Of a stretch of DNA of 64,000 nucleotides, positions 1 to 64,000 are shown one piece after another. The stretch is from positions 1,240,001 to 1,304,000 of the forward strand of contig CP019326.1 in the NCBI GenBank assembly GCA_001971685.1. The letters run 5' to 3'. The translations under genes and the position numbers were made by a program. This DNA comes from Halomonas sp. 1513. GTDB taxonomy: Bacteria > Pseudomonadota > Gammaproteobacteria > Pseudomonadales > Halomonadaceae. The notes below the pieces were generated by a model. It did no database searches and was not told the DNA's origin. It worked only from the letters and a program-made list of their open reading frames with translations. Each line of letters begins with the position of its first letter. The stretch's first letter is position 1.

Positions 1-756
1 CAGGGCGTGGCCAAGCACGACCGCACCGGGGTCGGCACGCGCAGCGTGTTCGGCCACCAGATGCGCTTCGACCTGGCGCGGGGTTTTCCGCTGGTGACTA
101 CCAAGAAGCTGCACCTGCGCTCGATCATCCACGAGCTGCTGTGGTTTCTCTCCGGCGACACCAATATCCGCTACCTCAGGGAGAATGGGGTGCGCATCTG
201 GGACGAGTGGGCCGATGACAACGGCGACCTGGGGCCGGTGTACGGCTACCAGTGGCGCAGCTGGCCGCGCCCCGACGGCGGCCACGTCGACCAGATCCGT
301 CAGGTGGTCGAGCAGATAAAGTGCAACCCGGACTCGCGGCGGCTGATCGTCTCGGCCTGGAACCCGGCGCTGGTCGACGAGATGGCGCTGCCGCCGTGCC
401 ATGCGCTATTCCAGTTCTACGTTGCCGAGGGGCGGCTCTCCTGCCAGCTCTATCAGCGCAGCGCCGATATCTTCCTCGGCGTGCCGTTCAATATTGCCAG
501 CTACGCGCTGCTGACCTGCATGGTGGCGCAGGTGAGCGGCCTCGAGCCCGGCGAGTTCGTCCACACCCTGGGCGACGCCCACCTGTATGCCAACCACCTC
601 GAGCAGGCCGAGCTGCAGCTGTCGCGCGCGCCGCGCCCGGCGCCGCACCTGGTGCTCGATTCGCAGGTGCGCGACCTGTTCGCCTTCCGCTTCGAGGATA
701 TCGCCATCGAGGGCTACGACCCGCACCCGCATATCAAGGCCGAGGTGGCGGTATGA
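1..756 (+). CDS. thyA: Thymidylate synthase, 5'-truncated by window edge
   Basis: Converts dUMP to dTMP using methylenetetrahydrofolate, yielding dihydrofolate; cytoplasmic, essential for DNA synthesis unless thymidine is supplied. The reading frame is open from base 1, so the true start lies before the window; the GTG at 7 is an internal valine. The visible 251 residues show the active-site segment [12 protein letters not shown] with the nucleophilic Cys, the phosphate-binding QRSAD segment and the closing [10 protein letters not shown], all typical of ThyA. The family is about 264 aa, so only about 15 residues are missing. The stop overlaps the start of folA (ATGA), so the two enzymes that make and recycle the folate cofactor are translationally coupled. 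Confidence 0.97.
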
Positions 757-1313
757 GCGACCAGCGCTTGTCAGCCCCGTTTGACACCATGGTCCCGGTG
801 GCGATGATCGCCGCCATGTCGCGCAACCGGGTGATCGGCGTCGACAACCAGCTGCCCTGGTACCTGCCGGAGGACCTCAAGTTCTTCAAGGCCATGACCC
901 AGGGCAAGCCGTTGGTGATGGGGCGCAAGACCTTTGCCTCCATCGGCAAGCCGCTGCCGGGGCGACTCAATATCGTGGTGACGCGCGACAGCGCCTTCGA
1001 GCACCCCGGCGTGCGGGTCTGCCACGACCTCGAAAGCGCCCTCGACCTCGCCGACCAGCAGGCGATCATCGACGGGGTGGAGGAGATTATGGTGATGGGC
1101 GGCGGGCAGATCTACGCCCAGGCCATGCCCTACGCCGCGCGGCTCTATCTCACCGAGGTGGCGCTCGAGGTGGAAGGCGACGCGCGTTTCCCCGAGCTCG
1201 ACCCGGGCGAGTGGCGGGAGTGCCAGCGGGTGCCCGGCTCGCCGCACGAGGGCCAGCCGGCCTATGCGTTCGTCGAGTATCGGCGTCGGGATGCCAGCCC
1301 CGGCCAGGACTGA
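753..1313 (+). CDS. folA: Dihydrofolate reductase
   Basis: Reduces dihydrofolate to tetrahydrofolate with NADPH, regenerating the cofactor oxidised by the upstream thymidylate synthase. Core motifs are visible: [21 protein letters not shown], then [24 protein letters not shown], and VMGGGQIY near the NADPH site. The chosen ATG at 753 overlaps the thyA stop and gives 186 aa, with about 12 extra N-terminal residues compared with the family. ATG 789 in the same frame would begin right before the first beta strand and is a real alternative. The gene is followed by a dispersed intergenic repeat. Identity is certain; only the start is in doubt. Confidence 0.95.
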
Positions 1314-1368
1314 TCCGTCGGCGGTGTCGCTCGGGGCTACCCCGGCGGCAGCGTGGGCATTCGCCTCA

Positions 1369-1488
1369 AGCGAGGGGCGCCGGGGGCAGGGCGAAGAGGA
1401 GGTTTGCGCCATGGATGGCGCAAGATAGCGCCCAGGGACGGGTTTATAGCGCCTCCTCGTAGGCCTGTCGACGGATCAGCCCCGAGCG
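1369..1488 (+). repeat. Dispersed structured intergenic repeat, copy A
   Basis: The core, about 1395-1457, recurs at 46.4 kb and 54.2 kb. It holds an inner hairpin TTGCGCC-ATGGAT-GGCGCAA (1404-1423) flanked by AGGAGGT on the left and GCGCCTCCT on the right, and a segment CCCAGGGACGGG between them. The ends (1369-1390 and 1460-1488) match copy B but not copy C. Bases 1311-1320 and 1329-1338 are inverted copies of 1469-1478 and 1478-1487, so the folA 3' end also belongs to the palindromic structure. The rest of the folA to proQ gap (1314-1639) shows no other gene. It may act as terminator, mRNA stabiliser or protein-binding site; this is inference. Confidence 0.85.
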
Positions 1489-1639
1489 GGTATAGGCCCT
1501 CGGCGTATCAGGTAAAAGCGGTATCACGTCATTGGCTTGGACTGAGTGATGCCATCCTGGCGCGGTGCATTGTCAGAATGGTAAAGCTGGCACACACTTG
1601 AGGTCATGATCACGTGAGATGCGCATGGAGGGCGACGCC

Positions 1640-2452
1640 TTGAACGACGATCACACTGCGGCACTGCTCAGCGCCCTGGAGCAGCGCGCCGAGCACGGCA
1701 TGACGGCGCTGCGCGAGGCGCGGGCCACCATTGCCGACCTCGAGCGACGCCTCGCCGAGCTCGAAACCGACAACCAGCGCCTGCAGCAGGAGGTCGAGGC
1801 CCGCGAGCCTGCCACCAGTCCGCGTAGCCAGGGGCTGGCCGCGCTGATGTCGCGCCGCCCGCGCTTCGCCGCTCGGCATCATGAGTCGGCCGCTGACACG
1901 CCCGCGGCCCTATCACCGTCACCTGCGGCGGCAGAACCGCCTGCCAAGCCGCCAGAGCCGGTCGCCAAGACGCCGGCCGCTGCGCCGGCGCCCTCCAGTG
2001 AGCCCCCGGCGGACCAGCAGGAGCCCCAGAGCCGCCTGCCGATCGGCGAGGCGCCGTCGCCCCAGGCGCTGCTCGACGAGTGGTACCAGCGCTACCCGCA
2101 GACCTTCTTCAAGGGCCACACCCGGCCGCTCAAGGTCGGCATCCACGAAGATCTGGTGGCCCGCGAGCCCTGGCCCGACAAGCTGGTGCGGCGAGCGCTG
2201 GCATGCTACGTGCACCTGCCGCGCTACCTTAAAGCGGTGCGCACCGGTGCCGAGCGGGTCGACCTCGACGGCGCCAGCGCCGGTGACGTCACCGACGGCG
2301 AGGCGCGTTACGCCCGCCGCCAGCTCGACGAGCTGCGCGCCCAGAACCGCACCCGCAAGGCCCAGCAGGCCGAGCGCCAGGCCCAGCGCGAGAAGGACCA
2401 GCGCCTCGAGCAGAAACTCGGCCAGCTGCTGGCCAAGCACGAGCAGCATTAA
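1640..2452 (+). CDS. ProQ/FinO-domain RNA-binding protein
   Basis: Predicted RNA chaperone of the ProQ/FinO family, binding structured RNAs and sRNA-target pairs in the cytoplasm. From the N terminus there is a coiled-coil-like stretch (LERRLAELETDNQRLQQEV), a long Pro/Ala-rich linker, then the FinO-fold core of about residues 145-200 (LLDEWYQRYPQTFFKG, PLKVGIHEDL, ALACYVHLPRYLKAV), and a highly charged Gln/Arg/Lys C-terminal helix. I place the start at TTG 1640 because GGAGGG sits 7 bases upstream; the in-frame ATGs at 1619 and 1625 have no clear ribosome site. Enteric ProQ has the FinO domain at the N terminus, so this layout, with FinO near the C terminus, is the variant form. Exact orthology to proQ is unsure. 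Confidence 0.85.
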   Translation: MNDDHTAALLSALEQRAEHGMTALREARATIADLERRLAELETDNQRLQQEVEAREPATSPRSQGLAALMSRRPRFAARHHESAADTPAALSPSPAAAEPPAKPPEPVAKTPAAAPAPSSEPPADQQEPQSRLPIGEAPSPQALLDEWYQRYPQTFFKGHTRPLKVGIHEDLVAREPWPDKLVRRALACYVHLPRYLKAVRTGAERVDLDGASAGDVTDGEARYARRQLDELRAQNRTRKAQQAERQAQREKDQRLEQKLGQLLAKHEQH

Positions 2453-2698
2453 CCCCCCTTGATCCACGACAAGCCGTTGACGCCTCGCCAGCAGCGAGGC
2501 TTGCATGTCGCCTGGGACCCGGCCAATATAGCCGACGCTGGTCATGACAAGCCGCCGTGAGGCGCCGCGTGACCCGGCGTCATGGGCTTCAAGGTGGTGG
2601 CATGACGCTTGCGCAGGGCAAAAGTTCCATGGATTCCGTGCATCGAGATTGGAAACAGTGTTTTTTCTTGTTGCGTTCCCGGAAATCCCGGTATAAGG
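2453..2698. other. Gene-free stretch before the porin
   Basis: The gap between the ProQ-domain gene and the porin holds no convincing gene; the short frames here lack family features and ribosome sites. A small hairpin, GCCTCG at 2482-2487 with CGAGGC at 2495-2500, lies 30 bases after the ProQ stop but has no T-run, so it is at best a weak terminator. A T-rich run lies at 2661-2667. Confidence 0.4.
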
Positions 2699-2725
2699 TT
2701 TGACCTGCGAGCATTGGAATATAAC
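2699..2725 (+). promoter_or_regulatory. Candidate sigma-70 promoter of the porin gene
   Basis: TTGACC (2699-2704) and TATAAC (2720-2725) are good -35 and -10 matches, but the spacer is only 15 bases, shorter than the usual 16-18. It would leave a 5' leader of about 118 bases before the porin ATG. Start mapping would settle it. Confidence 0.35.
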
Positions 2726-2849
2726 AAGGCTTCGCTCAGGTGGCAGCCCCGGCCATCATGCCTCGGCAGATTGGCCAGGCGCACCGGGAAAGCCGACTGC
2801 ATATGCAGATACGATCGAAACAGTAAGCTAGTTTAAAGGACATATCGCG

Positions 2850-3986
2850 ATGAAAAAGACACTGTTAGCGACTGCTATCGCCGGCGCCCTGGGCGTCTCC
2901 GCTGCTGCTCAGGCAGCTACCGTTTACAGCCAAGACGGCACCGAAGTTGACGTTTACGGCCGTGTGGTTATGGCTGTGACCTCCGGTGGTGAGCAACGTT
3001 CCGGCGAACAGCAAGATCGTACGTACTCCGAAGTTGGCGTAAAAGAAGATGGTTCTCAGTTCCGTGATCTTGGTTCGCGGGTTGGCTTTCGTGCCCGTCA
3101 TGAGGTGAACACCGATCTGTCCGTGTTCGCCAACATGGAGTTCCGATTCGACGCTGCTCAGCGCGATGGTGGCATTGGCGATACTCGTCAGAGCTTCCTC
3201 GGCGTTGAAAGCCAGCAGTTTGGTCGCGTTTGGGCCGGTAACTTCAACAGCATCTACTACAATGCCGTTGGCTCCGTGTTCGATGTGCCGGAAAATGCCG
3301 GTTGGCAGACTCTGGGTAGCGTTACCAACAGCTCCCACGGCACTTCCATTGCCTATTCCACCCCGGTGCTGGAAGGCTTCCAGGCTCACGTTCAGGCCAA
3401 GCACTACTCTGGCAACAACGTAGAGATCGGTAACGAAGACGCGTCTTCTACTACCAGCCCGTCTGCTGCCGTTAGTTACACCTTCCAGGATCTGTACGTC
3501 GCTGCCGGTTATGATCGTAACCGTGACTTCGGCGATCGTGGTCGTGTAACTGCTTTTGACGATCTCCCCCTGACTACTACTGAGTCTGAGGGTACTGTCA
3601 CAGAAGCCGCCAACAACGATCAGGCGATCTGGGGTATCGCAGCAGCCTACCAGTTCACTCCTGAGTTCAGCGGCCGTCTCGGTTACGAGCGCAACGGTTC
3701 TGACGATGAGATGGGCGTTGCTAGCCAGAGTATCACCAGCGTTGGCGCTACCTTCGACTACGGTCTGGGCGAAGTTTACGGCCAGTATTCACGTCGTAGC
3801 TTCGGCGGCGAAGCCGGTGCTGACACCGATTCACGTAATCAGTGGATGCTGGGCGCCAACTATCGCTTCAGCCAGCCGATGTACGTCTTCGCAGAAGTCT
3901 ATGATAACGACTTCTCCGCTGACCAGACCTTCCGTGAGTCTAACGACGGTCTGCTGTACACCGTGGGCGCGCGCTACGACTTCTAA
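2850..3986 (+). CDS. Outer-membrane general porin (Gram-negative porin family)
   Basis: Predicted 16-stranded trimeric beta-barrel for passive uptake of small hydrophilic solutes across the outer membrane. The first 22 residues are a classic signal peptide (MKKTLLATAIAGALGVSAAAQA), and the mature protein begins ATVYSQDGTEVDVYGRV. The chain has alternating aromatic strands and ends in GARYDF, with the terminal Phe needed for BAM-mediated insertion. AAAGGA at 2835-2840 is the ribosome site. Third-position usage is much richer in T and A than in the neighbouring genes, which fits a highly expressed protein with its own codon bias; transfer is less likely. It is monocistronic, with a candidate promoter upstream and a strong terminator downstream. 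Confidence 0.93.
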   Translation: MKKTLLATAIAGALGVSAAAQAATVYSQDGTEVDVYGRVVMAVTSGGEQRSGEQQDRTYSEVGVKEDGSQFRDLGSRVGFRARHEVNTDLSVFANMEFRFDAAQRDGGIGDTRQSFLGVESQQFGRVWAGNFNSIYYNAVGSVFDVPENAGWQTLGSVTNSSHGTSIAYSTPVLEGFQAHVQAKHYSGNNVEIGNEDASSTTSPSAAVSYTFQDLYVAAGYDRNRDFGDRGRVTAFDDLPLTTTESEGTVTEAANNDQAIWGIAAAYQFTPEFSGRLGYERNGSDDEMGVASQSITSVGATFDYGLGEVYGQYSRRSFGGEAGADTDSRNQWMLGANYRFSQPMYVFAEVYDNDFSADQTFRESNDGLLYTVGARYDF

Positions 3987-4025
3987 GTCTAGCCTAAGCC
4001 CTCGAGCCGCCTAGCGGCTCGCCAG

Positions 4026-4054
4026 AAGCCGGCCCCTTTGTGGGCCGGCTTTTT
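4026..4054 (+). terminator. Rho-independent terminator of the porin gene
   Basis: AGCCGGCCC (4027-4035) pairs perfectly with GGGCCGGCT (4042-4050) around a six-base loop, followed at once by a T-run (4050-4054). It lies 40 bases after the porin stop. Confidence 0.9.
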
Positions 4055-4267
4055 AGTATCTGGCGTTTGGACGCCGGCCCCTCGTAAAATCCGTACTTCT
4101 CCTATCGCGCATGTAGCGTTGAATCCCGCCGATCGGCGAGTCTCGCCTTTCGCCTGCCCGCTGCTATGCTGAGTTCAGCTCGTTGAACCGTCATTCAATT
4201 GTCATGCCCCGGTCATCGAGTCGAGCAGACAATCACAGCAACAATCACTGCGTTCAGGAGAATCTCC

Positions 4268-5383
4268 ATGTCGATGTCACGGCGTCGTTTTCTGCAGGGA
4301 ACGGCTGCGGCCGGGGCGGTGGCGGCCGCGCCATCCTTCTATATCAACAAGGCCCTGGCGCAGGGCGAGCCGCTGCGCATCTATGCCTGGGCCGGCTACT
4401 TCAGCGACGAGATGCTCGCCGACTTTACCGACAAGACCGGCATCCGCGCCACCTTCACGCCATACGGCACCAACGACGAGCTGATGAACTCGCTGCGCGC
4501 CACCGACGGCTCCGGCTTCGACGTGATCATGCCCACCGTAGACCGGGTGCCCGGCTACCTCGACTACGACCTGATCCAGCCGCTGGACGAGTCGCGGATC
4601 AACTGGGACGGCGCGCTGCAAAGCGCCATCGAGGGCTCCGAAGTGGGCGGCGTGGTCGACGGGCGGCGCTACTTCGCGCCCAGCGACTGGGGCACCGAGG
4701 CGATCGCCTATCACCGTCGCTTCGTCGATATCGACCGCGAGACCCTGAGCTACGCCGACCTGTGGAACCCCGACAACGGCCAGGGTGTGACCGTGCGCGG
4801 TCACTCTGCGCTGGTCGGCATCGGCCTGTGGCTGGAGCGCGAGGGGCGGCTGCCGTTCCCGATGCTCGAGTCCTACCGCAGCGAAGAGGCGATGCGCGCC
4901 AACTTCGACGTGATCGTCGAGGAGGCGGTCAAGCACAAGAATCTGCTGGTGCAGTTCTGGGACACCGAGAACGAGGCCCAGGCGGCATTCAGGACCAACG
5001 GCGCCATCATCGGCCAGACCTGGGACAGCACCGCCTTCCGTCTCAGGCAGGAGGGCGAGGACATCGCCTATGCAGCCCCCCGCGAAGGTGCGCTGGCGTG
5101 GATGGAGGGCTTCGTGATTCCCAAGAATGCCCGGAATCCGGACGCCGTCTACGAGCTGATCAACTGGTACTACACCCCTGAAGCCGGCGCGATGTTCGTC
5201 GAGGCCACCGGCTACAACTCCACCTCGGTGGGCGCCGAGGAATTGCTGCCGGAGGAGACCCGCCAGTTCTTCCGCGACTCCTACACCGACGCCGACCTCG
5301 AGAACCTGTGGTGGTGGCCGATCCAGGAGCCGTGGTACGTGACCCTGCGCAACGAGTACCAGGATCGCTATCTCAGCGCGTGA
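4268..5383 (+). CDS. Polyamine ABC transporter, substrate-binding protein (PotD/PotF-type)
   Basis: Periplasmic binding protein of a spermidine/putrescine-type importer. The start is ATG 4268, with AGGAG seven bases upstream; a longer frame from 4199 has no ribosome site. The N terminus SMSRRRFLQGTAAAGAVAAA is a twin-arginine (Tat) signal with the RRxFLQ core, so this protein seems to be exported folded, unlike enteric PotF. The mature part begins EPLRIYAWAGYFSDEMLADF, the classic opening of this family, and continues through GFDVIMPTVDRVPGYLDYDLIQP and SDWGTEAIAYH. It is 371 aa, the normal size. It is first of four genes in PotFGHI order, but 248 bases of palindromic sequence separate it from the ATPase. 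The true ligand could be another polyamine or a related cation. Confidence 0.9.
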   Translation: MSMSRRRFLQGTAAAGAVAAAPSFYINKALAQGEPLRIYAWAGYFSDEMLADFTDKTGIRATFTPYGTNDELMNSLRATDGSGFDVIMPTVDRVPGYLDYDLIQPLDESRINWDGALQSAIEGSEVGGVVDGRRYFAPSDWGTEAIAYHRRFVDIDRETLSYADLWNPDNGQGVTVRGHSALVGIGLWLEREGRLPFPMLESYRSEEAMRANFDVIVEEAVKHKNLLVQFWDTENEAQAAFRTNGAIIGQTWDSTAFRLRQEGEDIAYAAPREGALAWMEGFVIPKNARNPDAVYELINWYYTPEAGAMFVEATGYNSTSVGAEELLPEETRQFFRDSYTDADLENLWWWPIQEPWYVTLRNEYQDRYLSA

Positions 5384-5418
5384 GAGTAAGGCACAACGCG
5401 CAATAAGCTGGCTTCGCG

Positions 5419-5550
5419 AAGGCGCTGGCACTGAATGAAGCGGCGCGCGGCGATCGACAGGGATGTCGATCGAGGATAGGCAACAGGGACGTTGTTCCTA
5501 TCCGACGCGCAGGCCGCAATTGAAGTGCCAGGGAACGCCTTTGTGGTCAG
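5419..5550 (+). promoter_or_regulatory. Multi-hairpin palindromic element with two CsrA-like sites between binding protein and ATPase
   Basis: Hairpin 1: CGATCGACA (5451-5459), loop GGGA, TGTCGATCG (5464-5472), a perfect 9-bp stem. Hairpin 2: GGATAGG (5474-5480) with CCTATCC (5497-5503), extended inside by AACA/TGTT around a loop starting GGGA. Both are enclosed by TGGCACT (5426-5432) and AGTGCCA (5524-5530). The tops read ACAGGGATGT and ACAGGGACGT, close to the published CsrA/RsmA consensus ACARGGAUGU with GGA in the loop. Known roles for such structures are 3'-end protection of the binding-protein mRNA and post-transcriptional control; which applies here is inference. Confidence 0.7.
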
Positions 5551-5631
5551 CGCCTGCGCGACGTGCCGACCTGCAGTGTTGAGAGTCGAGAGGCAGTCGC
5601 GCTGCGATTAACGCTAACAAGGCAAGTATTG

Positions 5632-6795
5632 ATGGACGGTTCCGTTTCGCTCGACAAGGTGGTGATGCGCTTCGGCGACTTCACCGCCATCGAACGCTCT
5701 TCGCTGGAGATTCACTCCGGCGAGTTCTTCAGTTTTCTCGGCCCCTCGGGCTGCGGCAAGACCACGCTGCTGAACATGGTCAGCGGTTTTCTCACCCCCA
5801 GTGAAGGCCAGATTTTCATCGGCGGTGAGCCGATGGGCGGGGTGCCGGTCAACCGCCGGCCCACGGCGATGATCTTCCAGAATCTGGCGCTGTTCCCGCT
5901 GATGAGCGTGTACGAGAACATCGAGTTCGGGCTCGAGGTGCGCGGCGTCAGCAAGCGCGCCCGGCGCGAGGTCTCCGAGCGCCTGCTGGCGTTGGTGGCG
6001 CTGGAGGGCAGCGGCGACAAGCAGGTCGCAGAACTCTCCGGTGGCCAGAAGCAGCGCATCGCCATCGCCCGGGCGCTGGCCGTGGAGCCCCGGGTGCTGC
6101 TGCTCGACGAGCCGCTCTCGGCGCTGGACCTCAAGCTGCGCCAGCATATGCGCGCCGAGCTCAAGGCGATCCAGCGCAAGACCGGCATTACCTTCATCTA
6201 CATCACCCACGACCAGGGCGAGGCGCTGACCATGTCCGACCGGGTGGCGGTGATGTCGGCGGGGCGTATCCAGCAGGTCGCCGATCCGATGACGCTCTAC
6301 CGCGCCCCGCAGACCGGCTTCGTGGCGGCCTTTGTCGGTGAGAACAACCGCCTCGAGGTAAGCGTCGCCGAGCGCGACGGCGAACGCCTGACCCTCGACG
6401 CCGGCCTGCTCGGGCGCCTACAGGGCAGTGCGGTGCCCGGGGCCAGCGATGGTCTTCAAGTAGGCGACAGCGCCGCGCTGTTTGTGCGCCCCGAGCAGCT
6501 GCGGCTTCTGGGGCCGGGCAACTCGGGCCCGGCGCTGGAAGCCGAGGTCGAAGCGGTGCATTTCGAAGGCGCCTGGCTGATGCTCGAGACGCGGCTCGTG
6601 GCCACTGCCGAGCGGCTGAGGGTGCAGCTCAGCGGCGAACAGGCCCGCGGCGCGGCCAGCCGGCTCGCTCAGGGCCAGCAGGTACGGCTGGGCTATGACC
6701 CAGCGGAGGCGGTGGTGCTGCCCAACGACGGCAGCCCGGTGGTCGACGAGGAGACCGGCGAGGTCAAGGAGGTGGCCAATGTTCCGGCAGCTTAA
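5632..6795 (+). CDS. Polyamine ABC transporter, ATP-binding protein (PotA/PotG-type)
   Basis: Cytoplasmic ATPase that powers the importer encoded by this operon. Visible motifs are Walker A GPSGCGKTT, the Q-loop region MIFQNLALFPLMSV, signature LSGGQKQR, Walker B VLLLDEPLSALD and the switch His in YITHDQ. After the nucleotide-binding domain (about residues 1-240) follows a TOBE-type regulatory region up to residue 387. The frame is open from 5563, but ATG 5632 (MDGSVSLDKVVMRFGDF) starts right before the first strand, so it is preferred although its ribosome site is weak. Its last 17 bases overlap the start of the first permease gene, indicating translational coupling. Confidence 0.9.
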   Translation: MDGSVSLDKVVMRFGDFTAIERSSLEIHSGEFFSFLGPSGCGKTTLLNMVSGFLTPSEGQIFIGGEPMGGVPVNRRPTAMIFQNLALFPLMSVYENIEFGLEVRGVSKRARREVSERLLALVALEGSGDKQVAELSGGQKQRIAIARALAVEPRVLLLDEPLSALDLKLRQHMRAELKAIQRKTGITFIYITHDQGEALTMSDRVAVMSAGRIQQVADPMTLYRAPQTGFVAAFVGENNRLEVSVAERDGERLTLDAGLLGRLQGSAVPGASDGLQVGDSAALFVRPEQLRLLGPGNSGPALEAEVEAVHFEGAWLMLETRLVATAERLRVQLSGEQARGAASRLAQGQQVRLGYDPAEAVVLPNDGSPVVDEETGEVKEVANVPAA

Positions 6796-7666
6796 CGCGC
6801 GCTTCGGCTCGCCGGTGGCGATGGCCATCGTCACCCTGCTCGGCATGTGGCTGATCATCATGGTCACTCTACCGCAGCTGCAGATGATCGAGTACTCGCT
6901 GCGGCCCAACCTGCTGCCGGCGCAGATCGGCGGGCCCGACGATCGGCTGACCGTGGCCAACTACGTGACGCTGTTCAACAACGATATCCACCGCGCGATC
7001 TTCCTCAAGACGATCTGGTCGAGCGTGCTGGTCACCATGCTGACCCTGGCGGTGAGCTACCCGCTGGCCTGGTACCTGGCCAAGGTCGCGACCCCGCGCC
7101 AGGCGGCACTGTGTATCCTGCTGTTGATCGTGCCGTTCTGGATCAACGAGATCCTGCGCACCTACTCCTGGTTCATCCTGCTGGCGTTTCGCGGCCCGCT
7201 CAACGAGGTGCTGCTGGCGCTGGGGCTGATCGACCGCCCGATCCGTTTTCTCAGCGGCGACGGCGGGGTCATGGTGGGCATGGTCTACGCCTATATCCTG
7301 TTCATGGTGTTTCCACTCTACAACGCTATCGAGAGCCTCGACGGCAATCAGGTGCGCGCGGCCCGCGACCTCGGTGCCGGCACCCTGCGCACCCACCGGC
7401 GCATCGTCATTCCCCACGCCAAGCCGGGCATCGCCACCGGCTGCATCATGGTCTTCATGCTCGCCGCCGGCAGCTATGCGGTGCCGGCGCTGCTCGGCTC
7501 GCCGGGCAGCCGCTGGTTCACCCAGATCATCTACAACTGGTTCTTCGAGGGCGGCAACTGGAACCAGGGTGCGGCCTACGCCTTCCTGCTGCTGGTGCTG
7601 TGCATCGGCTTCATGTCGCTGGTAATGAAGCTGTTTAAAGTGGGCCTGGGGGATATCGCTAAATGA
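6779..7666 (+). CDS. Polyamine ABC transporter, permease 1 (PotB/PotH-type)
   Basis: Inner-membrane channel subunit that pairs with the second permease. It starts at ATG 6779 (MFRQLNARFGSPVAMAIVTLL), preceded by AAGGAGGT at 6766-6773 inside the end of the ATPase gene. It is 295 aa with about six membrane segments, including a long N-terminal one, FWINEILRTYSWFILLAF in the middle and a C-terminal LLLVLCIGFMSLVMKLF. The EAA loop that docks to the ATPase is recognisable as ARDLGAGTLRTHRRIVIPHA followed by KPGI. Length and order match PotH of the PotFGHI system. Confidence 0.9.
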   Translation: MFRQLNARFGSPVAMAIVTLLGMWLIIMVTLPQLQMIEYSLRPNLLPAQIGGPDDRLTVANYVTLFNNDIHRAIFLKTIWSSVLVTMLTLAVSYPLAWYLAKVATPRQAALCILLLIVPFWINEILRTYSWFILLAFRGPLNEVLLALGLIDRPIRFLSGDGGVMVGMVYAYILFMVFPLYNAIESLDGNQVRAARDLGAGTLRTHRRIVIPHAKPGIATGCIMVFMLAAGSYAVPALLGSPGSRWFTQIIYNWFFEGGNWNQGAAYAFLLLVLCIGFMSLVMKLFKVGLGDIAK

Positions 7667-7721
7667 GAGACATCAAAGCGATTGCTTGTTTATGCGAGCG
7701 CATCTGTCTGAAGGTGGTGGT

Positions 7722-8534
7722 ATGACGTCTCAGCGCCTGCTGGCCTTCGGCCTCAAGTTCTATATCGTGGTGTTCTTCGCCTACCTGTTCCTGCCGCTGA
7801 TCATCATGTCGCTGGCGACCTTCAACGACAGCCGCTTTCCCACCGTGACGCCCTGGGGCGGAACCACGCTGCGCTGGTTCGGCGAGCTGTGGCGCGATGG
7901 CGGCATGTGGCAGGCGCTCTCCAACAGCCTGATGGTGGCGGCGGGAGTGCTGGTGCTGGCGGTGCCGATCGGCATCTCCAGCGCGCTGTTCCTCAACACG
8001 GTGTCGAGCCGCGCCAAGCCGTTCATCTACGCGCTGATCCTCTCGCCGCTGCTGACGCCGGGGGTGATCATCGGCATCTCGACGCTGATCTTCTGGCGTC
8101 AGTTCGGCGTCAGCGGCGGGATCTTTCTCACCGTGCTGGGCCAGACCACCTTCATCGCCGCCTATGTGATGCTGATGGTGATGGCGCGCCTGCAGCGCTT
8201 CGACCGCACCATGGAGCGCGCCGCCCTGGACCTGGGCGCCAGCCAGTGGCAGATGTTCCGGCGCATTCTGCTGCCCTACCTCAAGCCGGCGATCCTGTCG
8301 GCAGGGGTCATCGCCTTCCTGCAGTCGTTCGAGAACTACAACACCACGCTGTTCGTGGCCGGCTATGACACCACCCTGACGGTATATATCGCCTCCCAGG
8401 TGCGCACCGGGTTGACCCCGGCGGTCAATGCCCTGGGGCTGATCCTGATTCTTATCACGGTGGTGCTGGCGGTGGCCTATGAGCTCAAGCGGCGCCGTGA
8501 GGTAGCGGCGATGGCGCGGCTCAAGGGAGGGTAG
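7722..8534 (+). CDS. Polyamine ABC transporter, permease 2 (PotC/PotI-type)
   Basis: Second inner-membrane permease of the importer. ATG 7722 is preceded by AAGGTGG at 7711-7717; a longer frame from 7686 has no ribosome site. The 270 residues contain five to six hydrophobic segments, a PotC-like N terminus (FYIVVFFAYLFLPLIIMSL), the conserved FNDSRFP after the first segment, and the EAA loop ERAALDLGASQWQMFRRILL. It lies 55 bases after the first permease and ends six bases before a convergent GGDEF-EAL gene; no separate terminator is seen between them. Confidence 0.9.
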   Translation: MTSQRLLAFGLKFYIVVFFAYLFLPLIIMSLATFNDSRFPTVTPWGGTTLRWFGELWRDGGMWQALSNSLMVAAGVLVLAVPIGISSALFLNTVSSRAKPFIYALILSPLLTPGVIIGISTLIFWRQFGVSGGIFLTVLGQTTFIAAYVMLMVMARLQRFDRTMERAALDLGASQWQMFRRILLPYLKPAILSAGVIAFLQSFENYNTTLFVAGYDTTLTVYIASQVRTGLTPAVNALGLILILITVVLAVAYELKRRREVAAMARLKGG

Positions 8535-8539
8535 CGGGG

Positions 8540-10300
8540 CTAACGCTGCTGGCGGTCGGTGTACCAGGCGCTGAGCTTGCCTGCCGGCATCGGCGCGGCA
8601 AGATGGTTGCCCTGGGCGAGTTGGATGCCTTGCTGGCGCACGGCGCTGGCGCTTTCCTCGCTTTCCACGCCCACCGCGATGCACTCGACGCCCAGGGTAT
8701 CGAGGAGTCGCTGGATGCCGCCGAGCAGTGCCTGGCTGCGCCGGTCCCGTGCGATGCCCTTGATCAGCACGCCGTTGATCTTGGCCTGATGAATCGGCAG
8801 GCGCGACAGGTAGGCGAAGTTGACGTGACCGTCGCCCAGCTCATCCAATGCCAGGCTGACGCCCAGGCGCTGCAGGCGGCGGAACAGGTGCTGGGTGCTT
8901 TCCGGCTCGTCGACCAGGCTGTCACAGGCGATCTCCAGCGTCAGCCAGGAGGCGTCGTCGGTGTGCTGGCGCAGGAAGTGATCCAGCGGCAGGCGGTCGG
9001 CGGCCTCGGCGCGCAGGTGATCATCCACGATATTGACGGCGATCGGCAGCTCGGCCAGGGGCGAGCCGATGTCGCGCCAGGCCCGTTGCTGAGCGATGAC
9101 TTCGCCGATCACCCAGCGGTCGAGGCGCACTGCCAGGCCCAGCTTGCGGGCCAGCACGATGCAGTCGCGGGGGGAGGGTTGGCCAGGCTGACCGGCATGC
9201 CAGCGCAGCAGCGCCTCGAGCCCGATCACCCGTCCGCTGGCCAGGTCACACTGGGGCTGGTAGACCAGATGGAAGGCGCTGTCGGGGTCGGCGATGGCCT
9301 CGCGCAGCGCCAGTTCGGTGGCCAGTTGGCGCTGCAGCTGTTCGCTGAGCAGCGGGTCGACGAAGGCGTGGCAGCCGCCGCCGGCGTGTTTGGCCGAGTA
9401 CATGGCGCCGTCGGCACTGCGCAGCAGCTCCTCGGCGCTGTCGCCGTCGCGCGGGAAGAGGGCGATGCCGATACTTGCCGACACCGGCAGGCGACGGTCG
9501 CCGATCTTGAACGGCGCCTCCAGGGCTTCCTGCAATCGCAGCGCCACCGTTTGGGCGCCTTCGACCTCGGCGTCGTGCTGCAACAGCACCAGAAACTCAT
9601 CGCCGCCAAAGCGGGCCAGCAGATCGTCGCCGCGCAGTGCCTGGCTCAAGCGCCTGGCGACCTGCTTGAGTAGGGTGTCGCCGGCGCTATGGCCAAGCGA
9701 GTCGTTGATCGGCTTGAAGCGGTCGAGGTCAATGAACAGAAGGGCGACCTCTCCCTCGTGGCGCTGCGCGTGATGCAGGGCGCGCTGCAGGTGGTCGTCG
9801 AACAGGGCGCGATTGGCCAGGCCGGTCAGCGGGTCTTGATTGGCCTTGAACTGCAGGTGGCTCTCGTAGGCCTTGAGCGAGGAGATGTCGATAAAGACGC
9901 GTACGTAGCCGCACGGCTGCTGATGCTCGTCATACAGGGTGTCGATGGTCAGCAGTTCGGGATAGTGATCGCCATTGCGCCGCCGGCACAGTACCTCGCC
10001 CTGCCAGTGACCAAACTCGGCGAGGGCCTCGCGCTGGCGGTGGTAGTCGTCGTCCTGGTGAGGATGGTGGAAGCGATGCACGTCCCAGCCGACGACCGCA
10101 TGGCGAGAATGCCCGGTGATGCTTTCGAACGCGGGGTTGGCCAGCAGGATGCGCTGTTCGCGATCGGTGATGACAATGCCGGCATGGCTATGCTCGAAGC
10201 CCGCTAGCGCCCATGCCGAGTGCGTCGACGATACCTCGGGTGGCAACGTGACGAGTGTAAGCGGCGGGCGCGTGGGGCTGCCTGGGCCATCGTCCTGCAT
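8540..10300 (-). CDS. PAS-GGDEF-EAL signalling protein with partly degenerate EAL domain
   Basis: Cytoplasmic cyclic-di-GMP enzyme candidate without membrane segments. From the N terminus: PAS domain (about residues 30-150, ending YVRVFIDISSLKAYE), GGDEF domain with intact FGGDEF and an RxxD inhibitory site (RGDD) five residues before it, and an EAL domain. The EAL domain keeps EAL, the Asn of AVNI, the Glu of LEIA and the QG near the end. But the metal-binding DDFGTG loop reads DELGDG, and KID reads KIN. Cyclase activity is likely; phosphodiesterase activity is doubtful. ATG 10300 follows AGGTG; an in-frame GTG at 10312 is an alternative. It is divergent from the Cache-GGDEF gene and convergent with the transporter. 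Confidence 0.9.
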   Translation of the reverse strand: MQDDGPGSPTRPPLTLVTLPPEVSSTHSAWALAGFEHSHAGIVITDREQRILLANPAFESITGHSRHAVVGWDVHRFHHPHQDDDYHRQREALAEFGHWQGEVLCRRRNGDHYPELLTIDTLYDEHQQPCGYVRVFIDISSLKAYESHLQFKANQDPLTGLANRALFDDHLQRALHHAQRHEGEVALLFIDLDRFKPINDSLGHSAGDTLLKQVARRLSQALRGDDLLARFGGDEFLVLLQHDAEVEGAQTVALRLQEALEAPFKIGDRRLPVSASIGIALFPRDGDSAEELLRSADGAMYSAKHAGGGCHAFVDPLLSEQLQRQLATELALREAIADPDSAFHLVYQPQCDLASGRVIGLEALLRWHAGQPGQPSPRDCIVLARKLGLAVRLDRWVIGEVIAQQRAWRDIGSPLAELPIAVNIVDDHLRAEAADRLPLDHFLRQHTDDASWLTLEIACDSLVDEPESTQHLFRRLQRLGVSLALDELGDGHVNFAYLSRLPIHQAKINGVLIKGIARDRRSQALLGGIQRLLDTLGVECIAVGVESEESASAVRQQGIQLAQGNHLAAPMPAGKLSAWYTDRQQR

Positions 10301-10336
10301 ATGACATTGCACCTGTCAGTGAGTGGGGCTTATCTC

Positions 10337-10365
10337 ACTATTGTGGGTGGCGGCGGTCGCGTCAA
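10337..10365 (-). promoter_or_regulatory. Candidate sigma-70 promoter for the GGDEF-EAL gene
   Basis: Read on the minus strand, TTGACG (10365-10360) is followed after exactly 17 bases by AATAGT (10342-10337). The predicted start would fall about 30 bases before the ATG at 10300. Spacing and -35 are good; the -10 is fair. Confidence 0.45.
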
Positions 10366-10517
10366 TTACATACGTCATCCATAGGGCGAAAAAGACGCCA
10401 TATCCCACCGCGACTGCTCATGGGATGCCAACTACGTACGGTATACGCCCTAAAATGGCCGTTGATCGCCATATTGGCGGCGCGGCCTCGCCGAGCCGGC
10501 ATGATAGAATCGTGGCA

Positions 10518-12515
10518 ATGACAAGACTACTCTCACGGGTGCTGCATCGTGTGGCACTGCTCTCCCTGCATGCGCGCCTGGTCATCGGTATCAGCCTTGG
10601 CTGGCTGTTGCTGGTGGCGGCCATCATCCTGGTGGCGTTGCGCTCCGGCGACGAACTGGCCGAGCAGGCCAACCGTACCCACCTGGAGTATGAAGCAGAG
10701 CTGATTGCCCGGCATATCGAAGAGGCGGTGGAGGTGCGCATCAATGCCCTGCAGCGTCTCGCCGGCCGCGCGTCAGAGGCGCTCGATCAGTCTCCGGAGC
10801 AGGCCGGCGCGCTGCTCGATGAGAATATCGGGCTGATGGCACTGTTCGATGCCCTGGTGGTGATCTCTGCCGAGGGCGAAGTGCTGGCCGATGTCCCCGA
10901 GCTGTCTGGTCGCCGGGGCCTGGACGTCACCCAGCGTGAGTATTTTCGCCATCTCCAGAATGTGCGACGCCCCTATGTGTCCGAGCCCTTTACCGGTGCC
11001 GCCAGCGACGTGCCGCTGGTGATGGTGGGCGTGCCGATCCTAGCCGAGGGGCGTTTCCGGGGCATGCTAGGCGGTGTGGTGAGCGTCGAGGAGGGCAGTT
11101 TCTTCGCCGGCCTGCGGCGCATTCGCATTGGCCATGCCGGCTTTGCTGCCCTGGCCACGGCGTCGGGACTGGTGCTGTCGCATCCCAACAGGGACCTTAT
11201 CATGCGGCCGGTGCCGAGCGCCGCCACCCATCCCGAGCTCGACCTGGCGCTGTCCGGCTGGGAAGGTGCGGCAGAGGGGCATCTGGTGGATGGCACTCGC
11301 GCGGTGCAGGCCTATCGCCAGGTGTGGACGGCCAACTGGGTGGTCGGCGTCTATCTGCCGCGCGAGCAGATGATGGGGCCGGTGCAGGCGTTTCTGCGTC
11401 AGCAGCAGTGGGTGGGGTTGCTTACGGTGCTGCTGATGCTGCCGCTGCTGTGGCTAGGACTGAAGCTGCTGCTGCGGCCACTGCATCGTCTCGAGCGGCA
11501 TATCGCCAAGGTGGCGCGCGGCGAGGCCAGGCGCGTCGACCCCCGCACCGGCATGCGTGAGCTGCAGCAGGTGGCGGATACCTTCAACTATCTCGAGCGC
11601 CAGCGTGAGCAAGCCAAGGCGCTGCTGCAAGACCGTCAGGCGTTTCTCGACGCGGTGCTCGACTCGTCGCCTACCGGGTTGTTCATCTGCGACCTGCACG
11701 GTCAACTGGTCTATCTCAACCCCGCCCTGCAGCAGCTGACCGGCTATGACCTCGAGGCCTACCGCGACGGTGAGATCGCCGAGCATCTGCACGTCGACGA
11801 GGTCGACGACGTCAGCGACCTGTGGCGCCACACCCTGGAGAGCGGACGGCCCTTTTCCAGGCAGATGCGCTACCACGCCGCCAATGGCCAGACGCTGTGG
11901 CTGGAGGTGAATGTCAGTCGCGTCGCCGATGGCGATACGCCGCTGGGCTATGTGGGCAGCGTCAAGGACATCACCGATAGTCGCCAGCGCGAGGCGCTGC
12001 AGCGCTGGGAGGCCGAGCACGATCCGCTCACCGGACTGCTCAATCGACGCGGCTTCGAGCGCCGGCTCGAGGAGGCGCTGGTGGAGTGGAAGAAGGCCGG
12101 CACGCCGTCGGCGCTGCTGATGTTCGACCTCGATCATTTCAAGCCAATCAACGACCGTGGTGGTCACGCCCTGGGTGACGAGATGCTGCGCCGCATCGCC
12201 CAGGTGCTGGCCTGGGAAGTCCGCAGCAGCGACCACGTGGCGCGCCAGGGCGGCGACGAGTTTGCCGTGCTACTGCCCAGCTGCAGCCTCAACCAGGCCC
12301 AGCGCCTGGCCGAGACGCTGCGCCAGGCGATCAGCGAGATCTACGTGGAGCACCAGGGCAATCTCTACCGTGTCACCCTGAGCATGGGGCTTACCGGCCT
12401 GCTCGAGAGCGACGAGGACATCGAGACGGTGCTGGCGCGTGCCGATGCAGCGAGCTATCGGGCCAAGGCCGCCGGGCGCAATCGCATCGTCGATGCCGCC
12501 GAGCCATCGGACTGA
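10518..12515 (+). CDS. Membrane diguanylate cyclase: dCache-HAMP-PAS-GGDEF
   Basis: Inner-membrane receptor predicted to make cyclic-di-GMP in response to a periplasmic ligand. I start it at ATG 10518 (MTRLLSRVLHRVALL) just before the first membrane segment (LVIGISLGWLLLVAAIILVAL); the frame is open from 10323, but the extra residues look non-coding. Then come a periplasmic double-Cache domain of about 270 residues (with TQREYFRHLQNVRRPYVSEPF), a second membrane segment (WVGLLTVLLMLPLLWLGLKL), HAMP, PAS (FLDAVLDSSPTGLFICDLHG) and GGDEF with intact GGDEF and an RxxD inhibitory site (RSSD). No EAL domain, so it is a pure cyclase candidate. Cache ligands are usually amino or organic acids; the ligand here is unknown. 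Confidence 0.9.
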   Translation: MTRLLSRVLHRVALLSLHARLVIGISLGWLLLVAAIILVALRSGDELAEQANRTHLEYEAELIARHIEEAVEVRINALQRLAGRASEALDQSPEQAGALLDENIGLMALFDALVVISAEGEVLADVPELSGRRGLDVTQREYFRHLQNVRRPYVSEPFTGAASDVPLVMVGVPILAEGRFRGMLGGVVSVEEGSFFAGLRRIRIGHAGFAALATASGLVLSHPNRDLIMRPVPSAATHPELDLALSGWEGAAEGHLVDGTRAVQAYRQVWTANWVVGVYLPREQMMGPVQAFLRQQQWVGLLTVLLMLPLLWLGLKLLLRPLHRLERHIAKVARGEARRVDPRTGMRELQQVADTFNYLERQREQAKALLQDRQAFLDAVLDSSPTGLFICDLHGQLVYLNPALQQLTGYDLEAYRDGEIAEHLHVDEVDDVSDLWRHTLESGRPFSRQMRYHAANGQTLWLEVNVSRVADGDTPLGYVGSVKDITDSRQREALQRWEAEHDPLTGLLNRRGFERRLEEALVEWKKAGTPSALLMFDLDHFKPINDRGGHALGDEMLRRIAQVLAWEVRSSDHVARQGGDEFAVLLPSCSLNQAQRLAETLRQAISEIYVEHQGNLYRVTLSMGLTGLLESDEDIETVLARADAASYRAKAAGRNRIVDAAEPSD

Positions 12516-12549
12516 TCATTAGCGTATACTTATGTTTCTTGCTGCTACC

Positions 12550-12576
12550 TAAAGTAACTCGGCGCCGGGCCGATAC
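12550..12576 (+). promoter_or_regulatory. Sigma-28 (FliA) flagellar promoter of the chemoreceptor gene
   Basis: TAAAGTAA (12550-12557), an 11-base spacer, and GCCGATAC (12569-12576) match the FliA consensus TAAAGTTT-N11-GCCGATAA at 13 of 16 positions with exact spacing. It lies 112 bases before the chemoreceptor ATG, as expected for late flagellar-class control. An equivalent site precedes the PilZ/HD-GYP gene at 58.2 kb. Confidence 0.85.
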
Positions 12577-12688
12577 TTCTTTTGCTGAATGCGATCGTTA
12601 TATTAGTTGCCCTTTATTATATTAGCTATTGGTTGAAATGGTGCCGCGCCTTCAGGCGGTCTTGGCGCCTGCAAAAGAGGAATCGATC

Positions 12689-14188
12689 ATGTCACCACAT
12701 CCCGCCGCTAGCGGTCGAAGCGCTCTTGGGGCCCACCGCCGTGGGGTAGACCGGTTGATGTGGTTGCCGGCGCTGGTGCACTGGCTGCTATGCGCCGGGG
12801 TGGGGCTATGGAGCGGCAGCTTAGCGATGGCAGTGGGGTTTGCCGTTGCCGTGATGCTGCCGGTGGCGCTGCTGCACCGGCTGCGGCCCGGTACCCTCGC
12901 CAGCGGCATTGGCACCGCGGCGATGTTCATGGGGCTGTCGGCGCTGCTGATCGAGCAGAGCGGCGGGCTCATCGAAGCCCACTTCAGCATCTTCATCATG
13001 CTCTCGGTGCTGATCTTGTATAGCGACTGGCGGGTGATCGTCGCAGGCGCGGGCATCATCGCCCTGCACCATGCTGGGCTGACCTATCTGCAGCACCAGG
13101 GGATCGCCGTTATATACGACGGCATGGGCACTGGGCATGAGCATGCTGGCGGTGAGCTGCTGGCCTACCTGGCCATGCACGGCGGTGCGGTAGTCGCGCA
13201 AGCGGTGGTGCTCGGCTGCCTTGCCCATGTGCTGCGTAAGATGCTGGAAGATGGGGTGCTGATTGCCGGGTTTGCCCAGCGTGCCCAGCAGGGGCATCTC
13301 GATCAGACCTTCTCACCCGTGCAGCAGCGACGCCCGGCCATCCAGGCGGTAGCGGCGATGCAGGCGCGCTTTGTCGCCACCCTTGGCGAGGCCCAGCAGA
13401 CCAGTGCCAGCGTCGAAGCCTTGAGCGAGTCACTGTTCGATGCCCATGGTTCCTTGCAGGATCAGGCCACGGCCAACGAGCAGCAGGTCGAGCGCATCGC
13501 CGCCAGTGCCGCCGAACTCTCGGCCTCTACGCGCCAGGGAGCCGCCGAGGTACAGGCCACGCGCGAGCTGGCCGAAGAGGCGTCGAATTCCGTCATCAGT
13601 GGGCGTGATCAGGTCGGCGTGCTGGATGCCGCGATTGGCGAGATCGACACCGCGGCCAAGGGCATCGCCGCGCTGCTGGCGGAAATCGACGACATCACCT
13701 TCCAGACCAACCTGCTGGCCTTGAATGCCTCGGTAGAGGCCGCCCGCGCCGGTCAGGAGGGGCGTGGCTTCGCCGTGGTGGCAAGCGAGGTGCGTAAGCT
13801 CTCGCAGCGAACCGATGGCACGGCAAGAGAGATTCGTGCGCGGGTCGATGCCGCTCAGGTCAGCGTTGCCGCGGGGCGCCGCGCCGCCGGCTCTGCCGGT
13901 GAGGTGATCGCTGGCGTTGTCGAATCCTTCCAGGGGGTCGTGACGCGGATGAGCGAGCTGGATGTGGGGATTCAGCAGCAGCGTGCGGGAATCGACGAAC
14001 TCGACAGCAGCATTCATGCCATTCAGCGCGCCCTGGCGGCAAGCAACTCAGGGCTGCTGCGCTGCCACCAACTGGGCGAGGAGCAACAAAAGGCAGCCCA
14101 GCGCTTGCAGCGGGCTATCAGTCAATTCAGGCTGGCGCCCTCATCTGCGAGCCCACTTGAGGACTTATCTCTGGTTGCGCCTCGCTGA
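12689..14188 (+). CDS. Methyl-accepting chemotaxis protein with polytopic membrane sensor
   Basis: Chemoreceptor that would control CheA through CheW. ATG 12689 is preceded by AAAAGAGGA; a longer frame from 12629 is not supported. The first 190 residues form about six membrane helices rather than a periplasmic domain, and contain the motif [19 protein letters not shown] and a following HH pair, features of a known integral-membrane sensor type seen in some receptors and kinases. The cytoplasmic part has the invariant hairpin tip ([37 protein letters not shown]). There is no C-terminal CheR-tethering pentapeptide. A sigma-28 promoter upstream ties it to the flagellar regulon. The stimulus is unknown. 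Confidence 0.93.
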
Positions 14189-14258
14189 CAGCCCGAGGAG
14201 AGAGGTATTCCCTATCTCCTGCACGCCTTTCGCTGCTGGTGAAACCCGGTGCGGCTCG

Positions 14259-17200
14259 TCATTGGCGGGATGAGATATCCTCAAGATAGCGCTCTAGGTC
14301 GCCAGCCGGCAATGGCCGGCTGAAGAGATAGCCCTGGAAGACAGCGCAGTGCTCCTGCATCAGAAAATCCTGGATTTCCACGGTCTCGACGCCCTCGGCC
14401 AGCACCTCGAGCCCCAGGCTGTGAGCCAGCGCGATGATGGTCTGGACGATGGCGACGTCGTCGCTGTCGTTAGGGAGGTTGTGTACAAAGCTCTGGTCGA
14501 TCTTGAGCACGTCGAGCGGTAGCTGCTTGAGATAGGCAAGCGACGAGTAGCCAGTACCGAAGTCATCCAGGGCAAAGCTGATGTCCAAGCGGCGCAGGAT
14601 GTTCATTTTCGCCACGGTCTGTTCGATATCCTCGAGAAGAAGCGTCTCGGTCACTTCCAGTTGCAACCTGGCGGGATCGATACCGGTCTCGTTGATGATG
14701 GCGATGACGTCATCGACGAAGCAGCGCTCATGGAACTGTCTTGCACTGACGTTGACTGAGATCACCATGTCACCCAGGATGCCGCGCGCGGCCCAATCGG
14801 CCATCTGCTCGCACACCTTTCTCAAGACCGTCCGGCCAAGTGCGCCGATCAGTCCGGTTTCCTCAGCGATGGGAATGAATTCACCGGGTGAGATGATGCC
14901 TTGCTCATGGTGGAGCCAGCGCACCAGCGCCTCGGCGCCCACACAGCGTCCTGCACGATCCATCTTGGGCTGAAAATAGGGGATGAACTCCTGAGTCTCG
15001 ATGCCCGCCAGGATGTTACTTTCAAGCCATGCCCTTGCATTTGCCTGTGCCTGAAGCTGGGGGTTGAACATACTCACTGCGTTGCGGCCGCGGTGCTTGA
15101 CGTCATACAGAGCGAGGTCGAGACGCTTCATCACCTCTTCCGGGTGGTCGCCCCTCGGCTCCACCAGTGTGACGCCGATGCTGCAGGTACGCTGCATGCC
15201 AAGGTTCTCATCGGTGTAGGGCTCGCCGAGCATGGTGCGGACCCGGTCGGCAACACGCTGCAGCTCAAGAACGGCGTCTTCACGGGACGGGCCGAGATTC
15301 TGGATCAGCAGCGTGAACTCATCGCCTCCCAGGCGTGCGGCAAGCACCCCTTCTTCCTCTAGGGATTCTAGGCGACCGGCAACGGCTCGGAGCAGTTTGT
15401 CGCCTCGGCCATGACCCAGGGTGTCGTTCAGGACCTTGAAATGGTCGAGATCGATGAGCATCACCCCAGCGTATGTCAGGTGCTCTTTGCTGGCCTCAAT
15501 GAGCTCGTCAAGGCGTTTCTGGAAGAGCCGTCTATTGGGGAGGTGCGTCAGGGAATCATGGTAGGCCAGGAACTCGATTTGATCGGCGCTTCTTTTTCGC
15601 TCTGTCACATCGCGGAAGTAGACAGCAAGGCCTTCATGGGACGGGTAGATGTGCATTTCAAACCAGGTGTCGAGAGACGCACAGAAGTACTCGAAGTGTC
15701 GAGTCGTGCGCTCGGCCATGGCCAGGCGATATTCTGCACCCGCGCTGGAGGCGATGGCTTCGGGAAACATCTTCCAGATGCTTTGCTCAAGGACAGTTTC
15801 TCTCGACTTGCGCAGCAGATGCTCCGCCTCGAGATTGAAATACCTGAAATGCCACTGCCGGTCCAGGGTAAAGAAACCGTCGGTGATGCTCTCCAGCGTC
15901 TGGCTCAGGGTTTTGGCCACCTGGGTAAGCTCTTCCTCCAATACCTTACGGTCCTGGATATCCAGCGCGCTGCCATACCATTTGTGTACCTGGCCTGCCT
16001 CATCGCGAACCGGCACGGCATTGGTGCGATACCAGCGGTAGTCGTTGTCGCGCTTATGATGTATTCGAAGGTCAATATCGTACGGTTGCTGACTGGCGAC
16101 GGCATTACCCCATGTCTGCCTGCATCGATCGACGTCATCGGGATGCAGCGCCTTGATCCAGCCATCCTGAGGGAGCATATCATTGGTTATGCCGGTGACC
16201 TCGACAAAGCGTCGATTGGCATAGTCCAGTTGCCCCTGAGCGTCGGCCGTCCAGACGATAGTGGGCATGGCATCGGCGAGTTGCCGGAACTGCTCGTGAC
16301 TATGAACCAGGCGCTGCTCGACGTTGCGCTGGACGGTGATGTCCTGAAAGGCGCCCTGAACCGTGAATGCCTCTCCGGGCGTTTCCTCGGCAGCGGCACC
16401 GATGACCCTGACCAGGCGGCGATTGCCTCTGGCAGTGAGTATCTCGGCTTCCTCGTCGAAGGGCGTGCCGGTGGTGGCGCAGGCGTCAACGCGTGACGCG
16501 ATTCGCGCCCGATACTCAGGCAGATAGAAGGCAAGCCCCTCGTCGCCGGTCAATGCGTAGCCGGGAGGCAGTTCATGGATAGCGCAAACCTCGTCCGACC
16601 AGCGAACCTCCTTGCCCTGCGGGTCATAGCTCCAACTACCCAGGTGAGCCAGGCGTCCCGCGATTGAGCGCAGGTGAGCGTCATGCAGCCGCGCCCTGGC
16701 GTCATGCGCCTGACGGGTTGCAGAAGCCAAGGTATGGGCAAGGCTCGAAAGCCCTTGCAGCCACCCCTCACCGAGTGTCAGTTGGCCACATCGGAACACG
16801 TACAACAGGCCCCAGCAGCGGTCGGGTTCTTGTACTGGGACACACAGGGTCTGGATCGGTAACCCCTCGTGTTCCAGGGCTGCATGCAGCATGGGGGGGA
16901 ACTCACCGATGACGATCTCTTTCGTCTCCACAGTACGTTCAGCCAGGGCGTCGCGACCCACCGGCAGGGAGTCGGGCCAGGCTATCTCCAGCGTGCTGCT
17001 GGTGGCGGCTACCACCTTACCTTGCTCGGGTGAGGGGAGCAGTTCGACCAACAAGCTCGCTTCGAAGCCGAAGGCCTCGATGGCAAGCGCCACGGTCTGT
17101 TGATAAAGCGTGTCAAGGGTCGCGCCCTGTAGTGCCGACTCCCCTATGGCTGCCAGACCGACCTGTAGTCGGGAGTGAAACGCCATTGCCTGTTCTGTTT

Positions 17201-17969
17201 GCTTACGCTCGCTGATGTCACTCACGGAGGCCAGAAAGTGTGTCACGCCCTCGATCACGACAGGGGCCAGGCCGACTTCCAGGGGAAATAGGCTGCCGTC
17301 CTGGCGCTTGCCTTGAAGTTCTCGTTCAGACCCCATTTGGCGGGTCGCTGGTGACTGTGCAAAGTCCCGTCGATGACGGGCGTGCGTCGCCCTCAGTTCG
17401 TCTGGCACCAGCGCGTCGATCGACTGTTCCCGGAGCTCACCCCGCGAGTAGCCGAAGATCTGCTCGGCGACGCAATTGGCGGTTTCGATGATGCCGCCGG
17501 GGCCCACCAGCATGATGCCTACCGGTGCTGCTTCGAGTATCGCTTGCATGTGTCGCAGGCGAGCCGAGTCCTGGTTGACGACGCGCTGGACGGAGACCAA
17601 GAGAACGGTGTCGCCGGCGTCATCCTTCACATGGGAGATGCTCCACTCGACCTGATACGGCGTGCCGTCCTTGCGATAATTGATGGTGGAACCGATAAAG
17701 GGCTCCTGACGCACGAGTGACTCGCGCATCGCTTGCAGGACGTTCGAGTCGGTATCTGGGCCCTGCAGAAGTCGAGGTGACTGCCCGAGAAGTTCCCCCT
17801 CGCGGTAGCCGGTCATGTTACAAAAAGCGGGATTGGCAAAGAGGATGCGTGGACCGGGCAGGTCCAGCTCGGCGGTGGTCACGATCACCGCATCGGGCGA
17901 GTCGCGCATGGCAGCTTCGAATAGCGAATTGCGACACGCATGGAGGGCAGGATCAACGGATATGTTCAC
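14259..17969 (-). CDS. Large multi-sensor GGDEF-EAL protein (PAS/LOV-like, PAS, GAF, three PAS)
   Basis: Soluble 1236-aa cyclic-di-GMP enzyme. In order: a LOV-like PAS (about 15-135), PAS (about 140-260), GAF (about 275-430), three further PAS domains (about 440-805), GGDEF (about 815-975) and EAL (about 985-1230). LGGDEF is intact, but the RxxD inhibitory site is absent (EEEG). The EAL domain is complete: GAEALVRW, SVNVSARQ, LEVTET, DDFGTGYSSL, LKIDQSFV, EGVE, QGYLFSRP. The first domain reads GQSPRLLQGPDTD where LOV photoreceptors have GRNCRFLQGPDTD, so the photoactive Cys is Pro. The start is GTG 17969 with AGGGA upstream; the gene follows the Aer-like receptor by 66 bases on the same strand, so they may share a transcript. 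Confidence 0.92.
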   Translation of the reverse strand: MNISVDPALHACRNSLFEAAMRDSPDAVIVTTAELDLPGPRILFANPAFCNMTGYREGELLGQSPRLLQGPDTDSNVLQAMRESLVRQEPFIGSTINYRKDGTPYQVEWSISHVKDDAGDTVLLVSVQRVVNQDSARLRHMQAILEAAPVGIMLVGPGGIIETANCVAEQIFGYSRGELREQSIDALVPDELRATHARHRRDFAQSPATRQMGSERELQGKRQDGSLFPLEVGLAPVVIEGVTHFLASVSDISERKQTEQAMAFHSRLQVGLAAIGESALQGATLDTLYQQTVALAIEAFGFEASLLVELLPSPEQGKVVAATSSTLEIAWPDSLPVGRDALAERTVETKEIVIGEFPPMLHAALEHEGLPIQTLCVPVQEPDRCWGLLYVFRCGQLTLGEGWLQGLSSLAHTLASATRQAHDARARLHDAHLRSIAGRLAHLGSWSYDPQGKEVRWSDEVCAIHELPPGYALTGDEGLAFYLPEYRARIASRVDACATTGTPFDEEAEILTARGNRRLVRVIGAAAEETPGEAFTVQGAFQDITVQRNVEQRLVHSHEQFRQLADAMPTIVWTADAQGQLDYANRRFVEVTGITNDMLPQDGWIKALHPDDVDRCRQTWGNAVASQQPYDIDLRIHHKRDNDYRWYRTNAVPVRDEAGQVHKWYGSALDIQDRKVLEEELTQVAKTLSQTLESITDGFFTLDRQWHFRYFNLEAEHLLRKSRETVLEQSIWKMFPEAIASSAGAEYRLAMAERTTRHFEYFCASLDTWFEMHIYPSHEGLAVYFRDVTERKRSADQIEFLAYHDSLTHLPNRRLFQKRLDELIEASKEHLTYAGVMLIDLDHFKVLNDTLGHGRGDKLLRAVAGRLESLEEEGVLAARLGGDEFTLLIQNLGPSREDAVLELQRVADRVRTMLGEPYTDENLGMQRTCSIGVTLVEPRGDHPEEVMKRLDLALYDVKHRGRNAVSMFNPQLQAQANARAWLESNILAGIETQEFIPYFQPKMDRAGRCVGAEALVRWLHHEQGIISPGEFIPIAEETGLIGALGRTVLRKVCEQMADWAARGILGDMVISVNVSARQFHERCFVDDVIAIINETGIDPARLQLEVTETLLLEDIEQTVAKMNILRRLDISFALDDFGTGYSSLAYLKQLPLDVLKIDQSFVHNLPNDSDDVAIVQTIIALAHSLGLEVLAEGVETVEIQDFLMQEHCAVFQGYLFSRPLPAGDLERYLEDISSRQ

Positions 17970-18035
17970 GACAATTCCCTATGGGCTAAGAGAGCGGCGT
18001 GGCCAGCGTCGAAAACAAGGCCCGTGACAGACATA

Positions 18036-19721
18036 TCAGCACTTCTCGTTAGTCGTAAAAGAGGACCACTCACCTGCGGCAGCGGAGGGCGCTGAGTGTG
18101 CCCGCAACGCCGGGTGTGACGTGGCCGAGGAGAGGTCGATTTCTGCTGACAGTTCCCTGCCGGATGGTTTGGTGCGGAACGCGCGTATCGCATTGACGAG
18201 CTGAATCGTTTGGCTTTCTAATGCTTGAGTTGCAGTGTTGGTTGACTGTAATTGCAGCGCATTGTGCTGAAGGCTCTGCTCCATCTGGTTGATGGCATCA
18301 CCGATCTGTGAGATGCCATGGCTTTGTTCACGCGAGGCGGACGTGATCTCTTCCATGATGTCGTTGACCTGACGGCTTGCCGTCACCACTCGGTTGATGG
18401 CGGTCTCGGTTTCAGCCACTACCTTGGACCCTTTCTCGATCTCTTGATTGGATATGTTGATGAGCCGATGCACCTCCTTGGCCGCCTCTGAGGACCGGCT
18501 TGCCAGGTTCCGCACTTCGCCAGCGACGACGGCGAAACCGCGGCCTTGCTCTCCGGCACGGGCGGCCTCGACCGAGGCGTTAAGTGCGAGAATGTTAGTC
18601 TGAAAGGCAATGGCGTCTATCACCGACACCATGTCGGCCATCTGCTTGGCGCTAGCGGTAATCGCTGACATACGTTGAACGACGTGATTCATGGCCTCGC
18701 CCGCGGACTCGACCTCCTGGACATTGGAGAGTGACAGGCCACTGGCTTGATGCGCATTATCAGAATTTTGCCTCACGGTTGCCGTCAGTTCTTCGCTGCT
18801 GGCAGCGGTCTGCTGAACGGATGCCGCCAGGTCATCACTTCGCCTGCCGATTTCCTCGTTGCTGATTCGAATATCCGATACTGCTGGCCGCACCCTGTCG
18901 ATACCGGCATTCACGTCATCGACGATGCCACCCAGCCCCTTTTTCATGGCAGACAGCGCCTCCATCAACTCACCGATGGCGTCATGATCATGATCAGGCA
19001 CCTTTACCGTGAGGTTGCCGGCAGCCACTTGCAGCACGAAACGCCGCGACTCGCTCATGGCCTTCGACACCCGTCGTTGCTGGGTAACACCGAGCAAAAT
19101 GACGCCAATGATCGCCATGCCGGCCAGGGCGCGGATAGCAAGTTCGTACTCTTGCAAGCCATGTGGGATGGCCAGGGCCATAATGCTGGCGACGGAAAAC
19201 GCGAGCAGCCAATAGATATGGGCCTTGGTAGACCCCCAGTTGACACGCCAGATGGCGGGCAGTAGGCCTCGACGCAGTATGTGGCCGCGTTGAAGCCTAT
19301 ACCGCTTACCGGCTCCCTCACGCCATTCCCTATATACACGTTCCGCCTGTTCTACTTCCCGACGCTCTGGGCGAGCCCTGAGGGAGGCGTAGCCAATAAC
19401 TTTCCCATCCTCTTGGATAGGCACTACATTGGCGCGCACCCAGTAATGGTCGCCGTTCTTGCAACGGTTCTTGACCAGTCCATTCCAAACCCGACCCTGT
19501 TTGATGGTGCTCCAGAAATCCGCGAAGGCGGCAGGGGGCATGTCGGGATGGCGAACCAGGTTGTGGTCGGCATTGATCAACTCATCCAAAGTGAAACCAC
19601 TTATCCTAACAAAGGCTGGATTGGCATAAGTAATCTTGCCTTGAAGATTGGTTCGCGAAATAAGTAAGTCAGAGTCGCTCAGTTGTAGTTCTTTCTGCGT
19701 GACGGGGAGGTTGTTTCTCAT
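18036..19721 (-). CDS. Aer-like PAS methyl-accepting chemotaxis protein
   Basis: Energy or redox taxis receptor related to Aer. The N-terminal PAS domain (about residues 15-120) has the Aer-type sequence, with [16 protein letters not shown] and the [20 protein letters not shown] motif that in Aer surrounds the FAD. Two short membrane segments follow ([19 protein letters not shown] and [15 protein letters not shown]) with almost no periplasmic loop. Then a HAMP-like region and the signalling domain with the intact tip [20 protein letters not shown]. The Aer family is about 506 aa; this one is 561 aa because of a Ser-rich tail. ATG 19721 is the only good start. Likely partner gene: the GGDEF-EAL protein 66 bases downstream. 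No sigma-28 promoter was found upstream. Confidence 0.9.
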
Positions 19722-20315
19722 ATCAGACCCTTACTTTTTAGCTGCATATTCTAAAGGGATGGTTTTTGGTTTTTTAAGTCATGTAATACTTTCAGGTGAG
19801 ACGCCTAGCCAATCTACTTTGTAGATAAGCATTAAAGCTTGTCCTGGGTCAAGAAAATAGAATATTAACGACTCATGTTTCAAATGGGCTGAATGTAAGG
19901 TGGGCTTTGTCACATGCGAATATGAGCTGACACGTAGTCGTCGTATTTGTATTGTAATAGTACATATGGCCTTTGAATTGCAGTATTTACCATGTCCGGG
20001 GCCTTCTGTTGGCCCACATGGGTCATGATTCACAAACTGTCCAGGTGAGAAATAACCTAATATTCAATGAATTAGCCATAAGGGCGGCTGCTTTGGATGT
20101 CGATGTCGCCTTGTGGCCCAGGAATCAAAAAATTGGTCTTGGCGAATGACTTGCAGGTGAGCTTAACAGGTATTGTTAGGGCGTATGAAGAATGGCTGTG
20201 AGGGTAGGCGAGTGTGTGTCGGACGCGATTTGGATCGAAGATGTAACCTGTTGAGTTTTACAACATATTGTAAAAATCTATGAGGCTGGAATTAAAGCCA
20301 AATTTGAGAAATAAC
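19722..20315. other. AT-rich gene-free gap next to tRNA-Arg
   Basis: About 590 bases between the Aer-like gene and the tRNA 3' end carry no convincing gene and are visibly richer in A and T than the rest of the window. The longest frame (84 codons, minus strand, 19779-20033) has no ribosome site and no family features. A perfect 20-base palindrome lies at 20256-20275. Position beside a tRNA 3' end and base composition would fit a decayed integration site, but I see no direct repeat of the tRNA end to prove it. Confidence 0.5.
20256..20275. promoter_or_regulatory. Perfect palindrome TTTTACAA-CATA-TTGTAAAA
   Basis: Eight-base arms (20256-20263 and 20268-20275) around CATA form an operator-like dyad. 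It lies 41 bases beyond the tRNA 3' end, on no gene, with no downstream gene on either strand within 500 bases. It lacks G+C pairs, so it is not a terminator. The binding protein cannot be named from sequence. Confidence 0.5.
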
Positions 20316-20392
20316 TGGCGCCCCCTTCAGGATTCGAACCTGAGACCTATCCCTTAGGAGGGGATTGCTCTATCCAGCTGAGCTAAGGGGGC
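20316..20392 (-). tRNA. tRNA-Arg (anticodon CCT)
   Basis: The 77-base cloverleaf on the minus strand includes an encoded CCA. Acceptor GCCCCCT pairs with AGGGGGC, discriminator G; D arm GCTCAGCTGGATAGAGC; anticodon stem ATCCC/GGGAT with loop CTCCTAA giving anticodon CCT (reads AGG); T arm TCAGG-TTCGAAT-CCTGA. It decodes a rare arginine codon in a high-GC genome and lies 49 bases after the LOV-GGDEF-EAL gene on the same strand. Confidence 0.97.
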
Positions 20393-20441
20393 GTGGACGC
20401 GCATTATAAGCCTCTGATGCTGCAAGATAAACCCATGCCGT

Positions 20442-22517
20442 TCAGCGCTTGAGGGAAAACGTCGGCGATGCGGGCTCATCGAGGTAGCGGGCGTACATCG
20501 CCGCCTCGTCCATGGGCCTGCCGATATGGAAGCCTTGACCGAGGTCGCAGCCCATGGCGCTCAAGGCCTCGAGCTGGGTCTGGCTCTCGATGCCTTCGGC
20601 CAGCACGCTGCGCTGCATGGCGTGCCCCATGTGGATGATGCCGCTGATGAACTGCTGGCGGTCCTGGCGGACCTCGACGTGGCGGGTGGCCATGCGGTCG
20701 ATCTTGATGGTGGTCAGCGGCAGCTGGCTGGCGTAGGTGATCGATGAGATACCGGTGCCGAAATCGTCGAGGGCGATCTTGGCGCCCATCCCGCGGGCTT
20801 CCTGCAGCAGGCTACTGGCCAGTTCCAGTTCGTGGAACTGGGTCGACTCGAGCACCTCGGCGACCAGGAAGGGCTCATCGAGGGCATACTTGGCGCGGGC
20901 CGCCGACAGCGCCTCGAGAAAGGCCCCGGTCTCGATCTGGTCCTGTGACAGGTTGACGGCGATCATCACCCGATGGCCGGCATCGCGGAAACGCCGCGCG
21001 ACGCGTCCGGCCTGGTCGACCAGCCAGCGGCCGAAAGGCAGGCTCAGCGACGACTGGGTGATCACATCGATGAAGTGCTCGGGGCCGAGCACGCCCTTGA
21101 CGGGATGCTGCCAGCGCGCCAGTGCCTCGAAGCCGACGATCTCGAGGCGCTTCAGGTCGAGTATCGGCTGGAAGTGGAGCACGATCTCGTCGGCCTCGAA
21201 CGCCGCCTTGACCCGCGAATAGGCATCCTGAGTGGTGTGGATGCTGTCGACGCTCTCGGCGAAGGCGATGCGGTTCTTGCCCAGCTGCTTGGCGTCGTAC
21301 ATGGCGGCGTCGGCCGCGTCGAGCAGAGCGCTGCAGCTCAACTGATGATCGGTGGTGAAGGCGATGCCGATCGAGGCCGAGATCTCGACCCGCTGGCCGT
21401 TGTCGAGTTCGAATACCTGGGTCAGGTCGTCGAGCACTTTTTCCGCCACCTTGCCGGCCTTGGCCTGGGTGCCGAGCCCGCCCAGCGCAATCACGAACTC
21501 GTCGCCGCCGAAGCGCGCGGTGAGGTCGTTGGCACGCATCAGGCGCTTCAGGCGTCGGCTGATCTCTACCAGCAGCTCGTCGCCGCTTGCGTGGCCGAAG
21601 GTGTCGTTGATCGGCTTGAAGTCGTCGAGGTCGAGGAACAGCACCGCCAGGCCGCTCTGGGTGAACTCCAGGCTGGCCAGCTGACGCTCGAGTAGCGTAT
21701 TGAAGTGCTCGCGGTTGAACAGGCCGGTGAGCGGGTCGTAGCTGGCCATGCGCTCGAGCCGAGCCTGATTGAGCCGCCGCTGGGTGATGTCGCGAAACAC
21801 GCCGATGTAGTTGACGATCTCGCCGCTCTCGTCGCGGATCGCCGAGATCGTGGTGTTCTCGATCAGCTGGCTGCCATCCTTGCGGGTGTTCCAGATATCG
21901 CCGGTCCAGTAGCCGCGCTCTGCCACGGCGGCGAACATGCTCTGATAGAACCCCGAGTCGTGCTTGCCCGACGACAGCAGGTTGGGCTTCTTGCCCAGCA
22001 CCTCCTCCTGACGGTAGCCGGTCAGCTCGCTGAACGCGGGGTTGGTGTCGATGATGCGCTTGTCGGCATCGGTGACCAGGATGCCGTCATGGGTATTGCG
22101 AAACACCGCATCGGCGAGCTTCATGCGCCGATGCGCGTGCTCACGCTCGGTGACGTCGCGCTGAATGCCGACCAGATAGCGGCGCCCGCCCTGGCTGAAC
22201 AGCGGCGCTAGGCTGAGCTCGTTCCAGAACGCCGTGCCGTCCTTGCGACGATTCTCGACGGTCACCGTCACCGGCCGATCCTCGTCCATGGCGCGGCGAA
22301 TCGCGGCGAGTGCCGCGGGGTCGGTACTATGGCTCTGCAGCATGCGGCACGACTGGCCGATGACCTCTTCGTAGCGATAGCCGGTGAGGCGTTCGAACTC
22401 GCGATTGACGAACAGTAGCGGGCATTCGCGACGTTCGCCGTCGGCGATGGAGATGGCCAGCCCCGGGATATCGAGCAGACTGGCAAGAGAGGCAGGCAAG
22501 GCGGCAGGGTGGCCCAA
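20442..22517 (-). CDS. LOV-PAS-GGDEF-EAL protein, candidate blue-light-regulated cyclic-di-GMP enzyme
   Basis: Soluble 691-aa protein. The first domain (about residues 10-125) has a full LOV signature: GQSCRMLQS with the photoactive Cys, the flavin-contacting Arg and Gln, the paired Asn residues in ENRRKDGTAFWNELSL, and the closing Gln in VGIQRDVTERE. The only departure is Ser for Asn before the Cys. A second PAS (about 127-250) follows, then GGDEF with intact FGGDEF and an RxxD site (RAND), then an EAL domain with all key residues (FEALARW, AVNLSQ, LDDFGTGISS, IKIDRM, AEGIES, QGFHIGRPM). So blue light may tune synthesis or breakdown of cyclic-di-GMP. It is divergent from the amidase gene. 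Confidence 0.92.
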   Translation of the reverse strand: MGHPAALPASLASLLDIPGLAISIADGERRECPLLFVNREFERLTGYRYEEVIGQSCRMLQSHSTDPAALAAIRRAMDEDRPVTVTVENRRKDGTAFWNELSLAPLFSQGGRRYLVGIQRDVTEREHAHRRMKLADAVFRNTHDGILVTDADKRIIDTNPAFSELTGYRQEEVLGKKPNLLSSGKHDSGFYQSMFAAVAERGYWTGDIWNTRKDGSQLIENTTISAIRDESGEIVNYIGVFRDITQRRLNQARLERMASYDPLTGLFNREHFNTLLERQLASLEFTQSGLAVLFLDLDDFKPINDTFGHASGDELLVEISRRLKRLMRANDLTARFGGDEFVIALGGLGTQAKAGKVAEKVLDDLTQVFELDNGQRVEISASIGIAFTTDHQLSCSALLDAADAAMYDAKQLGKNRIAFAESVDSIHTTQDAYSRVKAAFEADEIVLHFQPILDLKRLEIVGFEALARWQHPVKGVLGPEHFIDVITQSSLSLPFGRWLVDQAGRVARRFRDAGHRVMIAVNLSQDQIETGAFLEALSAARAKYALDEPFLVAEVLESTQFHELELASSLLQEARGMGAKIALDDFGTGISSITYASQLPLTTIKIDRMATRHVEVRQDRQQFISGIIHMGHAMQRSVLAEGIESQTQLEALSAMGCDLGQGFHIGRPMDEAAMYARYLDEPASPTFSLKR

Positions 22518-22680
22518 TAGTGTGTCCTAGTCCAAGCGTAAGTAATTGTAGTGAGTTCTTATGTAATCAGGGTGTTGCGCGCCGCGCATGGTAAAACATT
22601 ACGGCCGTTGGATGAAGGCGTTGCCCCGCTGTATATGATCCATGTCATGCTTTGGCATTGCGGCAGCATCGGGAGGAGCT

Positions 22681-24216
22681 ATGCAACAGGACGACTACCA
22701 GCGCTACGACGCCACCGGCTTGAGTGAGCTGATTCGCCGCAGAGAGGTTAGCCGCGAGGAGGTGATCTCGGCCGCCAGCACGCTGATCGAGGCCGCCAAC
22801 CCGAGCCTTGGTGCAGTGGTGCGCACGCGCTTCGACAAGGCCCGCGAAGAGCTTGCGCGGGTTCCCGTCGAGGCGCCGTTTGCCGGCGTGCCGCTGTTCA
22901 CCAAGGATCTGCTGATGGCGATCCAGGGCGAACCCATGGCCTGCGGCTCCGCGGCACTGCGCGAGTGGCGCGCCGCCGAGGATTCGACCCTGGTCAGCCG
23001 GCTGCGTCAGGCGGGGTTTGCCATCCTCGGTCAGACCGCGACCCCGGAGCTGGGCCTGATGGGCATTACCGAGCCCAAGGCCTTCCCCCATCCGCGCAAT
23101 CCCTGGGATCCCGAGCGCTCGCCGGGCGGCTCCAGCGGCGGGGCTGCCGCCGCGGTGGCCGCCGGGCTGGTGCCGCTGGCCATGGCCGGCGACGGCGGCG
23201 GTTCGATCCGCATTCCGGCCAGCTACTGCGGCCTGTTCGGCTTCAAACCGTCGCGCGGGCGCGTGCCGCTGGGGCCGATGTACGCCGAGGTGTGGGAGGG
23301 CGCGGTGGTTGAGCACGCCGTGACCCGCAGCGTGCGCGACAGCGCTGCGCTGCTCGATCATATCAACGGCATGGACAGCGGGGCGCCCATGCCGCTGGTG
23401 CATGAGTCGGGGTTTCTCGACGCGACCCGTCGGCCACCCGCACGCTTGCGTATTGCGGTCTCGCTGGGTGAGCCGCTGGGTCGCTCGTTGGGCAGCGTGC
23501 TCGATCCTCAGGTCAGGCAGGCCATCGAGGCCACTGCCGAACGACTCGAGGGGCTCGGCCACCACGTCGAGTGGTGCGACCCGCCGGTGGATGGCGAGGC
23601 GCTGGCCGACAGCTACCTGACCCTTTATCTCGGCCATCTGGCGGCGGACCTGGCCTGGATCGCTGAGCAGACCGGCGTGGCGGTGGGCAAGCTCGATATC
23701 GAGCCCTCGACCCGCGCCGTTGGCCGCCTGGGGCGCCAGCTCAAGGCTCGCGACTATGTGCTCGGCAAGCGCCACTGGAACCGCGTTGCACGGGACATGG
23801 GCGACTTCCACCAGCGCTATGACCTGCTGCTGATGCCGGTGGCCGCGGGTACGGCGCCGCGTCTCGGCGAGCTCTATCCCACGCCAGATCGCGAGCGGGT
23901 GATGTCGCTGCTGGCCCTGCCGGGCGTGCCCCAGTTGGCGCTCAAGCTCGGTCTGCTCAAGCGCCTGGCCAGCGATGCCCTGCGCCATACGCCCTATACC
24001 CAGCTCGCCAATCTCACCGGCCAGCCGGCGATGTCGCTGCCGCTACACGTCACCCCCGGTGGCCTGCCAGTCGGCGTGCAGGTGCTGGGCGCGATGGGCG
24101 ACGACCGTCGCCTGCTGCAGCTGGCGGCGCAGCTCGAGGGTGAGGTTCGCTGGGCCGAGCGGCTGCCGCGGCCGTGGCCGCCTGGCGCGGATGACCCAGC
24201 CCCGGCGGAGGGCTAG
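22681..24216 (+). CDS. Amidase signature family hydrolase
   Basis: Predicted cytoplasmic amidase of the Ser-cisSer-Lys type. The triad region is clear: Lys in [10 protein letters not shown], then [20 protein letters not shown] with the cis-Ser, then [16 protein letters not shown] with the nucleophilic Ser. ATG 22681 has GGGAGGAG directly upstream, so it is preferred to the frame start at 22642. Length is 511 aa, normal for this family. The substrate cannot be told from sequence: homologs act on aliphatic amides, nylon oligomers, or Gln-tRNA (GatA). The absence of gatB/gatC nearby and the divergent middle argue against GatA. It is followed closely by cmoM, 33 bases apart. Confidence 0.85.
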
Positions 24217-24249
24217 AATGCGCTCTCCACGCCTCTACCCGGACCTTTG

Positions 24250-25074
24250 ATGGCCTCTCGACTCACCGGCCCCGCGCCTGCGCCGCTCTCCGCCCACGGC
24301 GACCGCCACTTCGACGGCCTGGCCGAGAAGTTCGCCGCCAGCCTCTATGGCCATCCGCGGGGCGAGCTGCGCCTGACGCTGCTCGATCATCTGCTGCCCG
24401 AGCTGCTGGATCTGGAGCGGCAGCCGGTGCTCGACGTCGGCGCCGGGCTCGGCCAGATGGGCGCCTGGTTCGCGCGCCGCGGCCACGCCGTGACGCTCAG
24501 CGAGCCAGCCACCGAGATGCTCGACGCGGCGCGCCGGCTGCTGGGTGAAGAGACGCTTGCCCCGGCCCCACGGTTTATGGCGCTGCCGCTGCAGGCACTG
24601 CCCGAGCAGGCCCCTGGGCCCTGGCCGCTGATCGTCTGCCACGCGGTACTCGAGTGGCTGGGCGACCCGCGCCGGGCGCTGCATACCCTGAGCGGTCTGC
24701 TGGCGCCGGGCGGTCAACTCAGCCTGATGGTGTTCAATCGCGATGCGCTGCGGCTGTCGAACATCGTCAAGGGCAATCTCGACAAGGCGCTGGCCGACCG
24801 GCTGGCCGGTACCGGTCAGCGCCAGCGGCTGACGCCGATCTCGCCCATCGCCCACGCTGAGGTGGTCGAGTGGGCGGGGGAGTGCGGCCTCGACGTCGAA
24901 GGCACCGCCGGAATTCGCGTCTTCCACGATTATCTGCGCCAGCGCGACCCCGATCCCGAGACGCTGGCCAAGCTCACCGCCCTGGAGCTGCGCCACTGCC
25001 GTGATGACGCCTACTGGCGGCTGGGGCGCTATCTGCTCTACACCCTGCGTAAGCCCGAGGAGCCCACTGCATGA
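24250..25074 (+). CDS. cmoM: tRNA 5-carboxymethoxyuridine methyltransferase CmoM
   Basis: SAM-dependent enzyme that methylates cmo5U34 of certain tRNAs to the methyl ester mcmo5U. It opens HGDRHFDGLAEKFAASLYG, like the DRNFDDIAEKF start of enteric CmoM (SmtA), then has SAM motif I VLDVGAGLGQMGAWFARRGH, the HAVLEWLGDPR signature, LLAPGGQLSLMVFNRDALRL, and RVFHDYLR near the end. ATG 24250 is preferred to the TTG directly before it. It is 274 aa against 261 in E. coli. Its last four bases overlap rsmC (ATGA). CmoA and CmoB, which make the substrate nucleoside, are encoded at 46.6-49.8 kb. Confidence 0.92.
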   Translation: MASRLTGPAPAPLSAHGDRHFDGLAEKFAASLYGHPRGELRLTLLDHLLPELLDLERQPVLDVGAGLGQMGAWFARRGHAVTLSEPATEMLDAARRLLGEETLAPAPRFMALPLQALPEQAPGPWPLIVCHAVLEWLGDPRRALHTLSGLLAPGGQLSLMVFNRDALRLSNIVKGNLDKALADRLAGTGQRQRLTPISPIAHAEVVEWAGECGLDVEGTAGIRVFHDYLRQRDPDPETLAKLTALELRHCRDDAYWRLGRYLLYTLRKPEEPTA

Positions 25075-26063
25075 CCGCCGAGACCCCCGTCTGCCAGCTG
25101 CTGGCACGCCAGGATCACGACTACCGCGACTGGCTGTGGGTGGCGCCGCCGCGTGACGCCTGGCTGGAGAGCGGCAGCGGCCGGCTGCTCTCCGCCGACC
25201 ACGGCGTGCTGGCCGCCTGGCGAACACAGGGGCGACCGGCCTGTGGCCCCTTCGACGCCTGGGGTGAGCCGCCGGGCGCGGTGCTGTTCTGGCCCAAGAG
25301 CCACGCGCTGGGCGAGTGGTGGCTGCTGGCGCTGTGCCAGCAGCTGCCGGCGGGCACGCCGCTGCAGGTGGTGGGCGAGAACAGTGGCGGCGTGAAGCGT
25401 GCCCTCAAGGTGCTGGCGGCGCTGGGCCTGGGCTGCCGCAAGCGCGACAGTGCGCGGCGCTGCACCCTGTTCGAAACCCGCCTGGGGGCTGTCTCGCTGG
25501 ACCCCGAGCTCGCCTGGCAGCGTTTCGCGGCGGCGGGGCTCACCCTGGTCAGCCACCCCGGGGTGTTTGGCCACGGCAAGCTCGACGACGGCACCCGGCT
25601 GCTGCTCGAGGTTCTCGAGCAGCAGCCCGACTGGGCCGCCCGGCGAGTCCTCGACGTGGGCTGCGGCGACGGCATTCTCGCCGCCTGGCTGGCCAGCCGC
25701 GGCGCCGAGGTGCGCGCGGTGGATATCAATGCCTTCGCGGTGGAGGCCGCGCGTCGCTCCCTGGCCGCCAACCAACTGATCGGTGAGGTCATCGGCAGCG
25801 ACGTCTACGATGCCCTGCCCGACACTTCGCGCTTCGATGCGATCGTCAGCAACCCGCCGTTTCATCAGGAGCGCGACATCGACTATGGCCCGGCGGCGCG
25901 GCTGATCGGCGAGGCCCCGGTGCGCCTCACGGCGGGCGGCAGCCTGACCCTGGTGGCCAACGCTTTCCTGCCCTATCCGGCGCTTCTCGAACGGGCCTTC
26001 GGCAGCTTCGAGATCCTCGCCGATGATCGACGCTTTCGGGTCTATCGGGCTACCCAACGCTAG
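25071..26063 (+). CDS. rsmC: 16S rRNA (guanine-1207-N2)-methyltransferase RsmC
   Basis: Methylates G1207 of 16S rRNA in the 30S subunit with SAM. The two-domain RsmC layout is present: an N-terminal degenerate methyltransferase fold (residues 1-150, with VLFWPKSHALGEWWLLALC and VVGENSGGVKRALKVL) and a catalytic C-terminal domain with LVSHPGVFGHGKLDDGTRLL, SAM motif VLDVGCGDGILAAWLA and the catalytic SNPPFHQ. Length is 330 aa, as expected. It is translationally coupled to cmoM by an ATGA overlap, so two RNA methyltransferases share one transcript. Confidence 0.93.
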   Translation: MTAETPVCQLLARQDHDYRDWLWVAPPRDAWLESGSGRLLSADHGVLAAWRTQGRPACGPFDAWGEPPGAVLFWPKSHALGEWWLLALCQQLPAGTPLQVVGENSGGVKRALKVLAALGLGCRKRDSARRCTLFETRLGAVSLDPELAWQRFAAAGLTLVSHPGVFGHGKLDDGTRLLLEVLEQQPDWAARRVLDVGCGDGILAAWLASRGAEVRAVDINAFAVEAARRSLAANQLIGEVIGSDVYDALPDTSRFDAIVSNPPFHQERDIDYGPAARLIGEAPVRLTAGGSLTLVANAFLPYPALLERAFGSFEILADDRRFRVYRATQR

Positions 26064-26260
26064 GGAAATACGTCATCAGGGATGTCTGGGACAGGCCCAT
26101 GAGGAGGTTTCGAAGCCGAATCGTTGGCATCTCTGTATGCTGACCCATAGACAGCATTCCTGCCGCCGGGATGAGGTTTCTGGTCTACGCTGATCAGTGC
26201 GACCCGACAGGCTCCTGGGCGAGTGGATATTGTCAATGGGGCCTCTGATTGGAGGCTGTC

Positions 26261-27106
26261 ATGTCGATTCGACTAACCGACTCCCTGCGCCGCGAGTACG
26301 AGCAGCTTTTCGAGAGTTGCGAGATCCTTGCCAAGCGCCAGGCCGAGGTAGAGCGCTGCGTCGACCGGCTGCTATCCCACCGCGACCGCTACCGGGCGGT
26401 GACCGAGCGGCGCGGGGTGCCCTGGCACTTCGTGGCGCTGGTGCATAGCATGGAATCCGACAGCAGTTTTCGCTGCCATCTGCACAACGGTGACCCGCTC
26501 ACAGCGCGCACCGTTCGGGTGCCCGCTGGCCGGCCGAAACGCGGTAGCCCGCCTTTTGAGTGGGAGGTGAGCGCCGCCGATGCCATGGCCCTGAAGCGTC
26601 TGGATGGCGACACCGACTGGAGCCTGGCCGGCACCCTCTACCAGCTCGAGCGCTACAACGGCTGGGGCTATCGGCTCTACCACCCGCATGTGCTGTCGCC
26701 CTACCTGTGGAGTTTCTCGACGCACTACACCAGCGGCCGCTACGTGGCCGATGGTCGCTGGTCCGACAGTGCCGTCTCGCGGCAGTGCGGTGCCGCGGTG
26801 ATGCTGCGGCGACTGGTCGAGCGTGGCGAGACGGACCTGGCCGACCAGCCGGCGGCGACGCTTTACGCCGAGCTGGACGCCAAGCCAGCCACTGACAAGG
26901 GCAGCCAGCGCCCCCTGGTGTCTCGCCACCGCATGCGGCGCAGCCGCCGCGACGCCGAGACCGAGAAGGCTCAGCGGCTGCAGCGCTGGCTGACCAGCTT
27001 CCCAGGCATCTTCCTCAAGGCCGATGGGATCCCCGGGGATCGCACCTCCGACGCCTACTGCCTGGTGACCGGGCACTACTTGCCCGGCGATCCGCGCGCT
27101 GAGTGA
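26261..27106 (+). CDS. Lysozyme-like peptidoglycan hydrolase candidate
   Basis: Predicted 281-aa lysozyme-fold protein. The segment WHFVALVHSMESDSSFRCHL followed by HNGDPLTARTVRVPAGRP resembles phage-endolysin-like proteins in which the Glu of HSME (usually HFREA or HYLES) is catalytic and LHNGDPL is diagnostic. The C terminus, GIPGDRTSDAYCLVTGHYLPG, looks like half of a peptidoglycan-binding repeat. No signal peptide is seen, so how it reaches the cell wall is unclear. ATG 26261 follows GGAGG and is preferred to the frame start at 26249. It is 43 bases before the lipase gene and probably in one operon with it. Assignment rests on recalled motifs, so it is moderate. Confidence 0.65.
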   Translation: MSIRLTDSLRREYEQLFESCEILAKRQAEVERCVDRLLSHRDRYRAVTERRGVPWHFVALVHSMESDSSFRCHLHNGDPLTARTVRVPAGRPKRGSPPFEWEVSAADAMALKRLDGDTDWSLAGTLYQLERYNGWGYRLYHPHVLSPYLWSFSTHYTSGRYVADGRWSDSAVSRQCGAAVMLRRLVERGETDLADQPAATLYAELDAKPATDKGSQRPLVSRHRMRRSRRDAETEKAQRLQRWLTSFPGIFLKADGIPGDRTSDAYCLVTGHYLPGDPRAE

Positions 27107-27149
27107 GTCGCCGGATCGCGCCGAAATACAAAAATAGTGAGGCCGTGTC

Positions 27150-28556
27150 ATGAGCCATCGTCCCCTGGTACTGCTGCATGGCTGGAACGACGAGGGCAGT
27201 TCCTTCGAAAGGCTGGTCGGGCATCTGCGCAAGCGGCTGGGTCCCGGGCGTATTCGACGCATCGCCATCGGTGATTATCTCTCCAAGGATGACGCCCTGC
27301 GCTTCGATGATCTGCAGGCGGCTCTGGATCGCGCCTGGACCGCCCATGGCCTGCCGCGGGACGTGGCCAGCGTTGACCTCATCGTACACTCCACCGGGGG
27401 GCTGGTGATCCGTGACTGGCTGGTGCGTCACTTCGCCCCCGATGCCGTCCCGGTCAAGCATCTGGTGATGCTCGCGCCGGCCAACTTCGGCTCGCCGCTG
27501 GCCCACATGGGCCGTTCGATGCTGGGGCGTATCACCAATGGCTTCTTCAGCCGTCAGGCGGGGCAGGCGGTGTTGGAGACCGGGGCCAATATCCTGCGCG
27601 GCCTGGAGCTGGCCAGCCCCTTCAGCTGGGCATTGGCCATGCAGGATCGTTTCGCCGAGGGCGAGGGCATGTATGTCCCCGGTCGGATCCTGTGCACCGT
27701 GCTGTGCGGCAATACCGGCTACGGCGGCATCCGCTCATTGGCCAACGAGGAGGGCGGCGACGGCACCGTCCGGCTGGCCACGGCGAACCTCAACTGCGGT
27801 CATATGCAAATCGCCTTCCGCGAAAAGCAGCGCGACAGTGGCCGAGTCACCGTGCCCGAGGTGGTCGACTACCGGCCGTCCAGCGGACGCTGTGCCTTTC
27901 GGATTCTCGATGGCCTGGATCACTCGGCGATCAAGCTCGACGCCGCCGAAAGCCGACTGAGCGGTGGCCAGAAGGAGACTCTGGCGCTGATCGAGCGCGC
28001 CCTGACCATCGATGACGATGCCTTCGACGCCTTCTGTGATGAGTGCGAGGCGGCCAACCAGCAGCTGACCCGCCAGCCGGGGGACAGGCGCGGCAAACCG
28101 GGCTTCCAGAATACCGTGGTTCGCGTGCGCGACCAGTTCGACGTGCCGGTGGTGGACTATCTGATCGAGTTCTACGACCCTCGCCGCCCCGACGGCGGCG
28201 GGCTGGCGCGAACCATTCACGAGTCGGCGATTCGCAAGGTGCACAACTACCGGGCAGACCCCTCGCTGCGTAGCCTGTATATCGACACAAACCGACTGTG
28301 TGAGACCGTCGAGCGAGCCGATACTCGGCTGGGCATGTCGATCACCGCCGAGCCGATGCTGGATGAGGACGAGCACAATGCCCGTTACACCCCGGTGGGG
28401 TTTCGCACCCTGGCCGACGAGGACATCGAAGATCTCTGCCTGGACGTCGACCAGCTGAGAGCACTGTTCCAGCCTCATCGCACTCTGCTGGTGGATATCT
28501 GCCTACACCGTTCCCAGGCCGACAACGTGTTCCGACTGAACGATCCGCAAGACTGA
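27150..28556 (+). CDS. Alpha/beta-hydrolase lipase-like protein
   Basis: Predicted serine hydrolase of the triacylglycerol lipase or esterase type. It begins with the classic oxyanion strand RPLVLLHGWNDEGSSF, has the nucleophile elbow VHSTGG (GxSxG variant HSTGG), and VMLAPANFGSPLAHMG, which is typical of lipases. The hydrolase fold takes about 300 residues; the remaining 170 (from about SGGQKETLALIERAL) form an extra domain I do not recognise. No signal peptide is visible. It follows the lysozyme-like gene and converges on the patatin gene with only 12 bases between stops. Together with the patatin it could release fatty acids for the neighbouring dioxygenase; that link is inference. Confidence 0.75.
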   Translation: MSHRPLVLLHGWNDEGSSFERLVGHLRKRLGPGRIRRIAIGDYLSKDDALRFDDLQAALDRAWTAHGLPRDVASVDLIVHSTGGLVIRDWLVRHFAPDAVPVKHLVMLAPANFGSPLAHMGRSMLGRITNGFFSRQAGQAVLETGANILRGLELASPFSWALAMQDRFAEGEGMYVPGRILCTVLCGNTGYGGIRSLANEEGGDGTVRLATANLNCGHMQIAFREKQRDSGRVTVPEVVDYRPSSGRCAFRILDGLDHSAIKLDAAESRLSGGQKETLALIERALTIDDDAFDAFCDECEAANQQLTRQPGDRRGKPGFQNTVVRVRDQFDVPVVDYLIEFYDPRRPDGGGLARTIHESAIRKVHNYRADPSLRSLYIDTNRLCETVERADTRLGMSITAEPMLDEDEHNARYTPVGFRTLADEDIEDLCLDVDQLRALFQPHRTLLVDICLHRSQADNVFRLNDPQD

Positions 28557-28568
28557 CTGGCTGGGGCT

Positions 28569-29981
28569 TCAATGGCTACAGAGGCGCCCGCCTGAGCCCT
28601 CTCGCTGGCCCACCAGCTGCTGGAAGCAGGGCGACTGCTCCAGCAGCTCGGCGCCGATTTGGCGCAGCGCATCCACCTCCTCGCTGGGTAGCCGGAAACG
28701 GGTGGGGATGCGCTGGAAGCGCTCCCGTGTGGCGTCGTCGGTCAACTGATCGAAGCCCACGTAGATATAGTAGAGATCGATCTGGTGCATCCCGGTGCCG
28801 GCGTCCAGGGATAGACGCTGGGCGTCCTCGCGGTCGCGCAGCGCCTCCCTGAGCAGCTCGACCGTATCGAAGGAGTAGTTGGCCAGCGGCGTGGTGGAGA
28901 TGGTGTTGATCACCTGCCTGGGGCCGGGAGAGTGGGGCGAGGTGTCGAAGTCTGCCGCCAGGTCTTCCGACTTGGCGTCGACCACGATCACCACCAGCTT
29001 GTCGACGATTTCCCGGTTCATCTTGTTCAGCACGCTCCACTCCACTTCCTGCAGGGTAGGGGCGCGCAGGGCATCGAGGGCCGGGCGCAGGCCGATATTA
29101 TCCGAGACACCACCGTCGAGGAGGTGCACGTAGTCGCGCTCGGGCTCCTGGTAGCGCTGCCAGTGGCGGGCGCGATAGTAGCGGCGCGGGTTGGTATTCA
29201 GGCCTTCCAGGGCATTGGCCACCCAGGGCGGCTCCTGGTAGCCGCAGCGTCCGGGATAGCTGTTGAGCGTCAGCGGCGTGAAGGCGATGGGAAAGTTGGA
29301 GGAGGCCGCCACGGCGCGGGACACTGGGATGCTGTCGAGATCGACGCACATCGGGTCCAGCTGCGACTGCACGAAGGTGAACTGGGATCCCTTGTCCATG
29401 TCGGTGGCATTGATCAGCAAGAATGGCTTGCGGCCGTCGTCCGCCAGGTCGGCGAAGCTGGCCTGGCCGAACAGCCGCTCCTGGTAGACCTCCTCGGCGA
29501 GCTCGATGCGCCCGAAGGTGGGCGAGGCCAGCCTGACCCAGTTGAAAGGGCTCAGCAGCCGGCGCTTGAGGTCCGACTCGACGTTGCGGTAGAGGAACTC
29601 GCGCTGGAATCTGCCGCCCTCCTCGAAGATGGCGTCGCGCCGCAGCCCGTAGTAGGCCGCCGTAAAGCTGCCGCCGGAGACCGACGAGATGACGTCCACC
29701 TCGTCCAGCAGGTTGCGCGACTCCCCGTCCATCTCTACCCAGCTGTCGCGCAGCTTCTCAAGCACGCCGTAGGCAAGGGCGGCGGCCCGGGTGCCGCCAC
29801 CGGAGAAGCTGAGGATCACGAACAGCTCCTCGCTGTTTTCCGCACCCTCGAGGTTGGCATAGCGGTAGCCGCTGCTGGTATCGACCTGATCCAGGGGCTG
29901 GGCCTCGGGGAACGCCGCGCAGCCGGCCAGCAGCGCCAGCGCCGTGAGCGGGCCGATCAGCCGTCCGGCGACGGAGCTCAC
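28569..29981 (-). CDS. Patatin-like phospholipase, predicted lipoprotein
   Basis: Predicted acyl hydrolase with a Ser-Asp dyad, anchored in a membrane facing the periplasm. The start is GTG 29981: it overlaps the stop of the upstream 75-aa gene as GTGA and has AAGGAGT seven bases before it; the longer frame to 30122 is rejected. The N terminus GRLIGPLTALALLAGC carries a lipobox, so the mature lipoprotein begins at Cys. Patatin motifs are complete: oxyanion loop FSGGGTRAAALAYGVL, nucleophile SSVSGGSF and the DGG Asp in LLDGGVSDNIGL. It is 470 aa and is the last gene of the minus-strand four-gene operon that also carries a di-heme cytochrome. Confidence 0.88.
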   Translation of the reverse strand: MSSVAGRLIGPLTALALLAGCAAFPEAQPLDQVDTSSGYRYANLEGAENSEELFVILSFSGGGTRAAALAYGVLEKLRDSWVEMDGESRNLLDEVDVISSVSGGSFTAAYYGLRRDAIFEEGGRFQREFLYRNVESDLKRRLLSPFNWVRLASPTFGRIELAEEVYQERLFGQASFADLADDGRKPFLLINATDMDKGSQFTFVQSQLDPMCVDLDSIPVSRAVAASSNFPIAFTPLTLNSYPGRCGYQEPPWVANALEGLNTNPRRYYRARHWQRYQEPERDYVHLLDGGVSDNIGLRPALDALRAPTLQEVEWSVLNKMNREIVDKLVVIVVDAKSEDLAADFDTSPHSPGPRQVINTISTTPLANYSFDTVELLREALRDREDAQRLSLDAGTGMHQIDLYYIYVGFDQLTDDATRERFQRIPTRFRLPSEEVDALRQIGAELLEQSPCFQQLVGQREGSGGRLCSH

Positions 29982-30205
29982 CGACCCGACTCCTTGAGGG
30001 TGAACTCGACCACCAGCGGCGCCGAGGGCAGGGTATCGACGATCTCTACCCGCTGGCTCTCGGGGGCGAAGTCCTGCGGTGGGGCCAGCGTCAGCGTGTA
30101 CCAGCCGGCGTCGACCTGGCACACCGACTGGGTCCAGGCGGCGGGCTCGCCGTCGATCCAGACTTCGCGGCGCTGGGGGAAGACGACCTTCAGATACTCG
30201 GCCAT
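29978..30205 (-). CDS. Small uncharacterised protein (75 aa)
   Basis: I do not recognise this protein. It is a short, mostly beta-prone chain (EYLKVVFPQRREVWIDGEPA, AGWYTLTLAPPQDF, PLVVEFTLKESG) resembling a small carbohydrate-binding or PEGA-like sandwich, with no signal peptide or membrane segment and one Cys. AGGAG ends 8 bases before the ATG, so translation is well supported. Its stop overlaps the start of the patatin lipoprotein (GTGA), and it begins 10 bases after the cytochrome c stop, so it is made stoichiometrically with them. The tight coupling suggests a partner of the patatin; that is inference. Confidence 0.7.
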   Translation of the reverse strand: MAEYLKVVFPQRREVWIDGEPAAWTQSVCQVDAGWYTLTLAPPQDFAPESQRVEIVDTLPSAPLVVEFTLKESGR

Positions 30206-30215
30206 GGTATGTCTC

Positions 30216-31685
30216 CTATAGCGTTTTGAGGTATTCGATCAGCGCCGCCTTGTCATCGTCGTCGAGCTGGGTGCCGAAGGCTGCGCCGTCGTGCCCCTGG
30301 TTGCTATTGCCCGGCTCGGCGGTGTCGTACAGGAAGCCGTGGCGCTCGGCGGCCTCGCCGTCATGGATGAAGCCCAGGCGCTCGGGGTGGTAGACGTCGT
30401 AGCCGCGGTAGAAGCGCTCGGGGCGCTGCTCGGCGGGCTGCAGCAGGTCTTCAAGGGTGGGGACCGAGCCGTTGTGCAGGTAGGGCGCGCGCAGCCAGAT
30501 ACCGGTGAGCGGCTTGGCCACATAGCCGTCTGTCTTGACGAAGGCGTTGAAGTCCCAGGGGTACTCCTCGGCGTAGGCGTTGTAGCGCTCGGCGGCCTCG
30601 GCGGTCCACATCGCCAGGCGGTGGGGGTCGGTGCCGACCTCCGGCTGGGGGATTACCGTGCCGATGCGCGCACCCTCTAGGCCGTGGCAGCCAGCGCAGG
30701 TCTGCTGGAACACCGCTTCGCCCTCGGCGGCCAGCGCGGCGTCGAGATCGTCGAGGAAGGGGTAGGGCGGCGGACGCTTGGTCAGCAGGTACGCTTCCAG
30801 GTCGGCGAGGTCTTCCATGGGTAGTGAATCGGGGCGGGCACCGTCGCCGATGGCACCGCTCAGCACCACCTCGGTCAAGGAGTCGTTGAGGCCGTCCCAG
30901 TGCAGGGCGAAGCCCGCCTGCTCGTCCATCGCCCACAGCGGCATGATGTCGGAGTTGCCGATGGTGTCGTCCTCGGCGGGGTCGAGTGCCAGCAGGTCGG
31001 GGTGAAACTTGACCGGGTTGAAAGGGTCGATGCGCCCCGGCCCCCACCGCGGGCGCTCGTCGGTCCAGGTGAAGCGGGCGGCCTGCTCCTGGAGCCCGTC
31101 CCGGGTTCGCGGAATGATCAGGAAGCGGTAGAGCAAGCGGTCGAGCCAGGAGAGGTCGGTCTCCTCCTCGATGGCCGAGAGCAGGGTGGTGGCGGTGAAG
31201 TCCGGGTCATTGGCGGCATTCCCCAGGAAGGTCAGGTAGGCCTGGGGATCGAAGGTCTGGTGGGGGCCGGTGGGGACGATCTGACGTTCGGCGTCTTCAG
31301 CGATGCGATAGCTGGCGGTGTGGCAGGCCGCGCAGTTGATGGCGATGCGCGGAAAGCCGATGGTCTTCTTGGAAAAGCCGGCCGGCGTCGACTCGCCCTC
31401 CTCCCAGAGCATGCCAAGGCTGGCATAGCCGTCTTCCCCGGGCAGGTGCTGGGGGAAGACATCCGGCAGCACGCGCCAGATCCAGTAGGGAATGCCCTCT
31501 TCCTGCTCGGCGCCGATGGAGCCGTACAGGTAATAAGCCTCGACGCTATCGAAGCGCTGCGGCTCCTCGCGGAACAGCTGGTACCAGCCAACGACGGCAA
31601 TCGCCCCGCCGGCGATCAGCAGCAGGAGCAGCCATGCCCACCAGCGCCGCGAGGTCCTTGAAGTGTCTCGGTGTGTGGATGCCAT
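30216..31685 (-). CDS. Membrane-anchored di-heme cytochrome c (RoxA/CcpA-like), copy 1
   Basis: Predicted periplasmic electron-transfer protein or heme oxidase tethered by one N-terminal helix (WWAWLLLLLIAGGAIAVVGW). Two heme-c sites, CAACH (residues 118-122) and CAGCH (330-334), are separated by the conserved RWGPGRIDPFNPVKF and LHWDGLNDSL. The C-terminal LRAPYLHNGSVPTLEDLL is typical of di-heme peroxidase and rubber-oxygenase-like families. It is a paralog of the protein at 36.4-38.0 kb, with the same heme spacing and shared GSIG, WRVLPD.FP and WGPGR motifs. GAGGAGAG precedes ATG 31685. It lies between a small membrane protein and the 75-aa gene in one operon. Redox partner and substrate are unknown. 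Confidence 0.85.
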   Translation of the reverse strand: MASTHRDTSRTSRRWWAWLLLLLIAGGAIAVVGWYQLFREEPQRFDSVEAYYLYGSIGAEQEEGIPYWIWRVLPDVFPQHLPGEDGYASLGMLWEEGESTPAGFSKKTIGFPRIAINCAACHTASYRIAEDAERQIVPTGPHQTFDPQAYLTFLGNAANDPDFTATTLLSAIEEETDLSWLDRLLYRFLIIPRTRDGLQEQAARFTWTDERPRWGPGRIDPFNPVKFHPDLLALDPAEDDTIGNSDIMPLWAMDEQAGFALHWDGLNDSLTEVVLSGAIGDGARPDSLPMEDLADLEAYLLTKRPPPYPFLDDLDAALAAEGEAVFQQTCAGCHGLEGARIGTVIPQPEVGTDPHRLAMWTAEAAERYNAYAEEYPWDFNAFVKTDGYVAKPLTGIWLRAPYLHNGSVPTLEDLLQPAEQRPERFYRGYDVYHPERLGFIHDGEAAERHGFLYDTAEPGNSNQGHDGAAFGTQLDDDDKAALIEYLKTL

Positions 31686-31706
31686 GGCTGTCTCTCCTCG
31701 AGTGCG

Positions 31707-32084
31707 TTATGCCGTCCTTTCGGCGCGGCGGAGCAGCAACAGCAGCGCGCCCTGGGTCACGCCGAAGAACAGATCCATCAGGGCGAACAGCGGAAACTGC
31801 GGATGCAGCAGGGTGAAGAACACCACCCCGGCGAAACGCGCCAGAACGGCCAGGATGGCGATGGCCCGGAAGTGAAAGGGATCGAATGCCGCCGGCAGGT
31901 AGAACAGGCTGAGCAGGATAAGCAGCCAGGCGGCGAAGGCAGGCCACACCGGTTCGGCAACCGGGTCGCCCCCGACCAGGCTGATGACCGCGTTGGGGGC
32001 AAAGACCGCAGGCAGGGCGAAGAGGAGGTTGGCCACCACCCCCAGCAGTACCATGGCGCGAAATCCCGCTGCATAGCCGCCCAT
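31707..32084 (-). CDS. Small polytopic membrane protein, copy 1
   Basis: A 125-aa protein with about four hydrophobic helices (MVLLGVVANLLFALPAVFA, FAAWLLILLSLFYLPAAF, IAILAVLARFAGVVFFTLL, ALMDLFFGVTQGALLLLL). I do not recognise a named family. It is a clear paralog of the 130-aa protein at 38.0 kb: both carry LLYLPAA or LFYLPAA, then a DP/EP..R segment, then ALxxxxFGVxQ. Each copy sits beside a di-heme cytochrome c, here 21 bases before it. A membrane anchor or electron-entry partner for the cytochrome is a reasonable guess. It is the first gene of the minus-strand operon and is divergent from the dioxygenase. Confidence 0.8.
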   Translation of the reverse strand: MGGYAAGFRAMVLLGVVANLLFALPAVFAPNAVISLVGGDPVAEPVWPAFAAWLLILLSLFYLPAAFDPFHFRAIAILAVLARFAGVVFFTLLHPQFPLFALMDLFFGVTQGALLLLLRRAERTA

Positions 32085-32296
32085 CGCCCGATGCCCCCTG
32101 CCCTCGACGAGACTAGTCGGTCTCCATTCGTTTTCTGGTGGGAAGTCAAACCCTGTGCTAGAGGTTAGTAGTCAAGTTCGGTTAGGTCACGCTGTACCCG
32201 CGGGATTAGAACCTCTGGCTTAGGGGAGCCCGAGGCGGTTGGGCAGCATCGACTTGTTGGGTTGGCAAGGGCGGCATTGTTCAGGGGAGGCGTGCC

Positions 32297-34105
32297 ATGT
32301 TCGGTCAGCGTGGAAGCGGTCTGCTCGGTCGTGCCTTTCGGCGGATCAATCGGCGCCGTCAGTGGTATCGATTTCCCTTCCTCATCGCCGTTCTCAATCT
32401 CGTCGCTCTGCGCCGCAACCTGCGCTGGCATAACCTCTACTCCACCGAACGGGAGCGTCCGCAGGATCCCGAGCGGGAAAACATCGACGTCCGCCAGTTC
32501 CGCACCGCCGACGGCAGCTACAACGACCTGGCGGAACCCGCCATGGGCAAGGCGTATACCCGCTTCGGGCGCAACGTGCCGCCCGCCGAGACCTTCGGCG
32601 AGACCGGCGAGAGGCTGATGACACCGAGTCCCCGGGTGATCAGTCGACGCCTGATGACCCGCAATGCCTTCGTGCCCGCGACCAGCCTCAACGTGCTGGT
32701 GCCGGCCTGGCTGCAGTTCATGGTCCACGACTGGTTCAGCCACGGTAGCAACGACACCGAGGCCGAGCGCTACGAGGTGCCCCTGGACGAGGACGATGAC
32801 TGGCCCTGGGAGCGCATGACGGTGCTGCGCAGCCGGCGCGACACCACCCGCTCCGCCGCCGACGAGGGGCATCCCGACACCTTCCTCAACACCGAGACCC
32901 AGTGGTGGGACGCCTCGCAGATCTACGGCAGCAATCTACGCCGACAGCGCCTGGTGCGCACCGACCCCGACAGCGGCGAACTGCTCTCCGACGGCAAGCT
33001 CTACCTGCGGCCCGATGGCCATCTGCCGCTGGATGAACACGGCATCGAACTGGCGGGCGCCAACGGCAACTGGTGGATAGGACTGTCGCTGATGCACACC
33101 CTGTTCGCCATGGAGCACAACGCCATCGTCGACCGGCTGCGCATCGAGCACCCCGACCGCGACGGCGAGTGGCTGTTCCAGAAGGCGCGGCTGGTGAATG
33201 CGGCGCTGATCGCCAAGATCCATACCGTCGAGTGGACGCCGGCGCTGCTCGACACCCCGGAGCTGCGCCTGGGCATGCGATCCAACTGGTGGGGCGTGCT
33301 CGACGAGCACTTCTACCGCAGCCGGGGACGTGTCAGCGACAGTGAACTGTTCAGCGGTATCGTCGGCTCGCCAGTGGATCACCATGCCGCACCCTATGCT
33401 ATCACCGAGGAGTTCAGTGCCGTTTATCGCATGCACCCGCTGATTCCCGACGATTTCAGCTTCCGGCGTCTGGACGACGACACCCTGATCAAGGAGTGCG
33501 GCCTCACCGAGGTGGCCGGCTCTCTGACCCAGGCGCTGTATAAAGAGATGTCGCTCAGCGATGCGCTCTACTCGCTGGGCACCAGCCATCCCGGCGCCCT
33601 GGTGCTGCACAATTTCCCGAGTCACCTGCAGCAGCACGAGAAGCAGGCGCCCCATCATCGAATGATCGACCTGGCCACGGTGGATGTGCTTCGCGACCGC
33701 GAGCGCGGGGTGCCGCGCTACTGCCGCTTCCGCCGCTTGATCGACATGCCGGCCCCGGCGAGCTTTGCCGAGCTGACCGACAACCCCGAGTGGCAGCGCG
33801 AGCTGGAGGCGGTCTACGGCGACATCGAGGAGGTCGACCTGCTGATCGGCTGCCTGGCCGAGACCCCGCCGCCCGGCTTCGCCTTCAGCGATACCGCCTT
33901 CCGGATCTTCATCCTGATGGCCTCGCGACGCCTCAAGAGCGACCGCTTCTTCACCGACGACTACACCCCCGAGGTCTACACCCGGGCGGGGATGGAGTGG
34001 ATCGACAATAACCATATGGCGTCGGTCATCGCACGCCACTTCCCCGAACTGGCGCCGCGGCTGGAGGGCGTACGCAATGCCTTCTTCCCGTGGAACCGTG
34101 GTTAA
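32297..34105 (+). CDS. Fatty-acid alpha-dioxygenase-like heme peroxidase
   Basis: Member of the animal-type heme peroxidase superfamily, closest by eye to plant alpha-dioxygenases, which add O2 at the alpha carbon of fatty acids to give 2-hydroperoxy acids that decay to aldehydes. Distal His144 (FMVHDWFSHG), Tyr377 and proximal His380 (EFSAVYRMHPLIPD) match the catalytic His157, Tyr379 and His382 of rice alpha-DOX in order and spacing. WWDASQIYG, LVNAALIAKIHTVEWTPALL, RDRERGVPRY, ILMASRRLKSDRFFT and the C-terminal ARHFPEL are alpha-DOX hallmarks. Length 602 aa is close to the plant enzymes. No signal peptide; an amphipathic start suggests a membrane-peripheral protein. GGGGAGG precedes ATG 32297. 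Confidence 0.9.
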   Translation: MFGQRGSGLLGRAFRRINRRRQWYRFPFLIAVLNLVALRRNLRWHNLYSTERERPQDPERENIDVRQFRTADGSYNDLAEPAMGKAYTRFGRNVPPAETFGETGERLMTPSPRVISRRLMTRNAFVPATSLNVLVPAWLQFMVHDWFSHGSNDTEAERYEVPLDEDDDWPWERMTVLRSRRDTTRSAADEGHPDTFLNTETQWWDASQIYGSNLRRQRLVRTDPDSGELLSDGKLYLRPDGHLPLDEHGIELAGANGNWWIGLSLMHTLFAMEHNAIVDRLRIEHPDRDGEWLFQKARLVNAALIAKIHTVEWTPALLDTPELRLGMRSNWWGVLDEHFYRSRGRVSDSELFSGIVGSPVDHHAAPYAITEEFSAVYRMHPLIPDDFSFRRLDDDTLIKECGLTEVAGSLTQALYKEMSLSDALYSLGTSHPGALVLHNFPSHLQQHEKQAPHHRMIDLATVDVLRDRERGVPRYCRFRRLIDMPAPASFAELTDNPEWQRELEAVYGDIEEVDLLIGCLAETPPPGFAFSDTAFRIFILMASRRLKSDRFFTDDYTPEVYTRAGMEWIDNNHMASVIARHFPELAPRLEGVRNAFFPWNRG

Positions 34106-34141
34106 CGCAGATAGATCTCGGATAGCGGACAGGGAGGCAGC

Positions 34142-35050
34142 ATGGCCAGGCGCCTGCACATCCCCGGGCTGATCAACGTTCTGGAGGTCACCGACCCCGG
34201 TGAGATTCGCCTGCTCGACGGCGACTCACGCCTCGACCGCTCCTTGGCACCCAGCGGCGGCGTGATCAATCGACTGCGCCTGGCGCGCCTGCGAGACGCT
34301 TTCGTCTTCGATGGCGAGCCGCTACCGGCCCTGCAGGGCCGCGAGGCCGAGGGGCGCGAGTCACGCCACGCCGAGCTGGGGCGGCGCCTGGACGAGGGCG
34401 CCGAGGCAGCGGCCTGGCGCCAGGATCCGGCCTTCAAGACCCTGCTGGAGGGGGTCGCCGGCCAGGCCGACGTCGAGGCGTTGGGCCCCGCCGCCCAGGG
34501 GCTGCTGGGGCGGCGGTTCCACGACGATTACCGGGCCGACGAGGCGACCTTTGCGGCGGCCCGTCGGCTCAATGACTATCCGCGCACCCAGGCGTTACGT
34601 GCCCTTCTCCAGCGCCTAAGCGGCCAACTCCGCCGCGACCGCCAACTGCTGCATGACAGCGCCCAAGGGGATGCCATGACCCTGCATGCCACCAGCGTGG
34701 CGGTGCATAACCTGGTGGGGGCGCTGGAGGCGATGCGCGCCCTGGCCGGCACGTCGGGCGCCGCGTCGCTGCCCCAGGCGGCGGTGCTGGCACGCTGCCT
34801 CAGCGTACCGGAAACGCTGCTGCGCCAGGTGCTGGCGCCGCTCTCGACACCGTGTTCCCCGCGGCGCCTGGTGCCCGGCGATCTGGTACTGCTGCGACTC
34901 GCCGAGGGCGTTCGCAGCAGCGGCGACCGGGAGTTGGCCTTTATGAGCGATAGCTGGGCGCGCTGTCCGGCCCAGCGTTTCATCCTGGCGCTGCTGGCCG
35001 ATACCTGGGTGCAGGCCGTGGCAATCCGCTCAGGGGAGGGCGGGCGATGA
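34142..35050 (+). CDS. Uncharacterised protein between dioxygenase and OYE reductase (302 aa)
   Basis: I do not recognise a family. The chain is soluble-looking, Arg/Ala/Leu-rich and largely helical, opening RRLHIPGLINVLEVTDPGEI, with GLLGRRFHDDYRADEATFAAAR in the middle and AVHNLVGALEAMRALA later. Near the end, WARCPAQRFILALLADTW vaguely recalls a P450 heme-Cys segment (CPG..F), but the other P450 motifs are absent and the tail is too short, so I do not claim it. It starts 36 bases after the dioxygenase stop, with GGACAGGGAGG upstream, and overlaps the OYE gene (ATGA). Co-translation argues for a role in handling the dioxygenase product. Confidence 0.75.
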   Translation: MARRLHIPGLINVLEVTDPGEIRLLDGDSRLDRSLAPSGGVINRLRLARLRDAFVFDGEPLPALQGREAEGRESRHAELGRRLDEGAEAAAWRQDPAFKTLLEGVAGQADVEALGPAAQGLLGRRFHDDYRADEATFAAARRLNDYPRTQALRALLQRLSGQLRRDRQLLHDSAQGDAMTLHATSVAVHNLVGALEAMRALAGTSGAASLPQAAVLARCLSVPETLLRQVLAPLSTPCSPRRLVPGDLVLLRLAEGVRSSGDRELAFMSDSWARCPAQRFILALLADTWVQAVAIRSGEGGR

Positions 35051-36402
35051 GCGAGGATGTCATCTTCTCGCCGCTGGCGTGGCGCAACCTGCAGGTCAAG
35101 AACCGCCTGTTCCGCTCGAACATTTCCGGGCGATTCGACAACGAGGACGGCAGCCTGACCCAGACCCGCATCAACTGGGAGTGCCAGTTTGCCCGGGGCG
35201 GCGTCGGCGCGATCGTCTCCTCCTTCGTGCCGGTGCAGATGGAGGGGCGCATCATCGCCGGCTATGCCACCATCCATCGCGACGACTTCATCCCACTATG
35301 GCAGCGCCTCGGCGAGGCGGTGCACCGCTTCGACTGCAAGTACATCCTGCAGCTCAGCCACTCCGGCCGACAGATGGATCTCCCCGGGGTCCACAATCAG
35401 CATCGCCGGTCGCTCAGCTCCACCGACCACCAGGAGTCTCTGCACGGCTTCCTGTGCCGGGCGATGAGCGAGCATGAGATCGAGCGCACCGTCCAGGCCT
35501 TCGCCGACGGGGCCTGGCGGGCCCGGGAGGCCGGGCTCGACGGGGTGGAGCTGCATGCCGCCAACGGCTACCTGTTCACCCAGTTCCTGAGTTCCGCCAT
35601 CAATGACCGACGCGACCGCTACGGCGGCTCGCTGGCCAACCGCGCACGCTTCCTGCTGGAGGTGATCCGCGCCATTCGCGAGCGGGTGGGGCCGGACTTC
35701 CACCTGCAGGTCAAGATCAGCGCCGTGGACCACAACGACATCCTGCCCTGGGAGCGTAAGGGCAATACCCTGGCGGAGAGCCTGCAGGTGTGTCGCTGGG
35801 TCGAGACGGCGGGGGCCGACGCCCTTCACGTGTCGGTGGGCAGCCTGTTCCCCCACCCCCTGAACCCGCCGGGGGACTTCGCCTTCGACACCATCGCCAG
35901 CACCTACGACGCCATGCTCTCCGCTGGCACCAACACCTTCCGCAACTACCTGCTGTTTCGCTATTCATCGTTGCGCTGGATCTTTCGCTGGCTGTGGTCG
36001 CGTCACCAGCGCGGCCATGCCGTAGAAGGGGTGAGTCTCGATGAGGCCCGCGCGGTACGCCAGGCGGTGGACATTCCGGTGATCAGCACCGGCGGCTATC
36101 AGCGCGCCTCACTGGTGCGCGAGGCCATCGCCAGCGGGGCCTGTGACGCGGTCTCCAGCGCCCGCGCGCTGATCGCCAACCCCGATCTGCCCAAGCAGTG
36201 GCAGGTCGGGCAGGACGAACCGGCACGCCCTTGCACCTTCTGCAACAAGTGTTTGCTCAACGCGCCCAAGAACCCGCTGGGCTGCTACGAACTGTCGCGC
36301 TTCGACGGCGACCATGAGCGCATGATCGCGACCCTGATGAGCATCTACGACACCCGCCCCGAGCTGCGCCTGCCCTCGGTGCCGCCAGCGCAGAATCCGT
36401 GA
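35047..36402 (+). CDS. NADH:flavin oxidoreductase, Old Yellow Enzyme family
   Basis: Predicted FMN ene-reductase (TIM barrel). Visible features: opening FSPLAWRNLQVKNRLFRS, the active-site HAANGYLFTQFLSSAINDRR followed by DRYGGSLANR (YGGS signature), and FMN phosphate-binding VISTGGYQ. Cysteines in CTFCNKC with a later GCYE resemble the 4Fe-4S site of 2,4-dienoyl-CoA reductases, but the C-terminal NADPH domain of those enzymes is missing, as the protein is only 451 aa. OYE enzymes reduce activated C=C bonds, for example 12-oxophytodienoate in plant oxylipin synthesis. Its place after the dioxygenase suggests it reduces unsaturated oxidation products. Substrate unproven. Confidence 0.88.
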   Translation: MSEDVIFSPLAWRNLQVKNRLFRSNISGRFDNEDGSLTQTRINWECQFARGGVGAIVSSFVPVQMEGRIIAGYATIHRDDFIPLWQRLGEAVHRFDCKYILQLSHSGRQMDLPGVHNQHRRSLSSTDHQESLHGFLCRAMSEHEIERTVQAFADGAWRAREAGLDGVELHAANGYLFTQFLSSAINDRRDRYGGSLANRARFLLEVIRAIRERVGPDFHLQVKISAVDHNDILPWERKGNTLAESLQVCRWVETAGADALHVSVGSLFPHPLNPPGDFAFDTIASTYDAMLSAGTNTFRNYLLFRYSSLRWIFRWLWSRHQRGHAVEGVSLDEARAVRQAVDIPVISTGGYQRASLVREAIASGACDAVSSARALIANPDLPKQWQVGQDEPARPCTFCNKCLLNAPKNPLGCYELSRFDGDHERMIATLMSIYDTRPELRLPSVPPAQNP

Positions 36403-36409
36403 GGCTGCC

Positions 36410-37960
36410 ATGAGATCACAGGAGCCACCCGTCACCGCCGTACAACAGGAGGCCCGCCGCCGGCGCTGGCGGCGTCTGCCGCTGAGCCTGCTCGCCCTGG
36501 CCGTGGTGTTGGCCGGCCTGTTGGCCCTGGCGATCGGCGTGCCGACCCTGTGGCGCTATAGCGGCGAGTCGGTGCGTCACTACGCCGACCCGGAGACCCA
36601 CTTCCTGCATGGCTCCATCGGCAGCGAGGTCAGCGGCCTCCCGGTGCGACTGTGGCGGGTACTGCCGGACCTGTTCCCGGACGCCTTCGACGACCAGCAC
36701 TATGAGGCGTTCGGCTTCCTCTACGCGGCGGGCGATGAGGCCAGCCGTGGGGACCTGCCCATCGGCCTCGGGGCCCGCGAGGTGCGCGGGGTGGAGATCG
36801 CCTGGTTCAACTGTGCGCTGTGCCACGTGGGGACGGTCCGCGAGTCGCCGGATGCCGCGCCGCGACAGATCGCCGGCATGCCGTCCAACAACCTGGACCT
36901 CTACGCCTTCATCGGCTTTTTGCTGGAGATCGCCGATGACCCGCGGCTGGCGCCGGACAGCGTGCTGGCGGCCATGGACGAGCAGGGGCAGTCGCTGGGC
37001 ATGATCGAGCGGCAGGTATGGCGCTATGCGGTCTTGCCCCAGGTGCGCGAGGGGCTGCTGGAGACCCGCGCTACGCTCGCGCCGCTGCTGGCCGAGCAGC
37101 CGCCATGGGGGCCAGGGCGCGTGGATACCTTCAACCCCTACAAGCTGCTGCAGTTCGGCATGAGCGCGGCAGACTTGGATGCGTCGGAGCGGATCGGCAC
37201 CAGCGACTTCCCGGCCATCTTCCACCAGCGCCCCCGGCAGGGCATGGATCTGCACTGGGATGGCAATAACGCCTCGCTGCAGGAGCGCAACCTGAGCGCC
37301 GCCATCGGCGCCGGGGTGACCGAGGAGAGCGTCGACCACGTCGGCATCGAGCGAGTGGCCGACTGGCTGCTGGACCTCGAGCCGCCGCCTAGCCCCTATC
37401 GCCCCGATCCCGACGCGGTGGCCGCCGGCAAGCCGCTCTACATGCGCCACTGCGCCGACTGCCACGGCTACCAGCAGGGCGAGCGCTACGTCTTCGAGGG
37501 CGAGCGCCTCGGCCAGGTGCTGCCCAACGATCTGCTCGGCGGCGATCCGGCCCGGCTCGACAGCTACACCGAGACCCTGCAGCGCTATCAGCTGACCCTG
37601 TTCGAGGACGACGAGCGCTACCGCTTCCGGCACTTCCGTAAGACCGACGGCTACGCCAACCTGCCCCTCGACGGACTCTGGCTGCGCGCGCCCTACCTGC
37701 ACAACGGCGCCGTGCCGACCCTGTACGACCTGCTGCTGCCGCCGGCAGATCGTCCGCAGGCCTTCGTGCGTGGGCTGGACGTGCTGGATGAGGAGAAGGG
37801 CGGTTTCGTGGCGCCGGACTGCACGCCCGGCGAGCCCCTGGCGGAAGGCTTCTGCTTCGATACCAGCCAGCCCGGCAACGGCCGCCAGGGGCATGATTAC
37901 GGCAGCGAGCTGACGACGCAGGAGCGCTCGGATCTGCTCGATTACCTACTGACCTTTTGA
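36410..37960 (+). CDS. Membrane-anchored di-heme cytochrome c (RoxA/CcpA-like), copy 2
   Basis: Paralog of the minus-strand cytochrome at 30.2-31.7 kb. One N-terminal helix (LPLSLLALAVVLAGLLALAI) after a basic stretch anchors it with the hemes in the periplasm. Heme sites are CALCH (residues 135-139) and CADCH (348-352), with WGPGRVDTFNPYK and DLHWDGNNASL between and LRAPYLHNGAVPTLYDLL after. It is 516 aa against 489 in copy 1. It starts seven bases after the OYE stop, so it belongs to the dioxygenase operon. It might carry electrons from, or act as peroxidase on, the products of the pathway; which one cannot be told from sequence. Confidence 0.85.
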   Translation: MRSQEPPVTAVQQEARRRRWRRLPLSLLALAVVLAGLLALAIGVPTLWRYSGESVRHYADPETHFLHGSIGSEVSGLPVRLWRVLPDLFPDAFDDQHYEAFGFLYAAGDEASRGDLPIGLGAREVRGVEIAWFNCALCHVGTVRESPDAAPRQIAGMPSNNLDLYAFIGFLLEIADDPRLAPDSVLAAMDEQGQSLGMIERQVWRYAVLPQVREGLLETRATLAPLLAEQPPWGPGRVDTFNPYKLLQFGMSAADLDASERIGTSDFPAIFHQRPRQGMDLHWDGNNASLQERNLSAAIGAGVTEESVDHVGIERVADWLLDLEPPPSPYRPDPDAVAAGKPLYMRHCADCHGYQQGERYVFEGERLGQVLPNDLLGGDPARLDSYTETLQRYQLTLFEDDERYRFRHFRKTDGYANLPLDGLWLRAPYLHNGAVPTLYDLLLPPADRPQAFVRGLDVLDEEKGGFVAPDCTPGEPLAEGFCFDTSQPGNGRQGHDYGSELTTQERSDLLDYLLTF

Positions 37961-37984
37961 GACTACCGGCCCGGGAGCACTGAT

Positions 37985-38377
37985 ATGCAGACCTCAAACG
38001 ATGTGTTCGCGACCTATCGGCGGGTGATGCAGGTGGGGATCGCCCTCAATGTGCTGCTGGGCCTGTGGCTGTGGCTCTGGCCGGTCAGCCTGCTGGGGGT
38101 GATGGGCGCCGACCTGCCGTACCCGCTGACCTGGGTGCGCTACGCCGGCCTGGCCATGATCGTGGTTGGACTGCTCTACCTGCCGGCCGCCCTGGAACCG
38201 CTGCATAATCGACTGGTGGCGCTGCTGTCGATCCTGTTTCGTGGCCTTTTCGCGCTGTTCTTCCTGTTCGCCACCGGCCTTCTATGGCTGCCGGCGCTGT
38301 TCGAGGCGCTGTTTGCCGTACTCCAGGGCGTGACCTTCTGGCGGGCCTGGCGTGGCGACCTGATGGCCAAGCCCTGA
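37985..38377 (+). CDS. Small polytopic membrane protein, copy 2
   Basis: A 130-aa protein with four hydrophobic segments (VGIALNVLLGLWLWLWPVSL, AGLAMIVVGLLYLPAAL, LLSILFRGLFALFFLFATGL, LFEALFAVLQGVTFW). It is paralogous to the 125-aa protein at 31.7-32.1 kb and, like it, sits next to a di-heme cytochrome c, here 24 bases downstream of it. GGGAG lies eight bases before ATG 37985. It closes the plus-strand dioxygenase operon and converges on greB, 19 bases away. No family name can be given. Confidence 0.8.
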   Translation: MQTSNDVFATYRRVMQVGIALNVLLGLWLWLWPVSLLGVMGADLPYPLTWVRYAGLAMIVVGLLYLPAALEPLHNRLVALLSILFRGLFALFFLFATGLLWLPALFEALFAVLQGVTFWRAWRGDLMAKP

Positions 38378-38396
38378 CGCCACGTCTGCGGCACTA

Positions 38397-38942
38397 TCAG
38401 GACTTGGCGCTGGGGTCGCGGTAGCCGATGTCGGTGATGATATAGGTCGTCTCGCCGCCCGGCGCGGCTACCGTGACCTCGTCGTCCAGCGCCTTGCCGA
38501 GCAGTGCCTTGGCCAGCGGTGCATCGACGCTGATCCAGTGCTTGCCGGTGTCGGTTTCGTCGTGGCCGACGATGCGGATGCCGAGCTCCTCGCCGTCGTC
38601 GTCCTCGAGGGTAACGAAGGCGCCGAAGTAGACCCGGCCGGTATCGGCGGGTAGCCGGTCCACCACCTGCAGTTCGTCGAGGCGCTTGCCGAGGTAGCGG
38701 ATGCGCGCAATGACGCGGTTGAGCTCCTTCTTGTTGTAGGTGTAGTCGGCGTTCTCGCTGCGGTCGCCGAGTGCCGCCGCCTCGCCGACCTTGGTCGAGA
38801 GCTGCGGCCGCTTGACCCGCGACAGGTGCTCATGGATGCCCTTCAGCCGGGCGAAGCCTTCGGCGGTGATCAGGTTGCTCTTGGGTTCCTGGCGCGGATC
38901 CTTGGCGGGATCGCGCCAGCGGGTCATGTTGCGGCCTTTCAT
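38397..38942 (-). CDS. greB: Transcription elongation factor GreB
   Basis: Binds the RNA polymerase secondary channel and stimulates cleavage of backtracked RNA. The N-terminal coiled coil has the acidic tip GDRSENADYTYNKKELNRV, with the DxxE-type residues that hold the catalytic Mg, and the C-terminal FKBP-like domain contains RVYFGAFVTLEDDDGEELGIRIVG and DAPLAKALLGKALDDEV. The segment YTYNKKELNRVIARIRYLGKRL is typical of GreB rather than GreA. It is 181 aa including about 20 extra N-terminal residues. AGGAGGAG precedes ATG 38942. Monocistronic, convergent with the membrane-protein gene. Confidence 0.93.
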   Translation of the reverse strand: MKGRNMTRWRDPAKDPRQEPKSNLITAEGFARLKGIHEHLSRVKRPQLSTKVGEAAALGDRSENADYTYNKKELNRVIARIRYLGKRLDELQVVDRLPADTGRVYFGAFVTLEDDDGEELGIRIVGHDETDTGKHWISVDAPLAKALLGKALDDEVTVAAPGGETTYIITDIGYRDPSAKS

Positions 38943-39129
38943 CGGCTCTCCTCCTGCGGCTTGTCGCTACCATACGCAAGGTGGGGAAAACGGCAAAGTC
39001 GACGGCAGTCCTTGAATGGCTGGGCAGTCAGGCGGATATGCGACGGAAGTCTGCCTAGGCGTTAATTCAAACGTTCGTTACATTGCTTGGGTGACCCAGT
39101 TCAATAACAACGTGCAAGGAGTATTCGCC

Positions 39130-39771
39130 ATGATCCGTCGTTCTCCGTGGTGGGCCGCCGCTGCGCTGGCGGGCCTGATGGCCCTGTCGAGCGGGCCGCT
39201 GCTGGGCTATCAGAGCGAGGTCGAGTCGCTCAAGAGCGAGTGGGAGAGTGCCACCACCGAACTGCGCGGCAGCGAGCGTCGTGATGCGCTGTCGCGGCTT
39301 GCCGACCAGGCCGAGGCGCTGGCCGCTCGTCACGCCGACCAAGCTAACGTGCTGGTGTGGCAGGGTATCATCCTGGCCTCCTACGCCCGCGAGCGCAGCG
39401 GGCTCGGCGCGCTGGGCAGTGCGCGGGATGCCCGCGACGCCCTGGAGCGGGCGGTGGAGCTCGACCCGGATGGCAGCAACGGCTCTGCCTACGTGACCCT
39501 GGGCGCGCTCTACGACCGCGCGCCGGGGCGGCCGCTGGGCTTCGGCAACAGCAACACCGCCGAGCAGATGTTCCAGCGCGCGCTGGAAATCCGACCCGAC
39601 GGCATCGACGTCAACTACTACTATGCCGCCTTCCTGCACGAGGAGGGGCGCCTCGACGAGGCCCGCGAGCACGCCCAGCGTGCCGTGGAGGGCGAGGCGC
39701 GGCCCGACCGCGAGGCCTCCGATGAGGCGCTTAGAATCGAGGCCAGGACGCTGCTGTCGCGACTGACTTGA
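39130..39771 (+). CDS. TPR-repeat periplasmic protein
   Basis: Predicted secreted or periplasmic 213-aa protein. ATG 39130 follows AAGGAG and gives a typical signal peptide ([20 protein letters not shown], cleaved near LLGYQS); the frame from 39016 is too long. The mature part contains TPR-like helices, e.g. ANVLVWQGIILASYARERSG and AEQMFQRALEIRPDGIDVNYY with AAFLHEEGRLDEAREHAQRA, and a segment DRAPGRPLGFGNSNTAEQMF that is characteristic of a bacterial TPR protein group often seen near redox or metal functions. Role unknown; protein-protein interaction is the safe guess. It sits alone between greB and nudF. Confidence 0.75.
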   Translation: MIRRSPWWAAAALAGLMALSSGPLLGYQSEVESLKSEWESATTELRGSERRDALSRLADQAEALAARHADQANVLVWQGIILASYARERSGLGALGSARDARDALERAVELDPDGSNGSAYVTLGALYDRAPGRPLGFGNSNTAEQMFQRALEIRPDGIDVNYYYAAFLHEEGRLDEAREHAQRAVEGEARPDREASDEALRIEARTLLSRLT

Positions 39772-39849
39772 CAAGCGGCAGCGCCACGGGCGGTTGGCAG
39801 CGGGGGGCGAGGTCGTGATAATGGCTCATTCACTCGAGCCGGAGCCACG

Positions 39850-40506
39850 ATGCCTGATTCGCCCGCAGCGCCACACGGCCACGCCGCACCCAGCGTCGAT
39901 ACGCCGCGTTTCCACGCCGACGACGTCGAGCGCCAGCACGACGAGTGCCTGTTCCAGGGCTTCTTTCGCCTGGAGCGGCGCACCCTGCGCCACCGCCTGT
40001 TCCAGGGCGGTTGGAGCGCGCCGGTGGTGCGCGAAGTGCATGTGCGCCGCGACGCGGTGGGAGTGTTGCTCTACGACGCTAGCTGCGATGCGGTGGTACT
40101 GGTCGAGCAGATCCGCGCCGGCGCCCTGGATGACCCGCTGAGCCCCTGGAAACTCGAGCCGGTGGCCGGCCTGATCGAGACCGGCGAGGACCCCGCCGAG
40201 GTGGCGCGGCGCGAGGCCATCGAGGAGGCCGGCTGCGAGATCGACGAGCTGATCGAGCTGCACACCTACTACCCCAGCCCCGGTGCCTGCAGCGAGCGGG
40301 TCACGCTATACTGCGGACTGGTCGACAGTCGCGGGGTGGGCGGCGTCCATGGCCTGGATGAAGAGCACGAGGATATTCAGGTCCACGTGCTGCCGTTTCT
40401 CAAGGCTTGGGAACTCCTCGAGGCCGGCCGACTCGACAATGCCATGTGCCTGATTGCCTTCCACTGGTTGGCGCGCGAGCGGGCCTCACTGCGTGCAAGG
40501 AGGTAA
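39850..40506 (+). CDS. nudF: ADP-ribose pyrophosphatase
   Basis: Nudix hydrolase that splits ADP-ribose to AMP and ribose 5-phosphate. The Nudix box is complete: GLIETGEDPAEVARREAIEE followed by AGCE (GX5EX7REUXEEXGU). The preceding WKLEPVAG and following YPSPGACSERVTLYCG are typical of NudF. 218 aa, near the 209 of E. coli. It heads nudF-yqiB-cpdA, the same order as in enterics, with only four bases to the next start. An in-frame upstream start is not visible. Confidence 0.92.
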   Translation: MPDSPAAPHGHAAPSVDTPRFHADDVERQHDECLFQGFFRLERRTLRHRLFQGGWSAPVVREVHVRRDAVGVLLYDASCDAVVLVEQIRAGALDDPLSPWKLEPVAGLIETGEDPAEVARREAIEEAGCEIDELIELHTYYPSPGACSERVTLYCGLVDSRGVGGVHGLDEEHEDIQVHVLPFLKAWELLEAGRLDNAMCLIAFHWLARERASLRARR

Positions 40507-40510
40507 GCCT

Positions 40511-40957
40511 GTGGCCAGAACCGCCTATGTCACCGATCTCAAGACCCTGCAGGGCGAATGCACGGCCAACTATCTGCGTCTGACCCGGCTGCTGGGTGAG
40601 CTGGAGGCTGGCGAGGTGCGCGAAATCGCCCTGCAGGGGCGTGATGCGCGCTTCGGTTCGCTGTGGCTCGAGGTGCTCGAACGCGCCCCCTATACCACCA
40701 TCCTGCGGGTTTCCCAGAGCGGGGTGCTGGACGCCTTCATCGACCCGCCGCGGATGCAGGTGCACCTCTACCACGACGTGCGCATGGCCGAAGTGACCGA
40801 TTTCCAGCGTCAGCGCCATTTTCGCGGTCGCTATCGCTATCCCAATGCGCGCATGCACCAGCCTGACGAGAAGCTGCAGCTCAACCGTTTCCTGGGTGAG
40901 TGGCTGGAACACGGCCTGGCCCACGGGCACTCCCTCGACCTGCCGATCATGCGCTGA
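40511..40957 (+). CDS. yqiB: DUF1249 family protein YqiB
   Basis: Conserved protein of unknown function found between nudF and cpdA in many gammaproteobacteria. The sequence YVTDLKTLQGECTANYLRLTRLL, APYTTILRVSQ, PPRMQVHLYHDVRMAEV and the C-terminal QPDEKLQLNRFLGEWLEHGL are the hallmarks of DUF1249. GTG 40511 is the start: AAGGAGGT ends six bases upstream, and the longer frame from 40454 runs into nudF. 148 aa against 140 in E. coli. Soluble. Its retention between a nucleotide-sugar hydrolase and a cyclic-AMP phosphodiesterase suggests nucleotide metabolism or stress, which is inference. Confidence 0.9.
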   Translation: MARTAYVTDLKTLQGECTANYLRLTRLLGELEAGEVREIALQGRDARFGSLWLEVLERAPYTTILRVSQSGVLDAFIDPPRMQVHLYHDVRMAEVTDFQRQRHFRGRYRYPNARMHQPDEKLQLNRFLGEWLEHGLAHGHSLDLPIMR

Positions 40958-40987
40958 TTCCTCTTCCTACCCAAGGAGCCCTGCCGC

Positions 40988-41728
40988 ATGCGGCTGGTCC
41001 AGATCACCGATTGTCATCTCAACGCCGACCCGCTGGCGCGTTCCCGCGCCGGTTTCCCGCTGCGCCAACTGCAGGCGGTGGTAGAGCACGCGCGGCGCCG
41101 GCGGCCCGATGTCGTGCTGGTCAGCGGCGATGTCAGCCAGGACGGCACGCCGGCGTCCTATCGCCAGGCGCTGGACGTTTTCGCCGCACTCGACTGCCCG
41201 TGGTACTGGCTGCCCGGCAACCATGACCACCTGGCGCACATGGCCGATGCCCGGACGCTCCACGATCGGGTCGATCTCGGCGACTGGCGGCTGCTGCTGC
41301 TGAATACCCAGGTGGCGGGAGAGCCCCACGGCGAGGTGGGCGAGGCTCGCTGCCAGTGGTTAGGCGAGCAGTTGGCCGCGGATCCCCGGCCGACCCTGAT
41401 CGCCATGCATCATCAGCCGCTACCGGTCGGCGCCGAGTGGATGGACGCCATCGGCCTGCAGGACCGCGAGCGCTTCTGGGCCTCACTGGAAGGGCATGCA
41501 CAGGTCAAGGCGGTACTCTGCGGGCATATCCATCAGGCCTTTGCCGGGCGTCGTGAGCTGCCGGAGAATGCCGGCGAGGTAGCGATCTACGGTGCGCCGG
41601 CGACGGCCGACCAGTTCCTGCCCGGTGCCGAGACGTTCAGCATCGATCAGGCCTCGCGTCCCGGCTATCGCGTCGTGGATCTCGCCCCTCATGACCTGAC
41701 GACCTGGGTAGAACGGGTAACGCTCTGA
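40988..41728 (+). CDS. cpdA: 3',5'-cyclic-AMP phosphodiesterase
   Basis: Calcineurin-like metallophosphoesterase that hydrolyses cyclic AMP. All metal-binding motifs are present: ITDCHL (DxH), VSGDVSQDG (GD), LPGNHDH (GNHD), MHHQP and CGHIHQ (GHxH). 246 aa, close to 275 in E. coli. AAGGAG lies nine bases before ATG 40988. It ends the nudF-yqiB-cpdA run; in enterics yqiA and parE come next, but here they are 10 kb further on. Confidence 0.9.
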   Translation: MRLVQITDCHLNADPLARSRAGFPLRQLQAVVEHARRRRPDVVLVSGDVSQDGTPASYRQALDVFAALDCPWYWLPGNHDHLAHMADARTLHDRVDLGDWRLLLLNTQVAGEPHGEVGEARCQWLGEQLAADPRPTLIAMHHQPLPVGAEWMDAIGLQDRERFWASLEGHAQVKAVLCGHIHQAFAGRRELPENAGEVAIYGAPATADQFLPGAETFSIDQASRPGYRVVDLAPHDLTTWVERVTL

Positions 41729-41732
41729 CGCG

Positions 41733-41815
41733 TTATTCCTTTGCGCATTATTCCATTATGCGATAAAAAGATATTTCTTGATTCTTTGACGTTATGGTTG
41801 GCCCCTCGTTACCCT
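41733..41815 (+). promoter_or_regulatory. Candidate cysD control region (TTATTCC repeats and promoter)
   Basis: TTATTCC occurs twice (41733-41739 and 41748-41754), and CGCAT (41744-41748) is mirrored by ATGCG (41758-41762). A possible promoter follows: TTGACG (41786-41791), 18 bases, TACCCT (41810-41815). The weak -10 fits activator dependence. In other gammaproteobacteria sulfate-activation genes are driven by CysB, whose sites contain similar AT-rich half-sites; assignment to CysB is inference. Confidence 0.4.
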
Positions 41816-41869
41816 AGCCGCATCGTGTCGCGTCTGCGATCCAGTGCCTAATGAAGAGGTTGCCAGCTG

Positions 41870-42781
41870 ATGCTGTCCCCCGAACGTCAAACCCACCTCA
41901 AGCAGCTCGAGGCGGAATCGATCCACATCATCCGCGAGGTTGCCGCCGAGTTCCGCCACCCGGTGATGATGTACTCCATCGGCAAGGACTCCTCGGTGAT
42001 GCTGCACCTGGCGCGCAAGGCCTTCTACCCGGGCACGCCGCCGTTCCCCTTGATGCACATCGACACCACCTGGAAATTCAAGGAGATGATCGCCTTCCGT
42101 AACCGCATGGCGGCGGAGGCGGGCATGGAACTGATCGTGCACACCAACGAGGAGGGGCGGGCGGCCAACATCAACCCCTTCGACCACGGCAGCGCCAAGT
42201 ACACCGACGTGATGAAGACCCAGGCGCTCAAGCAGGCGCTGAGTCACCACGGCTTCGATGCCGCCTTCGGCGGCGCGCGCCGCGACGAGGAGGCCAGCCG
42301 CGCCAAGGAGCGGGTCTACTCGTTCCGCGACAAGTACCACCGCTGGGACCCCAAGAACCAGCGTCCCGAGCTGTGGAGCATCTACAACGCCAAGGTCAAC
42401 AAGGGCGAATCGATCCGCGTCTTCCCGCTCTCCAACTGGACCGAGCTGGACATCTGGCAGTACATCTACCTCGAGCAGATCCCCATCGTGCCGCTCTACT
42501 ACGCCGCGCCGCGGCCGATCGTTACGCGCGACGGCATGCAGATCATGGTCGACGACGAGCGCCTGCCGCTGGAGGAAGGCGAGGTCCCCGAGGAGAAGTG
42601 GGTGCGCTTTCGCACCCTGGGCTGCTACCCGCTCACCGGCGCGGTGGAGTCCAAGGCCGCGACCCTGCCCGAGATCATCCAGGAGATGCTGCTGACCAAG
42701 ACCAGCGAGCGCAGCGGCCGCGCCATCGACCACGACCAGGCCGGCTCCATGGAAAAGAAGAAGCGCGAGGGATATTTCTAG
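41870..42781 (+). CDS. cysD: Sulfate adenylyltransferase subunit 2
   Basis: Small catalytic subunit of ATP sulfurylase, forming APS from sulfate and ATP together with the GTPase CysN. The PP-loop is [20 protein letters not shown]; other hallmarks are [44 protein letters not shown] and the end EKKKREGYF. 303 aa, the normal length. GAAGAGG precedes ATG 41870. Probably cotranscribed with cysN across a 165-base gap. Confidence 0.96.
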
Positions 42782-42946
42782 CCGCAGGCGAAAACTCGCT
42801 GTGCTCGGCCATACGGCGTTAAACATCGACTTAATATGCTCATTTACTAAAGTAAACTCCGCTATTTCGTCGCTGTTTGCCTTGTCTGGCCATCGCTCGC
42901 TGACTTTTCGCTCAGCGTCTGACCAAAGCTTATCGGGATCTCACAC

Positions 42947-44392
42947 ATGTCACACCAGTCAGCACTGATCGCCGAGGATATCGAGTCCTACCTCAAGGAA
43001 CACGAGAACAAGGACCTGCTGCGCTTCATCACCTGCGGCAGCGTCGACGACGGCAAGTCGACCCTGATCGGGCGGCTGCTGCACGACTCCAAGATGATCT
43101 ACGAGGACCAGCTGGCGGCGATCACCCAGGCCTCCAAGACCAGCGGCACCACCGGCGACGCCGTCGACCTGGCGTTGCTGGTCGACGGCCTGCAGTCGGA
43201 GCGCGAGCAGGGCATCACCATCGATGTCGCCTACCGCTTCTTCTCCACCGACAAGCGCAAGTTCATCATCGCCGACACCCCGGGCCACGAGCAGTACACC
43301 CGCAACATGGCCACCGGTGCCTCCACGGCGAGCCTGGCGGTGATCCTCATCGACGCCCGCTACGGCGTGCAGACCCAGACCCGCCGGCACAGCTTCATCG
43401 CCGACCTGCTGGGCATCCAGCACCTGGTGATCGCGGTCAACAAGATGGACCTGGTCGAGTTCTCCGAGGCGCGCTTCAACGAGATCGTCGCCGACTATCG
43501 CGCCTTTGCCAGCAACCTGCAGGCGCCGGATATCCGCTTCGTGCCGATGTCGGCGCTGGAGGGCGACAACGTCGTCAACCGCAGTGAGCGCATGCCCTGG
43601 TACCGCGACGCCAGCGGCGATGCCGGGCCGGCCATGCTCGAGCTGCTCGAGAGCGTCGAGATCAGCCGCGACCAGAATCTCTCCGACCTGCGCTTCCCGG
43701 TGCAGTACGTCAACCGCCCCAATCTCGACTTTCGCGGCTACTGCGGCACCCTGGCCGCCGGCATCCTGCGCCCCGGACAGCGGATCAAGGCGCTGCCCTC
43801 GGGCAAGACCAGCGCGGTCGAGCGTATCGTGACCTTCGACGGTGACCTCGAGGCGGCCTATCCCGGCCAGGCGATCACCGTGACGCTCGAGGACGAGATC
43901 GATATCTCCCGCGGCGACTGGATCGTCGCCGAGGACGCCGAGGTGCCGCACTCCAACGCCTTCGAGGCGGATATCGTGTGGATGCATGAAGACGCGCTGA
44001 CGCCGGGCAAGCTCTACGACATCAAGCTGGCGACCCGTGACCTGTCCGGTGAGGTGCGCTCGATCGACTACCAGATCGACGTCAACTCCCTCGAACACCG
44101 CGCCGCCGAACGGCTCGAGCTCAACGCCATTGCGCGCTGCCAGCTGGAGCTGACCAGCGCGGTACCGGTCGACGACTACCGCAACAGCCCCGGCACCGGC
44201 AGCTTCATCGTCGTCGACCGGCTGAGCAACGTCACCGTCGGCGCCGGCATGATTCGCGGCACGGCCGAAGCCGGTGTGGCCGGGGTCGGCAAGACCGACT
44301 GGCAGGCCTTCGAGCTGGAGCTCAATGCGCTGGTCCGCAAGCACTTCCCGCACTGGGGTGCCAAGGACCTGCGCGACCTGCTGGGCCGCTGA
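42947..44392 (+). CDS. cysN: Sulfate adenylyltransferase subunit 1 (GTPase)
   Basis: Large GTPase subunit of ATP sulfurylase; GTP hydrolysis drives APS formation by CysD. G1 [20 protein letters not shown]3 [17 protein letters not shown] and G4 NKMDL are intact, followed by EF-Tu-like beta domains ([16 protein letters not shown]). At 481 aa it ends without the APS kinase (CysC) domain fused to CysN in some proteobacteria, and cysC is not adjacent. So APS is either reduced directly or phosphorylated by an enzyme encoded elsewhere. A TAAAGTAA at 42850-42857 upstream is not followed by a sigma-28 -10 element. Confidence 0.95.
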
Positions 44393-44439
44393 TCGCCGCT
44401 TGACCTCGGCGCAGGTTGGCGCACACTGGTGACGTCTCT

Positions 44440-44466
44440 CCACCGGGCTGCCTGGCTGCCCGGTGG
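44440..44466 (+). terminator. Strong hairpin after cysN, possible terminator
   Basis: CCACCGGGC (44440-44448) pairs perfectly with GCCCGGTGG (44458-44466) around a nine-base loop. It lies 48 bases after the cysN stop and just before the next gene. No T-run follows, so it could instead be a pause or mRNA-protecting structure. Confidence 0.45.
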
Positions 44467-44498
44467 TACTTGTGCCTATCGGGATACGGAGGTCTCGA

Positions 44499-45605
44499 GT
44501 GAGCCAGCCACCATCGCCAAGGCCGCACTTCGTGCGCCGCCTGCTGCATATCCTGGCCAAGCCGATGAAGCGCGACCGTGGCCGCGGTGGGGTGGTCGTG
44601 CAACCCTATCGGGGCTATGGCTCGCAGCGTGAGGCCTTCATGATGGGCCGAGTGTTTCGCCAGTCGGCGCTGAGTCGCGTGATTCCGCACCATGGCATGC
44701 TGCGCGATGTCGCCGATATCGTACGCCGCATCGAGCGACGCGGCATGGCCGGCGCCGAGGTGGAGGTCCAGCTGGGCGCCAACCGGATGGTGGTGGCCAC
44801 CGACCGCGACGGCTACTTCGACGTCCATCTGCCCCTCAAGACGCCGCTGCCCGAGGGGTTGTCGTGGCACGTGGCCGACCTCAGCGTGAGCCACGCCGGC
44901 GAGTCCGTGCACTGCCGTACCGGGGTCTATGTGGCGCCACCGGGTACCGACCTGCTGGTGATCAGCGATATCGACGACACCGTGATGTACACCGGCGTGG
45001 CCGACAAGCTGCGCATGCTGCATCGGCTGTTCGTCCAGCAGGCCGAGCGGCGTACCGCCTTCCCCGGCGTAGCCAGTCTCTATCAGGCCCTGCACCGCGG
45101 CGCGAGCGGCGAGGCCAAACGCCCGATTCTCTACGTGTCGCGCGGTCCCTGGTGCATCTACGAGATGCTCGAGGCGTTCTTCCAGCTCAATCGTATCCCG
45201 GTGGGGCCGATCCTGTTTCTGCGCGAATGGGGCATCAGCTGGCGGCGGCCCTGGCCGCGGCGCGCCGAGGACCACAAGCACGACCTGATCAGCCGCATGC
45301 TGACGCTGATGAACGATATGCCCTGCGTGCTGATCGGCGACAGCGGCCAGCACGACCCCGAGGTCTATACCCGCATCGTCAAGGAGCACCCCGGCCGCGT
45401 GAAGGCGATCTATATCCGTCGTGTCGATCGCAAGCCTGACCGCGAGCGGGCCATCCAGCGCTTGCGCGACGAAATCGCCGACAGCGACTGTCAGCTCGTG
45501 CTGGCCGCCGACAGCGCCACCATTGCCGCCCACGCCCACCAGCATGGCTTGATCTCCCAGACCGACTTGGTGGAAGTCCGTGAAGCTTCGCGAGCAGATG
45601 GCTGA
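44499..45605 (+). CDS. APP1-type phosphatase (DUF2183) protein
   Basis: Predicted HAD-like phosphatase related to the catalytic domain of yeast APP1 phosphatidate phosphatase. The catalytic DxDxT is clear in LLVISDIDDTVMYTGVADK, followed by YVSRGPWCIYEMLEAFF, HKHDLISRML and VLIGDSGQHDPEVY, all family hallmarks. The N-terminal third (VQPYRGYGSQREAFMMGRVF, then a beta-rich domain) is the usual companion of this family. The start is GTG 44499, with GGAGGT five bases upstream; the frame from 44463 has no ribosome site. 368 aa. Soluble. Lipid phosphatase activity is inferred from the yeast enzyme; the bacterial substrate is not established. Confidence 0.85.
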   Translation: MSQPPSPRPHFVRRLLHILAKPMKRDRGRGGVVVQPYRGYGSQREAFMMGRVFRQSALSRVIPHHGMLRDVADIVRRIERRGMAGAEVEVQLGANRMVVATDRDGYFDVHLPLKTPLPEGLSWHVADLSVSHAGESVHCRTGVYVAPPGTDLLVISDIDDTVMYTGVADKLRMLHRLFVQQAERRTAFPGVASLYQALHRGASGEAKRPILYVSRGPWCIYEMLEAFFQLNRIPVGPILFLREWGISWRRPWPRRAEDHKHDLISRMLTLMNDMPCVLIGDSGQHDPEVYTRIVKEHPGRVKAIYIRRVDRKPDRERAIQRLRDEIADSDCQLVLAADSATIAAHAHQHGLISQTDLVEVREASRADG

Positions 45606-45659
45606 GGGCTGTTGTCATAACCGTCATACTGCAAAGAATCGACGACCACCGAGGCTGCC

Positions 45660-46334
45660 ATGCTTGTCGTAGCACTGGGATTGCTGTTGCTGATCTTCAT
45701 CCTGCCCAACTACTGGGCCAAGTGGGTGTTGAACCGCCACGCCCGGCAGCGCAGCGACTACCCTGGCAGCGGCGGCGAGCTGGCCAGGCACCTGCTCGAG
45801 CGACTGGGCATCGAGGGGGTGGAAGTGGAGGTCACCGAGTATGGCGATCACTACGACCCTGCCGCGCGGCGGGTGCGGCTGTCGCCGGAACACTATGAGG
45901 GGCGCTCGCTGACCGCGGTGACGGTGGCCGCCCATGAGGTGGGGCATGCCATCCAGCACGCCCGCGGCTATACGCCGCTGCTGGCGCGCACGCGGCTGGT
46001 GGGGGTTGCCCAGCAGGCCGAGAAGCTCGGCGCGGTGCTGATGATGGCCGCACCCTTCCTGTTCATCCTCACCCGCCTGCCCGGCGGCATGCTGATCGTG
46101 GTGCTGGCCGCCGTGATCAGCTTCGGCACCGCGGCGCTGGTGCATCTGATCACGCTGCCGGTGGAGTTCGACGCCAGCTTTCAGCGCGCGCTGCCGCTGC
46201 TCAAGCAGTACATCCCACCCTACGACATGCCTGCTGCTCGCCACGTGCTGACCGCCTGCGCCTTCACCTACGTGGCGGCCTCATTGGCCAGCATTCTCAA
46301 TTTGGGCAGATGGCTGGTGATCCTTAGACGCTAG
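45660..46334 (+). CDS. Membrane zinc metallopeptidase (YugP/Zn_peptidase_2 family)
   Basis: Integral-membrane protease candidate. It opens with a membrane helix (MLVVALGLLLLIFILPNYWA) and a conserved start like YugP, then VEVTEYGDHYDPAARRVRLS, and the zinc site AAHEVGHAIQHARGY (HExxH). Three more hydrophobic stretches follow (LMMAAPFLFILTRLPGGM, MLIVVLAAVISFGTAALVHL, CAFTYVAASLASILNLG). 224 aa, the usual size. Likely substrates are unknown. It converges on cmoB, with repeat copy B filling the space between the two stops. Confidence 0.88.
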   Translation: MLVVALGLLLLIFILPNYWAKWVLNRHARQRSDYPGSGGELARHLLERLGIEGVEVEVTEYGDHYDPAARRVRLSPEHYEGRSLTAVTVAAHEVGHAIQHARGYTPLLARTRLVGVAQQAEKLGAVLMMAAPFLFILTRLPGGMLIVVLAAVISFGTAALVHLITLPVEFDASFQRALPLLKQYIPPYDMPAARHVLTACAFTYVAASLASILNLGRWLVILRR

Positions 46335-46370
46335 CCTTCCCTCTCCCACTTTGCTCCCGTACTTGCGTTG

Positions 46371-46570
46371 AGCGAGGGGCGCCGGCGGCAGGCCGACATG
46401 GAGGTTTTGCGCCATGGGTGAGGAGGATTCCTCCGAACGGGCTGGCCATGGATGGCCAGCCCTGGTCCTGCAAGTGAAGCAGGATGCGAGAGCGCAGCAG
46501 GGCGCAAGTAGTGCCCAGGGATGGTTTACAGCGCCTCCTAGTCGGTCTGCCGACGGATCAGCCTCGAGCG
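46371..46570 (+). repeat. Dispersed structured intergenic repeat, copy B (expanded)
   Basis: Ends match copy A: AGCGAGGGGCGCCGG at the left, and CGACGGATCAGCC then GAGCG at the right. The shared GGAGGTTTTGCGCCATGG and GGCGCAAGTAGTGCCCAGGG are interrupted by about 75 extra bases that form their own hairpins: AGGAGGATTCCTCC (46420-46433) and CTGGCCAT-GG-ATGGCCAG (46442-46459). The insertion lies exactly at the tip of the inner hairpin of copy A. It sits between convergent genes (zinc peptidase and cmoB), eight bases from the cmoB stop, so it may serve both as terminator. Confidence 0.85.
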
Positions 46571-46578
46571 ATGCTGTT

Positions 46579-47565
46579 CTACTGCGGCCGGTTGGCGATC
46601 AACACCGCGCGGCGCGGCGCCGGGTAGCCCTCGCGGGTGCGGCTGGGGTCGTCGGGGTCGAGGAAGTCGGCTAGCGACTGAAAGGTCATCCAGTCGGTCG
46701 AGCGCTGCTCGTCGGTGGTGGTGACGACCTCGTCGACCACGCGCACGTTAGTGAAGCCGCAGCGCTCGAGCCACTGGCAGAGGGCCGCGGAGGAGGGCAG
46801 GAAATAGACGTTGGGCATCGCCGCATAGCGCTCGCCGGGCAGCAGCACGGTGGTGGCGTCGCCCTCCACCACCAGGGTCTCCAGCACCAGCTCGCCGCCG
46901 GGGCGCAGGGCCTCCTTCAGCTGTTGCAAGTGCTCCAGCGGGGCGGGCCGATGGTAGAGCACCCCCATCGAAAACAGCGTATCGAAGAACGCCAGGCGTT
47001 CGGGCACCTCCTCGATGCCGACCGGCAAGAAGTGAGTGCGCCCGCCGTCGGCGTCGCCGACGAAGTGACGCAGCGCCTGGAACTGGTAGAAGAAGCGCGG
47101 CGAGGGGTCGATCACCAGCACGAAGGCTGCCCCGGCGCCGGCCATGCGCCAGGCGTGGTAGCCGCTGCCACCGCCGACGTCGAGCACGCGGCGGCCGCGC
47201 AGGTCGGCAAGGTGCGGCACGAGGCGCTGCCACTTCCAGTCCGAGCGCCACTCGGTATCGATGTGAATGCCGCCCAGCCGATAGGGGCCCTTGCGCCACG
47301 GCATCAGCTTGCGCAGCAGGTTCTCGCACTGGCGGCGCTGGCTGTCGCTGAGGGTGAGCTCGACGCTGACCATATCGGCATCCAGCGTCACCTGGCGCGC
47401 CGCGGGCAGCGGCGGAAGCTTGGCGACGGCCTTTTCCCAGGCCGGCAGGTCGCCGTAGCGCTGGCGGTCGAGGCCGCTTGCCAACTGCTCGGGCAGGCGT
47501 GCCAGCCAGGTGTCCAGGCCCTGGTCGACGAAGGCGTGGTAGAGCTCGCGGTGGGGGTGGGGCAT
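46579..47565 (-). CDS. cmoB: tRNA U34 carboxymethyltransferase CmoB
   Basis: Transfers the carboxymethyl group of carboxy-SAM to 5-hydroxyuridine at tRNA wobble position 34, forming cmo5U. Motifs: LMPWRKGPYRLGGIHIDTEW with RSDWKW, SAM-binding VLDVGGGSGYHAWRMAGAGA, FFYQFQALRHF, DTLFSMGVLYHRPAPLEHL and a C-terminal RTREGYPAPRRAVLIANRP. The start is ATG 47565 (MPHPHREL), preceded by GAGAGAG; the frame to 47601 is not needed. 328 aa against 323 in E. coli. It is last in the cmoA-PLD-cmoB operon. Confidence 0.96.
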   Translation of the reverse strand: MPHPHRELYHAFVDQGLDTWLARLPEQLASGLDRQRYGDLPAWEKAVAKLPPLPAARQVTLDADMVSVELTLSDSQRRQCENLLRKLMPWRKGPYRLGGIHIDTEWRSDWKWQRLVPHLADLRGRRVLDVGGGSGYHAWRMAGAGAAFVLVIDPSPRFFYQFQALRHFVGDADGGRTHFLPVGIEEVPERLAFFDTLFSMGVLYHRPAPLEHLQQLKEALRPGGELVLETLVVEGDATTVLLPGERYAAMPNVYFLPSSAALCQWLERCGFTNVRVVDEVVTTTDEQRSTDWMTFQSLADFLDPDDPSRTREGYPAPRRAVLIANRPQ

Positions 47566-47588
47566 GGCTCTCTCAGAATCGCGGATGA

Positions 47589-49019
47589 CTAGAAGGTGCA
47601 CCAGCCGCTGGCTTCCATCAGCCGGTACTTCCAGTAGCGGCGTCGCGAGGCGTCGAGGTATGCCTCCGGGCCGGTACTGTAGTGTTCGCTCGCGGTGTTG
47701 TGCCAGTGGCGTTCGAAGGCCTCGCGGGCCGCTGCAATCAGCGGATCGTCGGCGTTGGCGACCAGCTCGAGATCGGCCTCGAAGTTGAGGTCGTCGAGGC
47801 TGCGTCGGGTGTAGTTGGCCGAGCCCAGCAGCAGCCGCGCCGGGCGCTCGCCGGCGTGGCGCAGCAGCACTTTGCTGTGCGCCTGCTCGCCGTGGGTATC
47901 GCTCCAGCGCAGCTGGATGCCGGCGGCCAGCAGGTCGCTGGCCGCCTGGCGGTTGGGAATGCCGCTGCCCGAGACGCCGAAGGCGTGATGGTTGGGGTCG
48001 AGCAGCACGCGGACCTCAACGCCCCGCGCGACGGCCCGGGCCAGCGCCGCGATCACGCCGCGGTGGGAGAGGTACAGCACCTCGATATCGAGCCGTTCGC
48101 CGGCGTGGGCGTCATCGATGATCGCCAGCAGGGCGCGCTTGATGGCGCCCTCGCTGAGCAGCCGCAGGCGCGGGGTATGGCGACTTGCGTCGGAGTCGGC
48201 GACCGTCGGCTGGGCGTGGTCGATGGTGACGCCGCTGCGAGCGGCGATCTCGCGCTCGGAGGCGAGCAGGTCGAGGGCCACGCCGCCGGAGACGCGCAGT
48301 GCCACGTCTCGGTAGTCGCTGCTGCCGTCGTCGGCGTTGGCCGAGCTGACCATGGCGGTCCAGCGCTCCCCTTCGTCGACCACCAGCGTCTTGCGGTGAT
48401 TGGCGTTGAGGTTGAGCAGTGTGAAGTAGCTGCGCAGGGTGACCTTACCCGGGCCCAGCGGATTGGGCAGCCAGCCGCCGCGGGGCGAGTTGCCCAGCCA
48501 GCGCAGGCCCAGGCGCCACAGCGCAGTCCAACTCGGGTTGGGATCGCGGCCGATGCTTCGCTCGGTCGTCGCCACGCGGATGCCGGCCGCTTCTAGTTGC
48601 CGATGATGGCTCAGCTCGCGCCCACCGTAGACGGCGTTGATGGGGTCGGTGATGACCACCATCTCGACCTCGGGACACGCCCGCTTGCGTGCCAGCAGGG
48701 CATCGCGCAGCGCCACCGATACCTGCCGATGGCAGTCGTGGCGGTCGTCGCTGGGGTCGTTGAACTGGAAGATATCCAGCACCACCAGCTTTTCGGCCTG
48801 GCCGATCAGGCGAAACATCTCGTCGAAGATCTGCTGGCGGCAGTGACGTTGGCCGTCGGCGTCGACAAAGGTCTCGTCGAGCAGCAGCTGTGGGTCGACC
48901 GGTTCACGCCACGGCGCCTCGACGCCGAGACCGGGGGGCAGCGGCTTGCGCGAGTGCCACCAGGCCGTGGCGAGATAGAGCGTCAGCGCGATAGCCGCCA
49001 GCCAGATCCAGGCACTCAT
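47589..49019 (-). CDS. Phospholipase D-like (cardiolipin synthase-type) protein
   Basis: Membrane-associated phosphatidyltransferase or phosphodiesterase candidate. A single N-terminal helix (WIWLAAIALTLYLATAWW) precedes two PLD half-sites: NANHRKTLVVDEG with a downstream SSANADDGSSDYRD, and EQAHSKVLLRHAG followed by LLLGSANYTRRSLDD. These are HxK...N/D forms of the HKD motif. 476 aa, like cardiolipin synthases. It lies between cmoA and cmoB with about 24 bases on each side, an unusual guest between two tRNA-modification genes. Function as cardiolipin synthase versus nuclease or phospholipase is not decided by sequence. Confidence 0.85.
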   Translation of the reverse strand: MSAWIWLAAIALTLYLATAWWHSRKPLPPGLGVEAPWREPVDPQLLLDETFVDADGQRHCRQQIFDEMFRLIGQAEKLVVLDIFQFNDPSDDRHDCHRQVSVALRDALLARKRACPEVEMVVITDPINAVYGGRELSHHRQLEAAGIRVATTERSIGRDPNPSWTALWRLGLRWLGNSPRGGWLPNPLGPGKVTLRSYFTLLNLNANHRKTLVVDEGERWTAMVSSANADDGSSDYRDVALRVSGGVALDLLASEREIAARSGVTIDHAQPTVADSDASRHTPRLRLLSEGAIKRALLAIIDDAHAGERLDIEVLYLSHRGVIAALARAVARGVEVRVLLDPNHHAFGVSGSGIPNRQAASDLLAAGIQLRWSDTHGEQAHSKVLLRHAGERPARLLLGSANYTRRSLDDLNFEADLELVANADDPLIAAAREAFERHWHNTASEHYSTGPEAYLDASRRRYWKYRLMEASGWCTF

Positions 49020-49043
49020 GACATACCTCTCATGGCCAGCTCC

Positions 49044-49784
49044 TCACGGCTTGAAGGCGATCAGCGAGGCGAAGTTGAGGTACTGGAACCACACCTGGCT
49101 GCGTGCGAAGCCGGCGCGGGCCAGGCGTGCCTGGTGAGCGTCGAGGGTGTCGGGGACCAGCACGTTCTCCAGGGCGTTGCGCTTCTGGCTGATCTCCAGG
49201 TCGCTGTAGCCGTTGGCACGCTTGAAGTCGTGGTAACGCTCCACCAGCCAGGCGTTGTCCTGCTCGTCCGCGGCGACGATCTTCTCCGACAGCACCAGCA
49301 CGCCGCCGGGCTCCAGGGCATCATAGAGCGCCTTGATGACGGCGTCGCGATCGCCGGGGGCGAGGAACTGCAGGGTGAAGTTGAGCACCACCATGCCCGA
49401 CGGCCGATAGTCGAGGTGGCGGATATCGCCCTCGACGACCTCGATGCAGTGCTCGGGAGACTCGCTGGCAAAGGTCTCACGGGCACGGTCGACCATTGCC
49501 GGTGACAGGTCGACCCCGGTAAGCCGGAAGGCCTCGGGGGGCAGGCGTCCGGCGAGGGCCAGGCCCACCGCGCCCAGCGAGCAGCCCAGGTCGTAGACGT
49601 GGGCGCCGTGGCGCAGGTGGCGCTCGGCGATCACGCCCAGCATGCCGAGGATCTGGCCGTAGCCCGGCACCGAGCGGCGGATCATGTCGGGAAAACAGGC
49701 CACCACCCGTTCGTCGAAGGAGAAGCGCGCCACCCGATCCAGGGGTGTCGAAAAGATGGCGTCACGGTAAGATGCATCACTCAT
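49044..49784 (-). CDS. cmoA: Carboxy-S-adenosyl-L-methionine synthase CmoA
   Basis: Makes carboxy-SAM from SAM and prephenate, the cofactor used by CmoB. Hallmarks: RDAIFSTPLDRVARFSFDERV, FPDMIRRSVPGYGQILGMLG, YDLGCSLGAVGLALAGRLP, VVLNFTLQFLAPGDRDAVI and SEKIVAADEQDNAWLVERYH. 246 aa against 247 in E. coli. It is the first gene of the minus-strand operon, divergent from pgi. Confidence 0.96.
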   Translation of the reverse strand: MSDASYRDAIFSTPLDRVARFSFDERVVACFPDMIRRSVPGYGQILGMLGVIAERHLRHGAHVYDLGCSLGAVGLALAGRLPPEAFRLTGVDLSPAMVDRARETFASESPEHCIEVVEGDIRHLDYRPSGMVVLNFTLQFLAPGDRDAVIKALYDALEPGGVLVLSEKIVAADEQDNAWLVERYHDFKRANGYSDLEISQKRNALENVLVPDTLDAHQARLARAGFARSQVWFQYLNFASLIAFKP

Positions 49785-49889
49785 GGCGTCGCTGCGGGTC
49801 CGGACAAAGGTTCGAGCATTTTACGCGTCGCGGCGCCAGGCTGCACGAATCCACGGCGCCGTGCGCGGCAACGATCAGGGAGAGAGACG

Positions 49890-51593
49890 ATGAATCAGGA
49901 AGATCGCATCGACCAGGGCGACGCCTGGCAGGCGCTGGAGCGCCACGCCGGGCAGATGCGCGAGGTGCATCTGCGCGAGCTGTTTGCCACTCGGGGGCGC
50001 TTTGCGCGCTTCAGTCGCGAGGCGGCGGGGCTGACCCTGGATCTTTCCAAGCAGCGCTGGAGTGACGAGACCCATGCGCTGCTGCTGGCGCTGGCCCGCG
50101 AGGCCGGGGTGCCCCAAGCCATCACCCGGCTGCTCGATGGCGAGCGCGTCAACCGCTCCGAGGACCGCCCGGCGCTGCACACCGCGCTGCGTCTGCCGGA
50201 GAGCGCGCGTCTCGAGGTCGAGGGCGAAGACCTGGTGCCGGCGGTGCACGCCACCCTGGCGCAGATGCAGCGCATGGTCGATAAGCTGCATGCCGGCCAG
50301 TGGCGCGGCGCCACCGGCAAGGCGATCAGCGACGTGGTCAACCTCGGCGTCGGCGGCTCGGACCTGGGCCCCTTGATGGTCACCCACGCGCTGGCCGACT
50401 ACCACCCCGAGGGCGTGCACGAGGTGCAGGTGCACTTCGCGTCGACCATGGACGGCTCCCAGCTCGCCGACTACCTGACCCGGCTCAACCCCGAGACCAC
50501 GCTGTTCGTGCTGTCGTCGAAGTCGTTCACCACCATCGATACGCTATCCAATGCGCGCACCGCCCGCGACTGGCTCTACGCCCGGCTGGTGTGCAGTCGG
50601 CATGACGCCGGCAACGGCGCGGCGGCCGAGATCGACCGTGCGCTGGTGATGCGCCAGCACTTCATCGGCGTTTCGGCGAGCCCCGACAAGATGAGCGAGT
50701 GGGGCATCGCCGAGGCCAACCAGCTGGAGTTCTGGGAGTGGGTCGGCGGTCGCTACTCGCTGTGGGGGGCCATCGGCCTGCCCATCGCACTGGTGGTGGG
50801 CATGGCCAACTTCCGCGAGCTGCTCGCAGGGGCGCATGCCATGGATCAGCACTTCCGCGAGGCGCCGCTGGAGGACAACCTGCCGGTGCTGCTGGCGCTG
50901 GCGGGGATCTGGAACGTCAATTTCCTGGATATCCGCGCCCACTCGATCCTGCCCTACGACGGCCGCCTGGAGTACTTCGCCGCCTATCTCGAGCAGTTGG
51001 AGATGGAGTCCAACGGCAAGTCGGTGACCGACGACGGCCAGGTCACGCCCTACTCTACCTGTCCGGTACTCTGGGGCCAGTTGGGCCCCAACGCCCAGCA
51101 CGCCTTCTACCAGCTGCTGCACCAGGGCACCCAGCCGGTGGAGTGCGACTTCATCGCACCGATGCGGCGCTACGATCGGGTCGAGGACGACGCCACCCGC
51201 GCCCACCTCAAGGCCCAGCATCGCCTGACCCTGGCCAACTGCTTTGCCCAGTCGCGCCTGCTGATGCTCGGCGACGACGCCATCGACGATGATGGCCCGC
51301 GACCCAGCCACAAGCGCTACCGCGGCAATCAGCCGTCGACCACCCTGCTGCTCGAACGACTGTCGCCGGCGACGCTGGGCGCGCTGATCGCCCTCTACGA
51401 GCACAAGGTCTTCGTCCAGGCGACGATCTGGGGTATCAACCCCTTCGACCAGTGGGGCGTCGAACTCGGCAAGGTGATCGCCGGCGAGACCGAGCAGATC
51501 CTGACCAGCCACGAGGGCCTGGAGCGCATGGACGATTCCAGCCGCGGGCTGATCGAGGCGCTGTGGGCGGCGGAGCGCAAGGCGGGATTGTGA
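49890..51593 (+). CDS. pgi: Glucose-6-phosphate isomerase
   Basis: Interconverts glucose 6-phosphate and fructose 6-phosphate. The active-site segments are intact: NLGVGGSDLGPLMVTHAL, SSKSFTTIDTLSNA, GGRYSLWGAIGLPIAL, the LPYDGRLEYFAAYLEQLEME stretch with SNGKSV, and GQVTPYSTCPVLWGQLGPNA followed by QHAFYQLLHQG. ATG 49890 follows AGGGAG; the frame from 49599 is too long. 567 aa, slightly longer than E. coli (549). It precedes yqiA by 28 bases and might be cotranscribed with yqiA-parE. Confidence 0.96.
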   Translation: MNQEDRIDQGDAWQALERHAGQMREVHLRELFATRGRFARFSREAAGLTLDLSKQRWSDETHALLLALAREAGVPQAITRLLDGERVNRSEDRPALHTALRLPESARLEVEGEDLVPAVHATLAQMQRMVDKLHAGQWRGATGKAISDVVNLGVGGSDLGPLMVTHALADYHPEGVHEVQVHFASTMDGSQLADYLTRLNPETTLFVLSSKSFTTIDTLSNARTARDWLYARLVCSRHDAGNGAAAEIDRALVMRQHFIGVSASPDKMSEWGIAEANQLEFWEWVGGRYSLWGAIGLPIALVVGMANFRELLAGAHAMDQHFREAPLEDNLPVLLALAGIWNVNFLDIRAHSILPYDGRLEYFAAYLEQLEMESNGKSVTDDGQVTPYSTCPVLWGQLGPNAQHAFYQLLHQGTQPVECDFIAPMRRYDRVEDDATRAHLKAQHRLTLANCFAQSRLLMLGDDAIDDDGPRPSHKRYRGNQPSTTLLLERLSPATLGALIALYEHKVFVQATIWGINPFDQWGVELGKVIAGETEQILTSHEGLERMDDSSRGLIEALWAAERKAGL

Positions 51594-51621
51594 TACTGTT
51601 GTTTCGTACAGGAGTTGCGGT

Positions 51622-52242
51622 ATGCTGAGCCCCCCGGCTGCCACATCGGCGGCGAGTGGCGTACTCTACCTGCACGGCTTCAATAGCGGCAGCGCCTCGC
51701 CCAAGGCGCGCCTGGTGGCACGCGGCTGTGAGCGGCTGGACGCCGGACCGCTACCCTGCGCCACGCCGCAGCTGCCGCACCGCCCGGAGTCGGCCCTGGC
51801 GCTCGCCGAGTCGCTGCTCGCGACCCTCGGGCCTCAACCGCTGCTGGTGGGCAGCTCGATGGGCGGCTTTTTGGCCAGCTGCCTGGCCGAGCGCCATGAC
51901 CTGCGCGCGGTGGTGATCAACCCGGCGGTGCGCCCGGCTGGCCTGGTCGAGGGCTGGCTGGGTGAGGCCTTCGTCAACGAATACACCGGTGAGCGCTTCA
52001 CCATCGCGGGCGCGCATCGCGACGAGCTGGCCGAGCTGACCCCGGCACGGCTCGACCCGCGCCGCTACCTGGTGCTGCTGGGCACGGCCGACGAGACCCT
52101 GGACCCCGGCGACGGCGCTGCCGCCTACCGTGGCGCGGCGATGATCCTGCGCCCGGGGGAGGATCACGGCTTCGGCTCCCTGGGCGAGTATCTGCCGGCG
52201 CTGTTTGCCCACGGCGGTCACCGCCTGGCTCCGGGGAAATGA
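51622..52242 (+). CDS. yqiA: YqiA/YcfP-family esterase
   Basis: Small alpha/beta hydrolase with acyl-CoA and p-nitrophenyl esterase activity in characterised relatives. It begins with LYLHGFNSGSASPKA, a YqiA hallmark, has the nucleophile elbow LVGSSMGGFLASCLAE, an Asp in LLGTADETLD and a His in GEDHGFGSL, completing a Ser-Asp-His triad. 206 aa against 193 in E. coli. AGGAG precedes ATG 51622. It is directly before parE as in enterics, while its usual upstream neighbours nudF-yqiB-cpdA are 10 kb away. Confidence 0.88.
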   Translation: MLSPPAATSAASGVLYLHGFNSGSASPKARLVARGCERLDAGPLPCATPQLPHRPESALALAESLLATLGPQPLLVGSSMGGFLASCLAERHDLRAVVINPAVRPAGLVEGWLGEAFVNEYTGERFTIAGAHRDELAELTPARLDPRRYLVLLGTADETLDPGDGAAAYRGAAMILRPGEDHGFGSLGEYLPALFAHGGHRLAPGK

Positions 52243-52289
52243 GCCGATAACGCCTGGACGACGACTCTCACTCATAGCCTGGACGACGC

Positions 52290-54170
52290 ATGACGCAATA
52301 CAGTGCAAGTTCGATCGAGGTGCTCTCAGGCCTCGAACCGGTGCGCAAGCGCCCCGGCATGTATACCGATACCAGCCGGCCCAACCACCTGGCCCAGGAA
52401 GTCATCGACAATAGCGTCGACGAGGCGCTCGCCGAGCACGCCGGTGAGATCCGCGTGCGGCTGCTCGACGACGGCGGCATCGAAGTCAGCGATGACGGGC
52501 GCGGCATGCCCATCGACGTGCACCCTGAGTACGGCGTCACCGGTATCGAGCTGATCCTCACCAAGCTGCACTCCGGGGGCAAGTTCTCGTCGACCAGCTA
52601 TCGGTTTTCCGGCGGGCTGCACGGGGTCGGGGTGTCGGTGGTCAATGCGCTGTCGACGCGCCTCGAGGTCGAGGTGATGCGCGATGGGAGTCGCCACTTC
52701 ATGGCCTTCGAGCACGGCGACAAGGTGACCGAGCTGAGTGTGATCGGCAGCTGTGCCAAGCGTCTTACCGGGACAGTGGTGCGTTTCTGGCCCGACGTTA
52801 GCTACTTCGACAGCCCCAAGCTGTCGCTGCCGCGCTTGAAGCACCTGCTGCGCGCCAAGGCGGTGCTCTGCCCAGGGCTCAAAGTAACCCTGGTAGATGC
52901 CGACGGTGCCGAGGATGAGTGGCAATACGAGGATGGCCTGCGCGACTACCTCGCCCAGACCACCGACGGCTATGAGGTGCTGCCGAGCTCGCCCTTCGTG
53001 GGCCACTACAGCGATGACGAGCAGGGCGTCGACTGGGCGATCCAGTGGCTCCCCGAGGGCGGCGAGCAGCTCGCCGAGAGCTACGTCAACCTGATTCCCA
53101 CGCCGCTCGGCGGCACCCACGTCAACGGCCTGCGCTCGGGGCTGCTCGAGGCGCTGCGCGAGTTCTGCGACTACCGCAGCCTGCTGCCGCGCGGCGTCAA
53201 GCTGACCGCCGACGACCTCTGGGAACGGGTTGCCTTCGTGCTCTCGGTGAAGATGCTCGATCCTCAGTTCGCCGGCCAGACCAAGGAGCGGCTGTCGTCG
53301 CGCACCGTGGCGGCGTTCGTCTCCGGGGTGGTCAAGGACGCTTTCTCGCTGTGGCTCAACCACCACGTCGATCAGGCCGAGGCGCTGGCCGAGCTGGTGA
53401 TCAGCGCCGCCCAGCGCCGCCAGAAGAGTGCCAAGAAGGTGGCGCGCAAGAAGGTCACCTCCGGCCCGGCACTGCCCGGCAAGCTGGCCGACTGCTCCGG
53501 CCAGGACCCGGTGGCCGGCGAGCTGTTCCTGGTCGAGGGCGACTCCGCCGGCGGCAGCGCCAAGCAGGCCCGCGACCGCGAGACCCAGGCGATCCTGCCG
53601 CTGCGCGGCAAGATCCTCAACACCTGGGAGGTCGAGTCCCACGATATCTACGGCTCCCAGGAGGTCCACGACATCGCCGTGGCCATCGGCATCGATCCGG
53701 TCAGCGAGGATCTTTCCAAGCTGCGCTACCACAAGATCTGCATCCTCGCCGACGCCGACTCCGACGGGCTGCACATCGCCACCCTGCTGTGTGCACTGTT
53801 CGTACGCCACTTCCCGGCGCTGGTGGATGCCGGCCACGTGTTCGTCGCCATGCCGCCGCTGTACCGTATCGATCTGGGCAAGGAGGTCTTCTACGCCCTC
53901 GACGAGAGCGAGAAGACCGCCACCCTCAAGCGCCTCGAAGGCAAGCGCGGTACGCCCAACGTGCAGCGCTTCAAGGGCCTCGGCGAGATGAGCCCATTGC
54001 AGCTGCGCGAAACCACCATGGCCCGCGATACCCGGCGCCTGGTGCAGCTCACCCGCGAGGTCGGCGACGGCACCATGGAGATGATGGACATGCTGCTGGC
54101 CAAGAAACGTGCGGGCGATCGCAAGAGCTGGCTCGAAGATTACGGCAACTTGGCCGATATCGAGGTGTAG
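52290..54170 (+). CDS. parE: DNA topoisomerase IV subunit B
   Basis: ATPase subunit of topoisomerase IV, which decatenates daughter chromosomes. GHKL ATPase motifs are visible (VIDNSVDEALAEHAGEI, DGRGMPIDVHPEYGVTGIEL with ILTKLHSGGKF, GGLHGVGVSVVNALS), as are the TOPRIM region (ELFLVEGDSAGGSAKQARDR, LADADSDGLHI) and the end with MMDMLLAKKRAGDRKSWLE. 626 aa, normal for ParE; shorter than GyrB because the GyrB insert is absent. A structured repeat separates it from parC. Confidence 0.96.
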   Translation: MTQYSASSIEVLSGLEPVRKRPGMYTDTSRPNHLAQEVIDNSVDEALAEHAGEIRVRLLDDGGIEVSDDGRGMPIDVHPEYGVTGIELILTKLHSGGKFSSTSYRFSGGLHGVGVSVVNALSTRLEVEVMRDGSRHFMAFEHGDKVTELSVIGSCAKRLTGTVVRFWPDVSYFDSPKLSLPRLKHLLRAKAVLCPGLKVTLVDADGAEDEWQYEDGLRDYLAQTTDGYEVLPSSPFVGHYSDDEQGVDWAIQWLPEGGEQLAESYVNLIPTPLGGTHVNGLRSGLLEALREFCDYRSLLPRGVKLTADDLWERVAFVLSVKMLDPQFAGQTKERLSSRTVAAFVSGVVKDAFSLWLNHHVDQAEALAELVISAAQRRQKSAKKVARKKVTSGPALPGKLADCSGQDPVAGELFLVEGDSAGGSAKQARDRETQAILPLRGKILNTWEVESHDIYGSQEVHDIAVAIGIDPVSEDLSKLRYHKICILADADSDGLHIATLLCALFVRHFPALVDAGHVFVAMPPLYRIDLGKEVFYALDESEKTATLKRLEGKRGTPNVQRFKGLGEMSPLQLRETTMARDTRRLVQLTREVGDGTMEMMDMLLAKKRAGDRKSWLEDYGNLADIEV

Positions 54171-54197
54171 CGCCGAGCTGAAAGCGCCAAACTTAGC

Positions 54198-54303
54198 GGC
54201 GCCGGGGACAGCTCAAAGAGGAGGTTCTGCGCCATGGATGGCGCAGGTAGCGCCCAGGGACGGGTTTACAGCGCCTCCTTGGCGAGCTGTCGCCGGTAGC
54301 GCC
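54198..54303 (+). repeat. Dispersed structured intergenic repeat, copy C
   Basis: The core matches copy A closely: AAGAGGAGGTT, the hairpin CTGCGCC-ATGGAT-GGCGCAG, TAGCGCCCAGGGACGGGTTT and AGCGCCTCCT. The outer arms differ from A and B but are again complementary to each other: GGCGCC and GACAGCTC (54198-54214) with GAGCTGTC and GGTAGCGCC (54284-54303). It occupies nearly the whole parE-parC gap and ends 50 bases before the parC start. Confidence 0.85.
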
Positions 54304-54352
54304 GCGGGTCGAGCAGAAGATGATTCTTGAACCCTGACCAGGGGCTTATCGA

Positions 54353-56605
54353 ATGACCATGGATATCCACGTGGCGGAGGGTGACGTCGAACGTCTCTCA
54401 CTGCGCGAATACACCGAGAAGGCCTACCTCGACTACTCGATGTACGTGATTCTCGACCGCGCCTTGCCGCATATCGGCGACGGCATGAAGCCCGTGCAGC
54501 GGCGCATCATCTACGCCATGCGCGAGCTTTCGCTCAACGCCAGCGCCAAGTACAAGAAGTCGGCGCGTACCGTCGGCGACGTGCTCGGCAAGTTCCACCC
54601 CCACGGCGACAGCGCCTGCTACGAAGCGATGGTGCTGATGGCCCAGTCGTTCAGCTATCGCTATCCGCTGGTCGACGGCCAGGGCAACTGGGGTAGCCCC
54701 GACGATCCCAAGTCGTTCGCCGCCATGCGCTATACCGAGGCGCGGCTGTCGAAGTTCGCCGAGGTGCTGCTCGCCGAGCTCGGCCAGGGCACCGTCGATT
54801 GGACGCCCAACTTCGACGGCACCATGAACGAGCCGGTGGTGCTCCCCGCGCGCTTGCCCCACGTGCTGCTCAACGGCGGCACTGGCATCGCGGTGGGCAT
54901 GGCCACCGATATACCGCCCCACAACGTCAGTGAGGTGGTCGAGGCGACCTGCCATCTGCTGCGCCACCCCGAGGCCACCACCGCCGAGCTGATGCAGTAC
55001 CTGCCGGCGCCGGACTTCCCCTCGGCGGCGGAGATCATCACCCCCCGCGACGACCTGGCCAAGCTCTACGAGAGCGGCCGCGGCTCGGTCAAGCTGCGCG
55101 CCCGCTACGTGATGGAAGAGAGCAGCATCGTGATCACCGCGCTGCCCTACCAGGTCAGCGGTTCCAAGGTGCTGGAGCAGATCGCCGCGCAGATGCAGGC
55201 CAAGAAACTGCCGATGGTCGCCGATCTGCGCGACGAGTCGACCCACGAGGAGCCGACCCGGCTGGTGATCGAACCGCGCTCCAACCGGGTCGACATCGAA
55301 TCGCTGATGGCGCACCTGTTTGCCACCACCGACCTCGAGAAGAACATTCGCGTCAACATGAACGTGATCGGCCTCGACGGGCGGCCACGGGTGCTGGCGC
55401 TGCCCGCGCTGCTCGGCGAGTGGTTGCGCTTCCGGCGTAGCACGGTGCGGCGCCGCCTCGAGCACCGCCTGGGCAAGGTAGAGGATCGCCTGCACCTCCT
55501 CGAGGGCCTGCTCGTCGCCTACCTCAATATCGACGAGGTGATCCGCATCATTCGCGAGGAGGACGCCCCCAAGCCGGCGCTGATGGAAGCCTTCGGGCTC
55601 AGCGATCGCCAGGCCGAGGCGATCCTCGAGCTGCGCCTGCGCCACCTGGCCAAGCTCGAGGAGTTCAAGATCCGCGGCGAGCAGGACGAGCTGCTGGCCG
55701 AGCGCGAGCGTCTGCAGGAACTGCTCGGCAACGATGCCGCCCTGACCGACCTGATCGAGGAGGAGATCCGCGAGGCGGGGCGCGAGCACGGCGATGCGCG
55801 GCGCGCGCCGCTGGTCGAGCGCGAGGACGCCAAGGCGCTCTCCGAAGTCGAGCTGCTGGGCGCCGACCCGATTACCGTGGTGCTCTCCGAGAAGGGCTGG
55901 ATCCGAGCGGCCCGCGGCCATGAGATCGATCCGGAGGGGCTCTCCTACAAGTCCGGCGACCGCTTCGCCCTGGCCGCGCGGGGCAAGACCAACCAGCCGC
56001 TGGTGCTGCTCGACGACACCGGCCGCGCCTACACCCTGGCCGCCCACAACCTGCCCAGCGCCCGCAGCCAGGGTGAGCCGGTCACCGGCCGGGTCAACGT
56101 GGTGGCCGGTGCGCACATGGCAGGACTGATGCTGGCGCCGCCCGACACGCGCTACCTGCTGGCCTCCGACGGCGGCTATGGCTTCATCGCCTGCCTGGAG
56201 GACCTCACCGGCAAGAACAAGGCCGGCAAGGCGGTACTCAGCCTGCCCAAGGGCTGTAATGTGCTGCCGCCGCAGCTGCTGCCGGCCACCGAGGGCGGCC
56301 TGGTAGCGGCGGTCTCCAACGAAGGTCGGCTGCTGGTCTTCGACCTCGACAGCCTGCCGCAGATGGCCAAGGGCAAGGGCAACAAGATGATCGACATTCC
56401 CGGCGCGCGCGCCGCACGCCGCGAGGAGTTCGTGCGTGACCTGGTGGTGCTTGGCGAAGGCGCTGCGCTGGTGATCCACGCCGGCAAGCGCAAGTTGACC
56501 CTCAAGGCCGATGATCTGGCCTACTATCGCGGTGAACGTGGCCGCCGTGGCAGCAAGCTGCCGCGGGGCTTTCAGAAGGTCGATGCACTGGAGGTCTCGG
56601 CATGA
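54353..56605 (+). CDS. parC: DNA topoisomerase IV subunit A
   Basis: DNA-cleaving subunit of topoisomerase IV. Visible: [20 protein letters not shown], the quinolone-determining region [20 protein letters not shown] with Ser and Glu at the positions (S80, E84 in E. coli) usually mutated in resistant strains, so wild type here, and the catalytic Tyr in [13 protein letters not shown]. Then coiled-coil and DNA-gate segments and a C-terminal beta-pinwheel of reduced size. 750 aa, as E. coli ParC (752). ATG 54353 or 54359 both possible. Its stop overlaps serB (ATGA). Confidence 0.96.
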
Positions 56606-57831
56606 CCCAACGACTGCTGATTCGTGCCACGGGCGCCGCGCAGCCCGGGCAGCTGGCGGGCCTCGGCAAGGCGCTGGCCAAGAGCGGTGCGCGACTGCTC
56701 GACATCAACCAGAGCGTGACCTTCGGGATTGTTTCGCTGGAAGCCCTGGTGGGTATCGAGCGCGACGGCAATCTCGAGGCGCTGCTGGCCGAGAGCGGCG
56801 CCGCGCTGGGCCTGGATGTGCAGGCCATCCAGGTGGCAGCCGAGGACTACCAGCGCTGGAGCAGCGAGGCCAGCCAGCCGAGGCTGATCCTGACGCTGCT
56901 GGCGCCGCACCTGCCTGCGGGGATTCTCGCCGAGGTCGGGGCGCTGACCGCCGAACACGGCTTGACCGTGGAGTTGATCCATCGTCTCTCCGGCCGCGAG
57001 CCGCTGGACGGCGGCGTGCCCCGCGAGCGTGACAGCATCCGGGGCGCCTGCGTCGAGTGCTGGCTGCGCGGCGAGGAGATCGACCTCGACGCACTGCGCG
57101 AGAAGGCCCTGGCGCTGGGGGCCATGCACGGCGTCGATATTGCCATTCAGGAGGACTCGATCTGGCGTCGTCATCGCCGGCTGGTGTGCTTCGACATGGA
57201 CTCGACGCTGATCCAGACCGAGGTGATCGACGAGTTGGCGCGTCGCCACGGCGTCGGCGACGAGGTTGCCGAGGTCACCGAGCGCGCCATGCGCGGCGAG
57301 CTCGACTTCCAGCAGAGCTTTCGCGAGCGCATGGCCAAGCTCAAGGGGCTCGACGAGTCGGTGCTCGCCGAGATTGCCGCCGAGCTGCCGCTGATGGAGG
57401 GCGTGGAGCGGCTGATGGCCCAGCTCAAGCGGCTCGGGTACCGCACCGCGATTCTCTCCGGCGGCTTCACCTACTTCGCCGACTACCTGCAACAGCGGCT
57501 GGGCTTTGACGAGGTGCATGCCAACGAATTGCTGATCGAGAATGGCAAGGTCACCGGGGAGGTGCGCGAGCCGATCCTCGACGCCGATCGCAAGGCGCTA
57601 TTGCTGCGCGAGATCGCCGCCCGCGAGGGGCTGGCCATGGAGCAGACCATCGCCGTCGGCGATGGGGCCAACGACCTCAAGATGCTGGCCGCCGCCGGGT
57701 TGGGGATTGCCTTCCGAGCCAAGCCGCTGGTGCGTCGCCAGGCGCGTCAGTCGATCTCGACCCTGGGACTGGATGCGGTGCTCTACCTGATCGGCTATCG
57801 ACAGATCGATCTGGAAGACGGACACTCCTAG
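56602..57831 (+). CDS. serB: Phosphoserine phosphatase
   Basis: Last step of serine synthesis. The N-terminal half has two ACT-like domains (residues about 1-180, e.g. [20 protein letters not shown] and [20 protein letters not shown]), which in such long SerB forms bind serine or other amino acids for control. The HAD phosphatase half has [18 protein letters not shown], the second motif Ser in [13 protein letters not shown] and [12 protein letters not shown]. 409 aa against 322 in E. coli, in line with Pseudomonas-type SerB. Overlap with parC (ATGA) indicates coupling of two unrelated functions, an arrangement seen in other gammaproteobacteria. Confidence 0.94.
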
Positions 57832-57882
57832 ACGCCAGCCTACGTTCGCGCCGGCGGACGATAATCACAACACGAGGCCGCC

Positions 57883-58131
57883 ATGACGTACACCACCGAA
57901 CTGCTCGAAGAACTGAAAATCCTCAGCCTGTTCAATTTGTCCACCACCCAGGAGGGCATCAAGGTGCACTCCAGCGCCGAGCCGGAGGCCATTGCGGCGA
58001 CCCGGCGGCTATACGACAAGGGCCTGGTGACCCAGGAAGACGGGGGTTATCTGACGACCCTGGGCCACGATGCCGCCCAGCACGCCCAGGATCTGCTGAC
58101 CATCCTCAGCGGGCCGATCACGGTGGGTTGA
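57883..58131 (+). CDS. TIGR02647 family small protein
   Basis: 82-aa conserved protein of unknown function found in Pseudomonas and Halomonas relatives. TTELLEELKILSLFNLSTTQ followed by EGIKVHSSAEPEAIAATRRL, and LVTQEDGGYLTTLGHDAAQH are the family signature; the pattern resembles a winged-helix DNA-binding fold, which is why the family is sometimes called DNA-binding. GAGG lies upstream of ATG 57883. It follows serB by 51 bases and is followed by an inverted repeat overlapping a sigma-28 promoter. Confidence 0.85.
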   Translation: MTYTTELLEELKILSLFNLSTTQEGIKVHSSAEPEAIAATRRLYDKGLVTQEDGGYLTTLGHDAAQHAQDLLTILSGPITVG

Positions 58132-58152
58132 CGCCGTCGCATAATGTAACCC

Positions 58153-58179
58153 TAAAGTAATCGCGGCGCCGGCCGATAT
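58153..58179 (+). promoter_or_regulatory. Sigma-28 (FliA) flagellar promoter of the PilZ/HD-GYP gene
   Basis: TAAAGTAA (58153-58160), 11 bases, GCCGATAT (58172-58179) match the FliA consensus with exact spacing, 60 bases before the ATG at 58240. The -10 element lies inside an inverted repeat: CGGCGCCGG-CCGATA (58164-58178) with TATCGG-A-CCGGCGCCG (58184-58200), which may be the terminator of the preceding gene or an operator on this promoter. Confidence 0.82.
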
Positions 58180-58239
58180 GCCTGTATCGGACCGGCGCCG
58201 CTGCGTTGGTGATACCCAGGACAACAGACGAGAGACCGC

Positions 58240-59958
58240 ATGGCGCCGAGTGATAACCATCTGGTGGTCGAGCATTCCAGTGAGATCAATAGCTTGCTGG
58301 AGGGGCTCAGCGAGCCAGGCGGCGCCTCGCTGGCTTTCGGCGAGCCGGCGGGCGAACCGATCCCGGCACTGCTGATGGCGGTGGATGAAGGGCGCTCGCT
58401 GCTGATCGATATCAGCGCAGTGCGCGAGATCGCCGATGAGATCGGCGGTGTCAAACCGCTGCGGCTGATGGGTCAGGCCAGCGGGGCGATGTTGACCACG
58501 CCGCCGCTGGTCTTCCAAGGCTGGGAGCAGGCGCCGGGTCGGCTGCAGTTTCGCTGTGATTATCCCGAGCAGCTGTGGATCATGCACCGTCGCGAGGTGT
58601 TCCGCGCCGAACTGCGACCCGACATGCAGGTGGCGGCGTCCCTGGTCGTCGACGATGGTCAGGACGCCTTGCAGCTGGCCGGGCAGCTGAGGAATCTATC
58701 GCTCGGCGGCTGCCTGCTGGAAGTGCCGTTGAGCAGCGCGGTACGCCTGCGCCCCGGGCAGTCCGTCGAGGCGCTGGAGCTGCGCTTCCCCAACCAGCAG
58801 CAGCTGACCGCGCGTGCCTATGTGCGGCATATCCAGACCGACGGCGAGCAGCAGGTGCGGCTGGGCTGCGAGTTTGCCAAGGTGGATGCCGAACTTGAAC
58901 GTCGGCTTTGGTACTTCGTGCGTGAAATCGAGCGAGAAGGGGCGCGCAATGCCCATGACGGTAATCGCGACCTGTCGCCTTCATCGCTGTTCGACCAGAC
59001 GCCCAGACCCCCCGCGGCAGCCGTGCGCAGCCACGGTGCCGACTACGCCACGCCGATGGCGCGGCGGCTGGCCAAGGTCGCGGCCTACCTGGATGGCCAG
59101 CTGCTGCAGCTGATCGAAGGACAGGCGGTCGATGCCGGGCTGCTGTCCCGCTACAGCGATATGCTGTTGGGGTTGCACGAGGAGGACCGCGAAGCACTGC
59201 TGTTTGCCAGGGTATGCCTGGTGGACGACCCCCCCCTGATCCAGCACGGCCTGGGCGTGGCGATCATGCTGGCGGATCTGGCGTTGGCTCAGAGCCTGCC
59301 GCGGGATGTGCGCAAGGCGCTGGTGGCCAGCGCCATGCTGCACGATCTGGGCAAGGCGCTGCTGCCGCAGGAACTGCGCCAGGCGCAGCGCCGGTCGCCT
59401 GGCCTGAGCGATGCCCAGCGTGACGCCATGCGCGAGCACGTTGCCCTGCTCGAGGGGCGTCTGGATGGCTGCCGCTGGCTGTCCCGCGACGTGTGCAACG
59501 CCGTGGTGTGGGGCATCAATGAGCGCCTCGACGGCAGTGGCTACCCTGCCGGGCGCCAAGGCGAGCAGCTCGAGGCGCTGGCGAGGATGGCCGCGGTGGT
59601 CGATGTGGCGGACGCCATGGGACGGCCGCGGGCGGATCGTCCGGCGCGCAGCCCGAGTGAGATCTATCGTCACTTGCTGGGGCAGCCCGCTGCCTTCGAC
59701 CGCCAGTGGGTGCAGCGCTTTATTCGCCGCTTCGGGATCACTCCCATCGGCAGTCTGGCGCGTTTCGCCGGCGGCGAGCTGGGTTGGGTGCAGCGACTCG
59801 ACCGTCAAGGCCAGCTGCGTCAGATACAGCTCACGCCGCGGGCCGTGCAGCCGGGCAGCGAACTCGGCGAGGTACTGCGCGATGCCCAGTTGGCGCGACT
59901 CGGCAAACCCGAGGCGCTGGTGGTGCCGCGCCCGGCGAGTCAGGTCACCCCAGGCTGA
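58240..59958 (+). CDS. PilZ-HD-GYP cyclic-di-GMP receptor/phosphodiesterase-like protein
   Basis: 572-aa soluble protein that joins a cyclic-di-GMP binding module to an HD-GYP domain. The N terminus (residues about 1-110) looks like a YcgR-type flagellar-brake domain; PilZ (about 115-230) has REVFR (RxxxR) and NLSLGG, so ligand binding should be intact. After a linker comes HD-GYP: HGLGV, MLHDLGKALLP, EHVALLEGRL and ERLDGSGYPAG are kept, but the paired His before the GYP motif (normally HHE) reads INE, removing two metal ligands. Catalysis may be lost, leaving a regulator of motility. A sigma-28 promoter upstream supports a flagellar role. The sodium-channel gene follows after 81 bases. Confidence 0.88.
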   Translation: MAPSDNHLVVEHSSEINSLLEGLSEPGGASLAFGEPAGEPIPALLMAVDEGRSLLIDISAVREIADEIGGVKPLRLMGQASGAMLTTPPLVFQGWEQAPGRLQFRCDYPEQLWIMHRREVFRAELRPDMQVAASLVVDDGQDALQLAGQLRNLSLGGCLLEVPLSSAVRLRPGQSVEALELRFPNQQQLTARAYVRHIQTDGEQQVRLGCEFAKVDAELERRLWYFVREIEREGARNAHDGNRDLSPSSLFDQTPRPPAAAVRSHGADYATPMARRLAKVAAYLDGQLLQLIEGQAVDAGLLSRYSDMLLGLHEEDREALLFARVCLVDDPPLIQHGLGVAIMLADLALAQSLPRDVRKALVASAMLHDLGKALLPQELRQAQRRSPGLSDAQRDAMREHVALLEGRLDGCRWLSRDVCNAVVWGINERLDGSGYPAGRQGEQLEALARMAAVVDVADAMGRPRADRPARSPSEIYRHLLGQPAAFDRQWVQRFIRRFGITPIGSLARFAGGELGWVQRLDRQGQLRQIQLTPRAVQPGSELGEVLRDAQLARLGKPEALVVPRPASQVTPG

Positions 59959-60039
59959 CTGCGGGCGTCTTCCAGAAACGGCGATTGTGCTATCATGTCG
60001 CGCCGTTTCGGCGTCAGTGAGCGACCCGGGTGCCATCCC

Positions 60040-60900
60040 ATGAGCCAAGCTTTCAGCATCTGGCAGGCGCGCTTCGAGCGCCTGCGCAGCAACAAGATTT
60101 TTGAAACCTGCGTCATCGCCATCATCATCGTCTCGGCGCTGCTGGTAGGGGCCAAGACCTATGAAGAGGCCAACCGCTTCGAGCAGGTGATGCGCGTCTT
60201 CGACATGGCGGTCACCGGTTTCTTCCTGGTCGAGATATTGATCCGCATGGCCGCGGAGAAGCGCCTGCGCGACTTCTTCAAGAAAGGCTGGAACGTCTTC
60301 GACTTCCTGATCGTCACCGCCAGCCTGATCCCGCTGGAGGATTCGGAGATGGTACTGCTGGCGCGCCTGCTGCGGATCTTCCGCGTGCTGCGCCTGGTAT
60401 CGATGATCCCCGAGCTGCGCATGCTGGTCTCGGCGCTGTTCAAGTCGATCCCGCGGATGGGCTATGTGGCGCTGTTGATGTTCATCATCTTCTACATCTA
60501 CGCCGCCATCGGCAGTTTCCTGTTCCACGACGTCGACGAGAGCCTGTGGGGCAATATCTCGCTGGCGATGCTGACGCTGTTTCAGGTGGCGACCTTCGAG
60601 AGCTGGGCCACGGCGGTGCTCTATCCGACCATGGAGCACTACGGCTACAGCTGGATCTATTTCCTGTCGTTCATTTTTCTCAACGCCTTCATCTTCCTCA
60701 ACATGATGATCGGTATCGTGCTCGACGTGATGCAGAAGGAGAATACCCTGATGGAGCTCGAGAGTGGGGAAGGAGAGGCGGCTGAGCTGCATGGCCTGCG
60801 CAGCGATGTGCGCGAGCTGCGTGACCAGTTGACGCGCATGGAGCAGCTGCTGATACAGCGTGACGGTGACCACGCAGTTGACAAGCCGCTGCGGGACTGA
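60040..60900 (+). CDS. Voltage-gated sodium channel, NaChBac-type
   Basis: Inner-membrane homotetrameric ion channel subunit with six helices. S4 voltage sensor LARLLRIFRVLRLVSMIPEL has Arg at every third place; S5 LLMFIIFYIYAAIGSFLF; selectivity filter TFESWAT, matching TLESWAS of NaChBac, so sodium selectivity is expected; S6 FLSFIFLNAFIFLNMMIGIV; then a C-terminal coiled coil (LRSDVRELRDQLTRMEQLL). 286 aa, near the 274 of NaChBac. ATG 60040 (MSQAFSIW) is preferred to ATG 59995. It ends six bases before the leu leader peptide and follows a sigma-28-driven PilZ/HD-GYP gene. Confidence 0.93.
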   Translation: MSQAFSIWQARFERLRSNKIFETCVIAIIIVSALLVGAKTYEEANRFEQVMRVFDMAVTGFFLVEILIRMAAEKRLRDFFKKGWNVFDFLIVTASLIPLEDSEMVLLARLLRIFRVLRLVSMIPELRMLVSALFKSIPRMGYVALLMFIIFYIYAAIGSFLFHDVDESLWGNISLAMLTLFQVATFESWATAVLYPTMEHYGYSWIYFLSFIFLNAFIFLNMMIGIVLDVMQKENTLMELESGEGEAAELHGLRSDVRELRDQLTRMEQLLIQRDGDHAVDKPLRD

Positions 60901-60906
60901 TTTGCT

Positions 60907-60969
60907 ATGGTCATGAACACGACATTTCTTCGCCTACGCCTAGCCCTACGACTACTAGCCGGCCGCTGA
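60907..60969 (+). CDS. leuL: leu operon leader peptide
   Basis: A 20-codon frame MVMNTTFLRLRLALRLLAGR with six leucines, five of them the rare codon CTA and the other CTT; in a high-GC genome this codon choice is striking. It is followed about 170 bases later by a rho-independent terminator just before leuA. This is the classic layout of leucine attenuation: a shortage of charged tRNA-Leu stalls the ribosome on the CTA codons and prevents the terminator. The internal ATG at 60913 is an alternative start. A perfect TTGACA lies at 60878-60883 within the upstream channel gene, but the matching -10 is weak. Confidence 0.8.
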   Translation: MVMNTTFLRLRLALRLLAGR

Positions 60970-61142
60970 TCGCGCCGGGCGATGCTGCGCATCGCATCTT
61001 CTAGTCACGCTACGCCGAGGGTCGAAATGTCTCACTACCGCTTTACTGCTGATGCAGCCACCATTACCGCATACGTCGAATGCCGTGCCATTCGTCGTCA
61101 TGTCGCTGCCGCCACCCAGTGCTGCAGCGATCCTGCTGTCTA

Positions 61143-61176
61143 CGCCCCGACGCGCCCGCTGCGCTCGGGGCGTTTT
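61143..61176 (+). terminator. leuA attenuator terminator
   Basis: CGCCCCGA (61143-61150) pairs with TCGGGGCG (61165-61172) and is followed by TTTT (61173-61176), 41 bases before the leuA start. The region between the leader peptide and this hairpin (60970-61142) holds no gene but several smaller inverted segments, e.g. GATGC-TGC-GCATC (60981-60992 region), that could form the competing antiterminator. Confidence 0.8.
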
Positions 61177-61217
61177 GGTTTCTCGATGCCTCGCCCCCAT
61201 GCCCTGGAGATCACGCC

Positions 61218-62933
61218 ATGATGCTCACCGACCCGTCCGTCAAGTACCGCCCCTTCGTTGCCGTCGACCTGCCCGACCGGCAGTGGCCCAGCCAGCGCAT
61301 CGAGTCGCCGCCGATCTGGTGCAGCGTCGACATGCGCGACGGCAACCAGGCGCTGATCGACCCCATGGACATGGAGCGCAAGCGGCGCTTCTTCTCGATG
61401 CTGGTGGAGCTGGGCTTCAAGCAGATCGAGGTCGGGTTTCCGTCGGCGTCGCAGATCGACTTCGACTATGTGCGTGAGCTGATCGAGCAGGACCTGGTGC
61501 CGGACGATGTGACCATCCAGGTGCTGACCCAGGCGCGTCCGCATCTCATCGAGCGCACCTTCGAGGCGCTGCAGGGCGCCAAGAACGCCATCGTGCACGT
61601 CTACAATGCCACCGACCCGATGTTCCGCCGCGTGGTGTTCAACGTCGACAAGCCCGAGTGCATCAAGATCGCCACCGATGCCACCGCCCAGATTCGCGAC
61701 CTGATGGCGGCGCGCCCCGAGACGAACTGGACCTTCCAGTACTCGCCGGAGCTGTTCACCTCCACCGAGATGGACTTCGCGGTGGAGATCGTCGAGGCGG
61801 TGATGGCGACCTATGGCGCCACCGCCGAGAAGCCGATGATCGTCAATCTGCCGGCCACGGTGGAGGTTGCCACACCCAATAACTACGCCGACCAGATCGA
61901 GTGGTTCTGCCGCAATGTCAATCACCGCGACCGGCTGATCGTCAGCGTCCACCCGCACAACGACCGCGGTACCGGCGTCGCCGCCGCCGAGCTGGCCGTG
62001 ATGGCCGGCGCCGACCGCGTCGAGGGCACGCTGTTCGGCAACGGCGAGCGCACCGGCAACGTGGATATCGTGACCCTGGCCATGAACCTGTATACCCAGG
62101 GCGTGCACCCGGGCCTCGATTTCTCCAACATCACACCGATCATGCGCGAGGTGGAGTACTGCAACCAGCTGCCGGTCCACCCGCGCCACCCCTACGTCGG
62201 CGACCTGGTATTCACCGCCTTCTCCGGCTCCCACCAGGACGCTATCAAGAAGGGCATGTCCGAGCGCCGCAACCACCCCGAGGCGGTGTGGGACGTGCCT
62301 TACCTGCCCATCGACCCGCTCGACGTGGGCCGCAGCTACGAGGCGGTGATCCGCGTCAACAGCCAGTCGGGCAAGGGCGGGGTCTCCTACCTGCTCGAGG
62401 AGGAGCACGGCATCGAGCTGCCGCGCCGGCTCTCCATCGAGTTCAGCCACGTGGTACAGGACGTCGCCGAGCGCACCGGCAAGGAGATCACCTCGCAGAT
62501 GATCTTCCAGGCCTTCTCTGACGAGTACCTCGATCAGACCTCGCCGCTGGCGCTGATCAACCATCGTCTCTCCTCCGAGGCGGACAGCCCGAAGGTAACG
62601 CTGGAAGCCGCCATCGACCAGGACGGCCAGCGCCACACCATCGCCGGTGCCGGCAACGGGCCGCTGGCGGCCTTTATCAAGGCGCTGGCCGCCCACGGCG
62701 TGGATGCCGAGATCATCGACTACCACGAGCACTCCCGGGGCCAGGGCTCGGATGCCGAGGCGGTGGCCTATGTCGAGGTGCGTCTCGGCGAGGACGCAGT
62801 GTTTGGCGTGGGTATCGACGAGAGCATCACCAGCGCCTCGATGAAGGCGGTGATCAGCGCCGTCAATCGCCATCGCTCGACCCAGGCGCCGGCGGCCAAC
62901 GTGACGGCCGATAGCCTGGCCGAGGTGAAGTAG
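61218..62933 (+). CDS. leuA: 2-isopropylmalate synthase (LeuA2-type)
   Basis: First committed step of leucine synthesis: acetyl-CoA plus 2-oxoisovalerate. [20 protein letters not shown] with the catalytic/metal Arg-Asp, [40 protein letters not shown] (HxH metal site) and [20 protein letters not shown] are intact; the C-terminal 130 residues are the allosteric leucine-binding domain ([15 protein letters not shown]). 571 aa marks the LeuA2 form seen in Pseudomonas. TGGAG precedes the double ATG at 61218/61221; the frame from 61080 runs through the attenuator and is rejected. Controlled by the leader peptide upstream. Confidence 0.96.
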
Positions 62934-62967
62934 CTGCACTCCAGCCACCCCGCACCCCTACGACGAC

Positions 62968-62994
62968 AAAGGCCCCACCGAAGTGGGGCCTTTT
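62968..62994. terminator. Bidirectional terminator between leuA and the hydrolase gene
   Basis: AAAGGCCCCAC (62968-62978), loop CGAA, GTGGGGCCTTT (62983-62993) then T. The A-run and T-run on either side let it stop both leuA and the convergent minus-strand gene. Confidence 0.9.
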
Positions 62995-63013
62995 GGTTAG
63001 CCGAATACGCCGG

Positions 63014-64000
63014 CTAGCGCTGCTGCAGCCACTTGCGCCAGCCGCCATAGGCGGTCACGTCGGTCGCTTCGCCGCTCTCATTCAGTGCCCCGGCGCTGCA
63101 GATGAAACCACTCTTCCACTCGCCGTTGGCGAGCTCCACCTGGCCCAGTCCCAGCGGCGCGGGAATCCGGGCGAGGAAACTCCCCACGCTCTCTATCGGC
63201 AGGCGCCACACCTCCACCTCGATGGCGGCGCCGCTGGCGGCGTCGCGGGTCATCGCTGGGCGCGCCGGTGGCCCGCCGGCCAGCGCATAGAGACGGTAGC
63301 GCGGGGCGCTGGTGGTCGCCTCGACCAGCACACCGCCGCGCTCGGTGAGCTGATGATTGAGCGGCAGGCCGTCGAGGTGCGCGCCGCACACTACCAGCTC
63401 CAGGGTGCCGTCCCGAGCCGGGGAGAGTGGCGGCAGTGCCGGGCGCGCCAGGCCGGTGGCGCCCAACGGCAGGTCGAGCTGGGCCTCGAGGGCGCGGCCC
63501 AGGCTGAGTAGGCGCAGGTCATCGAACGCCTGAGCGAACAGCGTCACCCCGACGGGCAGACCGCTGTCAGTGAAGCCGATCGGCACCGCCAGCGCGCTGT
63601 AGTCGAGCAGGTTCATGAAGTTGGTCCAGGTGCCCAGCCGCGAGTTGACGCCGATGGGGTCGGCGGCCACCTCGGCCTTGCTGGGGTGGGTCACGGTAGT
63701 CGGGGAGAGCATCACATCGACCTGGGCAATCAGCGCATCCGCCTGGCGCCGGTACTCGGCCAACTGGTAGCGGGCGTCGAAGGCGTCCACCGCCAGCGGC
63801 GTCGCGCCGCCCAGGGTGATCTCGCGGGTCACCGGGTGCACCGCCTCGGGGTGGCCCTCGAGCAGGTCGCGTATGGCATGGTAGCGCTCGGCCACCCAGG
63901 GCCCCTCGTAGAGCAGGCGCGCCGCGGCCAGCAGCGGGCTGCAGTCGAGTTCGACCTTCTCGCCGCCCAGCGCCTCCAGTTGGGCAATCGCGGCGTGCAT
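63014..64000 (-). CDS. atzF: Allophanate hydrolase, C-terminal part (truncated by window edge)
   Basis: Hydrolyses allophanate to ammonia and CO2, the second half of ATP-dependent urea breakdown. Only the last 328 residues are in the window; the family has about 600, and the amidase Ser-cisSer-Lys triad lies outside. Visible are the end of the amidase domain (EGPWVAERYHAIRDLLEGHP, NFMNLLDYSALAVPIGFTDS with GLPVGVTLFAQAF) and the C-terminal allophanate-specific domain (GAHLDGLPLNHQLTERGG, YALAGGPPARPAM). The ATG at the window edge is internal. Urea carboxylase is expected upstream, beyond the window. It converges on leuA. Confidence 0.9.
   Translation of the reverse strand: MHAAIAQLEALGGEKVELDCSPLLAAARLLYEGPWVAERYHAIRDLLEGHPEAVHPVTREITLGGATPLAVDAFDARYQLAEYRRQADALIAQVDVMLSPTTVTHPSKAEVAADPIGVNSRLGTWTNFMNLLDYSALAVPIGFTDSGLPVGVTLFAQAFDDLRLLSLGRALEAQLDLPLGATGLARPALPPLSPARDGTLELVVCGAHLDGLPLNHQLTERGGVLVEATTSAPRYRLYALAGGPPARPAMTRDAASGAAIEVEVWRLPIESVGSFLARIPAPLGLGQVELANGEWKSGFICSAGALNESGEATDVTAYGGWRKWLQQR

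Follow-up and report, generated by a model that had tools for sequence, protein, structure and literature searches.

The window, a stretch of 64,000 nucleotides from Halomonas sp. 1513, contained a tight five-gene operon on the forward strand. The operon begins with the gene for a heme dioxygenase of the COX/peroxidase superfamily, the alpha-dioxygenase (alpha-DOX) P0001 (602 aa, 32297-34105). This is followed by P0002 (302 aa, 34142-35050), the OYE-family FMN reductase P0003 (451 aa, 35047-36402), the RoxA-like di-heme cytochrome c cytA (516 aa, 36410-37960) and the small helical membrane protein memA (130 aa, 37985-38377), which belongs to a family found across loci. The P0002 and OYE genes overlap by 4 bases. 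A divergent operon on the reverse strand encodes memB (125 aa, 31707-32084), a second RoxA-like di-heme cytochrome c, cytB (489 aa, 30216-31685), and a patatin (28569-30122), and is adjoined by a lipase gene on the forward strand (27150-28556). Every gene reported in the earlier note was present. The host is a salt-loving bacterium.

The divergent intergenic (promoter) region (32085-32296) contained a conserved block, TGTGCTA(A/G)AGGTTAGT..., found in 12 of 16 aligned Halomonadaceae sequences. A sigma-70 scan of positions 32000-38500 found no promoter-like site. A palindrome at 32109-32124 (GAGAC..GTCTC) was considered as an operator and rejected; it was absent from the 230 bases upstream of the alpha-DOX gene in all relatives (0/15).

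P0001 matched PF03098 (E 6e-111) and, over about 585 residues, the solved alpha-DOX structures 4kvj and 4hhr from rice and Arabidopsis (phmmer, E ~1e-110); the next-best family was lactoperoxidase (E 1e-27). At the sequence level the assignment to alpha-DOX is well supported, all full-length closest solved relatives being alpha-DOX. The catalytic His-Tyr-His claimed in the earlier note was recovered as H144, Y377 and H380 (Y-R-M-H) in the alignment to rice alpha-DOX. H380 is taken as the proximal and H144 as the distal His. The rice residues Y379 and H382 were taken from the accessible part of PMC8720084, with a chain offset of 3 derived by hand. In the same alignment the carboxylate-binding residues H311, T316 and R559, taken as rice numbering, corresponded to H309, T314 and R545 in P0001.

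The best 80 of 417 alpha-DOX loci, 15 from Halomonadaceae and 65 from other taxa, were compared. The full order of alpha-DOX, P0002, OYE, di-heme cytochrome and membrane protein was present in 15/15 Halomonadaceae loci and in 20/65 of the others; the divergent cytB-memB pair was likewise present in all 15 Halomonadaceae loci. Because the five genes keep one order in distant taxa, the locus is more than a chance arrangement. No partner gene was seen at 26 of the 65 other loci among these 80, a few of which reach the end of a contig; alpha-DOX thus occurs on its own as well. Conversely, genome G734 contained the P450-like gene, OYE, cytA, mem and cytB with no alpha-DOX in the 19 kb covered; a weaker alpha-DOX match was found elsewhere in that genome. 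Among 248 genomes of one family, a P0002-like gene was found in 5 and a near alpha-DOX (E 1e-150 or better) in 5. Both occurred, adjacent to each other, in 4 genomes (hypergeometric 1.6e-7), which are not independent since three of the four share a genus. Divergences of four operon genes were correlated (r 0.77-0.89, 24 loci), a result that plain vertical descent gives as well. Neighbour families F5-F7 were set aside, being nearly all antisense shadows, as was F4, whose two tested members were GGDEF/EAL genes; one member of family F9 was a protein kinase.

The conserved neighbourhood anticipated in the earlier note was found, in that the dioxygenase, OYE, cytochrome, membrane protein and the protein it had called unknown recur as a block. 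Its scheme had the lipase and patatin supply alpha-DOX with free fatty acids. In the window both genes lie next to the cluster, but patatin was present at only 6/15 and lipase at 8/15 Halomonadaceae loci (one locus, L067, ends before their expected position), and neither was detected within at most 10 kb on each side of the other 65 among the best 80 of 417. We therefore regard this feeding step as very improbable.

The protein formerly called unknown, P0002, was predicted to have a P450 fold when its AF2 model, built without heme, was matched against solved structures; structure models were made from alignments A2 and A5 only. Alignment A2 comprised 33 sequences, that of the window and those of 32 of the 43 matched loci, leaving out L075 and L093, which were truncated or split, and nine near-duplicates from Halomonadaceae. 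C275 was kept in 33/33 sequences and is placed by the model directly before the last helix (L, 278-296). It lies within a W-x-x-C-P-A motif present in 31/33, with W272, P276 and A277 each kept in 31/33. An Asn at position 190, in the presumed I helix, was kept in at least 90% of the relatives; in the accessible text of PMC13049297 the same I-helix amide position is tied to PGIS, plant AOS, LDS and EAS.

The heme-loop signature FxxGx(H/R)xCxG was absent from the family as a whole, an FGTGSPERAC-like loop occurring only in two cyanobacterial rows of the 33. The ExxR motif of the K helix was not found either; the 33 sequences had no conserved Glu, and the commonest Arg column before P223 reached 20/33. 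P0002 and six relatives had no match to PF00067, and the family was missed by Pfam and NCBIfam. Its profile gave only six chance-level matches to PDB sequences, no solved P450 among them, and hhalign gave no match between the family and a Moorena P450. Neither P0002 nor P0005 had a match in PHROGs. Because ExxR and the heme-loop signature are absent, membership of the P450 superfamily is not claimed; P0002 looks like a cytochrome P450 relative of unusually small size. In Iningainema tapete, alpha-DOX and a P450-like domain are fused in one 948-aa ORF, and the cyanobacterial relatives, fused and separate, are only 15-18% identical to P0002. P0002 might instead have no catalytic role and serve alpha-DOX as a carrier or in its assembly, in keeping with the missing ExxR and with its length of 302 aa against at least 362 for the matching solved P450 chains listed. 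However, the invariant C275, its near-invariant neighbours and Asn 190 argue against this, and we think it unlikely. A P0002 that may convert the product of the dioxygenase is the reading we prefer.

The OYE P0003 contained a PF00724 barrel (E 1.5e-61, main stretch 6-268) with active-site residues H170 and N173, and fell far short of the mycofactocin and BaiCD model cut-offs. Its cysteine tail, C396-x2-C399-x2-C402-x10-C413, is kept in at least 95% of 46 aligned sequences, P0003 included, and may have a 4Fe-4S role. Read by eye, an insertion near residues 268-327 includes a stretch of aromatic and basic residues. P0003 showed no hydrophobic segment and should therefore be cytosolic.

Both cytochromes were RoxA-like by NF040606 (cytA 154 bits against a cut-off of 150, cytB 178.4 bits), and cytA also matched PF21419; the curated RoxA, RoxB and RoxC models gave only 39-69 bits against cut-offs of 900-1000. 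In an alignment of 17 chosen cytochromes (A4), a subset of those found, cytA and cytB had two CxxCH motifs, a PY(L/F)HNG(S/A)V-type motif, a C-terminal axial His and the inter-heme Trp. At the position of F317, which is essential in RoxA, cytA has Ala and cytB has Asp, in a weakly aligned stretch. CytA has an N-terminal membrane segment, hydrophobic at 20-50. The cytochromes are paralogous (38% identity), as are memA and memB (32%, E 2e-10, two-sequence comparison), giving two cytochrome/membrane-protein pairs. MemA had no Pfam match, and its AF2 model (pLDDT 88.9) no PDB match at E <= 0.001.

In genome G419 a mem/cyt frame adjoins a GMC/cholesterol-oxidase-like flavoenzyme, so the cytochrome might serve as a redox partner more generally. 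Each pair could then be a module taking electrons from lipid-oxidising flavoenzymes, with the OYE as a dehydrogenase and the di-heme protein acting not as an oxygenase but as a peroxidase or a sink for electrons. The name of NF040606, di-heme cytochrome c peroxidase, the replaced F317 with the inter-heme Trp kept, and an OYE that lacks a FAD/NAD domain and keeps 4Fe-4S-like cysteines all agree with this. However, the OYE should be cytosolic and c-type hemes are periplasmic, and the membrane-protein family has no invariant His for heme b, which makes this reading rather doubtful. It overlaps with our preferred explanation for the first two steps, those of alpha-DOX and P0002.

The explanation that we prefer, with a probability of roughly 0.5, is that the locus is a bacterial fatty-acid oxygenation (oxylipin-type) operon. 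Alpha-DOX, an activity predicted from its well-supported family, would convert a free fatty acid to the 2-hydroperoxide. P0002, taken as a heme-thiolate protein, would use this hydroperoxide, cleaving or rearranging the O-O bond without a redox partner, by analogy with plant AOS, prostacyclin synthase and the P450s of fungal dioxygenase-P450 fusions. The competing fate of the hydroperoxide would be spontaneous decarboxylation, which gives the Cn-1 aldehyde. By Pfam, none of the five operon genes is ferredoxin- or P450-reductase-like. Using FMN and possibly a 4Fe-4S cluster, the operon's dedicated OYE might then reduce the resulting conjugated carbonyl or peroxide; its role on a 2-hydroperoxide product is not obvious. 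Finally the RoxA-like di-heme proteins, membrane-anchored and periplasm-facing, each with a small membrane partner, could carry out further oxygenation or electron uptake.

Another reading is detoxification: the P450-like protein, OYE and di-heme peroxidases might scavenge lipid hydroperoxides or aldehydes, while alpha-DOX would produce a defensive compound. Electrophiles or peroxides are reduced by OYEs and by cytochrome c peroxidases. In P. aeruginosa, overexpression of PA2077 is toxic, whereas no toxicity is seen with the whole operon, which includes PA2078 (PMC4496055, accessible text). Against detoxification, the genes recur with alpha-DOX and Pfam found no catalase or peroxiredoxin among the five, and we consider it quite unlikely.

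That the genes form one pathway, as the earlier note proposed, we infer, and its interpretation stands in part: the conserved block was found, and the lipase feeding was not supported. Features that the note had not pointed out are the RoxA-like nature of both cytochromes, the paralogy of the two cytochrome/membrane-protein pairs, the predicted P450 fold of P0002 and the cysteine tail of the OYE. The oxylipin theme gains weight because the cytochromes are RoxA-like, as are the oleate 10S-dioxygenase and diol synthase of Pseudomonas (PMC4496055, accessible text), and because alpha-DOX adjoins a lipoxygenase or canonical P450 gene in some other bacteria (lipoxygenases called by Pfam matches only, the histidine pattern being uninformative).

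More broadly, we tentatively propose, at somewhat less than even odds, that bacteria own a dioxygenase-P450 system. In it the partner of alpha-DOX, in one case fused to it, would be a heme-thiolate protein of about 300 residues from a new family. Such proteins may rank with the smallest P450 folds and would need no redox partner to convert 2-hydroperoxy fatty acids. Together with the OYE dedicated to them and the di-heme enzymes of RoxA-like type, they would form an oxylipin pathway of prokaryotes that is complete in Pseudomonadota but only partial in Cyanobacteria and Acidobacteria. Among the literature matches listed, mostly outside subscription journals, titles and abstract openings held no description of the cluster. 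The conserved operon with its hidden P450-fold partner gives bacterial alpha-DOX a pathway context, suggests dioxygenase-P450 teams in bacteria as well as fungi, offers the P0002 family as a compact P450-like scaffold, and places the RoxA-like di-heme class, oxylipin-linked in Pseudomonas, in a second lipid-oxygenation setting.

Bacterial alpha-DOX have previously been treated as single enzymes for aldehyde production, and the terms gene cluster and operon do not occur in the accessible main text of that study (PMC8720084). P0001 resembles the AtDOX1, OsDOX, CalDOX and LepDOX described there over its full length and in the catalytic Tyr, both His and the carboxylate-binding His, Thr and Arg; unlike these plant and cyanobacterial enzymes, it belongs to an operon of five genes, one of which encodes a P450-fold partner. 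P0003 shares the barrel, H170/N173 and four-cysteine tail of the 4Fe-4S OYEs 2,4-dienoyl-CoA reductase and BaiCD, but differs in lacking the C-terminal FAD domain, in its CxxCxxC spacing and in its insertion. CytA and cytB share motifs, axial His and inter-heme Trp with RoxA/RoxB and P. aeruginosa PA2077/PA2078 (FadCcp), but are shorter (489-516 aa against 624-634 and about 670) and do not keep the F317 position (PMC4496055, accessible text). Compared with the fungal dioxygenase-P450 fusions (LDS, AOS and EAS) in the accessible part of PMC13049297, the bacterial partner has only about 300 residues and is PF00067-negative, the dioxygenase is an alpha- and not a linoleate dioxygenase, and the two are separate genes in the remaining loci seen; common to both are a COX-type dioxygenase with a P450-fold protein, the I-helix amide and, in one cyanobacterium, the fusion itself.

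All genes named in the earlier note were present in the window, which lies in a genome of a single 4.13 Mb contig. On the plus strand, the alpha-dioxygenase gene (alpha-DOX, protein P0001, 32297-34105) is followed by the genes for P0002 (34142-35050), the OYE-family reductase P0003 (35047-36402), the di-heme cytochrome cytA (36410-37960) and the small membrane protein memA (37985-38377), with intergenic gaps of 36, -4, 7 and 24 bases, respectively. On the minus strand, memB (31707-32084), cytB (30216-31685) and, downstream of these, a patatin gene with a lipobox-like LLAGC read away from a 212-base intergenic region shared with the plus-strand genes. Within this region (32085-32296) a conserved block, TGTGCTA(A/G)AGGTTAGT...GGTCACG, was found that 12 of the 16 Halomonadaceae intergenic regions in an alignment share (upstream of alpha-DOX in the window, L054, L058 and L060-L068); it was missing from L055, L056, L057 and L059. 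The block is perhaps an operator or a shared promoter. In some relatives the genes flanking the operon include GGDEF/EAL and GGDEF genes (L055:16169-17833; L069:16272-17846).

P0001 matched the rice and Arabidopsis alpha-DOX with an E-value of about 1e-110 across some 585 residues, the next solved family being lactoperoxidase (1e-27). The catalytic His-Tyr-His described previously was kept in the alignment as H144, Y377 and H380, H144 at a kept position which we take to be that of the distal His. The assignment of Y377 as the catalytic Tyr and H380 as the proximal His, and of H309, T314 and R545 as the carboxylate-binding positions, was read from the alignment using the numbering quoted in PMC8720084, with a chain offset of 3 derived by hand. 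According to that paper, alpha-DOX has already been reported from five bacterial phyla, and a bacterial alpha-DOX is as such not new. The closest named relatives at the locus include Franzmannia pantelleriensis and other Halomonadaceae (95-96% alpha-DOX identity). Within the family of the window's genome the distribution was patchy, with matches in 26 of 275 genomes: 16 full-length at at least 85% identity, nine of a second, longer type with insertions (G009, G012, G035, G098, G099, G107, G117, G120 and G151) and one marginal.

A scan of named genomes gave 417 loci encoding an alpha-DOX relative, and the best 80 of these were searched with the window's proteins and afterwards with profiles. 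All 15 Halomonadaceae loci among the 80 contained the five plus-strand genes and the divergent cytB-memB. The five genes were present in the same order at 20 of the 65 other loci, including those of Ectothiorhodospira, Caulobacter, Ensifer, Labrys, Roseibium and Rhizobium as well as MAGs assigned to Burkholderiales and Anaerolineae; the MAG labels may be wrong. Individually, the P450-like gene was found at 28/65 loci with a profile derived from the very loci searched (26 of these had already been recovered by phmmer with P0002 as the only query), the OYE at 30/65 (E < 1e-150), and the cytochrome and the membrane protein at 26/65 each. At least one partner was present at 39 of these 65 loci, and none was detected at 26 with proteins or profiles; some misses are due to loci at contig ends, 15 of the 65 having less than 5 kb of downstream sequence. 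The conserved cassette is a solid computational result, as is the predicted P450 fold of P0002. The earlier note had joined lipase, patatin, dioxygenase, OYE and cytochromes in one oxylipin pathway; co-occurrence held for the last three, whereas the lipase and patatin genes are no more than local neighbours. That the genes form one pathway is what we infer.

Co-occurrence was also determined in two independent draws. Among 398 genomes spread across the phylum, the P450-like gene was found in 4, the cytochrome (E <= 1e-50) in 4 and both in 3 (hypergeometric 1.5e-6; 0.01 without the two shared genomes that are Halomonadaceae). The second draw covered 248 genomes from the G669 family: the P450-like gene was found in 5, a near alpha-DOX (E <= 1e-150) in 5 and both, adjacent, in 4, three of which belong to one genus (hypergeometric 1.6e-7). 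G753 contained alpha-DOX, with no P450-like gene detected. In G669 none of the other partners accompanied the alpha-DOX and P450-like pair within the 19 kb examined. G734 contained the P450-like gene, OYE, cytA, mem and cytB; alpha-DOX was not found within the 19 kb examined there, and a weaker match lies elsewhere in the genome.

In Iningainema tapete a single 948-residue ORF comprises alpha-DOX and a P450-like domain, and in Okeania a P450-like gene lies downstream of alpha-DOX. Both sequences are 15-18% identical to P0002 and matched the P450-like family profile with an E-value of about 1e-69, a profile that contains both; an earlier profile without them gave 3e-6. A canonical P450 (PF00067) adjoins alpha-DOX in three Moorena records and a Verrucomicrobiota MAG (L107:8383-9675, L106, L102 and L130), and a lipoxygenase-family gene (PF00305) in four Nitrospira records and Archangium (L118:11831-13495, L114, L122, L125 and L115), indicating that oxylipin-type partners have been placed there in other lineages too. 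Moorena bouillonii additionally has an SDR, and its opposite strand carries OYE-cytA-mem-cytB. In two Methylobacterium loci (L079 and L080) a memA relative lies downstream of alpha-DOX; the P450-like gene, dedicated OYE and cytochrome are absent. A dedicated-type OYE adjoins alpha-DOX in L113, L120 and L123 (Bryobacterales, Bryobacter and Acidobacteria MAGs) and in L117, L129 and L132; neither P450-like gene nor cytochrome was found in the DNA around alpha-DOX at these six loci.

In an alignment of 46 OYE sequences including P0003, H170, N173 and the four cysteines C396, C399, C402 and C413 were kept in at least 95%. The four-cysteine tail is similar to the site that holds the 4Fe-4S cluster in enzymes of the FadH type; an FAD domain is absent from P0003. 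P0003 also has an insertion with many aromatic and basic residues, which could contact the membrane.

CytA and cytB matched NF040606 with 154 and 178 bits (cut-off 150); a relative in L092 scored 138, below the cut-off. Both CxxCH motifs were kept in all cytochromes among the matches listed, and the exact string PY(L/F)HNG(S/A)V was missing from one of these, that of L055. In G419 (L160), mem and cyt share one 646-aa open frame, adjoining a 1150-aa cholesterol-oxidase-like GMC oxidoreductase plus alpha/beta hydrolase and a calcineurin-like phosphoesterase; the GMC neighbour argues against an oxygenase role of the cytochromes. Any role of the cytochromes in the cassette is putative, as is a substrate assigned to the P450-like protein. 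PMC4496055 reports that two Pseudomonas enzymes, the fatty-acid dioxygenase PA2077 and the diol synthase PA2078, are RoxA-like. Like RoxA (4b2n), cytA and cytB keep the inter-heme Trp; unlike RoxA, in which F317 is essential, the cytochromes here have Ala or Asp at the aligned position.
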